A stretch of DNA of 64,000 nt, taken from the NCBI GenBank assembly GCA_905250025.1, contig CAJNOJ010000198.1, positions 62,001 through 126,000 on the forward strand, given 5' to 3'. Under the pieces are notes generated by a model that searched no databases, was not told the DNA's origin, and worked only from the letters and a program-made list of their open reading frames with translations. Source of the DNA: Adineta ricciae. Its lineage: Eukaryota; Rotifera; Eurotatoria; Adinetida; Adinetidae. How positions within the stretch are numbered: the first letter of the stretch is position 1; every line of letters starts with the position of its first letter. This document shows, piece after piece, positions 1 through 64,000 of the stretch. The translations under genes were made by a program, and so were the position numbers.

Positions 1-1359
1 TTGTCTACTCAACTGTTTGTTTCCTGTCCTATGTCAAGTGGACAAAGAGAATAAAACTCAAAATAGAGAAGATCTTTTTCGCTTTAGTTAATAGCACAAC
101 GTCAAGAAGTCTTTCTGCATGTCAAAGAGCACTGTTTTTTGAGAAAAGAAAGTATATGTTAGGTGAACATACATATCGACGTGAGCAGATCACTTTTATA
201 TCGTGGAGAGTAGATATCGCGTGTGAATCAGATGGAAATATACTGCTATGATTTTTATGTGAAGAACAAAATATTATTGATATTTTCATTACCTAAAGTC
301 AAGTAAGAAACGACGTCAATGAACAATGTGTCGGTAATGAATGGCTGTAGCTTTTAATGAAAAGACGTAAATAGAAAGGTTTTTATAGAGTTTGATGATC
401 ATCAACGCGTGGGAACATGTCTCGAGGTTTGCACTCTGTATTGTTTGCAAAGAATGATTTTTTAGCAAATAAATGAGAAAGAACTCATTTTCACGAACTC
501 GATCGTCTATGACAAGATAAGTATTTTATTCGAGAAAGATTAAGGTTGACGAAACAAGCAGTCTCAGATCCATTGTTGATAAGTTGGAGGAGCGAGAGTT
601 TGTATATCTTTTGCACCCAGTAGTATCAAACTTCATATCATCCTTGTCGAAATTGAGAGGTTGAACTAGAGCTGTCACTTGTAAAACCTTGATTAAAACC
701 TATCCTTCTGTTATTCTATCTCGATATTTATTATTTCTAATCTCGTATTTCTTTCCTTATTAACATGATCATCGTTTGAACAGTATGATCTATCTCGCTC
801 GTTATTCGACAGTGTATCTTTCATGGAACACATGTGCACGTAGATAATCAAATGAAACATCATTCACACCTCTGAATGGATCGATCTGATTGCATATCTC
901 ACCGGTATAGATCAACATGTATGAAAATCAATTTTGATGACATTCAAATACAGATTGATGTTCGTATTCGATTTTTAACAAGCAGGTGCACTCCCACGAG
1001 TCGCATCAACAGCAATAGACCGTTCATCCTTNGTGTAAATACAATTGACCAAATCACTTAGAGATAAGAGTTTAAACGAACGGACGAGATCGTACAATTG
1101 CGTGACAATGATGTTCAAATAGAACAATTGAGTAGAAGAAAGAAATCTCGTCCATCGCCTTACAGCTGGACATTTCTTCAAGAGAGAAAAAGAGGAAAAA
1201 ATCAAAATTCTATAGAGATTTGTTTTCTAACATGAATTAGTAATGGAGAAAAGCTCCCAAATCCAAATCAATATTCCGACTATAAATAGCAATAGCTCGT
1301 CTACCTTTTCTTTTGTTTCTAGATCAATCTATGACTGTACATTGATTTCTACAATCAAA
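1..1359. other. gene-free stretch upstream of the cadherin gene
   Basis: I see no convincing coding exon on either strand in this 1.36 kb. The short open frames near 876-1205 overlap each other on both strands and show no family similarity or splice continuity. One unresolved base (N) lies at position 1032. The stretch probably holds the 5' UTR and promoter of the downstream cadherin gene. Confidence 0.5.
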
Positions 1360-4300
1360 ATGCATTTGACATTACACATATTAATGACTTTTTTCCTTCC
1401 ATATGCATCTTCAATCGTCTCACAAATTCTAACTCCTGTCTCGATTTTTGAAGAAAGTCCTATCTCCACGATTGTCGTCGATCTTCGACCGACATTTCAG
1501 ACACTTGGTGTTCACCCCGATCAAGCAGTTCTACTTCATAGTCAACCAAGTCAACCTTTTGAATACATCAACGGACGTATTCGATTAAAGTCACGTTTAG
1601 ATCGTGAAGATTACGTTCGCAAACGTTTGTGTGTCGGCGGCAATGTTCTTGAATGTAATTTTACTTTAACATTAACCGTAAATCTTAATCAACCACCATT
1701 TAATTATATTTTGTCTCAACCAATATCTTGTCATGATATCAATGATGTAATTCCGAAGTTTTCACAATCGGAATCGACAATATCCATGGCAGAAAATGTC
1801 CCAATCGGACATCGCATTCCGCTGGAGATCGCGGTCGATCTCGATTCACCACCATATGGAATCGATCATTATCGGTTAGTTACATATGAAAATCACGAGC
1901 AGCATCAATTTTCAATTGTTTATGATAATCAAAGTCGAGAGTTGGAATTAGTTGTTAATGAGAAATTAGATCGAGAAATAATCGAAAAATACATTTTTAA
2001 ATTAATGGCAATCGATCGAGGATATCCACCGAATATTGGAACACAAATCTTAACAATCGAAATCAGGTAATAGAAATCGTTTTCGTTATTTATATTTATC
2101 ATTCGTCTTCGTTTGATTTTCAGTGATATTAATGATTCCCGACCGAAATTTGAATCAGCAATTTATAATGTAACCGTTGCTGAAAATACTTTACCCGAAT
2201 ATCTACTTAAAATCCGTGCCATCGATGCAGATACTGGTCCCAACGCTGAATTAGTTTACACACTTGAAAATGATCACAATGGTCTATTTCTACTGGATAA
2301 AACCTCAGGAATTCTAACATTAACTCATTCTCTTGACTATGAATACCACACATCGTATCAACTCAAAGCTGAAGCTCGTGACAATGGATTGAATTCATTG
2401 AGTGATACATGTATTATTAATGTTTATGTTCTTGATCAAAATGACCATGCACCCTCGATACAGATGAAGTTCAATCCTACATTAGAACATAATCGCGATG
2501 GAACGATGGCTTATGTACCTGAAACATTCGATATAAATCTACCCTTAGCTTTCGTTAATGTCCATGACCAAGATTCTGCAGATTACGGAAAGGTAAGTGT
2601 GATACTTTTCTTTATTACGTTTGTTTTATTAAGTAAGAATATTACGTGAGAAACTTTGATATAGCCATAAAATCGCATCTGACCATCAGAACAGTTGTCT
2701 ATTCATTTATCATGTTTCTTTGTTCATACTTTACCTAACCTTGATTACGTAAATTTTGATGAGAAGAATAAATAATTGATATTTGCTTTAGGCACAATTA
2801 ACTATCGAGCCTAATCGTTTGTTTTATCTTGAAATCATTCGTCCAAATTACTATTCCGTGAAGTCCTTACATCGGCTTGATCGTGAAATCGCATCGAATT
2901 ACCAAATCGAACTGCATGCACGTGATTTCGGTCAACCGAGTTTACGTCGTTCTATGACATTCGATCTGAACATCACCGATGTTAATGATCAAAGACCAAT
3001 CTTTCCTTCCAACTATACATTTGAAATCAGTGAGAACAATCAAATACCAAGTGTGATTGGCCAAGTCATTGCTTACGACGCAGATCAAGGTTTGAATGGA
3101 CAGATAAGTTATTCAATCGATCCTCCATCATCGTATTTTTCCATTTCGTCAACCGATGGAATCATTTCAACGAATACAACATTTGATTATGAAGTCAATC
3201 GTCAATATCATTTGCAAGTTCGAGCACGCGATGCAGGTCAACCACCATTGGATACATTTGCTTTGGTTAAAGTGAATATCCTTAATCTGAATGAATACTC
3301 ACCTGAATTCGAAAAGAAGACGTATCAGTTTTTTATCAATGAAAACTCCACTAACAAATCTTCAACATTTATCGGACAAGTCAAAGCAATTGATCTTGAT
3401 TATGGTGATCATGTGGTCTATTCCTTGAATGATAATGATCATTTGTTCACTATCGATCAGAATGGTAATCTTCGGACAGATGCCACATTCGATCGAGAAA
3501 TTCAAGATGAATATATCGTCACCGTCATGGCAACCGATAATTCAACAATGGGCTCAATCGGATCAGCGACAGTGATCATTAAAATTCAGTAAGTCTCCAT
3601 CTTTGAATTCATATTTCATATTGTTAAACTTTTCCAGGGATGTTAATGATAACTATCCCGTGTTTATTTGGCCTGATTCTGATGAAATTCGTCATATTCT
3701 CTCCGTTGATCATTCTCAACGTACAGATCCAAACAATCCGTTAGCACAGTTTTTAACCGACATTGTCGTTGGTGACGACGACATCGGCAATAACTCGGCA
3801 GTTCAATTATCGATTTCGAATAATGATTTGTTTTACATCGGTTCAAACAATTCCCTCTGGTTGTACAATTCATCGATATCGCCTGGTACATATGATATTG
3901 AAATTGTGGCAAAAAATCTCGATTTAACAACGAAAAAGATATTTCACGTTGTTATCTATAATCGCAATCCATTTCAATTGAATATCTTATCGAACATGCG
4001 TCAGACATTTTCACGTTTTCCACTATTAATTATCATTGTTTTATCGTTTATCGCAACTGGTTCAACGATATTTCTACTCATTTATTACCTATGGATGCGT
4101 TTACAATACAGTCAAAATGTTAAGAAACATTTATATGGCAGTCGATTGATTGTGAACGATGAGGATAAATCGAAGGAGAGCAGTCCCCAAACTAAACTAA
4201 ATATTTTATCAACAAATCATGATTATGCTGTTATTGTTAAACAAAGAAAAGTATGTACCGAAATGACCTCTGCTGAACATATGTATAGATGAGAGGAAAT

Positions 4301-5015
4301 CGAGTGATGAGCGTTTTTTCTCGCTCAACTGAGCAGATGAGAAGCATGTGGAAATTAATGACTATTTCTTCGACAAAAACTCATTGTAATCGTGTTTTAG
4401 AATTCACAAATACCTTCTGGAAATAGTTCGTCGACAACTGATGTGGATTTTTCTTCGTCCTTATTATCGTGTCCATTCAATGCGATTTCTTCCTCGTCGA
4501 CAGATTTGAATTCTTTTCAACCGAATCCTCCATCGTCAACCGTATCAGCATTGACAACTCTAACACGAAAAGCAACACGCCGTCCACCAATGAAAAACGT
4601 CAGTTTCGAACCCACTCTAATCAATCCTGGAAATCACCTATTCGATGATGTTTTTCAATATCATTCACCATACTATCAAGAAACAACACCATCAACATTC
4701 AGTACTCTTCCCAAACAAACCAAACGTGATCTATCATCCCTAGCCGTCAGTAAATCATCCAATCAATCGAATCTTCGTGATATGCCCAAAACTCATCAAG
4801 ATGGTTTTCCGACATTACAAACTGTTTTAAGTTCTTCAACTAATGAAACATCAACAAAATTTCCTCAACCACCACCTCTGCTCAATGGTATACTTCTACT
4901 CGACCAAATGCTGACAAACGATGAGAGAACTCAAACATTGTCACCATCAAACATTAGTAATAGTGGATGGTATAATGTTGCATCAAATTATCAGACAAAA
5001 GCGAGTATTGTATAA
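1360..5015 (+). CDS. protocadherin-like cadherin-repeat receptor
   Basis: Calcium-dependent adhesion receptor of the plasma membrane. I place five coding exons at 1360-2066, 2124-2592, 2792-3588, 3638-4250 and 4401-5015, giving about 1066 aa. The ATG at 1360 is preferred over the in-frame ATG at 1243 because it begins a hydrophobic signal peptide (MHLTLHILMTFF). About six cadherin repeats are marked by LDRE-type motifs (RLDRED, KLDREI, RLDREI, TFDREI) and calcium-binding linkers (DINDSRP, DQNDHAP, DVNDQRP, DVNDNYP). A seventh repeat before the membrane looks degenerate. One transmembrane helix lies near residues 785-810, followed by a Ser/Thr/Pro-rich cytoplasmic tail of about 255 aa with no catenin-binding motif I recognise. 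That points to a protocadherin rather than a classical cadherin. The gene is convergent with the KCC gene. All splice joins keep frame. Confidence 0.88.
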
Positions 5016-5413
5016 TATATACATATCGATGTTGAATGTTTGTAAGCGTGTCCGCGTGCGCGCGCGCGTGTGTGTGTGTGTATGTTTCCTAGTCAGTCAT
5101 TGTTTCTTTATACTGCTTTATTTGTATAGGGATTGAAGAATTACATAAATGAATACTTTTTTTTTCTCGAACGAATCTTGGAAAGTAATGTTTAATGTGC
5201 TGCGAATGAAACTCTCAAGTGGTTTGTTTGAGTTCTTTCCAAATTTGTCATTATCGTGCTAGAAAATATACGGCTGTTGTTCTCTCAAAGGTACGCAGTG
5301 ACGTCTTTTGAGAGTTTTTCTAACTAATATTTTCTCATGGCTAAATCTGAAGGTCTACATACAAGAAATAATAACCATCTTTCAAGTGATTAGTGGTGGA
5401 ATTTATTGACTGT
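5016..5413. other. convergent intergenic spacer
   Basis: This is the tail-to-tail interval between the cadherin gene and the K-Cl cotransporter gene. It holds a CG/TG microsatellite just after the cadherin stop and presumably both 3' UTRs. No coding exon is visible. Confidence 0.6.
5053..5082. repeat. (CG)n/(TG)n microsatellite
   Basis: An alternating purine-pyrimidine run of CG dinucleotides passes into TG dinucleotides, 38 bp after the cadherin stop codon. It probably lies in the 3' UTR. Such runs can adopt Z-DNA and are length-polymorphic. Confidence 0.8.
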
Positions 5414-8400
5414 TCAGGAAAATATGGTGATCACTTCTCTGCCACCGCCTTTCACAAGAATACATCGATAGATTCCTGAACATAACTGATCAACGAATTC
5501 GATGTATGCATAATCAGCATTTGTGTTCGTTCGTGGAACTTTTGGCAGATTGATTAGAACCAGTTGGGCATCAGATGATCGTTCGAGAATTATCTGATTC
5601 AATCGAGCAGCTGAATGCATTTTCTTGCGTACTTGAGAATCTTCGACGAGTGTGTGAGCCAAGCGTTTTTCTTTGAATGTTCGTTCAGTAGACGGTGTGA
5701 ATGTGTAATGAATACGATCTCCGTCTAGAAGTACGAAATAATTCGATAAAATAACGATGGATGTTTCTTTATGAGAAATTACTAGGTGGATAATTCTGAA
5801 AGATTTCTTGCAAATGACTTTCTCGCTCGATTTGAATGTGCTGTTTCTTAATGTCAAATGGATTCGTATCTTTCGAATTCACGACTGTCATTGTTCGATA
5901 TTTCGTAAATGCAGAGATTTCTTGGTCAGCAACCGTGATTGTATGTACTTCAGCTTGTATACGTAAATTATAAACATACTCTTCTAATTCACGTTGTCTT
6001 GATTCTGGTTCTTGATTAGGCAAACAAATTGTAAACAATCGTAGAACACATTTATTCCAAACAGGATGTTGCTGCAGTAGGAATGCTAATAAAAACAATA
6101 GCCCACCGTCATAGATTATCCACCAGATATCAATATAGCCCGATTGAATCTCTAATAAACTTGGATAGGAATCGATATTTTTTAGAAGTAAAATGGCAAA
6201 TTTTTTATTTTCCGCAAGTCGAATCGAATCAAGATACGAGATGATCGCATCATCTACATGCTCTTCGACTTGATATTTTTGCCATGAACTCGGCCAATCT
6301 ATATTAGTGACTGTAAGATGCCGAGAAATGAAGGTAATCAAGACTTACCAAACATGACCTATGAGTACAAAAGATAATGAACATCTTTCTGTTGATCGGA
6401 TTTCATTCTTACCGTATTTGGACGAAATCCACTCACACCACTTGTTTGCATGATGGAGTTAATTCCATCGTAGACATTATTTGTCACAAGAACATCAACA
6501 AAACCATTGAGAATCTTATGAATAATCATTTGTTCTTTCAAATACTCTCGTAATTGTTCAGCAACATCACGTTTCTTGTCATATCTACCTGTACACAACT
6601 CACAACTGTCATGTCTTGTTCTCATCTATTTAAATCAGACCTTCGATCACCGTTGCAAGAATGACTAAACCTTTGCCAGCCTTTAATTGACTTAAAAGAT
6701 TAAGAACATTCTCGTGCTCGATCATCCATCGATGTTGACTTTCATTGTAAAGACATTTCAGAAAAACTAAGATCTGCGGTCGAAAATTCTTCGTGTGACT
6801 TGCCTGATCGCTCAAATGTGATAGAGCGACATGTGCTATGGATATCGGTAAACCTTTCAGACCTTCTCCCCATTCTTTATTTGCTCCCGAATACCAGATA
6901 TAGAGATAAACTATTGCACCCACAGCTAGTGTGATCAAGGCCATCAGCCATGATGATATAAACATGATTGCAATACAAACAATGACGCCAAGCAGTGATA
7001 GAAACCAGTGATAGAAATGAAAACGTGGTCGCCATGATGGTTCCTCTGAGAAAGATGTACGAAATAGGAAGACTTGTTTTCTGTGTTGGAAAGAAAATCT
7101 TACGGAGAAGCGTTTGTAGAAAACAGACGAAATTTACCGATAAGTAACACATAAGAAAGAATTCGGATACGATCGCTACATGAGAACAGATCAGAATGGA
7201 GAACTTTCTTCAGAAATAATTTAACTTACTTGTTACTATATCAAAGTTAGCGACAAGCACACTGATTTCCGACAGGAACAATGTGACTAACAAAGCTCTA
7301 AATGGTTCGTTTCGAAATGTTAATTGAAACGGTGTCAATACTGGCATAATATCATCTTTAGCAACAGATTGTAATAAACGTGGAGCACCGATTAAACTAA
7401 AGTTTGTAAGATTATCATCTGTAAGTTCAGAATGAAGTTCTCACCATTGTAAACCCGCACCAAAACATGCCGACAATGCTCCAATAGTGATCACATACGG
7501 CGATGGCCAGGCAATAACTGCTTCGACAAGTTGTTGGTTAACACTTAGACCATCTCGATCGCGTAAAAGTACACCCTGAATTGAACAAGCGAGAAGAAAA
7601 GCAATGAGAATATAAATTATCGATGTGGTTATGACAGCCACTAGAACATTTGCATGCATTAGCAAAGGTCGCTAATATGGAGAATAAAGCTCACGGATAG
7701 TTCCTCGTGGAATCGATTGACTAGGATCTTTTAGATCACCACTTCTATTGGAGCCAGCCATGATACCTGTTACACTAGGAAAGAAGATTCCAACTAGAAA
7801 AACAAGCCGTTTTTATCAATCATTTGATTGAATATTTCATTTGCCTAGTATAAAAAACGATGTTGTTGCTTTACTAACAACTTCAACTTTTGGATCTCCT
7901 AAAGAATTGAATCTTTACGACAAACAGAAATCTCTTTCTCTACTAACCATCAAGTCCATTTTGGATCTTTCCTTCTTCGATATGCATCGATTTGAAATTA
8001 TTACTGAATTGTGAATTTTTCAAACCAGGTATTCCATTGATCAAACGAACATTACCCAAATCATTACAAACAATAGTACTACTAATATTATCCACACAGA
8101 AAACCTGTTGTAGTGGACAAAGATCTCCGTCACATGTAACATTTGAATGACAATAACGTGCAACATTATCTTTTAAAACGGAAGATTTCAAAAGATGTCT
8201 AATATGATCTTTTTCAATAATACATATCGGTAAATAGATCGGTGTGATCGCACTCTTTATAATACCAACAAGAATAGACAAGATCGAAAGAAAAACAATG
8301 AGCAACGTGAATGGAGCTAAATGGAAATGAATAGTTTTTCGAAGTTATCATGAAATACTTACCAATACGTGAAACGATTTTGATACCGAGAAAAACAATC

Positions 8401-9318
8401 ATGCCGAGAAAACAAAGAAGAATTGTTCCATATAAACGATAATGATTAAAAGCACTCTGCTGATTTTCAATCGATGGGCCAAATAAATGACATTTATTCG
8501 GACATGTATATTTGAGGAGTATTTCACTTGCTCCCAAAACATACAAGCCACCAGCTAGAGCATTGCCAATATAGAATAAAAATCCTACTGCACCACCGAC
8601 AGCTGGACCTAACGATCTTGATATTAGAAAATAAGAACCGCCTGCAGGTACAATACCATTCGTGGCAACTAGATGTAAACAAAAACTGAAAATAAATCAA
8701 TAGGTACTGCGCTCATGTTGTTACTTGCAGCCAGTGAGATAGCCGTAAGAAAAGTACAAAGACAGCAAAGTCCGATGATGAGCATTCCTTGAAGAATTCC
8801 ACTGACACCGATTACCCAATACAGCCGAATAAAAACGATGACTCCGATAATATTTTGTACACATGGAAGATACACACCAAACAGAGTATTTAACTGAGTA
8901 CCCGAGGATAATATTGGTCGTGTAGACAGATTGTCAATATTGGACATAAATGTACCACCTTGATAATCATAGAGATTCTTGAGAAAGCCAGCTTCCTTTT
9001 CAATAGCTAGCTGTGCTTCAGTGTTATTTTCGTCATCGTCTGATTTGATTAGTTCAATTGTCGGTATTTGTGATCGATCTCGTACGAAACTTGGTTTTAT
9101 ATCTTGATGATTTTGCTGTTCGTTTTCAGAAGTTTTCGTCGTTTCTAAAATTACGAATATAGAACTAAAAAATGCCTATTCGGTCAGTTCTACCGAATAC
9201 CTTCATCAATCTCGTCGATATGAACAACTTTGAATCGACCTTTGGTACCGGCAATCGATCCAGTGCCATTCAAGTCTGCAGGATCAGATACAGCGGTAGC
9301 AAAACTGTCCAAACTCAT
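5414..9318 (-). CDS. K-Cl cotransporter (SLC12A4-7 family)
   Basis: Electroneutral K+/Cl- symporter of the plasma membrane, used in volume and chloride control. Fourteen coding exons (9318-9201, 9144-8725, 8668-8363, 8316-7948, 7898-7845, 7793-7695, 7640-7445, 7396-7230, 7175-7104, 7045-6641, 6588-6413, 6358-6349, 6298-5783, 5724-5414) give about 1072 aa, the usual KCC size. Diagnostic matches are [19 protein letters not shown] in TM1, [38 protein letters not shown], the cytoplasmic [13 protein letters not shown] and the C-terminal [12 protein letters not shown] long Cys-containing loop (exon 4, with an SNVT glycosylation site) lies between TM5 and TM6, which separates KCCs from NKCC/NCC. Odd points are a 10-nt exon, a GC-AG intron (7794-7844) and an apparent early stop at about 6632 that lies inside a short intron. 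All phases agree. It is divergent from the next gene by 196 bp. Confidence 0.93.
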
Positions 9319-9514
9319 TAGTTCACATACATATATTCATTAGAGTTTCATTAAGAGTAAGAGTATAAACTCTACAGATGTCTCTCCATTGCATTTCTTG
9401 ATTAGCGACAGTTAAATTTTGAAAAACGTATAAATAACAGAACTGTTGCCAAGCATCAGTCAATACGAATGGTAAGAGATTTTATCTTCATTCGTACAAC
9501 TTCTTCACAGGATC
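9319..9514. promoter_or_regulatory. bidirectional promoter interval
   Basis: Only 196 bp separate the KCC start codon on the minus strand from the start codon of the plus-strand gene at 9515, so the two promoters must share this interval. A GTTGCC half-site resembling half of an RFX X-box lies near 9445. No TATA element is obvious. Confidence 0.5.
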
Positions 9515-11195
9515 ATGACACAGATTGTTTCATCGAAACCTTATTGTCTTGAAAATTCTACTCAATTAACTCGTCCAGCTTCTGAAACATTCTATCGTAT
9601 CTCAGGTCACAATGTACCGACGATTATCGACAAACAGCAAGCCAAACGTTTGTATCGACTTCAGCAAGCACCAAATATAGATGCACGTGTTCAATTGGAT
9701 ACATCTGACGTTGGTTATGATAGACAAGGATATTTCGAAAGTGTTGTGCGGAAACAAGTCGGTGACAGCGCTATGCAACCAACTCAACAAGTGTTCCATC
9801 GACCAACGGACATGTCGAATGCATCATTGGCACGATTCTCACTTGGCAAAGCTCGGCTTGATCCTCAAAGAATTGTACCAAGTGAAGTAACGACACTACG
9901 CAATCATCCATCTGCGGTAACAATGCTCCGGTTTGCTAGGATACTGTTGATCTTTTCCGACTAACCGAAAATTGTTTTCTCTGTAGACATGATCAAGGTC
10001 CCACAGAAGAAATTGTACCACGTTATACAGAAAGATTAGTAACAGATCGCGCTCTTCGTGGTCGACTTGGTCCAGGAGGTAAATTCGAATTGTTCTACAA
10101 ATATTGTACCAAGTTGTATATTTCGTCAGGTGTTTTGATTCCTGAAGAAGATTGTAGAGAAGCTGAAATCTATCTTAGAAAATTAGGTCGCTCATCAGCT
10201 CCCGCAAGTCTAGTTCAACAGTCAAGATTGAATCAATCGGGTAATCAATTATCAAAACGTGATGAACTCGCCCGGCGTTTTATGTATACTTCAACTCAAC
10301 AAGCTGCTTTCGATGAAGTTGCATGGGGTTCGTTCAAAACTACTTTCATTAATTTTAATTAAGCAAATTCTCTTGTCTATTGTCGCATAGATTCAAAATT
10401 ACCACCAAAACTACCTATGCCATTGTCTACGTATGAAGTTAACGGAAGTGATCCAGTTTTACAATCAAAACGTCTAATATCACTTCAAGACGCACGTACA
10501 CGTCAAATCCTTGAATGGGATCGTGTACAATTGCGAAATGTTAATTTCTATCGAAAACCTCTCGAGAATGTTGCACCATTACCACGTGCACATCACATAT
10601 CCGGTTATTCAGGTTGTATCGGTGGTAATAATATACAAGATATCGATAATCCAACTGTTGATTTTCAACCATATACAATCGTTCGTAGTGATCAGCCGAA
10701 GTTCGGTATCAATCCATTGTAAGTTTACCTTTCTTTTACTCATCGATTGTTTTTTCCTCAACAAAAATCTTTCAGTAAAACAAATATTCCATTCTACACG
10801 GGCAAATCTCATTGGACTAAGACTACACCGGTATCACACTACGATTCGCAAGGTCAAGCTTACACCACAACAGCTGAATACCATAAGTATGCTTGGATTC
10901 AATCTCTTGCTTGATTGTCAAAGATTTGGGTGTTTTTAGACCTCTTTATGTTGATGAACCTATACAACGACATACGGATCAAAATGGGCAATTATCTCGA
11001 TCAGTAACGACAGTTGTTCCCCAAAATCCGTTCAATAAAATGGATAATACTTGTACAACAACTAACGGTTCATTAGATAGTCGCTCGCATATTGTCATGA
11101 GAGATTTACCACGAAGCACATCGTCACCATCAAAAACGGCAAAAGCAAATGAAAACAAAACAGAAAAGACTGAAAATAATCAAATGAAGAATTGA
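9515..11195 (+). CDS. uncharacterised protein, possibly axonemal
   Basis: I do not recognise the family with certainty. Six exons (9515-9930, 9987-10078, 10130-10327, 10391-10718, 10776-10886, 10940-11195) give about 466 aa, with every intron phase consistent. The protein is soluble and basic, with no signal peptide or membrane helix. Its middle carries GYSGCIGG and FYTGKSHWTKTTP stretches, similar in style to the short Gly-Tyr-x-Gly motifs of ciliary microtubule inner proteins such as the SPATA48/SPMIP group. The last 40 residues are Lys/Ser/Asn-rich and probably disordered. The axonemal guess rests on motif style and on the many ciliary genes in the window, not on a clear homology. A polyadenylation signal follows at 11274. 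Confidence 0.7.
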
Positions 11196-11273
11196 ACAAG
11201 ATTCTATGAGACTTATACGTTTTTCGGTGCTGTTCAGTTTCTTTTTTTCATTCTATTCCTATTTTAATACTTC

Positions 11274-11279
11274 AATAAA
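11274..11279 (+). terminator. polyadenylation signal AATAAA
   Basis: A canonical AATAAA lies 79 bp after the stop codon of the gene ending at 11195, at a suitable distance for 3' end formation. Confidence 0.55.
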
Positions 11280-11521
11280 TTCACTGCATGAGACTTATCA
11301 AAAGACTTTCTTTTCCATAACCTGATCAAGTTCTCATGAGTATCATCGCACGGAGCAAACTGTGATTTCGTCGAAGATGGCGCTGTGTTTAGTTTTGATT
11401 ATGTCTGATGTTGCCAGGTTTCACTAGACGTAAATGTCACACATATGGTGTTTGTATAAGCACCCGATATTTACCTAAATTTTAATTCAATGTCATATTT
11501 TGTTTCAATGAAATCAATACA

Positions 11522-13129
11522 ATGAATAACCTTGAAAGTCCAATAGACATTCCTAACGATCGCGTTCTTTTGGCTGATAATGCGGATGAGAACAGTCTTG
11601 ATCAACTTATAGCTAAAGCTCGACAACAATGTTCTAACTGTCTTGATCTTTCAAAAAGAAATCTCACTCAATTTCCTACGCAACTTCTTGATTTTTCTTC
11701 ATTGCAAGTAAATCCTTCTGTTTGTTTTCACTTTCAAACCTCTTTTCTTGATATAGTACCTGTACTTAGAAGGAAATCAACTGAAACAATTGCCTAATGA
11801 TCTTTTTTTACGGTTATCTGATTTGAAATGGCTTGATTTGCGTCATAATCAATTAACTTCCATTCCTCATGAAGGTCTTGCTTCGCATTCATCTCTCCAA
11901 TATCTTCTTCTCAGTGGAAACAATCTTCGAACATTGCCTCATGAGCTCGGTAAAGTGAAAACCTTATCTGCCTTAAATCTCGATGGGAATCCACTGCAGC
12001 ATCCTACGAATGAAATTGTCAAACAAGGCATCAAAGCCGTTCTACAATATCTACGTGATGAACTCCACACAGATGATGATTTATCTCTATCGGATAATGA
12101 AAATCTTCAACCTACACCAAGATATTCTCCTCGGAAATCCAGGTAATTAGTTAGATTAACGAAAAGAACAACACTACGAATGTTTATTTCAGAAGAAGAA
12201 TAACTTCGATCGACGACGAAGAAGTTGACAAGTTTTCTCATCCAAATCTCTCTCCACTCCGTGTTCAGTCGTGTAAACAATACGACCGAATTAGCTATTC
12301 AGCAAGACATTCTATTTCGCCACCGCATTCAGCAAAGAAATTAACTCAAGTGTATGTGCTAAACATGTTTCCCTCGAGTATAACTGGAATTTTGTTTAGA
12401 ACACAAAATACAATAACAAAGAAAAATAACGATCGACAAAGAGATGTTTGTACAGCTCAAGAACAAGCACTCAAGAATATGCAAGTGAGTCGCTGTTTCT
12501 CATACATCAACTTGTTAAAATTGATTTGTCTGGATTTTTTCAAGCCTCAAGAAACAAGAACTGATAGATCGCGACAACAAATACGTCCGAAAAGTTTTCT
12601 TAAACATAAAGGTAAACTGTGTTCGGAATGAGAAGATTCAAAATAACATTACTGCATTAGAATCGAAAAAGCCAATTGCTCCAACTGCATCTTTGATCAA
12701 TCGTCGGTATACGCGAATGGTTAGTAAAGAGCAATTCGAATTTCTTCGAACTCTCTCAGCTGAATACGTTGGAAAAGAAGATGAAGTCAGGTAAATCGAT
12801 GTTCTCTTTCAACACACAGTAGAATTCACGCGAATTTGAACTCTAGACGTGGTTGCGATCGACAAATTCACAATGATATTCGTAATATTACTGATAAAAT
12901 GCTCAAACGTCGACTAGAAACACGAGAAAGTATATTCGAAGAACGACGTCAAGTAAAACGTGAAATTCAAGAAGTAATCCACCATCTCTCTCTGTTTCCA
13001 CTTGATTCTCAACTTTCCTTTCAGCTTCGTCGACTTGTTTCCGAAGGTAAACAACATCGACCACCGCCGGTGACCAATCGTCCGAAAACAGACACTGCCA
13101 CCGCCAATCCGTACGCGAGAAAATCTTGA
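11522..13129 (+). CDS. leucine-rich-repeat protein, LRRC27-like
   Basis: Seven exons (11522-11707, 11757-12142, 12193-12351, 12400-12484, 12545-12611, 12661-12790, 12847-13129) give about 431 aa. The N-terminal third holds four or five leucine-rich repeats (LDLSKRNLTQFP, LYLEGNQLKQLP, WLDLRHNQLTSIP, YLLLSGNNLRTLP), closed by a cap ending GIKAVLQYLRDEL. The C-terminal half is charged and predicted helical (KRRLETRESIFEERRQVKRE), as in LRRC27, whose biochemical role is not established. Naming rests on the repeat number, the N-terminal position of the repeats and the RYTRMVSKEQFEFLR-type segment. Another small LRR family remains possible. The gene is convergent with the nuclear receptor gene, and a poly(A) signal follows closely. 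Confidence 0.75.
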
Positions 13130-13162
13130 CTTGCCTTTTGCTTACTCATTCAATTCAGCACA

Positions 13163-13168
13163 AATAAA
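13163..13168 (+). terminator. polyadenylation signal AATAAA
   Basis: AATAAA lies 34 bp after the stop codon of the LRR gene, in the short convergent spacer shared with the nuclear receptor gene. Confidence 0.55.
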
Positions 13169-13318
13169 TGTATTTTATTTCATGTTGTTATATTATACAC
13201 ACAAAAGCAGAAGAACCCGTAAGAAAAAGAAAAGACGATGGCCCGTGATTAGCACTGTATAAGAAATAGAAACAAAAGAAGAACCCGCATGACTCTAAAC
13301 CGGTGATCGAGAGTATAT

Positions 13319-14608
13319 TCAGGAATGAACAACCATTTTGTACATATCTTTGACAAGCTGTTCCATATGAGTTTGATCTCCGATTGTCTTTCGAAAGAAA
13401 ATCTCTTCGATCATCGACGATGAAATAAAACGAAATGAAGAAATCAATGTAATCAATTTCAAAAATCGATTATCTTCTAACGGATATTGTTTATTTATAT
13501 AAGCATTCAAGAGAATTTGTGCTTGATTTTGTAAATAATGAATTGTATGAAGATCGGTTAAGTTCGAATTGATCATTGTTTGACAATTGTTTAAATGTGT
13601 TTTGAAAAGAACTAAATTTTTCAAACAAATCAGTTCATTTCCATCGAGTTTCAACTGTTTGGCTTTGGCGAGAATTTCTTGAAAATTCGCAATATCAGAT
13701 TTATAAATTTCGCATTTCTCATTCGAATACATAAGGTCATTAGTATTCAGAGTAAATTGTTGTTCGATAGCGGTAAGAATGAATAGATCACGCCAACTTT
13801 CTTCCAAAAGACTAGTCTAAACAAGAAAATAGAATGTGAACCGTGAATTCGATCAAACATACTTGATCACAATTGGCTAGAGATGTAAATGCTGGTACTG
13901 TTTTAGTCCAATTGATCGCATTGAATAGAATCTTTGCTGCTGATTCATGATGATCAATCATTGGAAACTACGAACGAATGTGAATGAAAAAGAAACAAAT
14001 AAAATTATGGGTATCTACTTTCGGTAGCGATGTTGGATAAAGAGATATTGATTGACATCTTTGGAGGTGATACGCATTTATGATATCATTAGATTCTTTG
14101 AGTAAAAGCGCCATTTGTTTTCTTATTGTCGAGTTTCGTGGTCCGCGTTCATGTTGTACAGCTAACGGAGAGAAGAATTGAGAAATGATATGTCTTCCTG
14201 CAAAATAGATAAATACCTTCTTTGTTCATGCCGGCTTCCAGGCAACGTCTTAACCGACAGCTACGGCATTGATTTCGATGGGTTTTATCTACAGGACAAT
14301 CGCCTTGACCGTGATTTTTGCAGACATATTGACGATTTCTTCGGATGGATCGTTTGAAAAATCCGGCGCATCTAGTCAAAAGAATTTTTACTTGAAAAGT
14401 CGACGAAATTTCATCAGAGAATTACCCGTCGCACGCAAATATTCCATAATGTTTCCCAGATGAATTATCGTGACAGACTTTGCACGGAACGTCAGTCAAA
14501 ATTCGGCCTAGATTAACGAATTATATTCAATTACAGAGAATCAAACGAAATCTGATCTTCTTCTTTTCACTCACTTGATGTTGCACTCATTTGTCGATGT
14601 CCGTTCAT
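13319..14608 (-). CDS. NR2E-type nuclear receptor (tailless/TLX-like)
   Basis: Nuclear transcription factor. Six exons (14608-14575, 14507-14426, 14371-14217, 14161-14019, 13967-13863, 13816-13319) give about 338 aa. Residues about 20-85 form the two-zinc-finger DNA-binding domain: [24 protein letters not shown], then [19 protein letters not shown], continuing into the QHERGPR extension typical of NR2E. The ligand-binding domain carries the [11 protein letters not shown] signature and ends in a short activation helix (VKDMYKMV). The very short N-terminus and [11 protein letters not shown] start match TLX. An odd feature is His at position 24, where the family has Gly in the CKVCGD motif. The protein is about 45 aa shorter than vertebrate TLX, mainly in the hinge and LBD. 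A 1.6 kb gene-free stretch lies upstream, as is common for developmental regulators. Confidence 0.9.
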
Positions 14609-16244
14609 ATTCTAAAATGGATAGGTTACTTTTTTTCAAAAGAGAGAGAAAGAGAACAACAAAAAGTCGAGCTATTCATCGAATCAACACGCAGACGAAA
14701 TCAATTCATTGGATAGTATGCTCTATAAGCATATATTTCTCTCCTTCTCTCTTTCACCTTAATTCAATCACATAGAAAGAAGAAGAAGAAAAAAAATGGA
14801 ATCTTTCTCAATAAAACGTATGGACAATACTTCTAATTGGTCATTAAAGCATTCTCCTAATGATAGGTGAGACAATGGGATCACGACCTCGCCAATCGAT
14901 ATGTAAATACCGTCTTCAAGATCCTTGTGCTAAGCTTCATTCTCTCATTTAATGACGAAGGTATCTTTACGTTCTTTCCTCTCTCTCTCTTTCCCTCTTC
15001 TTCATGAATTGTCAATCGACAAATAGAAATAATTGCATACATCATATTGATGTCTGGTCTATTTGCAAAAGAAGAAATTACTATTCGATTATACTACTAG
15101 TTCCATTCAAACGATAATAAGCACAAACAAATAACACGAGCAAAGAAATGAAAAGAAGAGCAACAGTATTTGAATAACAAAGCGAACGATGTTGATCGTA
15201 CTTGATCAATATTATATGCGCGCCTATGACTTTATTAGTAGAATATATGTGCGAGGTAAATCAAGTAAAAACGCTGCTTTCTTGATTTATGTACATACAT
15301 ATATAAATACCTAAATATACATACACACGCATTGAAGACTGATGTCATTTATCCGTCACTAATCTCTGGACATGATCGAACAAGTTCAACAGTATAGATT
15401 TCCACAAGGTTGATCTTATGTCATAGGAAATTGTTTTTGTGTAAACAATTGAATCAGATTGATATATGCATGTCAATAGCGAATCAATAAAAGAAAAAGA
15501 AAGTTGAAATGTAACTGCTAAACATTTTCGTTGACCTATGAGTAGGATTTATTCATGAAATTCGACTTTATTGAAAAGAAAAGATGTATTGTTCCGTACA
15601 CGAGTAGTCGTTTTTTTTTTATTGAGATCATGTCTATCTGTGCGTGTGTCTATAATCCTTTGCATTGCTGAAGGAAGGTGAAAAAGAGAAATAATAACAA
15701 TGGTGATTTAGCATGGGAGGGTCAAATCAAGCATCCTTGATAAGTTTCATATATGTACATATATTGTTTAATGATCAAACATTCGAATTGTCAAATGACC
15801 ATATCATTTCTCAATTACCAACCGTGTCGATTTTGCCGCTTATTCATTATCAACAATGGTGGTGGATATAGTTTATATCTCGCAGGTGACCATCGTTTGA
15901 TCCTTGAAGCAACGAGAAAGAAAGAAAGAGAAAGGAAACATATATCTCAATTTACAAATTGTTTCACGCTATTGTCCTAATTGCAGGAGGGGGAGGAGGG
16001 TGCAATGTTGAAGTGATTGTCATTCAACATCTGTATACAGATATCATGCATTGTTAACGAACAAGAAATCATCTCTATGAAGTTTTATGCAACACACGCT
16101 CAATGAGCGACATCATCAGAAAGAAAAAGAATTCCATTCGGATGCAGCAGGAGATGAAGGAGGATGGTTGGCTAGCAACATAACATCTACAAGACAGTAA
16201 AACAAAAAAGTATTGCGAACACTATCGATATTTTGCTCCAAAAA
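14609..16244. other. gene-free stretch between divergent genes
   Basis: This 1.6 kb between the NR2E receptor (-) and RSPH4/6 (+) holds no open frame with coding character on either strand. It is AT-rich, with short pyrimidine and purine runs. It is unusually long for this window and probably carries regulatory DNA of the receptor gene. An X-box-like site lies at its right end. Confidence 0.6.
16167..16179. promoter_or_regulatory. X-box-like RFX site upstream of RSPH4/6
   Basis: GTTGGCTAGCAAC is an imperfect inverted repeat ending 65 bp before the RSPH4/6 start codon. One half (AGCAAC) fits the RFX half-site exactly and the other has one mismatch, with a single-base spacer. RFX factors control ciliary genes in animals, so both position and target are suitable. 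Confidence 0.45.
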
Positions 16245-18277
16245 ATGAGTACAGTTCAATATCAAAATCAGCATGGAGGTTAGCCGAGAAAATTTTCTTA
16301 AAGTGTTGATAATTTCATTTGTCTAGATCAAAGACAACATATTGGTACTCCCGATATTGGAGAGATGGAAAAGCGTTTCAATGATGCCAAGACGTATATT
16401 TTATCAACACAAAACAAGAAGGGTGTTAATCTGTAAATAGATATTTTTAATCGTTTATTCAAATATTTGCTTTAATCGATTTTAATTAGATACAATCATT
16501 TAGTGAAATGTGTTTCACGATTGTTAACCGAACAGCCACGTAAGGAGAAGAAAATCAACAATATGGAAAAGAGACAATTGAATTTTTCTAGGTGATAGTG
16601 CTATCATATTCGAAGATGTGAGCAAATCGGTTCGATCCGAAGATGAGACACATGTTGAAGATCAACCACCAGCAGATTCGGAACAGATCTTGAACGAAGA
16701 ACAGAAGCCACTATTTGAAGTAATTTTGTTTGGTTTTTCTTGAAAAATAATATGTTATGATCAATGAAAATGTGTAGAAAGGCGAAAATACTGATGATCT
16801 TGATGAAGATGCTTTACAATCGCCATTGCCACATATTCTCGAACAAGCGTATTATTTTGAACAAGCTGGTATTGGTCTTGGTCGTGATGAAACTTATCAG
16901 TAAGGAAATAATCGACGATATCAGTGAGCTTCAATCTACAACTGATGTTTCTTTTTAGAATATGGCTGGCATTGAAACAATTAGTAGATAAAAGTCAATT
17001 TGAAAAACTTCGTTTTTGGGGTAAAATATTGGGAACAGAGAAGAATTATTATGTCGCTGAAGTTGAACAGAATGCTGACGAAGAGGTCGAAGAAGAGGAA
17101 GAAAACGAAGAGAACAATGAAAATGATGAAAAAGATGCGGATGAAGATGAAGAAGGTGAAGGAGAAGAAGATCCTTTGCCAAAATCTGCTTACAAATCAC
17201 CACCAACTGTACCAAAAGAAGAACGTGGAACAGGCGTGAACAAGTACACCTATTATGTCTGCAATCGTCGTACGTATTATAGAAAAGAAGAGTTCAGGCG
17301 TAGGAGTTTCGATTTTGTATTGTTTAGCTGGAGCACCATGGGTTCGATTACCGACTGTGACACCAGCACAAATTTCTTTAGCTCGACAGATCAAAGTTTT
17401 CTTCACTGGAGATTTGACTCGAGAAATCAAGTCGTTTCCTGTCTATCCAGGAACAGAAAAGCATTATTTACGCGCACAAATTGCCCGAATCAGTGCAACA
17501 ACACAGGTATCACCCAATGGGCGATTTAAATTCTCCGAAGTAATGAAAAGCAAGCACTGACGAATTTGGTTTTCAGCTGTTTGATTTCATTTAGGAAGAG
17601 GAAGAGGAGGAGGAAGGTGGTCGACAAAACTATGAAGATAACGAAGACTTTACAGGTGCGCCATTATCAGAATTGATCGATGAGGAACTAAACGGATGGG
17701 TATGAGATAATTCACATATTCGTCTCTTGTCCAATTTAACATCGAATTTTTTATTTAGGTTCATCATGTTTTACACATTCTTCCTCAAGGCCGAACAAAA
17801 TGGTGGAATCCAAAAGAAGATGCTGAAGAAGAGGAGCAAGAAGAAGAGAACGAAGAGGAAGATGGTAAAGCCGAAGATCGAATTCAACCCGAACAAGGCC
17901 CACCACTCCTCACACCCATCGGTGCCGATGCTGAAATCCATCATACGAAAGCTTGGACAGCGAAAATCTCGTCAAATCTCATTCCACAGTATGCCTGTGC
18001 GTTTGTTCGATCAAATCTCTGGCCAGGTGCATATGCGTTTGCTCGTGGAACCATCTGGGAAAATATTTATATCGGTTATGGGCACAAATATTCAACGAGC
18101 GATTATCGACCGGAATTACCTCCCATACCAGCGAGTGAATACAATGATGGGCCAGAAATTACAGAAGCTGATGATCCAACAGCTGAAGACGAAGAAAAGG
18201 CGCGTCTGGCTGCTGAAAAACCTGAGGAAGAAGAGGAAGGCGAAGAAGAAGTCGAAAATGAAGATGAAGAAGATTAA
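16245..18277 (+). CDS. RSPH4A: radial spoke head protein 4/6
   Basis: Structural component of the radial spoke head of motile cilia, which passes signals from the central pair to the dynein arms. Nine exons (16245-16278, 16327-16432, 16490-16539, 16592-16719, 16778-16899, 16959-17269, 17328-17539, 17595-17699, 17759-18277) give about 528 aa. Strong family blocks are [98 protein letters not shown] and [11 protein letters not shown]. Acidic low-complexity runs occur in the centre and at the C-terminus, as in all RSPH4/6 proteins. The N-terminus is shorter than in vertebrates and close to algal RSP4/6 in length. The family symbol covers RSPH4A and RSPH6A, which this sequence cannot separate. An X-box-like element precedes the start. 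Confidence 0.92.
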
Positions 18278-18622
18278 ATTTTCTGACTTTGTCTGTATGA
18301 ATCGACTACTTTGTTTATTGAATACAAATATCTTTCCAGAACATGTGTTTCTATATATTTAATTTCTAACAACAGGTTTCCTTCTTTCTAGTAAATATTA
18401 AAATCTATTCCATTCTTTTTTTTATCATAACAACACAATGTTAAATGAAGAGAAAAAAGACTCATTGTCATTCGTAATCAGATACAGACACATCCAGATA
18501 CTTTGCCGAGCACACTACCTCCATCTGACGATCCTGATTGCATCAGAGAACAACTGCAGTGACGCAATACCATCGAGCATAATGTTCGTGTACGAAATGA
18601 GAGTCATTTGATTTTTGTATAC
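18278..18622. other. intergenic spacer
   Basis: This is a 345 bp interval between the RSPH4/6 stop and the start of the fusion gene. It must hold the 3' UTR of the first and the promoter of the second. I see no coding exon. Confidence 0.5.
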
Positions 18623-19996
18623 ATGTCAATGGAGGAAAATCAAACGAGACGTGCATTGTTAATAGTCGATCTTCAACAAGATTTTGTATCTCCGAACGGA
18701 CCGTTCAAAGATAAATACGTCAAAATAGATCATATTGTTTCTCACTTAAACAATGTTCTACCGCGCTTTCGTGATTCGAATGGTATTGTTGTTTGGATCA
18801 AAGCTAATTATAAAAATGATCAAATCGAATTCAAATCTCTCGCTCGTCCAGAAGGTAAACAGTATGAGAATATTCCAATGAACGATACTTTTCTTTCGGG
18901 TACACATCGGTCATTTCCGCTATGTGTAATTGGAACAGATGGCGAACGTTTTCCGCCTGAAGTTATCTCTCTTATCAAGTCCGAAGAAGATTTTATCGTG
19001 ACAAAAACGTATTACTCAGCATTTACAAACACTAATCTTGTTGATATTTTGAAGAACGTGAGTGAAGTGCATATTTGTGGTCTAGTAACCAATGTTTGTG
19101 TTCAAGCAACGACAATCGATGCTTTTTTTCATGGTTACAAGGTTTTCGTTTGGATTGATTGCCTTGGATATCGCAATGAAGTTTCGCATCGAACGGCATT
19201 GAAAAAGATACGACGATGGTATGCAACAACGATCATGTCGAATCAATTCAATGATCAACAAGCGATTACTACTGACAGTGCTATTTTGAAGCCAGTCTTG
19301 TATTTTGTAAATGGATCTATACCTAGTTGGAGAGTGATGATGGCACTTTATGAAAAAGACATTGATTTTGAGGGCAAACGACTGGAGATCATGACCAAAC
19401 CAAAACAAACGCAATCGGTTGAATTTCTTGCTATCAATCCTCGTGGTTTAACTCCGACATTTGTTGATAAAGATGGTACAATCATTGCTGAATCGCTCGC
19501 TATTTTACATTATCTCGAAGAATACTACCCTTCTGCTCGATCGCTTCTGCCTGTGGAAAAAGCAAAACATGTCCAAGTGTTGCAACGCGTACAAGAATCT
19601 CAAAATCTAGTCGATATATATGAATCACTCGAAACTATTGTATTCGAAACACTTGAATATGAACAACCATCACATAAAAATTCAATTCTAGAAATACTGG
19701 AAAAGATCAATGAAGAACTGGCATTTTGGGAAATGTACTTGACAAAAAATACGTTCATTGCTTGTGATCAATTTACATTAGCTGATTGTGCATTTTATCC
19801 TGTTATTGCCTCTCTAATTCATCGAGGACTAGATATAAATATCTTTTCCAGATTAAAAGAGTACGTCAATATGATTAAAATGAAACCAGCTGCAATCAAC
19901 TCGCACCCATCTGACTGGACAGACAAAGATGAAAAGATCAATATTTTCAAAGTAGTTAATCAAATTATAATCGACTGTAATAATAAAGCGGTTTAA
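18623..19996 (+). CDS. isochorismatase-like hydrolase fused to glutathione S-transferase
   Basis: A single 457-aa frame with no intron joins two enzymes. Residues about 8-210 are an isochorismatase/nicotinamidase-like cysteine hydrolase with the full catalytic triad: Asp16 in LLIVDLQQDF, Lys128 in TKTYYSAF and Cys159 in GLVTNVCVQAT. The oxyanion-loop segment VIGTDGERFPPEV is also present. Residues about 222-457 are a complete cytosolic GST: a thioredoxin-fold half with GSIPSWRVMMAL (a zeta/omega-like active-site region), the cis-proline segment LTPTFVD and the glutathione-binding ESLAILHYLEEYYP, followed by the all-helical half with FTLADCAFYP. No signal peptide is present, so it is probably cytosolic. 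The substrate is unknown. The start at 18623 is the first ATG; another lies two codons later. The lack of introns in an intron-dense window suggests acquisition by transfer or retroposition. Confidence 0.93.
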   Translation: MSMEENQTRRALLIVDLQQDFVSPNGPFKDKYVKIDHIVSHLNNVLPRFRDSNGIVVWIKANYKNDQIEFKSLARPEGKQYENIPMNDTFLSGTHRSFPLCVIGTDGERFPPEVISLIKSEEDFIVTKTYYSAFTNTNLVDILKNVSEVHICGLVTNVCVQATTIDAFFHGYKVFVWIDCLGYRNEVSHRTALKKIRRWYATTIMSNQFNDQQAITTDSAILKPVLYFVNGSIPSWRVMMALYEKDIDFEGKRLEIMTKPKQTQSVEFLAINPRGLTPTFVDKDGTIIAESLAILHYLEEYYPSARSLLPVEKAKHVQVLQRVQESQNLVDIYESLETIVFETLEYEQPSHKNSILEILEKINEELAFWEMYLTKNTFIACDQFTLADCAFYPVIASLIHRGLDINIFSRLKEYVNMIKMKPAAINSHPSDWTDKDEKINIFKVVNQIIIDCNNKAV

Positions 19997-20054
19997 AAAG
20001 TAGTGAGTATGCTTTTAATACAAGTTTTATACATGACATTATTAGTGTCTTTAC

Positions 20055-21197
20055 CTATGGAATTAATCTTGGATCACCGCAAACTTTGCTCATCGGATGA
20101 TTTAAATAAGCAAGAGCCATCATATCTTCTTGATCGAGTTCAAAATCGAATATCGACATATTTTCCATCATATGAGTTGGATCGCGAGTACGCGGATTAA
20201 CAACAATACCTTGTTGCCAATGCCAGCGAAGTACTACTTGAGCTGAGGTTTTGCCATGTTTAGCTGCGATTGTAACTACGCGTGGATGTTTACGTAGATC
20301 AGGTATAGGATTCCAAGTCGGGCCAAGTGTTAATGCATGATCAGGACAGCCAACGGGCGAGTAACTGTTGAATGTAATGTTATGTTTCTGACAAAAATCA
20401 ACAAGTTCATCTTCGTGCCAGTAGGGATGAAATTCAACCTGAATCGAAGGAAATTTTATCAGCAGAAAAGAATATTTGAAGGAGAGTTTACTTGATTAAC
20501 ACTTGGACGAGTAGAATTTAAGTCAAAAATTTCTAACAAATGATTTACTTCATAATTACTAACACCAATAGCACGCACCTAGACGATAAAAAACCGACAA
20601 GTGTTAACATGAATAAATAGAAGACCTTACTTGTTGTAGTTTGAATATAGTTTCTAATGCTCGCCATGTTTCGATGCGACAGTCTGTCCAAGTAGCCTTT
20701 CCTTGTTTACAAGGCGGAATTGGTTTATCAGATTTACCCGGCTGAGCACCAGGCCAATGGATAAGTAGAAGATCAACATAAGTAGTTTGTAAAGACTTCA
20801 GTATGTCCGTAAATTTCGAAAGTGTTTGTTCATACCCAGCAGGATCTACTTTGGATGTAATGAATATCTCTAAACGAGGTATGCCGCTTGCTACCCAACC
20901 AGTACCAACACCATCGCACGAAGCATAATCGTCTGAACTATCAATACGCCGACCACCCATCTTTAACCATGCTACAGTAGCGTTATGACCTTGTTCAGGT
21001 CCCCAATATTCTCCACCTGATCCATTCGCCGAACCATAACCTCCAGTGCCCAGACCAACTACCGGCATGAGTACTTCACCGTGAACGGCATTCATTAACC
21101 GAACAGTTGGCTGTTGTTTAATAGATTTGATTTCAGAAGTAGCATGCAGCTTGGAAATAAGTAATAATCCAGCAAAGAAGAGATATTGAAAACACAT
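20055..21197 (-). CDS. aldo-keto reductase with signal peptide
   Basis: NAD(P)H-dependent carbonyl reductase of the AKR superfamily, about 345 aa in three exons (21197-20631, 20578-20492, 20438-20055). The full catalytic tetrad is visible: Asp86 (GGRRIDSSDDY), Tyr91, Lys116 (IFITSKVD) and His147 (DLLLIHWPG). Further AKR landmarks are RAIGVSNYE, VNQVEFHPYW, NSYSPVG and the cofactor-binding NPRTRDP. The N-terminus (FQYLFFAGLLLISKLHA) reads as a signal peptide ending near residue 20. That is unusual because most AKRs are cytosolic, so this one may enter the ER, be secreted, or be membrane-anchored. Its stop lies 58 bp from that of the isochorismatase-GST gene, tail to tail. The substrate cannot be inferred. 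Confidence 0.9.
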
Positions 21198-21745
21198 AAC
21201 TGTATAACTAGTCGTGTGTGCTTATTTTCAAAGTCAACCAGTATGAAATGAAACGATAATCAGTATTCGAAAAGAAGCCGACGACATAAATAGTACTTAG
21301 CAAACAGAACGAGAAGAAAATAGACGCAATACAAGAGACAATACCATCAGTGCACGTTTGTAAATTCACATCATAATCGAGAAAAACAAGAAGATTAGAG
21401 GAACAGTTGTACGATGGATTATTTGATAAATACCTCTACGATTCAATATGCAAATGATCAAAATGCTTCTTTGCAAAGTGATATTTAAATTTTGGAGAAA
21501 AAACCTCTATTCCATTGATCTTGATTCATATTCTAGTTCAATAAGTGACTTGACTGTCGTCGTCCGCTTGTTCTGAACACGAAAATGAACCATTGATATG
21601 TTTCGTCCGTCGCTGTTTCTCCAGCCAACGAGAAACGAGAGAGAGAGTGAGAGAAAGAAAGAGGCAGAAACAACAACGTGGTGAAGTATGTATTGGCTGA
21701 CTCACGTGTATTTTGTTTTTTTTCTCGACACTAAGTTGACAAAAC
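21198..21745. other. divergent intergenic interval
   Basis: This 548 bp interval lies between the divergently transcribed aldo-keto reductase and the coiled-coil membrane protein gene. I see no coding exon. It contains a GA/CT-rich purine-pyrimidine run near 21640-21665 and should hold both promoters. Confidence 0.5.
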
Positions 21746-22355
21746 ATGCCGAGAAAACAGATAACAAAACGAACGACCACTACTAATATTGACGATGATA
21801 CTGAAGAACAGAGGTATGAATTCGATATATATTTGAGTCCAGTTTTTGTGTAGAGACGATTTCAGTGAGTTTCCCAATCCACCGTCCGATGAAATCTCGA
21901 CGAGAATTGCGTCGATTGAAGAAGAAGTTAATCGTCGATTCGAAGAAATTGAACGTGAACTTGACAATTTAAAAATTCAATACGAAAAAAGCCAAGAACA
22001 CGAGAGTAAAGATGATGAACGTTTCCTCAAAGTTTGTCACGCTCTTGATTATGTTCTCGAACGTATGGATTACAATTATGACACATTAGCATGTCGAGAA
22101 ATGATTTTAACTTTACTCGGCCAAAAAACATCCCGTCCATTCTCTGGACGGACAATTCGGAATCGATTATTACGTCGACGAATACAGAGATGGTGTTTAG
22201 GTGTTGTTTTGATACTTTTCCTCATGGCTTGTATGTCATTGTATGGTCTACATCGAAATTGGTACTATCTATTGGTAGTGATATGCTTGTTAGGATCATT
22301 ACTATCGTCAATTGGCCTTCGACGAATTTATAAGATTATCGAAACTGTTTGGTGA
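21746..22355 (+). CDS. small coiled-coil membrane protein, unknown function
   Basis: I do not recognise this gene. Two exons (21746-21813 and 21854-22355) give about 189 aa. An acidic N-terminal segment is followed by a charged helical, coiled-coil-like stretch (EEEVNRRFEEIERELDNLK). Near the C-terminus an Arg-rich stop-transfer-like run (RNRLLRRRIQRW) precedes two hydrophobic segments (GVVLILFLMACMSLYGL and YYLLVVICLLGSLLSSIGL). The likely topology is a cytosolic coiled coil with a C-terminal hairpin or two membrane helices. The splice join keeps frame. No signal peptide is present. Confidence 0.7.
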
Positions 22356-23305
22356 TATTTTGTGACAAATTTCTTTTCAATTTATAAAGATATCTCGTGT
22401 ATACAAGCTCTATTGGAGCTTTCTTTCGAAATATAATGTAATTAATGTTTATATAAAATGTTATACGACAGATTGAACAGCAAGTACATCTCAATGGTTT
22501 TATTTTATTTCCAATTATTAATTGATCTGATCGGTTGATCACAACATCGTACGAATATTTTTTTGAAGATTAAGAGCTATCCAGTCTTCTAATTCTCGAA
22601 AAATATATTTAACTCTTTGTCTAATGCATATATGTGGTGGATCATAGTGTCATCTTTTGATTTTTCTTTTCGAATAGCCTTTTTAGCATTTGCCGATATT
22701 CTTGACAAATAGGATTAAAGGAAATAGGGTTTGTACAGTACATACACGAGCTTTTCTCTTCGAAAGTACTTTCTGAACTGAATGGACTAAAGCAGTCTAT
22801 TTGTTACATATGCAGATTATTCATTGTTAGTTTTCGAATGTCATATATACATACATAGAGTGAGTATACTATTGCAGTTGAGTGACAAGAAAAACAAGTA
22901 GTGTAAAATACTTTCATTTGAGGAAATGTATGAATAGTCGTTTTCTACTTTGACAATACAACGCGTCTTTCAGTCAATCATAAGTGCGTTCAAAGGTCAT
23001 CAATCAGCAATTCATTTTCGTGACATGTTTTTCTCAAACTAATACGCTCCGAAACGATCTATGGTTCGCCTTTAACCATGTATAATATTTGTCATATATA
23101 TATCATCAATAATAAAGACATGTGATGAGAGTACACAATGATATGCATGAGATACTCTTAGTTATTTTTGCATTGCGTGAGTATATTTATATCGCATCGT
23201 TGTGATTGTGACCAAATATTTCTTCCATATAGTACTCTAGCTCCAAATTCTGTAGATATATAAATATGTGAATAGTTTCTTCTGTTTTCTGTGTTACAAA
23301 TAATA
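22356..23305. other. gene-free stretch
   Basis: These 950 bp are AT-rich with several short A/T runs. Small open frames on the minus strand near 23160-23600 are antisense to, or next to, the following gene and lack coding character. I see no gene here. Confidence 0.5.
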
Positions 23306-24962
23306 ATGGATGGTAGCAATCGCGGTGATAATGTGTTAAGAGAGTCAGAAGAGTCACTTGGTAAGTATAAAGCACTCGAACGTGATAGAAAGGAACATCT
23401 CTGTTTCATTTTGTAGAAATACTTGTGATGATGAACCCGGGTGATATTGGGATGACTATAATTGACTCCGGTAAAGAATTTCTGGTAGAACATATCCTTG
23501 GATAACACTTCAGTATTGAATATAGGTGAGACAAACTCAGAACAAAACAGTGAATCTCAAGACGCACAGTCTTTAATTGTGTTCGGCAGTGCTCGACCAG
23601 TAGATATGACATCTAATTTATCTAGTAAGAAGAAAAATGTCCAGGACTATTTGTTTTGCCAGCTATAATTTAATATTTTAGCACATACCCTTTCGTTTCC
23701 GGCAAGTCAGCCTATGGAAGTAGAACCGCACGATACAGGTAAAGTCGAATTGTGGTGTTATTTTAAGTTATCATCGATTTATTTAGAACCTGCTGCTGAA
23801 GTACCGTTTGCGGCAAGTAAGTATTCATAAAATATACTGGAGAACAGACTAAATTAACGTCTTAATTTAGTTCCTCGACTTTTTGGTCCCGCAGAAGATT
23901 TTATCGTACAATTTGCTACACAAGTTCAAAGTATGCACAGTTTTCTAACAAATGAGTTTGATTTTTATTTCTTCATTCTACATCAAAGCTGTCAGTCCAG
24001 CGATGGACCTTGATTTATATTTGGCTACTCGTCCGTATGACCGTGAAACAACAGCCGAGCTTCTTGGTAAATATATCTACGACGTTGTTGACACCAACTT
24101 GCTTTTTCTTATTTTCAAAGTTGAGAGTCCAGATTTACTTCCTGTAGAAGTAGTTGAAATGACGGTGGACGAAGAACCACACATTCGTAAGCTGAATGAC
24201 ACACCCATAAATATATATCTTATTTCATATGTACAGAGGCAGATATAGATCAAATTCCTGGTGAGCATGTGGTTGGCGATCATGTTCAGAACAACACCGA
24301 AAATGAAGGTAAACTTCGAGGTTTGACTTTTTCTTGATATGAATCATTTCTTTTAATTCAGGTATTAATAATGTCCCAGAAATCACGGTATCTCCTCCTG
24401 AGGCTCCGGGACTCATCGAGGATGGACATACGAATGAGTCGTCCGAGGTTGAACCCCTACCAATAGTTGGGCCAGTTGGTAACAGTGAGCAAATTGATAC
24501 GGCAGATATTGATTCACCAGTTCTTCATCATCCTGGATTGCAACAATTACTGGCAACACCGTGTATGTTGAATTTTAACATTGTTCTCGTGAAAGTTAAA
24601 TGATTTCTTTCTCCGTTTAGCACCACCTGTAGAAGCAATGGATCAAACACCAACTGTTACTGGTAACAAGATTCTTTTTTTTTGTTATTTATAAGCTTAT
24701 ATCTCATCATTATTCTTCATTTCAGCAACGACAGAGAATTCTCAACTGTCAATCACCACGACCGCTCATCTTGGAGGTATACTATGTTGAGACTTCGGTA
24801 TCCACTATTAACCTAGTTGTATTTCTAGTTCTTATATTACCATTGGCAAGGGAACGAAGGTCGAAATCATCAAGCGTAGCCCGACGTTTCCATTTTAACG
24901 ATAGGCGACGAAATTCGAATCCAGAAACGAAGCTTGTATATCAAACCAATCGCAGCGAATGA
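23306..24962 (+). CDS. acidic low-complexity protein encoded by 13 phase-1 exons
   Basis: Unrecognised protein of about 332 aa. I infer 13 coding exons: 23306-23360, 23417-23470, 23526-23624, 23682-23738, 23787-23816, 23871-23930, 23989-24066, 24121-24186, 24237-24308, 24362-24562, 24621-24662, 24726-24776 and 24829-24962. All twelve introns interrupt a codon after its first base (phase 1), and every internal exon is a multiple of three. The product is rich in Glu, Asp, Pro, Ser and Thr without obvious domains until a basic C-terminus (RERRSKSSSVARRFHF). No signal peptide or membrane helix is seen. The exact total of 333 codons from 13 independent splice predictions supports the model. Any internal exon could be skipped without a frameshift. 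Function unknown. Confidence 0.72.
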
Positions 24963-25202
24963 ATCTTCACGCAAGCGTCTTTCAATTTTCCAGGAAAATA
25001 ATCTCTCTTACTTTTCGGAAGTATCTTCTAGTCTTCATATTTTGTGTCTCGAATTTTGCAAGTTTTCCTTGTTGTTTTCGACGTGCTTTCATTGCTGTTA
25101 ATTTTTATATTTTGGTTTGAAATTAGCAGACTTTTTAACATTTCCCTCTACTTTATGTTTGTCGAGACGATTTAAAAAAATAAAATTGTTCATAGAGCTT
25201 TA

Positions 25203-26548
25203 TCAATAGTACATTTCTAGTGGTTCTTCGTAACGGGCACGTGATGAGACAGGCAATGCGAAATTTTCATTACCATCAATAGAATCTAAAATAGCTTCTA
25301 TGGGTTGTGTTTGAATTATGGGCTCGATAGCATCATTATAATGATAAGAGTCGTGTTCTGGGAAAATTGGCAATGCCGAAAGAGCAGATGTCAGAAAAAA
25401 TTCTTTGTACGGTTCATTCGGTTTGTGCACACGAAAAAGTTCTTGAAATTGGAATTGTACCTCGTCAATGCCTGCTGTCTTATATTCATCAGTATCTGTT
25501 GACATGTCAGGTACTAAATTAAGTATAATTTGTATTTGAATGTCGGGAATGAACGAATATTTAAGTTAACTTACATGCTTTTTCCGGTGTCAATGGACGC
25601 ATTGTGATGAAAGCTGATTCTGAGTCGTGACCACTCATTTCAGTCTCTGTGGAACTGACAATTTCATTGGTGATCCATGGCGAATGGCTCCGTACGATTG
25701 CAAAATGCAACGGATTAGTTTCAGCTTCGTAAGCTTTCGGTTGATGAAGGTAAACTATTGGTGGATTTACAGATCTGATATTTTGCTGAGATAACAGTGA
25801 GTAGCCGACAACGGTGTCTACCACAGCTTGTTTCAATAATAATGATCTTGTAAAGGAAAAACGCAATCAAATAATTTCACAGTAGAATATCAATTCATAC
25901 CGGTTGTTCTTTGCATCATAAATTAGATCATTAGTTATCATTTCCCAGTCTAAAGGAGACATATTGGAAGAATAAGAATGCTGATAAAACCACGCATACT
26001 AGGATCATCAGTGATCTCCTCAACCGCCATATTCACTGTGAAGAAGATTGATTCGTGCAGCACTCGAGTAGTACGCAAAGATGATTTGGCTTCGACAGGT
26101 GGACTATTTTCTACGAAGTAATTTCGTGTTACATTGATGGTATAGTTTCTGACACCAATCGGTTTTGCTCTGTTATCTATACCAGACACTGATGTCTCTG
26201 AGAGAAGTATTGATGAAGGAATACTAAATCGATGCGTAAAATCACATTCATCGATTAAAACGAAAGATTTACCTATGAGATACAAAACTATTGTCATTAA
26301 ATTCGGATTTCCGTTTCGGAGTTCTGTTTAGTACGACGTATGGTTTTCGATAAATACGACGGTCTGCATCGGTCGCATGTACATTCCGATGATCTTTAAA
26401 AGTACTCGAGTCGAACGATCTTGCATACCACGATCTTCGCTAAATAGAGAAATAATATTGGTTCCCTCTGAACAAGTATAATTACATCTGCATCAGGTTG
26501 ATCATATTGCCATGGCTGACAGCAACTTCGCAAGAGGTACAAAACCAT
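25203..26548 (-). CDS. uncharacterised protein
   Basis: Six exons (26548-26486, 26439-26273, 26223-25991, 25949-25901, 25846-25575, 25513-25203) give about 364 aa, with all phases compatible. No known domain is apparent. The N-terminus is basic and aromatic (SWYARSF, RKPYVVLNRTPKRK). The remainder is mixed polar sequence, with acidic and Thr/Ser-rich stretches (SSTETEMSGHDSESAF). No signal peptide or membrane helix stands out. It is convergent with the all-phase-1 gene, their stops lying 240 bp apart. Confidence 0.65.
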
Positions 26549-27086
26549 TAGAGCTTGAATAAGAAGGAGTGTTCAATGATTTCTATCGTGTACATAACAG
26601 AGAAGAACAAGCGCGTCGAATGTCCTTTTGGAGAAATTTGTGAAGGACATATATGTTGCATCATAACTCGATAAAAGGACCAAACCTTGACGTCCGATGA
26701 GGATATGATTCTTGACTTTCATACAAGACCTTCTAATCGACAAATATAGTAGGGCATTTTTTTCTCTTCTCTGATGAACTATTAATGTAATATTTCAATG
26801 AATCATTTACTGTTTTTTAATGAGGTAATTAAAAGATTACTATCACCTTTCTGTCTACGCATCGACTGTATTTAGGTTATATTAAGTGCAAAATGAACAT
26901 TAATTTATCAATGGGTTTGATCGTTACTGTATTTCGTCTTGAGAAATAAAGAAAAATGTTATCAAAGCTGAATTTCTTAAATTTTCCTTGTACGAATATT
27001 TTGTCATACAGAAAATGAGGGATAAACATATCAATTTTGCCAGGATATCAAGAAGGAGATTTCGAGAACAATAATCCTTAAGAAGT
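26549..27086. other. intergenic interval
   Basis: These 538 bp lie between the start of the minus-strand gene ending at 25203 and the stop of the next minus-strand gene. Open frames continuing past 27087 on other frames are antisense or shadow frames of the Pro/His-rich gene. I see no gene. Confidence 0.45.
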
Positions 27087-28556
27087 TCAATGAGATCCAA
27101 ATAAACGCGATAGAACACTTTGGCCTGAGCTCTGCTGCTGCTGTGGTTGCGGTGGTGGTGGTGGTGGTGATCCATAAGGATACGTTGGAACACTTGGACC
27201 AGGATTGTATGGCGGTAGTGGTTGTGCAGGTGCAAAAAAATGTGGTGGATTATTTGGAGGTGGAGGGTTATATGGTGGTGCTTGAGGTGGACCAAACATG
27301 TGAGATGAAACACTGCGTAGAGGATCATACGGTGGTTGACCAGAAGGGAATAAATGCGATGCGACACCACGAACTGCTGGTGAGGCATAGCCCTGATCAT
27401 TTTGTGGCATAGGATGATTATGTATTGCATCCCAGGCGTGATGTACAGCCTGTGATCCATCTGAATGTAATCCAGCAAGTCTCGGTTCGTTGAGAAGAAG
27501 TCGACATGCAGATACGATTTCATTTACAGAATGTGGTTTGTGATGGGAATGATGCGAATGATGTGGATTGTCATGATGAGAAAAAACTGGTATACCGTAT
27601 TTAGCCAGATGATCGTTGACTTTACGAATTTCGTCAAGTGAAAGTTCTCCTGCATGTTTTCTGCTATCACAAAGATAATCTGTAAGAGGACTGCAATAAT
27701 CACGATCATGAAGATGACTATAACTCGTGTATGACGAGCGATGCTTGGGTTCTATTATTCCGTCGTAGCTGTAGTCTTCGAGTACCGAAGCACGTGTTGA
27801 AGGTTTATATGAATAATCATGACTTGAGCTGTAATATTTCTGATCCGTGTGACATTGGTTTTTCGATAAACAATCGCGTATACAATCTTCTAGGTCACAA
27901 TAGTTTCCACTACCCAAATAAGTCGTATGTCCATCATGTGTATCGACTTTTTCGAAAACGCTTTGATTGTTTTTTCCACCTTTGAGATATGATACGAGTG
28001 TCCCATTTGATTTATCATTGATGAAATCACGTGCACTAATACGAGTGAATATTCCTGTTGATTTGTGCTTCGATTGTGATGGCTTTGTACTTATACCGGA
28101 CACTTGCCGATTAGGTTTACTTTTCTCATCGGAACTCATGCGTCGTAATGTCGATTTGTTAATAGTTACTGCGCTAATAGGTTTTGTCGTGCCTACTCCA
28201 CGAACGGTTGGTCTGGACTGTTCACTCGATTTAGTCCGTACAGTACTCGCCGATTTTGATGAAGACGACGACGATGATGTTGATGCTGATGTTGAGGATG
28301 ATTTGACTGGTGCACGAGAAATAACTGGCGGAGGAGGCGGAGGAGGTGGCGGTGGTGGAACTGAAGGAAAGAAATTTACATGTTAGATTTGTGTGAGTAT
28401 TGATATTTTCTAGATACTTCTACTAGAATCTTCTTCGGTGATAGATGATTGAGGAGATAATCGCCCTTTCACACCGGTCGTTGGGCCCGTACGTACAGAA
28501 TCTGTCTGAACTGATTCTGTCGGTGACCGTGTTGAACGTTGTGCTTCACTTAACAT
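27087..28556 (-). CDS. proline- and histidine-rich disordered protein
   Basis: Two exons (28556-28424 and 28360-27087) give about 468 aa. The sequence is almost wholly low-complexity. It has a polyproline run near the start of exon 2, an acidic/serine tract, a Tyr/Ser/Asp-rich middle, a His cluster (HHSHHSHHKPHS) and a C-terminal third full of PPxY-like and polyproline segments (PPYDPLRS, PPPYNPPPPNNPP) ending in a short Gln run. The central segment KVNDHLAKYGIPVF...CRLLLNEPRLAG looks foldable. The proline clusters could bind SH3 or WW domains. I recognise no family. Confidence 0.6.
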
Positions 28557-29083
28557 CGATTTCTATGTAGAAAAAAAAAGAAGACGCTACTATTTCGAAT
28601 AAAGTATAGACAATGTAAGCGAAGAAAGAAATTAACCTTGTGATTATTACATTAGCAAGTCGATAAAAAATAGTAAGTCCTTCGCATCGAATAAAAGCTT
28701 TCCTTCGCTCATTTTTTTTACTATCTATCTACTTAGTACAACAATCATCAATGAAATATTGTTGTTTTGAAAGAAATCGTGATGGTCGGCGTTTGCGCAC
28801 AATGCTAATGATAAGAAGACTACTATAAATCAGGAGTAGTGGCCATGAACAAGGTGTATCATAAATATACCGCAGATACGCTTCAAAGCATTTCTCTTTT
28901 TCTCTCTCAGGTAATTTATATGAATACCATTACAAATCTTTGACCTTCATTTTATATTAGTTTGCTCATAGATCGGTTGTTTTTTTAATCAAAAGTAGGA
29001 GAAAAAAGAACCAAAAGGAGCATCTTGTATTTCAAAAAAAGAGACGAAGAGTAAGGATAGAGAGAGAGGCTAGATACATAAAA
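28557..29083. other. intergenic interval
   Basis: These 527 bp lie between the Pro/His-rich gene start and the serine protease stop, both on the minus strand. The DNA is AT-rich with several T and A runs. No coding exon is visible. Confidence 0.5.
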
Positions 29084-30392
29084 CTAATATTTTTTTATCA
29101 CGTCATGTATCCAATCAATATCCGTCGAGACTGATGCGAATGCATTATCATGATTGACATGTTGAGAACATTCATCAAGGCCAAAGCTAGCTACACCGAA
29201 TATGTACCATCGCCAGTCGGTTTGGTGATCATTCGACTTAGAACCTGCACGAATCAATAGACCCGTACCCGAGTCTCCACTGCAAATATTATTTCCACGG
29301 TCACTTCGACCGCATACGTGCAGATGGCGATCGATCATCAATTGACGACACGCTTTGGAGGAAATTTTAAGTCGAGCTTTTCGAGGCTCATTAACTGCTG
29401 ACGAGCCTGGTGTTGCATGGCCCCAGCCAGCCGTAAAGGCTAATGCTCCATCGGCTAATTTGTCTGCTCGATTGGGTAAACAAGCAATGCCAATTGAATG
29501 TGACAATGGAACTGGTTTTTCTAATTTAATTAATGCTAGATCATGAACCGGTGCTGGCTTGGATCGAGTTATGCGAAACTCCGGATGAATTATATACAGA
29601 TTCGGTCGTGCGATGTACTCATTTTGACTTGTACTTACACGGTTGTAATGGCCCATGTATAAACTAATACCACTGGTTGAATACAGCCGATCAACTTTAC
29701 TGTCAAACATGCAATGAGCAGCTGTAATGATCCATTGTGGATGAATTAACGTTCCACCACAAAGAGTGACTGTTCGTGAAAAAATATTTGAACGACTTTC
29801 AATGCGCACCTAAGAGAATCGGTTTGTTCAAAAGAATGATTCAAGAATAGAACCGCTTACCAGCCAAGGATATTCCGCCGGACGCAACGTGTTTTTCACA
29901 CCCGTACTGACTTTCATTTGTAAAGCCTTGTTTACTATTGAATATTTCGTATTACTTGGTATTCCACATTGACTGAAATTGTACTCCTTTGTTGGTTCAA
30001 ATTTCGTTGAAGTGGTACTATTGATCATTGAAACACAATTATGTCCGCCACAAGGCTCGATTAACATTCGACGGCCGCCATCAACCGTACGAAAATGAAA
30101 GCAATTTCTACACTCTGATTTCTACACAGATTCCCTAGGTTAATTGAAAGTCAGTTATAATCGATCTACATACAGTTTCAGCTTGAGAATCGACTGATGA
30201 AGAAGGTATATGAATAACACGACGAGTTCCATCTGGAAGTGGTATTGATATGGACCATGATGAAGGTTCAGTAGCGACCTGCCACAATGCAAAACAATTT
30301 CGAGATATTCGTACAACGTAATTGTGACTTACACTGTAGATCCAAACGAACAATAGAAAAAAATATTTTAGCATTTTCTTGCTTGTCGACAT
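29084..30392 (-). CDS. secreted chymotrypsin-fold serine protease (S1 family)
   Basis: Secreted endopeptidase, about 383 aa in four exons (30392-30333, 30278-30174, 30121-29861, 29809-29084). A signal peptide (KKMLKYFFLLFVWIYS) is followed by about 110 residues of Cys-containing prodomain (ECRNCFHFRTVDGG, EPCGGHNCVSM, QCGIPSN), then the protease domain from EYPWLVRIE. The triad is complete: His in WIITAAHC, Asp in HDLALIKL and Ser in CSGDSGTGLL. The usual GDSGGP is GDSGTG here. The residue six before the catalytic Ser (chymotrypsin position 189) is Asn instead of trypsin's Asp, so Arg/Lys specificity is unlikely. The proline-rich activation cleavage site is not the standard R-IVGG, so zymogen activation may differ. 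Substrate unknown. Confidence 0.87.
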
Positions 30393-30776
30393 TTGTATGT
30401 ATGTAGTACTCCGATGTGCGAATAAACTAACTCTGGCCTCTCGATTATAAATTCGCTCTATCACGCAGTTCGTTTTTTTTTCTTCGTCTTTCTCTCTCTC
30501 CATGTCTCTCACATTCCATTCCATACGTCATCCTTATTCACAAGATGAAACATGCATCATGAGGTAATTTAATGCCTTGTTTTCAATTAGGACTATAGTA
30601 AAAAAAAAAGAACTTGTCTTATCAGTCATTCCTACGCACATGTAATGCATGACGTCTGTACTCCTAGAATAACAAGTAAACGTCAAAACAAGATCGAATA
30701 GACAAATCCATGAAAAGATTTCAATAGTTGATTATTTATTAAGAATCAAAACAAACACACACACACAAAGATATAT
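30393..30776. other. intergenic interval
   Basis: These 384 bp separate the protease start from the transporter stop, both on the minus strand. An ACAC microsatellite-like run lies near 30755-30767. No coding exon is seen. Confidence 0.5.
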
Positions 30777-32860
30777 CTACTGATCGGTGGATGATTTCAG
30801 AGTAACGAGTTCTTCTTCGTTCTTCGTTAGTTGCTGTTTTGCTTGTTTTCTCGCTTTAAAGTACAGATTCCAAAGTTGAATGATATGCCCGCCCATGACC
30901 AAACATAACGATAAAATCACTAGCCAAGCCTATAGAAAATCGTATAGAAACCTGCATCAACCAAAAAAAGAGAGAACTTACTCTCCAAGCATGTTCAGGA
31001 TTTGTAGCCAGACGTGTTAAGCCGTAAGTAACAAAACTAACGATACCTGCCGTTGTCCACATGACTCCGAGAAGGGTGCCGATGAACTGTGGTGGAAATC
31101 TGTTTTTGCCGACAATAGGAGAAAATAAGGAATAGAATAAGGAAATTAATCGTTAAATCATATTTACGAAATTGCAATTACTGCTTGACATCCAGTGACG
31201 AGCATCGTACGTGAAAAGACAAAAACCAGGATAGCCACTAATGCTGCGGCAATTGATCGAAGCATACAGATGATACAAAGAACGATTGATGCTACCCAAG
31301 TTGTCGTTTGTACAATAGAAATGTTGAATATTTTTCGTACATAACCTTGATTCAAACAACAAGTTAGTCATTGGAAATCAATAGCTTTTTCTAACCTTGA
31401 CTTGCTTTGTAATCGAGAATGATTCCACATATCGGTGCGATAACAATACATAGAACCGTACTCATGTTAAACAAGAAAGTGTAGCTATTTGCTGAAATAA
31501 AAAGAAAGAAAACACATCTCGATTTGAATTGACATGATTAACTGTTACATAGATTCACGTTTTTTCCCGTCAGATTCATTATCCAAGGGAACCAAACGAC
31601 AGGTAGGAATGAGACCGTTAGAAGAAGACAACTAATGAAAAGTGTGACAACGACGAACAATGGGTTAGTTAAATAACGAGCTAATGTATCCTGTGTTGGA
31701 TTGACTTCCACTAGAATGTTACAAAACAAAAGTACAATCGCATTTGAATATTTTCAGACGCAAACCTTCTTCTGACACACTCTTTTTCGTCGATTGTGTT
31801 TGAGCACATGCAAAACGCCAGTCGAGGAAAAGCATCGCACTAATAAACATCAATATCGAAAATGATGCCCAAATAAATGCTAATGTCGAGAGAGAGGCCA
31901 CATTTTCCTTGATTAGAACCTGTTTAGTAAACTCTTATTCATATGAAAAAGATAAACTTTCAATGAAATCAACCTGAAAAACTGCAAACCAGATAGCACC
32001 ACTATTCTGTGCGCCACTAATCAACGACCTAAAAGATAAACCAAGTCTTGTCTACTCAGTTCAGTGTACACGAAGTGAATACATACGTTACTAGGCCTCT
32101 TGTCTTAGTGAAATTTGCTGAGATTGCAAATGATGACAATAGAACACACATACCAGCTAGCGATGAGAATATTGTATGCAATAAAAGCAACCAATCGTAG
32201 CCTATTTGAAAGAAAAATCAATAATTCTCTGTCTCAGAATATTTCAGATTACCAGGTGCAACAAATGCCAATGATAACCAGCTGATTAAGTGAAAAATGC
32301 TGAAGAAAGATAAACTGATGGAGAAACGCAACATAGCACGAATATGTGCGCTTACGTTCCAACTAGTTTCAGCGACCGCGGTCCGAAAAAATCTCCAAAC
32401 ATGCCGATGACAACCGCGGGTAAATTAAAAAATCCAATTCCCAATGCAAATGCAAGCTGAAATTGTTCGAAAGCAGGTTTGACTTCTGTTTTTCTTCAAC
32501 AAATCGTTAAACCTGATATTCATCGACTTGTTCACGGCAATCTTTAGTAACCGTTTTTGTATCATTCGAAACAATTTTTTCTGATAGAACTTTGCAACGA
32601 AATTCGTATATATGATACTGGGGCAAAACACCGAACAAGGACGCAAAACCAAATATACTATCAACAAGGTAATGATGAAATTTTCATTGCAAGTTTGCTC
32701 AACAAACAACTCACTTTCCAGATACGAGACTACATTCAATAAGTATCCAAACTAAACCAATTATTTTCAAATAGGATCGATCTTTCGGTTCAGTTGTGCT
32801 CTAAAGTATTTCATGAAATCGGATTTTCGTACACTATAACATGCCGCTTACCTTTACCAT
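30777..32860 (-). CDS. major-facilitator transporter, SLC43-like
   Basis: Plasma-membrane solute carrier of about 472 aa. Thirteen coding exons (32860-32852, 32800-32715, 32657-32513, 32456-32356, 32299-32253, 32201-32087, 32028-31974, 31919-31766, 31710-31549, 31491-31396, 31345-31168, 31099-30982, 30929-30777) join in frame throughout. The protein has about 12 hydrophobic helices. The MFS loop motif after TM2 appears as GMFGDFFGPRSLKLVG. The first extracellular loop is long (YEFRCKVLSEKIVSN onward), as in SLC43 amino-acid and nucleobase carriers. The central loop is Gln/Ser/Lys-rich and the cytosolic tail is Lys-rich. The first coding exon is only 9 nt. SLC43 membership rests on length, loop layout and the DxxGPR motif. 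Another MFS branch is possible, and the substrate is unknown. Confidence 0.78.
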
Positions 32861-33768
32861 TGTGAACAAAGAAAAACCACTGATTGAGAACAACGACGTT
32901 ATGTGTGGATATTAGATAAGAACAGTATATATGTACGTGTTACACGACTGCCGGTTGAGTATTGGTTATCTTCGACCTTATCGTACAAAAAACTGATTCG
33001 TAATATGAATATTCTTGCAATGCCTTTATAAAGAAGAAAAACAGTTGGATTGTTATATCTCCCGAATTCAAAAATGTAACTTAACCACACGTCGAGGAGA
33101 GTATGTAGACTATAAAAATGTGTATATGTATTATGTAGAATAAACGAAAGAGTAGGAGGAAAAATAAGAACATAAAAAATCGCGTTACTTGCAAAGAAAA
33201 TATCTAATCAGAGCGTATTACTCGTGTAACCTTGATTGGTTACAAAAGAATGATATTTGCTCTGAGCCTTCTTCTATGTTATTTAATCGCATATTATGCA
33301 AATATCTTTGTAGAATTTTGACGATTCGCTAACTCATGTTTACACAACTAGTACGAAAAGGTTAACAAATACACATTGCTTATGCGAAGAAAAATACTGA
33401 CAAATGTTGTTTATGAAATGACTTTACAGTGTTCAAGTTTTTATCTCGTCGCAAACAGTTAGAAGTAACTGAGTAACCCCTCAAATATAAATTGTCATTA
33501 GATTCAATTAAATTAACGATGGAATAGTTAGTTTCAAAGCATCATGCGATGACTCGTATGGTAATGAGTAGAAATCGATAGCGAAACGAGTTGTCGTGAC
33601 GTCAAGAACAAGGATGATCTTACAAATTGAAACGGTTTTCTTCTGTTTTTATTTTATCACAAACAACAAATCATCCAAGTTGTAAGACATAAAAAAAACA
33701 GCCGGCAAAGAAAACAAAACTTGGTGTTATTACTGTTCCTCTATTTCCTTCTTCTTGTTGGCAAAGTT
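32861..33768. other. gene-free stretch
   Basis: These 908 bp lie between the transporter start and the GCN1 stop, both on the minus strand. The DNA is AT-rich with no credible exon. It was checked for a missing GCN1 C-terminal exon and none was found. Confidence 0.5.
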
Positions 33769-36700
33769 TTAATTAGGTGATAAGAGAATTTCTTTGCAAT
33801 TTGATGCTAATTGTCGAACAAGATCATTTTCATTTGTTTGACAGTTGGTTAGTGATTGTTCGGTTTGTTTTTTCACATCATCAGAAAGTTTAGACGCGAC
33901 AGCTGTTAAACAATTCTTCAATGCCAGTAAATATGTTTCTCTAGAAATAATAACGAATTAGGGAGAGAGAGGTACAGTCACTGAATTACTTGAAAGATGG
34001 ATCGTCGTTCACTTTCAGTCCATTAAGTAGCTCAACGAAGATCGGATCGATTCGGACATGAATCTGACTGAGTAATCCGAGAGCGTTACCAGCTTTAATA
34101 CGAACTTGACGTGCAGGATCATTGAGACCTTTGAGAAGTGTTGGTTGAAGTTGAGGTAAAAATGGTTTTAATTGAACACCAACCTGCGAAATGTTTCCAT
34201 AGGATCTGTTGAATAAAATAATGAAAAAATGTTTTACTTACCTTTGCCATAAATGTGCTCAAAGTTTCGAGGATAGCCACTTTGATATCGGTACTAAATC
34301 GTTCACCTAAGACACGAATCAATGGGCCTGTGACATTCATAATGGATGATTTCAACGCTTCGGCACTATGAGGAGAAAAAAAAACAATTTTCCGTCTTCG
34401 TTGAGAAAACAAACAAAATCGTATTTTCTGCTGTGTCATTACTCAGATAAATTGATCGCTTCGTTCAAACCATTAGCACCTGATTCACGTAATTCGGGTG
34501 GACCATTAAGAATGCACTCTTTGTATATAGGCAAAATACATCCAATACCCTGAACAAATCAACGGTATAATCTCACTATTCGATTTACGCTTTGAATCGA
34601 ACCTTTTTCGGTATACATAAACCAACGAGTCGACCACGTTCTCGACCACTCGACTGAGCTGTACGTAATGCTTGTCGAACGACTGGTAGACGTTTTTGTA
34701 GTTCTAATGGATCCAAATCCTAAAACCAACATTCTCCAATTCAGTTTCGAAAAGCTCACTGATATCGTACTTTGATGATAACATCCACGCAATCCCATGC
34801 AGTGTTCAATATTTGTTCATTTTCATCATTTAATAAATTAATAGCAATGCGGAGAAGATCATCGATATGCTCTTGGTGTGTACCTTTCGATCCTTTGCAG
34901 AATGATAATAATAAGCTGATAGTCACCAGTCGAACATTTGCTTTGTTCGAGCGTGAAAAATCTTGTAATTCACGAATGATTATGAGGATACCGTCATTGT
35001 CCGAGACCTAAATAGACAATATAATAATATCAATACAAAATGAAGACCTTTATGTCAACAGACCGATGACATTAATTGTTCAGCATAGTAGATATGTTTT
35101 TGCCGGGCATCGGCATCTTTCTCTTCAGCAATGTGTGTGACCACTGCTTGAATAATACGGTTCAAATGGCGTGCTAGACCTTCACCGGCAACTAATGTTA
35201 AACTAGCTAATGCCTTTATATCGACTGGTGGTTGAATAAGATGAGGAACAAGGTACGGTAGAACGACACGTGCTTTTAATTGCATGATACGTTGTAACGC
35301 GTCGAGAGCATAGTCACGTTCAGTCTCTTCAGTCTCTTCATCGTCTGGTGTTTTGGCTGTTGTCGCTGAGGTACCATTTGGTGCAGGATCCTTTTGCATA
35401 ACATTTAATAAATATGGTAGGATTTCATCCAATGCTTGAGTACCAATACTCGAATGAAGATTCTCAAAAGTTTTCGCAGCTGATTGACGAACTTCAAGTA
35501 ATGGATCGAGTAGAGCCCGTCGTACGGTTGGGATAATTGTACTTGAAAAAGCAATGATCTTAAGGAGGAAACGAACATTTGAATAATTAAATGTCAGATA
35601 AAGATAGAGCCTTACGTATTCTCGACTGCACGCTGTCATTATTTCACTGAGACCAATACAAACACCTTGACGTTGGTCACTCTGTGTTGAATCGAGACCT
35701 TTTTCGAGAATGGGAATGATTTCGGGTAAGACCCGTTCGCCTAATTTTCTAACCAAATCGCCCAACGTTCTTGCCGCAATCTAGATCAAACAAAAAAAAC
35801 GAACTATGAGCGAGTCAATTGACTGTCAGTTTTACATACTTGTCTCTTGTCAAAATTGGCACTTGCCAAACAACCCAATAAAAGTGTAAATAATGTGTGT
35901 AGAATTTCTCGTAATGTGCGTGGTGTATTCGATATAATCGTTTTCCATACGTGTAAAGCAGATTGTCGTACTGTGACAGCAATATCGGATCGACCCATAT
36001 AAAGACCTATTGGATTTCATACGTTTTTAAGAGGAAAAATAGATCACTACTTCAGATCTTTACCTGACAATACTCTGTCACGTCGTTCCCGGCTTAACGC
36101 ATGCGTAATAGATTGTAAGCCATATTCTGTACCAAAGTTATCGTCGTCATCGACACTTTCAGTTGTCGCTTTGCCAGTAACACCCGAAACTTTGAATAGA
36201 AGCTCTCCCAATAATAATACTGAACTGTAACGTATACGCCAGTTATCATCGAATAGACCTTGTTCGAGTTCTGGTACGAATAAGGATATAGCTGTTTCGG
36301 CATAACTGTTGATGATACGTTGACCAGCTTTCAATGCAGTATCACGAACGAATTCTGTTTCATCTGCTAAACCCTAAGGAAAAGAAACAAAACAAAACAG
36401 TGTCGTTATTCATTTGAGAATGTTAGAAATTTACTTTTAATATTGGTGGAATAATTTTGCCGACATATGGAACAAAGTTTTCTCCAAAACTTATCGGCAA
36501 ATAGATAAACATCATCATATAACCATCGCGAACATGTGCAGCCAGATCCATTTGCTGCGATCGATCGATGATTTCTTTCATTGATTTTTCAAGACGGTCA
36601 GCGCCGAGACCAAATATAACTTCACTTAAACCTTGAGCAGCACCAGAACGATCAACTGGACTGGATTCCAAAACCAAATGTTCCATAAGCCATGGAACGA

Positions 36701-39700
36701 TTTCTTGAAATGCTTCTTCGCCCATGGCCCGAACCATTGACCCGAGTGCATGTGCTGAAACAGCACGAACTTCTGGAACTGGATCAAGTAAAGATGTTTT
36801 CAAGCCAGGAAGAATATTTGCTAAATACGGTGCTAGATCCTATCAAATAAAATAAGAATGAGTGAATTTAACGTATAAAGATAGTACTTTCGAGTCTGTC
36901 AATGAGTAGATGTTGCCAATAATCTGCGCAGCCATCTTTCTTGTTTCTGTTGAACGATTCTGAAAGGCGCGTTCAACTACGGGTACGATTAACGCAAGTG
37001 AAGGTGCATCAATAAAATGAACGAAACGTGTTTGAATTAATGTTTGAAGTGATGCTTGAGTTTTTTTCGTTGGTTCTTGTAGAGCATCGAGAAGAATAGG
37101 AACGATCGCTAAAAGAACAAAGTAAGAACATCTACCTTAGCTGGTTGCCAAATGATGATGAAATTATACCTTGAATTTCAGGATTCTTGATGACAGAACC
37201 AATTTGTTTCAATGCTTGTGTACCACTCTTTTGTACACGTTGATGAGAATCAGTAAGAACTTCGATTAATTTCGGAACAATACTTGGTAAACAAGTTGAT
37301 AATTGTTTTGGAGCACAATGTGCCATCGCACCTAAACAATATGCATTGATTTTCAAAATGAGTAAATGGAACTAAATATACCAAGCAATTCAACTGCTCC
37401 ACATTTTGTTCGCCATAAATCAGATTCTAAGCCTTTTAACAAGCCTGGCAAAACAATTTTCACACCATGACTGGTCAATTTGCTCATAATTGCTCTTGCA
37501 CAATCTTCTGCCGCTTCACGAACTTTGGCATCATTATCACCAAAACATAAAAGTAAATGTGGTAAGATATTGACGATGTAAACTTCAAACAATCGGCCTA
37601 ACATCGTTGTTAACATTTCCAAACCAAAAAGTGCACCTACAAACAAAAACATGTTTTTAATATTAGCAAAAATAACAAAAAAAGTTTTTCGAGTAAACCT
37701 TCTCGACGCGTGGCATTGGCTTTATCTTGGATAGCATCAGTTAAATCTGTAAGAACATTGTATTGTTTCACAGCAAGAATACCTAAACCTTTAATAAAAC
37801 CAGCTAGACCATAGGCAGCTCCTAAAATCATTGAATAGTAAATCAATGAATAGACCAACTAATGATCGGACCTTTCTTTTCAGCATAATCTTGCGATTGT
37901 AATAAAAGATTCATCAATTGTTGCACATAGGCACCAGCTTCATCTTTGATGGCTGGGACTAGAGGCGGAAGACAGTCTGCAACAGCTGCTTGAACCTAAA
38001 CATAAATATTTTGCACGATCAAACACAATTGAAGATCACTCTTCGAACACTTACTTGTTGAGATGGAGTCTTCAACGTGGATATAAGTTGTCCAAGAATA
38101 TTCTTAACTTTTGTACTATCTTTATCCATGTCTTTTGCTAATTTACCCATAAGAATAACGACACTCTGTCGAACTGAATCGTAATCCGCTGTTTTAGGTG
38201 CTTCTTTCAGAAAATCTTCCATAATTTGCAATAGCATGGTTAAATTTTCCTAGAATATTCCATTTCTAAAATCATTGAAAACAACGAATAAGATATACAT
38301 ACTCGTCCATGAATATCAATAGTTGTCGTGGCAGCTCGAAGCATTTCACTTCGAATATCGGCGTTTCGATCATTCAATGCAATTTGAACATAAAATTTGA
38401 ATAACTCCTCAATATTATCTCCCACAAGAGCTGCCATATGGAAAAGACATGCGGCCACACCGGCACGTGGTTCCCACGTATCGATTGGTTTAGCTTCAAG
38501 TTGTCGTCCATACTGATCGAATGCTGGTAATGGTAGCTACATTCATACAAGACACTTATATACAAGATCATCTATTCAATGTTTGTAACGAACTTTATTA
38601 TTTTTGGTGTAAATTTCGAAGAGATCATTGAGAATGAACGGAACTAATTGGCGGTGTGTCGTTTCTAATAGTTTAGGTAGAGCACACGTTGCTGGTTCAC
38701 GAACTGCCGGATCTGGGTGGACAATATCTTTGAGAAAATCTTTGACATCTTCAGCCTTGACCGATAATTTCGCTTGGGGCCATAATCTATAAAACGAGCA
38801 ATGTTCTTATTAGATAAAACGGTTGTTTTATTTCTAATTGTACTCTATCGCAATATTTTTCACTCGTTCTTCGGAATCTTCACAAGCAATTAATAGTCGT
38901 CGTGCAATATCAGCTTGAAGTGATGGATGTGCAGAACGTAATTGGGTGACCAATTTTTTCAATGACTATTCAGAAATATATGAACGACATGAGTGACACT
39001 TTTATGAGAAAGTAACTTACTAGAATGCAACTTTCTCGTACACTTGGAATTGACGATCGAAGATTATCAAGTAAAACTTGAATATCATCATCACTTTCAT
39101 AAGTGCAACACAATTCACACAATTTTTCAAGTAATTCAGTTGCATCGTTCTAAATATCAATCAAATAATACCATGATTATCCAAAGCATTCACTTACTTG
39201 AACTTGAACAGATTTTGATATAGCATTGATGTCGAGAAATAAACGAATGAGATCGCGACGTGGCAATAACGACGGATGATTCTAAGCATGAATAGACAAA
39301 TTCGAGAACTTATCCATCGCTATGCACTCACGTCGATGTCAGTGGTTGAAACGATAGAGAAGTATTCTCGACAAATGTTAAGTATCGATGTAACCCATTC
39401 ATCTTTGCATTTCGGATGTGTGACGACGTTCTACGTGATATAAAATGGGAGAAAATCAATTAACAAATTTTCGGTAACAAACTTTAAATAAAGGCAAACA
39501 ATAATCCAGCCGAGCAATCGACAATTGATTACATAGTTTCGCTTGTTGAGTATTTTCCAATAAACGTTGTAACAAACGTTCGATCCCTACTGTGAGATCT
39601 TCCTGCAACCATCGTTTTTCCACTTGTTGGCTAGCTTTCGATGAACTGCAATTCAATCGAATAGCTAAATTAGCAATGGCATAACCGAATGTATCTTTGT

Positions 39701-42700
39701 CGTTCATGAAAACAATCGGGACGAGAGTGATATAGACATCTTTGGCATAATTGAATGCCAATGGTGACTGTAAAACTGGCCAAATATGAACGACGAATTC
39801 GCCAAGATGAGGAATGAATTGTTCTTGAGTACTTTCAACAATCGTTGTAAGCAATTCGAAAACATTCTTCGCGTCTTCATCAATCTGATAACAGATGAAA
39901 ACATGTTCGAGACTAGACAAGACGGATAAAATGAAGTCTTACTTTCTTGGTATTTTCTCGAATAGTTTGTTCGAGATCGAGTTGTTGTTGAAGCATTTCT
40001 TGTTGTTTTTTCGTTAATTGAGGTGTATCAGTCTTATTCTGTTTGGCTGCCAATTCCTTTTCTAATTCTCTTGCTGCCATTTGTTCTTTATAAGAATAGT
40101 TTTTGCTTTCTCGTTTAATATTTCCGGTATCTTTCGTTTCGTGTTTTAATATACTAAACAATTCATTCGACTATGAAGATCAACACAAGAATAATTCGAT
40201 ACATACGTTTCCATGACGCTCTTATCATACAGTTGTCCTGTTGGTGTTTTCATGATTTCATACGATTTTTGGTTGACTGTCAGATAACGATCAGTTTCAA
40301 GACGTTGATAAGCGAGTTGAAGGAATGGTTTTAGGAAAAGATTAGGTTTGAGTGCACATAGCAAACCGATGGCCGATATTTGACCCTGAAATAGAAGATT
40401 TTAACAACTAAAACCCAAGCAAAAGATAATGCTTTACCTTTTGTAGTCGTTGATTTGACGTACAGGTTTGTATCAATGCATCAGCATGATTTTGTAAAAA
40501 GTTCTGAATGTCTTTTGGTTGTTTATCAAAGATTAAATAGAGAAACTTCAGCCACAGTTTATTGTCCGTAGACAGAAGTTGAGCGCTGAGACAACAAATG
40601 AGTAATGTGCGAACACAGAGTATAAACTTCAGTTGTTCATCTTGCATTTTCATCGATTTTGCTAAGCACAGGACTGTTTCTTCAAAACCTTTCGATACAG
40701 CTGTTAATTTCGTCTGTTGGCTCGTTTCGTCACTAGTTGTCGTTGTTTCATTCTAAATAGAAGGCAATTATTTCATTTACGATTCTTTCTAAACTAAAAA
40801 CTGATTTACTGATGCTTGAAAACGATCAAGATATGAATCCAATCCATTCAGCAGGGCTAGACTGATATCAGTTTCGCTAGAACGCAAGTTATTGACCAGC
40901 CGACGAATGATATCATAGGCGAATTTTCGTACTTCATAAGATGAATGTAAAATGATGTAAATAAATGTTCGAGTGTACGGCCTAAACATTTTATGACTTG
41001 GTAAGAAGGTGAACAGAGCAATTTAGCAAATGATACCCCATATCTTGTATATGTAATGTTCCATGAAGCTGTTCATAGAATTGAAAGTACGCACGAGCAC
41101 CTGAAAATCGTCGATGAGTTCGTTTTCATGATCAATCAAATTGAAGATACTGACCAGCTGCATTGATTTCTCGTTGAAATTTGTCCGTTGTAAAAATTTG
41201 TCGTTTACTATCATTCAATGTTGACCAAAACGATGTTAATTTATTATCTAATAAATCAAATGGTTATATTAAACATCTTGATTCAATGTTGTTCTCGTAC
41301 CATATGACGAATTCATTTGAGCAATATTCACCATAAGTAATGCTGCTAACAAAGCTTCTTGAAGACAAATAATCAATGTTGGTTGATTAAGACCGCGCTC
41401 GTACGATGCCATCAATGTTGAATGTAATGGGATTAACGATGCTAGTGTATCTTCTAGAACATAACAAACTCTCAGCTCGTTGAAGTAGTCGTAACGTAAA
41501 TCATACCTTTGTATGCTACTAGCATACATTGAAGATATGCGGTTCGTGTAATCGCTGTGCTCGTCTTTTGTTCGAGTCCTTTCTATAAAATGAACAAGTT
41601 AACATTAGTAGAACTTTTTCGATGATGAAACTAATTACTTTAAAGAAGTCTGTCAAAGCTTGATTAACAGTTGTTAATCTCGAACACCACTGTGTCATTT
41701 GTTGTAACATATGACAAATAAGACCTTCGTGTACCTCTTGCTGAATCATTGGATAGAAATACTTTTCAATTAATTTCAAAATCTCTTCCTGCGAAATATT
41801 GGTACTCGGTGATCGGCTCAGTGCACCGATTGCATTGAGAACATTTTCACGTTGACTTATCACCGTAAGTTTATTCACAGATGAATCCGTTCCTAATTGA
41901 AAACAAGTATTGATAAGCAAAAATGACGAAATATCGACAAACCATTGAGGATATTGAAAAGATAGTATACCATATTGAGCGTTGTTTCACCGTTGACAGT
42001 TTGCCGTCCAAGAGTTCGAAATGAAGCTAATGCAGATGCCTCTAAACTTTCAGCTTTCGATACCAACGGTGCTAATAAACATACAAGTAAGAGTGAAATA
42101 AAAGAACAAAAGCTGTTCTTACAAGCTAAAAGTTTAGCGAGTTCCATTGCCGTATAGCTCAAATCAAACTGTAAGTTACTAAGTAACATTGGCACAGCTA
42201 CGAAAACGCAACAAGTAGTACGAAGATTGAATTGATGAAAACGAGTTTACCTTCGATGATGATTTCAGGGTTGCGAAGAAGTGATCGATTCAAAACTGGA
42301 TAGACAGTTGTCTTGAATGTTTCGATGTCGATGGAGCTAATAATTTCCTGGCAAGGTTTCAGTGCTGCATTATACGGTTTTGTCCGTGTACCAAGAATGA
42401 GTTTCGTATAGGATTCAATACCAATCGTCTAGAGAAGAATATGTACTGATCGTTCAAAACAATCGACTTGATTTACCTTGACTTGCTCGTATAGAGTTGG
42501 TTCACTTGTTTTAAATCGATACAACAGTGCGCTGATCAAACCCAGATGAGCTAGATCAAGTTCAGTGATCGATTTCAATTGTGTGACCCAACGTTCGGGT
42601 AATGTTGGAACCTAACATACGTAAACGTGTATATATCTTCAACTTCATTTGTTAGGTGTATTACTGATACCTGTTGAAATAAATATTTCAGACGTTTATC

Positions 42701-43344
42701 AGTCAAGTTCATTGCTGTTGAAAACGATGAATCAGCTAATAAAGTTGAAGTAAATCTTGAAAAGATTAATAACTTACAAAAAAAAGATAAAATTCATTAT
42801 TTACGAGAATATTCTGACAATCTTACTATTAATTGATCTGTTTCTTCATCGATTGTTAATCCTTTAATTGCGATTGTAATTCTTGACATGTATAGAAATC
42901 CGTAATCAGCTTGTACCCGTGCATTTCGACTAGAACAATCCTATGTGATTAGTTTTTCTCTAAAGAAAAACCGCGACATACTGAGAATGCACTTTGCAGA
43001 TTGTTCGAGATTGTGCATCAAATGCATTGACAATCAATTTGATTATTCTTTCTTTGTATTTTACGATAACTTCATCCAAAAGTTGACCAAGAAGAACGCG
43101 TGATTTGGTCGTTGTATACAACGGAATCAATTGACCAATTGTATGCGCTAAGATCTTTAACGCCGGATCGGGAAGATCTTTGTTTAATTTGAGAATAGAA
43201 GCGAATTTCATTTGAGTGGTTCAATCACGACTTACCATCCATTTGATTGGTTTTCATGCTTTCGATGAGATCACTAATGACATTTGAACGTACTTTGGGC
43301 GAAGAATTGCAGCTGTACCGAACAAAACTTTTTAATGATTCCAT
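33769..43344 (-). CDS. GCN1: GCN1, eIF2-alpha kinase activator
   Basis: Giant HEAT-repeat protein that binds ribosomes, senses stalled or collided ones, and passes the signal to the kinase GCN2. The coding exons run from the ATG at 43344 to the stop at 33769, with several dozen introns of about 50-60 bp. I estimate about 2,400 aa. Family blocks in order include [132 protein letters not shown] and [14 protein letters not shown]. The EF3-like central region lies near 35-37.5 kb of the window. The GCN2-binding region should map to about 34-35 kb. The protein ends within the last HEAT units, earlier than human GCN1 by roughly 150 residues. ERLEC1 lies 147 bp upstream on the same strand. Confidence 0.93.
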
Positions 43345-43491
43345 ATCTGTTTTCTTCTCTGTTTATTTTATCTAGAAATACAATCAATAGTTGTTTAAAA
43401 CTCACATTTTGGAAAAGAAAAACAATAAATAGACGCGATATACATTCTCGAATTTGAAAGAGAAACATGAACAAAACAAGGAAGGAAAGTT

Positions 43492-45710
43492 TTATTGCTC
43501 CGGTTGTTGTTGCTGTTGTTGTTGAAAACGTTTAATCAATTTTTCGCGATCAGGTATACCGTATTCATCTGTATAATCAATTAAATTACAAAATAATGAT
43601 GATTCAACCTAGTATGCATCAAATAAAAGTGTAAAATTGATTCAACAATTAGCAAATACATACTCCCATCACATAAGAACATGTTTCCGGTTCAACTAGA
43701 TACATAGATGTTGCATGAGATTTATCCATATGTTTAGCACAACTATTTAAAACAAAAAGAGTTATTTGTTCCTTTTGTTGAGTGTGTTTCTTTACCGTAA
43801 TTTAACTTCAACAACACGTCGAGTCTTAGTTAAGTCACATGTATCACCATCGGTATAATATAGTGAAACAAATCTAAATGATTTCAAATAGTAGACAATT
43901 ACACCAGATGAGGATAAGGTTACTGTCGGTCTCGAATATTTCCTGCAAGTCTTTTCTTTGGGTTTTTATTTAACCATTCTATGTGTTTCTGCCGATTCCA
44001 TGTACCAAGTAAAATCGATGTACGATGTTGTCCTTCTTCCTAGAAAAACATAAAATTTCGTATTTCAGATCAAAATTTCGAAATTTCTTACGTGAAATTG
44101 TATCACATGTTTACCATAGCAGATTTCATAGCGCCACCAACCGGTGCCACCGGGCAAACATTCCCGGCCAGATAAAAAACCTTCAAGAAATTCACGATCA
44201 ACATCACTGCCTAGATTTCCCATTGGTGCTTGTTGCTGCTGTGCCGGTGTTTGTCGGACAGGTTGTTCGTTTGGCGCGACAAAATGTTCAGTCGAACTTA
44301 TTTGAGCAGCTTTATTTGTTAATTCACGCGCGACTGCTTCGGTCGGTTCATCGAGATCGCCATCGTTCGCATATTGATATGCAATGATGAATGTTGTTCC
44401 ATCCGCGCTTGTCATCTAGGTATAAATATGTCATGGGTTGTTATTGCGCAATCGAGAATTGCACAATCATATTTATTTACCGTGAATTGTGTACGACCGC
44501 CTTTTTTCAATGACATTTGTCGTTCGTCCTCAAGATTTTTCAAACTTCGAGGCTTTTGACGAGCATTCTCTTTGGCATAGCAGTTGATATTGTATCGATT
44601 GGCTTCCGTAGGACTAAAATGATAACGAAAAAGAAAGCAATAATCAAATATTGTTTTTCATACAATGATACTACCTGAACGCTGGTAATTTACAGAGCCA
44701 TCGTGATGCGACCGTCATTTCATAGTAGCATGTCGAGATTTCTTCGAAATTCAATATAACATCATTACCTCGTTCATCACACACTTAAAAAAAAAGCAAA
44801 CATAAACTGTTTCATTCTCTGAACTTCTTCATAAGCGTTCAACTCACCATAGTATATGACAGTTTCGCGTGGTTGATTTGATTTAATATCACACGGTGTG
44901 CCATCTGTATATCGAACAGCTAATGATGGCGTTTTCTTATTATCAATATTCTTATACTGTATCTAAATAAAGTTGTTATACATTTTCCTCGATATCATCT
45001 GGCCCTTGTTTTAAATATCCTACTTGTAATACTTGTCTTCCATCTGAATCAGTGATTATATCCTGATTGTCCGAATGATAATATCCTAGGTAATATTCTA
45101 ACAAAATCGATTTCTAAAATGAAAAAGAGAAACAGGTCAATTTTAACAAAATAGGATTTTTCTCTTACTTTTCCAGCTACTTTTGTATCGTGATATTGTC
45201 GGATATGAACACCATGGCATAGCTCATAAGTCCAATATGGGTCTAACTAGAATTATTTCATCGAACAAATTCAATGAAAATACATGAAGAAAGAGAGAGA
45301 GACAAATTGCCCTTACTCGATATGCGCATAACTTCTTTGCATGTAAACTTTGTAATAAAGCCACGACTTCTGAGAATGCAATGGTTTCAGTAGATGTCTA
45401 TTGAAAGTGAACTTTAAAATTATGGAGAGATGTGTTCATAAAACTTTACTTGAACAATTGTTTCAGTCTTTGGCAAAACACATAGATAATTCTCTTTTCG
45501 TTTAGACGTAAATGTGTAGCTGTGATCCACTTCAATCGGCTTGAAAATAAGCATAAAAATTGAGATATTTCATACGATTTTGAAAGAATCTCTTCTTACC
45601 GATGTCACTTCCGGCAGCCATTTAATATCGTATAAAATATCATCTTCTAAGATGGTATTTGTTAGCGGAATCAGAAGAGCGAGCAAAGACGCTAATTGGA
45701 AGAGCCACAT
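43492..45710 (-). CDS. ERLEC1: endoplasmic reticulum lectin 1 (XTP3-B), two MRH domains
   Basis: ER-lumenal lectin that delivers misfolded glycoproteins to the HRD1 degradation complex. Thirteen exons (45710-45600, 45539-45450, 45397-45317, 45246-45169, 45113-45024, 44962-44848, 44783-44675, 44613-44481, 44415-44092, 44039-43924, 43873-43796, 43742-43664, 43608-43492) give about 506 aa, close to the human protein. A signal peptide (MWLFQLASLLALLIPLT) precedes two mannose-6-phosphate-receptor-homology domains. The first starts at DPYWTYELCHGVHIRQYH, with VRYTDGTPCD later. The second starts at GGTGWWRYEICYGKHVIQFH, with LYYTDGDTCDLT and LEPETCSYVMGVES later. Cysteines expected for the MRH disulfides are present. 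A Gln-rich linker and a Gln-rich C-terminal end (RFQQQQQQQPEQ) are species-specific additions. No KDEL-type retrieval signal is present. Confidence 0.93.
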
Positions 45711-45921
45711 AGATATTTATCTATTGGTGTCGAAATAAATAAAAAAGCGATTTAGTAAATTTCTTAATACATTCATACATTTTTGTAAGCCAGTTATTGG
45801 TTCGAACTGAGAGCCAATAAGATGAATTGTGCGACATCTGCTCGATTCCTCTACTCGATTGTTATAGAAACGAGAAATTTTTTCGAATACCAAAGAATGA
45901 GTAGTTAGAAATTAATTTGAA
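45711..45921. promoter_or_regulatory. bidirectional promoter interval
   Basis: The ERLEC1 and nicolin-1 start codons are head to head across 211 bp, so both promoters lie here. Two CCAAT-like pentamers (ATTGG and CCAAT) face each other near 45795-45816, an arrangement seen in bidirectional promoters. The reading as promoter elements is inference. Confidence 0.45.
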
Positions 45922-46968
45922 ATGACAACAGAACTCAATTTCAAAGAACAAGCACTTCTGCAAATACAAGATCGGCCAAATGCACCGTTTCATTCAGGAT
46001 GCAAAATGTTTACGTGGACTTGTAATGAAAGTCCGATTAAAGTTGGAGCAATTTTGTCTTATGTTAAAGAAAATTCTCATTATCATCTTTGAAATAGAAC
46101 TTTACATCCATTGAATTCGTTAATGAATACACTGCTTTCTTGTCAATCAAAATCAAACAGCATTCGGAAGGTAAGTTAATTGAATATTTAAGTATTTGAA
46201 GCCGAATCTTCAATAGACTTTAATCCGAGTAAAATAATATCGAACCATTTAGATGAATGGCATGTCCTTTTGAATCGATATCAGCTAATGGAATCATGCC
46301 ATGGCGAAATCAGCAGTAATAAACATATGATTCTTGATCAAAAACAGGTATTGATTACGACATGTTTCGCTATAAATGGAAGTTTTTCTCATACATTGCA
46401 GTTTACTTTTATGCCACGTGCTATATACCAAATTCGTTTCTTTCTTCAACAACCATCACCCATCTGGAAAGAGTTTTCAATTGTGAATGTTCAAATTCAT
46501 AGTCAGTCAAGTCTATCGAAAGATGTAAGCAGACAAGAAGTCAAAGCTAATTTGTTACATCCTTATTGACACGATTGTGGATAGATCAAGAGGATAACCT
46601 TTGATTGATTTATCTTTCTAGCGCAAACCATCAATTGAGCGTTTACTTGCTAGTACCTTGATCAATGATGATCAAATGACAGAGACGACATTTATCGTAA
46701 GTAATCTCAATGTTATGCTGCTCCGAATAGGAACTGTCAGTTTTTTTTCTGTTCTTTTTCTTTGTAGAAAATACCACTGATCACTGAACTCTCGCAACAT
46801 CTTCAAGCAATGTGGACAATCTGTGCTAAAATGCATCAGTCGGATTATGGTTCCGATCATGTCAAACGCTTCGATGTATGTATTCGAAAGAAAAAGAAAT
46901 TCTATTTTCATCGCTATTCCATTTAGATCGATGGTTCATACGATGTGCAAATACTTTCTTCTACATAA
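45922..46968 (+). CDS. NICN1: nicolin-1, tubulin polyglutamylase complex subunit
   Basis: Non-catalytic subunit of the neuronal and ciliary tubulin polyglutamylase complex. Seven exons (45922-46041, 46098-46170, 46217-46347, 46402-46524, 46622-46696, 46768-46875, 46927-46968) give about 223 aa, against 213 in human. Matching blocks are FVNEYTAFLSIKIKQHSE (human FKNYYTAFLSIRVRQYT), IRFFLQQPSPIWKEFSI (human LRLILRQPSPLWLSFTV) and the C-terminal KRFDIDGSYDVQILS (human GRFDVDGCYDLNLLS). The third intron is 54 bp, in frame and stop-free, so its retention would add 18 residues. A poly(A) signal AATAAA lies just after the stop. The head-to-head neighbour is ERLEC1. Confidence 0.9.
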
Positions 46969-47302
46969 ATTAGCTTAAATAAAACTCTCTATTACCATCA
47001 ATTATCACACATCTCTTTTTTCTCTCGACATCAAGGTTTAATCAATATATCCATACTCTGCGCTCTTTCACTCTCTTTCTCTTTCGTTTGATTCGCTCAT
47101 GCCGTGTGCATACATCTATAAATAACGTCGAACAATATCGATTTCTTTTGATAGGATTACATAAACTTCCTCTTTCTTGTTTAGTCATTCTATCTAGTTC
47201 AGGTGCCTTTATTGATCATCGTTCTGACATCGATCTAATATGTGAGAAAGAAAAACGAGCGAGCGAGCGAGCAAGATATCAGTCGTCTATTTATCACCAG
47301 AT
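46969..47302. other. intergenic interval
   Basis: These 334 bp lie between the nicolin-1 stop and the first coding exon of the synaptopodin-like gene, same strand. The DNA is pyrimidine-rich (CTCTTTCTCT-like). No coding exon is visible. Confidence 0.45.
46978..46983 (+). terminator. polyadenylation signal AATAAA
   Basis: AATAAA starts 10 bp after the nicolin-1 stop codon. A second UTR signal is not obvious, so the 3' UTR may be very short. Confidence 0.5.
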
Positions 47303-50300
47303 ATGAATGTACGGGAAAGAACGTGCGGATTATTCGATGAAATGATTCCCGATAAATTACTTGATTATCAATATGAATTAAAATCATTAGCAGATGATTT
47401 TCACCCAACAAAACAAAGGAATCTGTCCGATAACGACACCCATGTAAGCCCGGAGTTTTCTTTTCTACATGCATGATATTCTTTGCAAATGAAGCATCTA
47501 TCCAAGGAATGATGCATTCCATTCTTTCTAGTCGAAACGTTTTCTTTTTTTTGGGTGTGTGCGCTCGATGACAGTGTATTTTTTCCTTCGTCGTCTCGCG
47601 AATCAATCGATGGATTGTTTCGTTTCACCGGCCGTTTTGGTCCAACCTTGGAGTTGATATATACCATGCGCTTAGACGTAGAAAAACAATGTGGGTGGGT
47701 TAGAGCTGTTAGAAACGAGTGAAACAGCAAGATAGATCTTCTTGTTTCTTCTCTTTTTTTGTGTACAGAAACTGTCGTCATCAACTATGATTCTATCGAC
47801 ACTATTATTATTCTTAACAACCTTTTTTGCGCTGTTCCATGTAAATACACAGAAAAAGAGGGAAAAGAAAGAACGACGGATTCCGTACAGTCGCAAGTAC
47901 TAGAAGGCATACAAGCTGTTGTCGTGCTTGTGTGCAACTGTGTATGTGTATCACCAACTTGTACCAACCTGGGTAATACAATTTGAGTATTCTTCTTCTC
48001 AAAACGCATTTTCTTTGTCAGTACGGTTAAGCAAAAGTAAAGAAGGATCAAAAGATTAATATCTTCTTAATTTCTGCGCAACACAAGCACGAAGAATTCT
48101 CCGGTAAACGGTAAGTGGTATGAACAATAACAACAACAGAAAAAGACGTAACCTTGTCTCTTGACAGTATTGTTGATTAATGACCAAGAACAAATTAGCA
48201 TATTCTGTTATGATTTCGTTGTCAAGAAAAAGAAAACTAAAAAGCAAGATAATAAACTTGAATAGATTAATTAGGAGGAAAAAGAAATATATATATATAT
48301 ACATATATCGAACTCTTCGTCACTAGTTCTCCTTGATTGACATAGACTTTATCAAGCTGTTTTCACTTTACTCTCAATGATGAGAATACATTCAGGTCAA
48401 CTCGATTCATCTATTAGTTATCATGCCAATCTAATATTAACGAAGAATAAGTACGTTACACAGAACGAGAGGAACAAGCAAGAAATCTATCGGATCCTAT
48501 TCTTTTTCTCCATCATATCATGTTTGCTTGATAGAATCCTTTTAGAGTTTTTCTGTTTTGCTTATTTATATATGTATGCTTTTTCATGTAGAAGAAAGAG
48601 GAGAAGAGGAGATTCCTATGTATATTATTAATGTACATCTGGTCGTTACAGAACAAAAAGATGCATAACCGTTGTCAGGCAATAATGGGCAACTGGTCGA
48701 TGATAATCCTAAATGGATGCTTCTCTCTTTCTCGTCTGTCTTCATTCAATCATTAGAGCATTTACTCTGTAGAAAATAAAGCATAGATGAAAAGAAGCAT
48801 GCCAAAGAACAGAAGCAAACATGGGGATTGTGATTCTCTGTTGTCATTATATCTTGACTACTTTTCTACTATTTTCCATGATTGATACAGGAAGTCAGTA
48901 GAAACAATATTTTTCCCTTCGACGAAAATATTATCGAGGCTTGCTTGTACACTCGCATACACGTACACATGGAAAAATAAGAGAAAAAAAAGAAAAATTA
49001 GTTCGCCTTCGCCTACTTATCAACGAGTGCGAGAATAGGTCACACTATGGCCACACAGACAAGATATTCTCTGTGTTTTTTTTCCGATTGCGCTAGTCAT
49101 ATCTATAGAAAAGATCATCAACACTTACAACTCGAGAATGTTATTCTTTTCTTTTGACCAACTGTCTTTTATTACTGGTCAAATGGTTTCTCATTAAGAT
49201 ATTCTCTCATCACTGTCTTGTCTTGTTTCTATTATCTATCCTTCTTTCTATATTACATACCTTCTGTTGTGTCGGGTGTCTTAAGGCCAGATTGCTCCAA
49301 CTGCTCTAATAAAAACATACATTGTTTTCATTTGTCTGAAAGAAAATTCATGAATTCCCTGCGTTTTGCTATCCATCTTGTCTTTGATGAACTATAAGTT
49401 GAACAACAAATGTCAATCGAGTTATCGTTTGTTCCTTAGAGTTTCGATATTTCAGGCGATAATCCTTGACATACTCATGTAACATAGGTACCATTTCTTT
49501 TCTCTAGGTTCGCACACAAAGTAAGACAACATTAGACGGTCTTACAGCAGGTGATACACTCCATTCTGATCGTGGTGTATCATCATTGAAACAATCTCTA
49601 CGGGAAATAGATGATGTAATTAATACTGTCCGGGGTCAATTTGTTCTTGACAAAGAAGAGTAAATATTAATATTGGTTTTCTTTGATCTGACTTCTTCTT
49701 TTCCATTATGATTTAGTTCAACGCTACTTCGTTCTGATCAATTCGGTTCAAACACTAGTTTACACATAGAAGAAAATAGTCCTAATCATATCGCACAGTC
49801 ACCATCAATGGATTATCATCAATATCATTTGTCACGTATGCCACCCTCGTATCCATCCTACACATCAGCATCAGGTTTTAATCAAATCGATAATCATCGA
49901 GATCCACGTTATATGGATTCCTATGGACGTTCGATACCTAATCCATTACCAGCAATCTTTCGTACTGCAGCCATGACTTCAAATACACCAATGTCATCGA
50001 ATTCAAATCGAGGACAGCCATTCAATTATCGTCCACCACCGCCACCATCTTACAGTACATACGATACACCACGTAATTACAATATGAACACGATGTCAAG
50101 TGGCTATATTTCGGATACAAACGATGTTCAACGTTCGTCGATTTCTCTTCGTCCAATGGTCGGATCCGGATCAAATTCAAATATCCGCCGTGTTGGTACT
50201 ACACAACCACAACCACCACCACAATCATACTACACATCGTCACCAGCAACACAATATAGAACAAAGATTATTTCAAGTAATGATCAAAGCTATCACAGTG

Positions 50301-52511
50301 ATTCGGAATGTGTTGGTCCTGGTCCGCGTTACACGAAAATTAGTCGTCAAGCGATTCCCAATCGTCGGCCTAGTAATGTTGTTTTACCAATACGTTCAAT
50401 GACAAGCAAAGCTTACGATGAATATGTACCACCTGAACCGCCGAGGCCACAACAACCACCATTTGATCTCTATCGTTATCAACAAGAACAACAACAACGT
50501 CTTGAACGAGAACAACGTGAACGAGAGCGGCAAGAGCAATTACAACGACAACTATACGAACAACAACAAGCTGCTGCTGCTGCTGCTGCTCAACTCAGAG
50601 CGCAGGAACAACGACGAAAATCCGATAGTAACTATTTCTCTCAGTAACTATGCCTATCGTAAACATTTCATATCAATTTTTAGCGAGTATCGATCATGAA
50701 ATTGGTGCTGAATTGCTCAAATCACCTATTGCTAATAGTGAGTAGACTATTTCAAAAAACGAAAGCGAATCGAATACGTATTTTCCTGATTCGTATAGAG
50801 AAACGTTATGCTGACTCAAGTTTCTTCAGTACTCCATTCAATACTTATCCAACTATAGAAGAACAGAAGAAAATGGCACGCAAAATTGCTTCCATACTCG
50901 AGGGAGGCGATCCAACACAAAAAGGTGCCACTAAATTTGAAAAACAACGTCAACGAGCAGAAAAGTACACTATCGAAGGTGAAGCGACAACGCCAACAAT
51001 CAGTACAAGTAATTTTCGACCATTAAATCCAATCCAAACAAATCCTTCATCATTCTCCAATCATCAACCACCGAGTTATGATCCAACCAATGTGCCTGAC
51101 TGTATCAAAAATAGTCTAGATCAAGCTCAATATATGAATCCATTGAGATACGTANACTAAATTTGAAAAACAACGTCAACGAGCAGAAAAGTACACTATC
51201 GAAGGTGAAGCGACAACGCCAACAATCAGTACAAGTAATTTTCGACCATTAAATCCAATCCAATCTAATCATTCATCATTCTCCAATCATCAACCACCGA
51301 GTTATGATCCAACCAATGTGCCTGACTGTATCAAAAATAGTCTAGATCAAGCTCAATATATGAATCCATTGCGATACGTAGGTGCACCTGCTGATTTCAA
51401 ACAAAGACACATGCAGGTACACTAAATCGGATGAATTTTGTATCAGAATGACGTTGACTTTTCTCATTTCAAGGAACATGTGACACATACGAACGTTCCA
51501 CCACAAGCGGCAATGAGTATAGTTAATGATCTGATGAATAATCGTGGCAAAGGTGCTGCGTTGTTTCAAAAACGTAAAGCTCGCTCAGAAAAATGGGTAG
51601 TGGATGAAAATAATGTAAAAAAATCCGGCTATAAACCACAAACGCCATCCTATCTTAGCGTATGTATATGTTTCTATCGATGAGAATGACATTTCTGGTT
51701 TGTTTACTTAGGAAACAACTAAACCATGGGGGCAACATGCACCAGCGTCTTGGTCTGGTGACGAAGGAACATACTCTGGGCCAAGTTATACACCAACTCG
51801 GCCGAAGTTTAATCCTCCACCACCGGAAACATCTTCCGTATCTGAATCGATTCTATCACCTCCACCGACACAAAATGTTCCCCGGTTCGGCGATTTCAAT
51901 GCTAAACCCAAAGGTTTTGGTAGTTGGAATGCTGAAAGTATGTGTGTTATTTTCGACGCATTTGAATCTCGAACAATATCTTCGATAAGTAGATATAGCA
52001 CCACAAACACCACGTTCAGCTAGCGACTCACGAAAGCCAGCCAATCTAAACATGGAGCCAAGTATTCGCGAAGGTAAATGAAAATAATTCATATTTTGAA
52101 ATGTATCATCGACAAATGTTAGCAGGTATTGCCGAGTCGCATATGCGAACTGCCTCTCAACCATGGTCACCTTCAGCTAATTCACAATCGGTACTCTCTC
52201 CGACGCAACAACAAACGAACGACTTCTTTACTTTTCCATCATCGAATGCTCTTTCAAAATGGAAAAATCAAGAATATTCACCGTGGAATCAGTCGTACTC
52301 TCAAGAACAACAACAATCGCAAATCCCAATGACTCGCGATGGCGTTGATCAGTTGCGTCAACGACTAACTCAGCAAGCCCCATCGGCAGGAAATCAGTCT
52401 TATCAATCGCACTCTTCCTTCAATCCACGTAATGAACCTAGTGTTGCTTATCATCCGTATTCTTCATCATCGCAAGGATCAGGACAACAGTACCATTTTA
52501 CTGATCTCTAA
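47303..52511 (+). CDS. Pro/Gln-rich protein with synaptopodin-like motifs
   Basis: Nine exons (47303-47443, 49508-49659, 49717-50627, 50684-50737, 50799-51416, 51447-51659, 51712-51937, 51993-52073, 52126-52511) give about 851 aa once the artefactual duplication at 50930-51380 is discounted. The protein is mostly disordered, with Pro/Ser/Tyr-rich stretches, a Glu/Arg/Gln helical run and polyalanine (QQAAAAAAAQ). Two foldable segments share a pattern, GATKFEKQRQRAEKYTIEG and GKGAALFQKRKARSEKWVVD. It resembles the GxxLFxRRxxRxxxYxV motif of synaptopodin/myopodin, which are actin- and alpha-actinin-binding proteins. A role in the actin cytoskeleton or muscle is therefore plausible but unproven. 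The first intron spans about 2 kb, far longer than any other here. Confidence 0.72.
47444..49507 (+). other. exceptionally long intron
   Basis: This 2,064 bp intron runs from a GTAAGC donor to a TCTCTAG acceptor and keeps frame between exons 1 and 2. Typical introns in the window are 45-65 bp. Inside, only short overlapping frames occur on both strands, none with coding character. It holds an AT microsatellite and may carry enhancers or an alternative promoter. Confidence 0.6.
48287..48308. repeat. (AT)n microsatellite
   Basis: An alternating AT run of about 22 bp lies within the long first intron of the synaptopodin-like gene. Confidence 0.8.
50930..51154 (+). repeat. direct repeat copy 1 (probable assembly artefact)
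   Basis: This 225 bp segment recurs immediately after a single N at 51155. The copies differ at only a few positions, for example CCAAACAAATCCTTC against CCAATCTAATCATTC and GAGATAC against GCGATAC. With both copies plus the N the reading frame breaks; with one copy it continues. Confidence 0.9.
51156..51380 (+). repeat. direct repeat copy 2 (probable assembly artefact)
   Basis: Second 225 bp copy, separated from the first only by the N at 51155. It runs without a break into the rest of the exon (RYVGAPADFKQRHMQ), so this copy or a merger of both is the genuine allele. The few differences look like two haplotypes placed in tandem. Confidence 0.9.
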
Positions 52512-53123
52512 ATGTCTATTTTGTAGCAATATTTCGACCTAAATTCTGTCTATAGATCAATCTCGGTGAACTACACGTCACGCTTTTGTTCGCTCAATAC
52601 AAATGCGGCTATGATCATTATTATTAATACTATTATAATCATCTATATGAAATACTTCTTTCTCCTAACCTCATGTTAGTAGCCTAGTGTATAAAAAAAC
52701 TCTAAGCAACAAAAAAAAAAACAAGAGTTTACCTATACTTAAGCATTTTTCTCCTTGCTTCTTCTGCTTTTTTTTAAAAATTCAATTGTTTCTCTCATTC
52801 TTCTCTTTTTTCTATTCTATGGATAATATAGAGTTAATTTTCTTATTATTGTTGATTATAGTCGTATGAATGTTTGTGTACGTTCTTTCACACATGTCTT
52901 AATTCTTGTATGCAATTCATTCATACATTATTTATTGTCAACAAACGTTGAAAATAAATCACTGATTAAGCCAGAAGAAGAAAAAATACGATTGAACTTT
53001 TCTTTGTTGTTTATTCAATACAGATACTCGATTGTTTATTATTAGGATATTCTCTCGTCAAAAACGTCTGGCCATTATGCCTAAAATAAACTTTTTTTAC
53101 ACGCTTTAAGAAGAAAGAAAAAA
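52512..53123. other. convergent intergenic interval
   Basis: This 612 bp tail-to-tail interval lies between the synaptopodin-like gene and Pierce1. It is very AT-rich with several long T runs. AATAAA occurs at 52953-52958 and may end the plus-strand transcript. No coding exon is visible. Confidence 0.5.
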
Positions 53124-53681
53124 TTAGGGTTTATCTATATAACGTCCTTTGTCAACAGTGGTATTGAGACCTTGGTAACGATAAATACCACATTTGCCAA
53201 GATGCTGCAAGAAGAAAAACAATCATGAATGAGATGAACTGGAGTAAGATCATGGTCTCCTACCTCTGTGAATGCACTTGACTGCGTTCGATAAACAGTT
53301 GGCATTGTATGAATGTTAGGTTTTTCTGCACCGTAATCTTGAGCTGTCGTTCGATAGAGTGGATTTGGTTCTTTCTTACTATATCCTTGCCACCAATCTA
53401 ATAGATGAAATTTGTTATTAAATGAAACATCGTAATAATAACCTCATACCTGGATTGTCGAATTTACCAGGAATATTAAATGTTCGATAATGTTCACTTG
53501 TTTTCTCACCAGTTGTTGCGGCGTTTCTCTGTGCAACCGTATCTCTGGATTGTAAATAAGTTGAACTAATTTCTACAGGAACAGAGTCCGATTGATAGAT
53601 AACATCACCATTCTGATTCACTTCAGTATATCTTGCTGGAGGAACGTATGGCTTGTCGTCACTGTAATTTGCTTGGCTCAT
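53124..53681 (-). CDS. PIERCE1: Pierce1, microtubule inner protein of motile cilia
   Basis: Small protein inside the lumen of axonemal doublet microtubules, linked to docking of outer dynein arms. Three exons (53681-53450, 53397-53264, 53204-53124) give about 148 aa. The signature FNIPGKFDNP, then the exon-2 continuation WWQGYSKKEPNPLYRTTAQDYG, matches the family pattern (PGRFNNPGWFRGY, VYRTSNQAYG in human). It is followed by TVHEMP-like NIHTMPTVY and a FTEHLGKCGIYR segment equivalent to human FSQQLAAGGMFR. The N-terminus contains a PPARY segment. A frame that appears to continue past 53450 is intron sequence. It is divergent from the dynein heavy chain gene, with an X-box-like site upstream. 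Confidence 0.88.
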
Positions 53682-54502
53682 CGTTTTTTTTACGGATGTG
53701 TGTTGTATGATAATTCTACGAAAAGGAAATTGATGGATGTGTGAACTCTTGTTAGAATGTTTTAGTTTTAACAAGCAGCTTTTTTCTTACCATCAAAATC
53801 AAGGTTGTCACGCAACAGGCCTCTATGATTGAAAGAAGAATAATACAGAGGTCGTTAGATGATTAACAAGAAACGAGAGTTTCTGATTACTTTACGAATT
53901 TTGATAGGAGTATCAATTTGTGAGGAGCGAGATCGGACAATCTTTGGATATCTGGGATGTTCTTATTTCATGAAGCCGATATTTCAGTTCGGAGAACCTA
54001 TTTCTTACATGACTTGTATGCTAGAAGCAAGGTTTTGATACGAGGCTGTTGGAGTCATAAGAGATAAACATTTATTTATGGATGAGACATGAAGCTAACA
54101 GAAGATTTTGATAATCAAATCATTGAGAGTGTGAACAATTGAAGATAAGAGAAGTTTTATATTAAACATCTTTATACCTTCATGAAATCTCGTAAGTGTC
54201 TTGCTCTATCTTATTGATAACGAAAGTCATTTCAAGCAGTTCGAAGAAGTTCTCTGAAAACAGGGCTCATCATTTGATAGATTACATGATTCATTCAATA
54301 TTCGACTCTTGTGCATCATTATTCATTATCACCTTCATATAATTTTTTTCTTTCCTTCCGAAAAATCAATCAGCGACCTCTCAGGTTTACAATACAGAAC
54401 ATCGCTAAGCGACGTTGTTTTTCAATCAAGTGTAAATGGCAAAGCTTTCAACGTGCGCTTTTCTCAAACTTATTCGTTATATCTAACTAATCCGAGTACA
54501 AA
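53682..54502. other. divergent interval between two ciliary genes
   Basis: These 821 bp lie head to head between Pierce1 (-) and the axonemal dynein heavy chain (+). No credible coding exon is seen. The open frame from about 54309 runs into the dynein start but lacks conservation. Shared regulation of the two ciliary genes is plausible. Confidence 0.5.
53805..53817. promoter_or_regulatory. X-box-like RFX site upstream of Pierce1
   Basis: GTTGTCACGCAAC, an imperfect inverted repeat close to the RFX X-box, lies 124 bp before the Pierce1 start codon and about 690 bp before the dynein start. Each half deviates from the consensus by one base. Confidence 0.45.
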
Positions 54503-57500
54503 ATGTCCACAACAAAACGCAAAATGCTGGACACCTCCGTTATCCCTAAAAAACTCAACGAATTTCGTGAATCTAATCAAGGTGAATTCAAAACTTGTGA
54601 TGCCAAAGCATACGCTGAATACGTAGCACAAGATGTAAGTTTCCGTTTGAATGCTCATGCTAATTACGTGATACTCTTCATTGTAGGCGAACGGATCATT
54701 ACCATGTCTGGTTACCGACAAGCATTTATCTCGTGTTTTAGCACGTCAGGAACCTCGTATGGAATTGCCTATGCATCTTAGATCGTAAGTTGATGATCAT
54801 ATGAGATACAGAATTTTGAAATGGCACTGATTTTAGGTTAGAACGATGGCAACGCGAACAGTTAACATCAAGAAAGCTCGGTGGAAGAATAGAACAGGAA
54901 GAGAAACCAATGAAAGCATCGACATCATCAGAGCGTAATACAGTAGAGCCTATTGTTTGGTTGAAATTTGAAGCAGAACATAATACACGTGATGCTGCCT
55001 ATCAGTTAATCCGACTTCGTAGAAAACTTGGCCTTCCAATCCAAATACCTCTTCATGGTCCTGGAGGAAAACGAGCGCTCGAAGAATATCTTACTGATTC
55101 CAAAAATGAACAAGTAATCTCATCAGAACTATTGAATGAACAGAAGAAAATATCTTTAATCTCTTATCGTTTAGTCTCCACATACGGAAAGAAATGGAAT
55201 CTTTTATTATTGTTTATTAGCTGGTCGAGATAAACATTATGCACCTTATAATCCATATGAGTTAGAAATTCAATCAGACGAACTTGCAGTGATTTCTTTA
55301 CCTTTCTTTTGGACCGTATCTGCTTTTAACGTTACTTATGTAAGACATCACGAATAAATGAACTGAATTGTTTCCGATATATATATATATATAGGTGGAT
55401 CGAGTAGATTCTTCTCAGACGCAAACCACTCCAGCTCTGGTTTGGTTATGGGAACGATATCGATATAATTATTTAACTACTCAGTTATCATGTTTCTCAA
55501 ACTTTCGGTTTGTGGAGGTTTTAATCTTTGAAAGGACTTCATTTGGCTTGATTTCATTTCATTGAAGGAAATGGCGAACGTTTCATTGTTGGTGGTCGAA
55601 TGTTCAACTTGAAAAACGTCGGCGGACAATGTAATTCTCTAACCAAAACAGGCCGATCTTACTTATCCATATTTATTTAGTTCATTTCATAACCGGAAAC
55701 TTTTTTATGCAAACGAAATCTTTCAAGGTGTTCTCATTCATGTCAAAGCTATGTGCGAAGCTTACTATTACGGTGAAACAGATCGTATCAAGCCGTTGTG
55801 TTTACTCGATCGTTCTGCATATCAAGAAACACTAACCCTGCAAGAATTTAGTCGACGTCAATTTGCACAAATGAATGTGACAACAATAAAATTACACGAA
55901 CTGATCGATCAAATAGCTGTACTCGCAGCGAATGCTTGTCAAGTAAGTGTCTGAGATAATTTCTTCCTCGAACGAAAATGTGCTTCTATTGTCTAGAAAG
56001 CCGTCGAGTTGGAAGGAATACCTGTCGACGCTTTACTCGATCCAAGTCTCTATCGACACGCGGACGATGAAGACGAACTGAAACGAATCACACAATCATA
56101 TCTTGAAGCACAAGAAGCACGAGCAACGATTGTAAACGACGCAACTATCAAAATCAAACCCAACCCAAGTAAAAACCGAACAGAAAGACTTGTCAGCATT
56201 TGTTAAAGAGATTCTTTGATATCTTAGAATATGGTCCAAGTTTTGCTGAACGAAAACGTTGGCGTGATATATTAATTCGCTTATCGGAATTTCTACGCTT
56301 AGTTGATTATGTCGTTTTGGAATTTCTTCGTCGTCTGGTCAAATCATGTGTACGAGATTTGTTCATTCATTTACGTGAATCGTTTGCCGTGGAATTTAAA
56401 ATCGCTGACTCAACACAACAAAATGATGATGATACAGATGACCGATTTCACTTAATACGCGAAAAATCTGCGTCCTCTGCTCGAGGTCTTCGAGCTAAAC
56501 AAGCGCTTCGACCAGAATCACAAGCAACATCTCGTACCAATGTTGATTCAGAGGCGTAAGTAGAAATTTCGAAAGTAAACAAACTGATCTATCCGACATT
56601 CTCTCATTTTAATTCGTCAATTAGAGAAAGATATGAACGACGTGGCGTTTTAAAAAGTGAAAATCTTGATCAAGATGATTTATATGCAGTTGTAGAACCG
56701 GATGATATGCTTGATTTACCTCGCGTATGCATTTATTATTGTACAGTTGATCAAAGATTAGTTTCTTCTATATTTATAGATTCGTACTGGTACGAATAAA
56801 GTTCCTCCGCCAATGTTTGAAGTGAATCTCCTGTTAAAATTTTATCAAGTACCAAAACAACATACGCATGATCTGGAAGATGATTCGTCTTCTGGAAGTT
56901 TCTCGGAAAGTAGAGATCGAGTAACCTATGAAATCAGTCCCAATGAATACGAGTTCAAAAATACCATGCGAGACATCGTCAGCGGATTAGAAGTATTCGT
57001 TGGTAAAAAAAAACAACTCTGAATTTTCTTGCTCGAACAAAATTAATCTATGATTTGATTTGATTTGATTTAAGGTCAAATACCGAGCCTTCGTGATCAC
57101 CCAACCTTACATTTATTTTGTACATTTCCTAATTTTGAATCCACTAATTCTCAAGCTCGAATACCAATTCATGTTTCGAAAACTCGTTGGCCAGATGTTG
57201 ATTTCCTATTTGGTGATGATGTTGATCATCAAGAAATCATTGTTGATGCATTAAGTACGATCAATCAATCGTTAGTGAACGTTCAGAGTTTTATTCGAGT
57301 ATGCGATGAACAGATCTGAAGAGAATTCTGTTTCATATCCTCTTCTTCTCTTTTAGCGATATCAAAAATACTGCGATATGGTTCTAAGTTGTAAACAATT
57401 ACATATCGAAGAGAAACTAAAAAATCAAGAACTGAATACCGAAGATATACATTTCTTAATGACAAAACATACACAACAATTACAAAAAATGCAACAAATG

Positions 57501-60500
57501 ATTGTTGAGCAACGTGTTGGACTTATTCTACTCAAAGCCCAACATCTCCATGATGATTCGATCCCATATCCGAAACGGGTCATTGCTGCTATTGGAGAAT
57601 ATTTACCACCGGTTGCAGTTGAAAAGAATGAACGAATGCAACGAACGATTCGAGTATGTTGTTCGAAAATAATATCGTTCGTTTTGAATAAACTAAAACT
57701 CGTTTAGGATGTTTTGAAACAACTGGATCGCGATCCACGATCTGTCGAAGAATTTGTTCAACATTTAGCAACATTAAATAAAGTGAATAGTGACTTAGGA
57801 AATCTGGAAAATGAATTTCAAATAATCTCAAAAATGTTTCACATTATTAAAGATTTTGCAATCAAAATTGCACCTGAAGATTACTCATTATATCGTTCTT
57901 TAGCACCGATTTATCATCAATTAAAAGTAATTCTTTAATTTTGTTCAAAACCATTCGAAGAAAACTTCGTTCTAGTCGAGTTTACTTTATACGGAAGCTC
58001 AATGCGATGAAAACATTCAAAAATTTACTATTGAATTAGATGATATGATTAGTCGTTTGTATAATCAAACTGTTGAACTAAAAAATCGATCGAAAGATCC
58101 AACTTTGTTAACAAGCGATACCCGTCCTCAAACAGCGCTGGACATCATTTCAGTTCTACAAGATTCGCTAGCACGATTGAACGAAAAAGCAAAGAATTAT
58201 ACAACATATCAAGAACGTTTCAATCAGATTAGTAAACAATCAACTAAGAAACGTATTCTCGGGTAAATCCAAAACATCTTCTTTTGACAAAACTCATTAT
58301 TCAATTGCTTTAGTGATTACCAAATGACGACGAAATTTCGTTCCCAAACATCTGTTGTTAGTCTCCATAGTCTCTATAATGAATTGACTGATATCGAACA
58401 GGATATTAATCTCCGCAAGCTTTTATGGGAATCTCAACAAAATTGGACAAAACTTCATCGTGAATGGACGAACACAGTGCTCGATTCAATTGATATCGAT
58501 CTTTTACAGAAAGAAGTGAATAAATTTATTCAAAATATTTACATTTTGGAGAAAGCATTACCTCCGAATAATATCATTCCAACATTGAAAGAACACGTGA
58601 TGGAGTTCAAAGCAGCAATGCCTGTTATCTTAGCCTTGCGTAATCCAAACATGAGAAAACGACATTTTGATCGGTTGAGAGTACTAATCGGCAAAGATAT
58701 AATTGATGATGAATATCTAAAGTTAAATAAGTTACTTCGACCAGATATTTTACAATTAATAGATAAAATAACCGATGTTTCGTCATTGGCGTCCAATGAA
58801 GCTGCGTTAGAGACAATGTTGAATAAAATTATCGAAAGGTAAATGAAATTGGTTACAAACGGAAAGCGAAACTCTGTTTTGTTTAGATGGAGATCATTAG
58901 ATTTTCGTTTAATACCACATGCCGGTAAAGACACGTTTATTATCATTGGTTATGAAGATATTCTCCAACAGCTCGAAGAAAGTCAAGTATATTAATTCGT
59001 TTTTATTTTTCTCTCAAGATCAATTCGATATATCAATGTGATTTAGATAACAATGGCTACGATAAAATCATCAAGATATATCAGTCCTATTCGACAATTA
59101 GTTGATGAATGGGATAAACGTTTGACTTTATTAGCGAAAACCATCGATGAATGGATAACATGTCAACGACGTTGGCTTTATCTGGAACAGATTTTCTCGA
59201 CACCTGATATTCAGCTCACTCAGGAGACGAAAATTTTCACACAAGTTGATAAACAATGGAAAGAATTAATGAGAAGAACAGAACAACAACCGAATGCATT
59301 GAAGGCAGCAACACATCCAGGAACATTAGATTCATTGCAAACAAATAATGTTCTGATGGAGAAAATTCAACGAGCACTGGAGGTAGAGATCAAATCAGTT
59401 CCAGTGAAGCTTAAAATATGTTTTTTGTTTATTTAGGAATATCTAGAAACGAAACGATTGGCTTTTCCGCGTTTATTTTTTCTCAGTAATGACGATCTTT
59501 TAGATATTCTTTCGCATGCCAATGATGCTAATTGTGTTCAAGTATGTTCATTCGAGTGATAGAAGATGCTCTAAGAAAGGTTTAAATAACTTTTATTTAG
59601 CCACACCTTCGAAAATGTTTTTCGAATATATTCTACCTTCGTATTGTCAAATCACCCACAGAGATGGTCACTAGTATGCAATCTGTTGAAGGTAACAATC
59701 ACTTATGTTCTCATCATCTTTATAACGAGTTTGTTCACGTAGGTGAAGTCGTTAATTTTACGAAAACAATTCGACCAAGAGGTGTGGTCGAGCAATGGCT
59801 CACTGCAGTTGAACTAGCTATGTACGATTCGGTAAAACAACATCTTAAAGTGAGTAGTTTTTCTAGGGATCACTTGATTTCATTTATTTTGGCTTCCCTG
59901 GGATTTGTAGGCTGGCTTAGCAGATATAAAGAATGTAGATTTTATCGAATGGACACTGAAACATCCTGGTCAGATTGTTCTCACTATATCTCAAGTGATC
60001 TACACACTACAAGTGAATAAAACCTTTGATTCTTCATCAACAAACGCTGATCAAGCACTTCTTCAAATCCGCGATCAAATGATGATCACGATCAAAAACG
60101 TCTGCGCACTTGTTTTTGCTCAAATCGAACACACGAAATTGCTGACTGTGGAAGCTCTATTAACACTACAAGTACATTGGCGTGATATATTCGAAATGTT
60201 GATTAAACACCACGTAAGTTTAGAGGAAAATTCTGTTGATGACAAAATTTATGTTCAATATGATCTAAATTAGATTCGAGATAAGAATGATTTTGAATGG
60301 CAAAAACATCTTCGATATGAATGGAGCGATACAGAAACGAATTTTCACATTTTACAAGGCGATGCTTCATTTCCCTATGGATATGAGTATCTAGGATGTT
60401 CAAGTCGCTTGGTTGTTACACCATTAACTGATCGGTATGCATAGAGAAGATGAACTAGCTTTATTTGATGAGAAAGACATGTATTAATTCTCTTGCAGAT

Positions 60501-63500
60501 GTTATTTGACATTAACTGGTGCAATAAAACTTAATCTTGGCGGTGCACCATCAGGTATGAGAAGATTGTTTATTGTATGAGTGTTATTTGAAATGGAAAA
60601 TATGTTTTCAAGGACCTGCTGGAACGGGAAAAACAGAAACTGTGAAAGATTTAGCGAAATCATTTGGAAAACTTTGTTTAGTCTTCAATTGTTCAGATGA
60701 ACTCGATCATAAGGTAAAGATACTAAATCTAATATTTTCATAAGTATCATGGTATATGTGTATGGATAGACTCTTGGGAAAATGTTTAGTGGATTAGTTC
60801 AATCTGGTATGTTCTTTATTTCTACAACGTCTTCTACTTTTGTTTTGTTTCTTTTTCCTCTTAGGTTCATGGTGTTGTTTTGATGAGTAATTGATTTTGA
60901 GGAGGTCTTTTCTCGATAAATTCCAACTTTTCTGCATAGATTCAATCGTATTGATGTTGAAGTTTTGTCTGTTGTTGCTCAACAGTTATTAACTATTAAA
61001 ACAGCTAAAGATTCGCATGCTCTACGGTTCGTTTGGATATTTCCGTTCGAAAGAAGTCTTCTATCCATTTGATCTGTATAGATTTTCATTTGATGGCCGC
61101 GAAATCAAATTGAATTCATCCTGTGGATTTTTTGTGACTATGTAAGTGTTCGTGAAACGTTGGAAAGACCTTATGGTTATCATGTTTTCCAGGAATCCAA
61201 CATATTCTGGTCGTGTTGAATTACCTGATAACTTAAAACCTATGTTTCGACCGATTGCAATGATGATTCCACATTATGCTTTGATTGGTGAAGGTAATGC
61301 ATAGGATCATTTTTGAGCACTGGCTTTATCTGAATTTGTTTAGTCATTCTGTTTTCCGTTGGTTTCATTTCTGCCAAAGTTTTAGCAACAAAAATTGTTT
61401 ATCTGTATAATTTATCCAACAGTCAATTATCTCAACAAGATCACTATGATTTTGGTATGCGAGCTATCAAAGCCGTTCTATTAACTGCAGGTGAAATCAA
61501 ACGATCGCAAACGAAAGATCCAAATCTAACCGATGAACAATCTGAAGTATAGATTTTTTCCAATGAGATCAATATCATTCAATTGTACGTTGTCATCTAG
61601 GAAAACATCATGATACAAGCATTAGTCGAATCGAATCTTCCGAAGTTACTCAAAGAAGATGCATTACTTTTTCTCGATATTCTTCGCGATCTTTTTCCAC
61701 AAGCGGGAAAGAAGTTACACGAACACGAAATAATCCAACAAGCAATCGAACGTGCCATCAAAGATCTAAATTATGAATATTGGCCAACACAAGCAGACAA
61801 AGCTCTGCAACTTTACAATCAAATTGTCCTTCGACATGGTACAATGTTAGTTGGCGGAGCAGGCGGTGGAAAAACTACAGTACGAAATATTCTTCAAAGA
61901 GCATTGACTTATATACCAACCATGATAAAAGATGAAACACAAGTGAGTGAAATCAAAGTATCGGAACGGTAGAAAGTATTTTCTGCTATATAGGCTCGAC
62001 AAAATCGGTTGGCTACTATTGATGTAACTGTTCTGAATCCAAAAGCAATGCAAATATCTGAATTATATGGAGCAGTCAATCCAGATACGTTAGAATTTAC
62101 TGATGGAATGGTAAGAAAACTTTGCTTTTGAGTACTAAGATGAGTCTCATTCATATTCAATGATTTTCAGTTGGCAACTACGATGCGAACATATGCTAAA
62201 AATCAAGAATCTCACATGAATACTGACAAAGTAAAACTTCAATCAATTTCCTCGAATATAACTATATTAACTCTTTAGAGTGAACAACAGTACGTTGATC
62301 ATTGGCAATGGTTAGTTCTTGACGGTCCGATTGATACTTTATGGGTTGAAAACTTGAACACAGTAAGTAAATAACATCCCATCATGATTCTCACACACTC
62401 TTTTTGTGGTTATCGACAGCTTCTTGATGATTCGAAAATTCTTTGCTTGGCAAATGGCGAACGTATCGGATTGTCTGGACACACACGAATTCTTTTCGAA
62501 GTTGATTCATTAGTGAATTCATCGCCTGCTACAGTCAGTCGTTGTGCAATGGTTTATTTCGATCCATCGGATCTTGGTTATACGCCGTTTTTGAATTATT
62601 GGTATCGATGTAAACTACCAGCAGAATTTCCACTGAGTGCAGTAGAGTTTCTTCGAGAATTAATGGAATTCTCGTTGGACAAAGGTCTGTCAAGATTTAA
62701 ATGACTGTTCACATCTTCAATATCCAAGCTATTCTCTAGGATTCACGTTTCTCAATCAGTTAAAAGATCCATGGCATATGCCTGTATCGAAACTAAACAT
62801 TCTGCAAACACTCTGCTATTTGTTATCAACATTCTTGAATTATCTCGACAAATATGGTGGATTCGGAGAAGACGATCGACGAAGTGCGACAACAGCACCT
62901 GCACCAAGTAGGAACTGTTTATCTAACAAATGAAAACGATGTGTTTGAATTGATTTCTTTTATTGAAGATCAAAAGAAGAGTCATTTTTCTAGAGAGTCA
63001 AGTGAAGGTTTGATACTCTCGAAAGTCTTAGTTTTCCACCTCTAGTCTATTCAAGAAAATCTAGTTTACCAAAATGCAAAGATAATAATACACCTCCTCT
63101 CCGTCAAAATCTCGTTTTTTTCGCATATAATACCACATTATTTATCAATCATTTTTCATACTTTATAGTGTTATTATAAGAACTTTTTGATTCTTTTGTA
63201 GACGAACCTCCAAAACCTTACGGTTTGAAGCAGCATGCACAAGGGTATGAAATAAATCATCCCGAATAATCTTTAACTTTTCTTTACCCAGAGATGAACT
63301 GGTGATCTATGTTCTGAATGATAAAAAACAATACTATCTGCAGAAAAATCCGAAAAATATTCGCCAATGTCTTATACGTATCTATATCTTCTGCTATGTT
63401 TGGAGTTTCGGCGGTGGATTAAAAGTATGAACTTGTTTTTTAAACGTCGAGAAACTAATTCTACATGTTTGCCTTTAGCGAGAAGATAATTTTGAAGATG

Positions 63501-64000
63501 ATAATATTATCAACCAGAAAGAACAAATTAAAGCTGAGCGAGATTTAACAACTCAAGAATTCGATACTTTTGTTCGGTAAGCACTTTCATCTTTGAATAT
63601 TTCAATAGACAAATCGATGAATCTAGTGATTTGTTCGGTGCAAATATTAACTATTCTGTTTACTTACCACCGGATGCACGAATGGTGTACGATTATATGA
63701 TTGATTTAAATACATTTGTGTACCATGAATGGGAATCACTTGTTCCTAAAACTGAACAATTAATCAAAAGCGAACAAACATCATTGGTAATTCCAACAGT
63801 TGACATTGTTCGATTTTCATTCCTCATTAGTTCGATACTTATCCATAAAATTCCCGTTCTTCTAACTGGCAACAGTGGTGTTGGAAAAACATTGCTTATT
63901 GAAGCGATGCTTCGATCTTTAACTCTACCTGATGGAAATTTCATTCGACCTGGCACAATTCTTGGTGATGTATTAGAATATAATGCAACACGAGGTGTAG
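54503..64000 (+). CDS. axonemal dynein heavy chain (partial, C-terminus beyond window)
   Basis: ATP-driven motor of the axonemal dynein arms. The ATG at 54503 opens a reading frame split by many introns of about 50-60 bp, with no stop before the window end. The first exons are 54503-54634 and 54687-54784. The stem carries dynein landmarks such as [21 protein letters not shown] and [15 protein letters not shown]1 has the P-loop [10 protein letters not shown] (about 60613-60640), CFDEFNRID, with its Glu codon split by an intron at 60887-60939, and [22 protein letters not shown]2 has GGAGGGKTT (about 61850) and the AAA3 P-loop is GNSGVGKT (about 63866-63890). All three P-loops look competent. 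The single-headed or DNAH2/6/14-like subtype cannot be settled from this part. It is divergent from Pierce1. Confidence 0.92.
57052..57071. repeat. (GATTT)4 tandem repeat in a dynein intron
   Basis: Four perfect GATTT units lie directly before the acceptor of a short intron in the dynein heavy chain gene, in the polypyrimidine position. Confidence 0.8.

Follow-up and report, generated by a model that had tools for sequence, protein, structure and literature searches.

The gene at positions 18623–19996 of the window (the 64,000-nucleotide stretch of Adineta ricciae DNA analysed here) encodes, as judged by sequence, a two-enzyme protein in which an active-site-complete cysteine hydrolase of the isochorismatase type is connected through a short linker to a glutathione S-transferase (GST) of apparent rho type, and the best prokaryotic relatives found in sequence searches for both halves are from one rare gene set of Myxococcota. 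In that set, the isochorismatase domain is fused to an AlkB-type 2-oxoglutarate/Fe(II) dioxygenase domain and, in two genomes, the fusion gene overlaps a separate GST gene. We put the probability at roughly 45% that the rotifer fusion supplies the downstream steps of an AlkB-linked pathway, whose ancestry would be common with the Myxococcota set, most simply through horizontal acquisition.

The gene is intronless, lies on the forward strand, and comprises 457 codons plus a stop. Its hydrolase domain (residues 11–204; 18653–19234) scores 107.1 bits against PF00857, for which the cut-off is 27. The Asp-Lys-Cys catalytic triad, a feature of the PF00857 family, is located at Asp16 (18668–18670), Lys128 (19004–19006), and Cys159 (19097–19099), all three of which are invariant in a five-row alignment. 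An 18-residue linker follows (residues 205–222; 19235–19288), with pLDDT values below 50 at residues 209–222 of the full-length structure model; this model reaches a pLDDT of 57 overall and is poor in the GST half, and the domain arrangement was not drawn from it. Residues 226–422 (19298–19888) then form a rho-class-like GST that belongs to the GST superfamily through its N-terminal thioredoxin-like and C-terminal helical domains, and that contains Ser232/Ser235, Pro278, and Glu290-Ser291, which we take to be functional residues. The original prediction of a real single-frame fusion, uniting a hydrolase with an intact triad and a full two-domain GST, is thereby borne out, and the same frame recurs on a second contig (C14:844661–846028), where the same fusion is present as an unbroken copy, with 94.7% DNA identity and 93% protein identity. 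This copy is regarded as an allele because the flanking sequence of C14 is collinear with the window at 93–95% identity (three stretches, ~30 kb). Neither a stop nor an intron separates the two halves on either allele, and dN/dS between the two copies is 0.257 over the whole gene (hydrolase half, 0.282; GST half, 0.241), which indicates that both halves are under constraint and that the gene is maintained.

Neither the fusion nor any of the bacterial and AlkB proteins tested reaches an NCBIfam equivalog cut-off. Scores of the hydrolase half lie below the cut-offs for nicotinamidase/pyrazinamidase (NF008623; 32.7 bits, cut-off 174), the biuret hydrolase BiuH (40.5 bits, cut-off 370), and the ureidoacrylate amidohydrolase RutB (37.7 bits, cut-off 378). 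The nicotinamidase/pyrazinamidase structures 1ilw and 1im5, like PF00857 amidases in general, share the sequence family and the Asp-Lys-Cys triad with the hydrolase half, but match it at only 55 bits. In the weak alignment with 1ilw, the motif RDWH faces KANY, so that Ala and Tyr occupy two positions that in 1ilw are presumably metal ligands of the Asp/His/His set, the third position lying outside the alignment. The GST half scores 78.5 bits against the maleylacetoacetate isomerase (zeta GST) family TIGR01262, below its cut-off of 171, and stands apart from the zeta structure 1fw1 in the tree. A clam, Laternula elliptica, has a rho-class GST of solved structure (PDB 3qav) that is 31–32% identical and scores 119 bits to the rotifer protein, from which it differs in being a stand-alone enzyme.

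The Myxococcota gene set takes two forms. At two loci (L136 and L137), single genes encode an isochorismatase domain followed by an AlkB-type 2OG-Fe(II) domain (PF13532). At two others (L135 and L160), an isochorismatase-AlkB gene precedes a GST gene with an overlap of 4 bases; in L135 the GTG start of the GST gene overlaps the stop codon (GTGA, 1498–1501), and in L160 the overlap reads ATGA. The bacterial fusions thus carry a C-terminal AlkB domain where the rotifer protein has its GST, the site of the rotifer linker corresponding to the site of the AlkB domain, and the GST of L135 and L160 is encoded by a separate gene whereas that of the rotifer is fused to the hydrolase. The AlkB domains of L135 and L160 are 84% identical and their genomes (G641 and G730) are close relatives, and the adjacency of the isochorismatase-AlkB and GST genes is therefore counted as one evolutionary case. 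No GST gene is found in the ~1.5 kb downstream of L137, and none was seen near L136, where the contig ends ~0.8 kb after the gene. A search with the isochorismatase-AlkB fusions recovered only six of 377 Myxococcota genomes, a sample rather than an exhaustive set, at E ≤ 1e-30: the four loci above, a locus (L161) whose AlkB has no hydrolase half recognised by phmmer and whose match to the fusion profile starts only at position 144, and a genome (G728) that matches weakly over the AlkB part. In 398 Pseudomonadota and 272 Acidobacteriota genomes, nothing matched an AlkB alignment at E ≤ 1e-25, searches that had no positive control and whose emptiness proves nothing. The catalytic residues vary within the set. 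Asp16 and Lys128 are kept in the three fusions checked, and the hydrolase halves of L135 and L160 retain the catalytic Cys, but at the position of Cys159 L136 has Gly and L137 has Ser, and hydrolysis is therefore not conserved across the family.

Both halves of the rotifer protein are related to this set, although identities to the bacterial proteins are only ~29–36% overall. The hydrolase half scores 112 bits against L136 and 99 against L137 (32–34% identity), while the next of 112 domain sequences reaches 72 bits; conversely, L136 and L137 each match the rotifer pair best once their match to one another is set aside. An insert of ~20 residues is common to the rotifer protein, L136, and L137, and is absent from the other seven aligned rows. 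The hydrolase halves of L135 (29% identity) and L160 match poorly, at 51 and 59 bits, where several unrelated loci reach ~72 bits, and the rotifer protein is not among their six best matches. L136 and L137 are accordingly the closest hydrolase relatives, and only the trees unite all four. In a tree of 53 of the 112 hydrolase sequences, prepared by removing two IMG/VR rows and the long-branch rows and thinning the remainder by about half, the rotifer pair and the four bacterial fusion halves form a clade at 94/86, a bootstrap of 94 being below the starred level; in a quick tree of 103 rows, the clade has an SH-aLRT of 86 and includes the two IMG/VR rows. For the GST half, the pattern is reversed. 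It scores 149 bits against L135 and 147 against L160, with 35–36% identity and an alignment that extends to near the C-terminus, while the next of 25 GSTs scores 72 bits, and the rotifer pair is again the best match of the two bacterial GSTs after each other. The GST tree, which has 30 rows and samples one rho sequence and few classes, groups the rotifer pair with L135 and L160 at 93/89 and places 3qav as the sister of this clade (97/92). With the best scores split between the two pairs, the hydrolase points to L136 and L137 and the GST to L135 and L160, inside one family; the separate domain trees that the original prediction had called for thus place both halves with the Myxococcota set.

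The third module is also present in the rotifer, though neither in the fusion frame nor adjoining it, its genes being located on other contigs. Two places in the rotifer genome (C91:32689–33507 and C119:92269–93087) match the AlkB half of L136 with 45–46% identity and 214–218 bits, whereas the next AlkB-like places reach at most 100 bits. The C91 copy, the one that was read, is an intact, intronless, stand-alone frame of 308 codons (L147:330–1256). It scores 262 bits against L137, 216 against L136, and ~153–161 against L135, L160, and L161, and it is 39–49% identical to these five bacterial AlkBs, which are themselves 38–51% identical to one another apart from the 84% between L135 and L160. 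The protein has a PF13532 core and keeps the HxD...H and R...R motifs, which we take to be the iron and 2-oxoglutarate ligands. It has the core and both motifs in common with ALKBH2 and ALKBH3, but differs from them in being of a bacterial type with a YRHP.D motif, and among solved structures only ALKBH2/3 were found, at no more than 46 bits (ALKBH2, 46). Plasmid matches reach 75 bits at most among the eight listed of 22 records. A further AlkB copy of the same type occurs as two adjacent pieces (C16:675011–675903; 43% and 49% identity), separated by an intron or reflecting decay. According to the excerpted text of a survey of bdelloid repair genes, the direct-reversal genes of A. vaga include ALKBH1 and MGMT, and four repair genes were acquired by horizontal transfer (Fpg, AlkD, UVDE, and LigK); the C91 type of AlkB is not among the AlkB/ALKBH genes given there (PMC6264785).

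We infer that the three modules would act in one pathway, divided in the rotifer between a separate, intronless AlkB gene and a fusion of the other two. The AlkB dioxygenase may oxidise a modified nucleobase or related adduct, its presumed substrate, and release a reactive carbonyl or hydroxylated fragment; with glutathione bound, the GST half would capture or isomerise the electrophile produced by the AlkB step; and the cysteine hydrolase would cleave a C–N bond (amide or ureide-like) of the product via an acyl intermediate on Cys159. A more ambitious reading, unlikely as it stands, is that AlkB, GST, and cysteine hydrolase would act in sequence in an undescribed pathway for nucleic-acid or nucleotide damage that passed from a few myxobacteria to a desiccation-tolerant animal, in which two of the enzymes were then fused. 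Among the best-ranked literature matches, the titles and opening lines of abstracts contain no description of an isochorismatase-GST or isochorismatase-AlkB fusion. Excerpts of one study count 65 GST genes and 49 2OG-Fe(II) oxygenase genes in A. vaga and report that 2OG-Fe(II) oxygenase genes are over-expressed in bdelloids after rehydration and radiation (PMC10809525). The fusion and the C91/C119 AlkB would provide a concrete gene pair for bdelloid damage tolerance, and the set of AlkB, GST, and hydrolase genes a first lead to the purpose of pairing a hydrolase with a transferase.

Several observations speak against the AlkB-linked pathway: the rotifer AlkB and the fusion are on different contigs, no GST was seen near L136 and L137, which hold the best relatives of the hydrolase, the adjacency of the GST gene represents one evolutionary case, and the catalytic Cys is replaced in L136 and L137. 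These last replacements, because of which the chemistry may differ between lineages, would also fit a detoxification fusion of general scope, acting on xenobiotics or metabolites and functionally unrelated to AlkB, in which glutathione conjugation and hydrolysis of an amide or vinyl ether are combined in one protein. Such an enzyme would agree with two active sites that look complete, with the many GST genes of bdelloids (65 in the excerpts on A. vaga; PMC10809525), and with the lack of linkage between the AlkB and fusion genes. It is nonetheless fairly unlikely, since a single rare family with AlkB contains the best prokaryotic relatives found for both halves and AlkB of the same type occurs in the rotifer; the one-protein detoxification pathway originally proposed now looks less likely than a protein that supplies two of the three modules of an AlkB-linked pathway. 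The loss of the Cys in L136 and L137, together with L161, in which no hydrolase half is recognised by phmmer and the profile matches from position 144 on, would also be expected if the hydrolase half were a structural or binding domain on a working GST rather than an enzyme. This explanation is improbable, as the Cys persists in both rotifer alleles and in L135 and L160, the two with a linked GST, and the half evolves at a dN/dS of 0.28. It is highly improbable that the gene is an artefact, whether a decayed copy or two separate genes taken for one, when the halves are joined by a linker of 18 residues with no stop or intron on either allele and are both under selection.

The ancestry of the AlkB-linked set might also be sought in eukaryotes, either in a eukaryotic donor or in an old eukaryotic gene that combined isochorismatase, AlkB, and GST, with the Myxococcota having obtained the combination independently or from eukaryotes. 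The rarity of the AlkB-containing family in bacteria (6 of 377 Myxococcota and none of 398 Pseudomonadota or 272 Acidobacteriota, the empty searches being those run with no positive control) is consistent with this origin, as are the position of an animal rho-class GST (3qav, 119 bits) as sister in the GST tree and the fungal or bacterial best hits of some A. vaga 2OG oxygenases mentioned in the same excerpts (PMC10809525). A weak match of the fusion protein to the Pfam domain Thiored_Isochorism (PF24470; 17.3 bits, cut-off 35) could point the same way; the domain also stays below its cut-off in the rotifer's own genome and was found in 0 of 299 Pseudomonadota, an empty result that does not prove absence. 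Nothing positive for a eukaryotic source was seen among the eukaryotic proteins compared, which were those of the PDB, and we consider this origin doubtful.

Relatives of the fusion were sought in prokaryotes, plasmids, phages, and IMG/VR, with the PDB as the eukaryotic protein set. A GTDB scan with an isochorismatase alignment yielded at least 80 loci whose best segments are 23–40% identical, and none of the 80 among the loci listed has a GST open reading frame beside it (frames of at least 100 aa, flanks of up to 1.5 kb). With the whole protein as query, matches at E ≤ 1e-12 occurred in 10 of 398 Pseudomonadota genomes and 13 of 235 Myxococcota genomes, with up to four and up to seven candidates scored per genome, respectively; the Myxococcota search is the one that brought out L135, L136, and L137. 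No unbroken isochorismatase-GST frame was found in these 398 and 235 genomes or at the GTDB loci; one pseudomonadotal match (G234) spans residues 159–424 only by crossing four stops. Of 171 plasmid records that matched the fusion protein, none did so with 80% coverage, and a prokaryotic isochorismatase-GST fusion as direct donor was set aside for want of any example among the GTDB, Pseudomonadota, Myxococcota, and plasmid matches. The expectation that the nearest relatives would be fused non-metazoan proteins was not borne out for an isochorismatase-GST fusion in the prokaryotes searched, the relatives there instead being isochorismatase-AlkB fusions that in two genomes have an overlapping GST gene; the broader proposal of an acquired fusion gains from the linkage of its nearest prokaryotic relatives in those two genomes, but none of these is itself an isochorismatase-GST fusion. 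Whole-protein, GST, and AlkB queries found no relative in IMG/VR, where nine loci matched the isochorismatase alignment at 20–28% identity, and seven phage records each matched one half; a viral or phage origin was rejected on these results. A defence system was likewise dismissed, as PADLOC gave no match for the fusion protein or the L160 GST, and its CARF_2OG model matched weakly, at 22 and 34 bits, on two AlkB proteins only.

At its locus, the fusion gene is flanked upstream by the last exon of a radial spokehead-like gene (17759–18277, forward strand; PF04712, 189 bits) and downstream by an aldo-keto reductase gene on the reverse strand (20067–21197), which is split by short introns with recognisable borders and matches PF00248 in two exon pieces. 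Contig C240 is collinear with window positions 14202–17901 (~65–82% identity) up to the radial spokehead gene and then diverges, and contig C73 carries the last exon of that gene. No fusion follows the radial spokehead relative on either contig in the stretches read, that of C240 including a run of N, so a homoeologous copy was rejected there and the gene therefore seems to be specific to one of two ancient sub-genomes, through gain or loss. In the comparison of C240 with the window, the break in synteny between the sub-genomes falls at the fusion locus. Local repeats and base composition around the gene are unremarkable, and the window contains no matches to a telomere-type repeat or to Rfam.

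The original prediction had also taken the absence of introns as a sign of acquisition or retroposition. Intron absence carries little weight, because 17 of the 34 places in the rotifer genome that match PF00857 are likewise single-frame (at least 145 of 175 domain positions). Retroposition is unsupported because the genome contains no close paralog of either half: the best own-genome relatives of either half are ~30% identical, no close or intron-bearing parent was found there, and the sequence inspected 3' of the stop codon has no A-rich tail, so that retroposition was abandoned as an explanation. Elsewhere in the genome, two similar isochorismatase genes lie close together on one contig (C276:30894–31457 and 35416–35979; L001 and L002). 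The first of these groups in the quick tree with genes of Polyangiaceae, from a genome that also has two adjacent isochorismatase genes (L102), and the C276 genes are, on their sequences, another candidate for horizontal acquisition.
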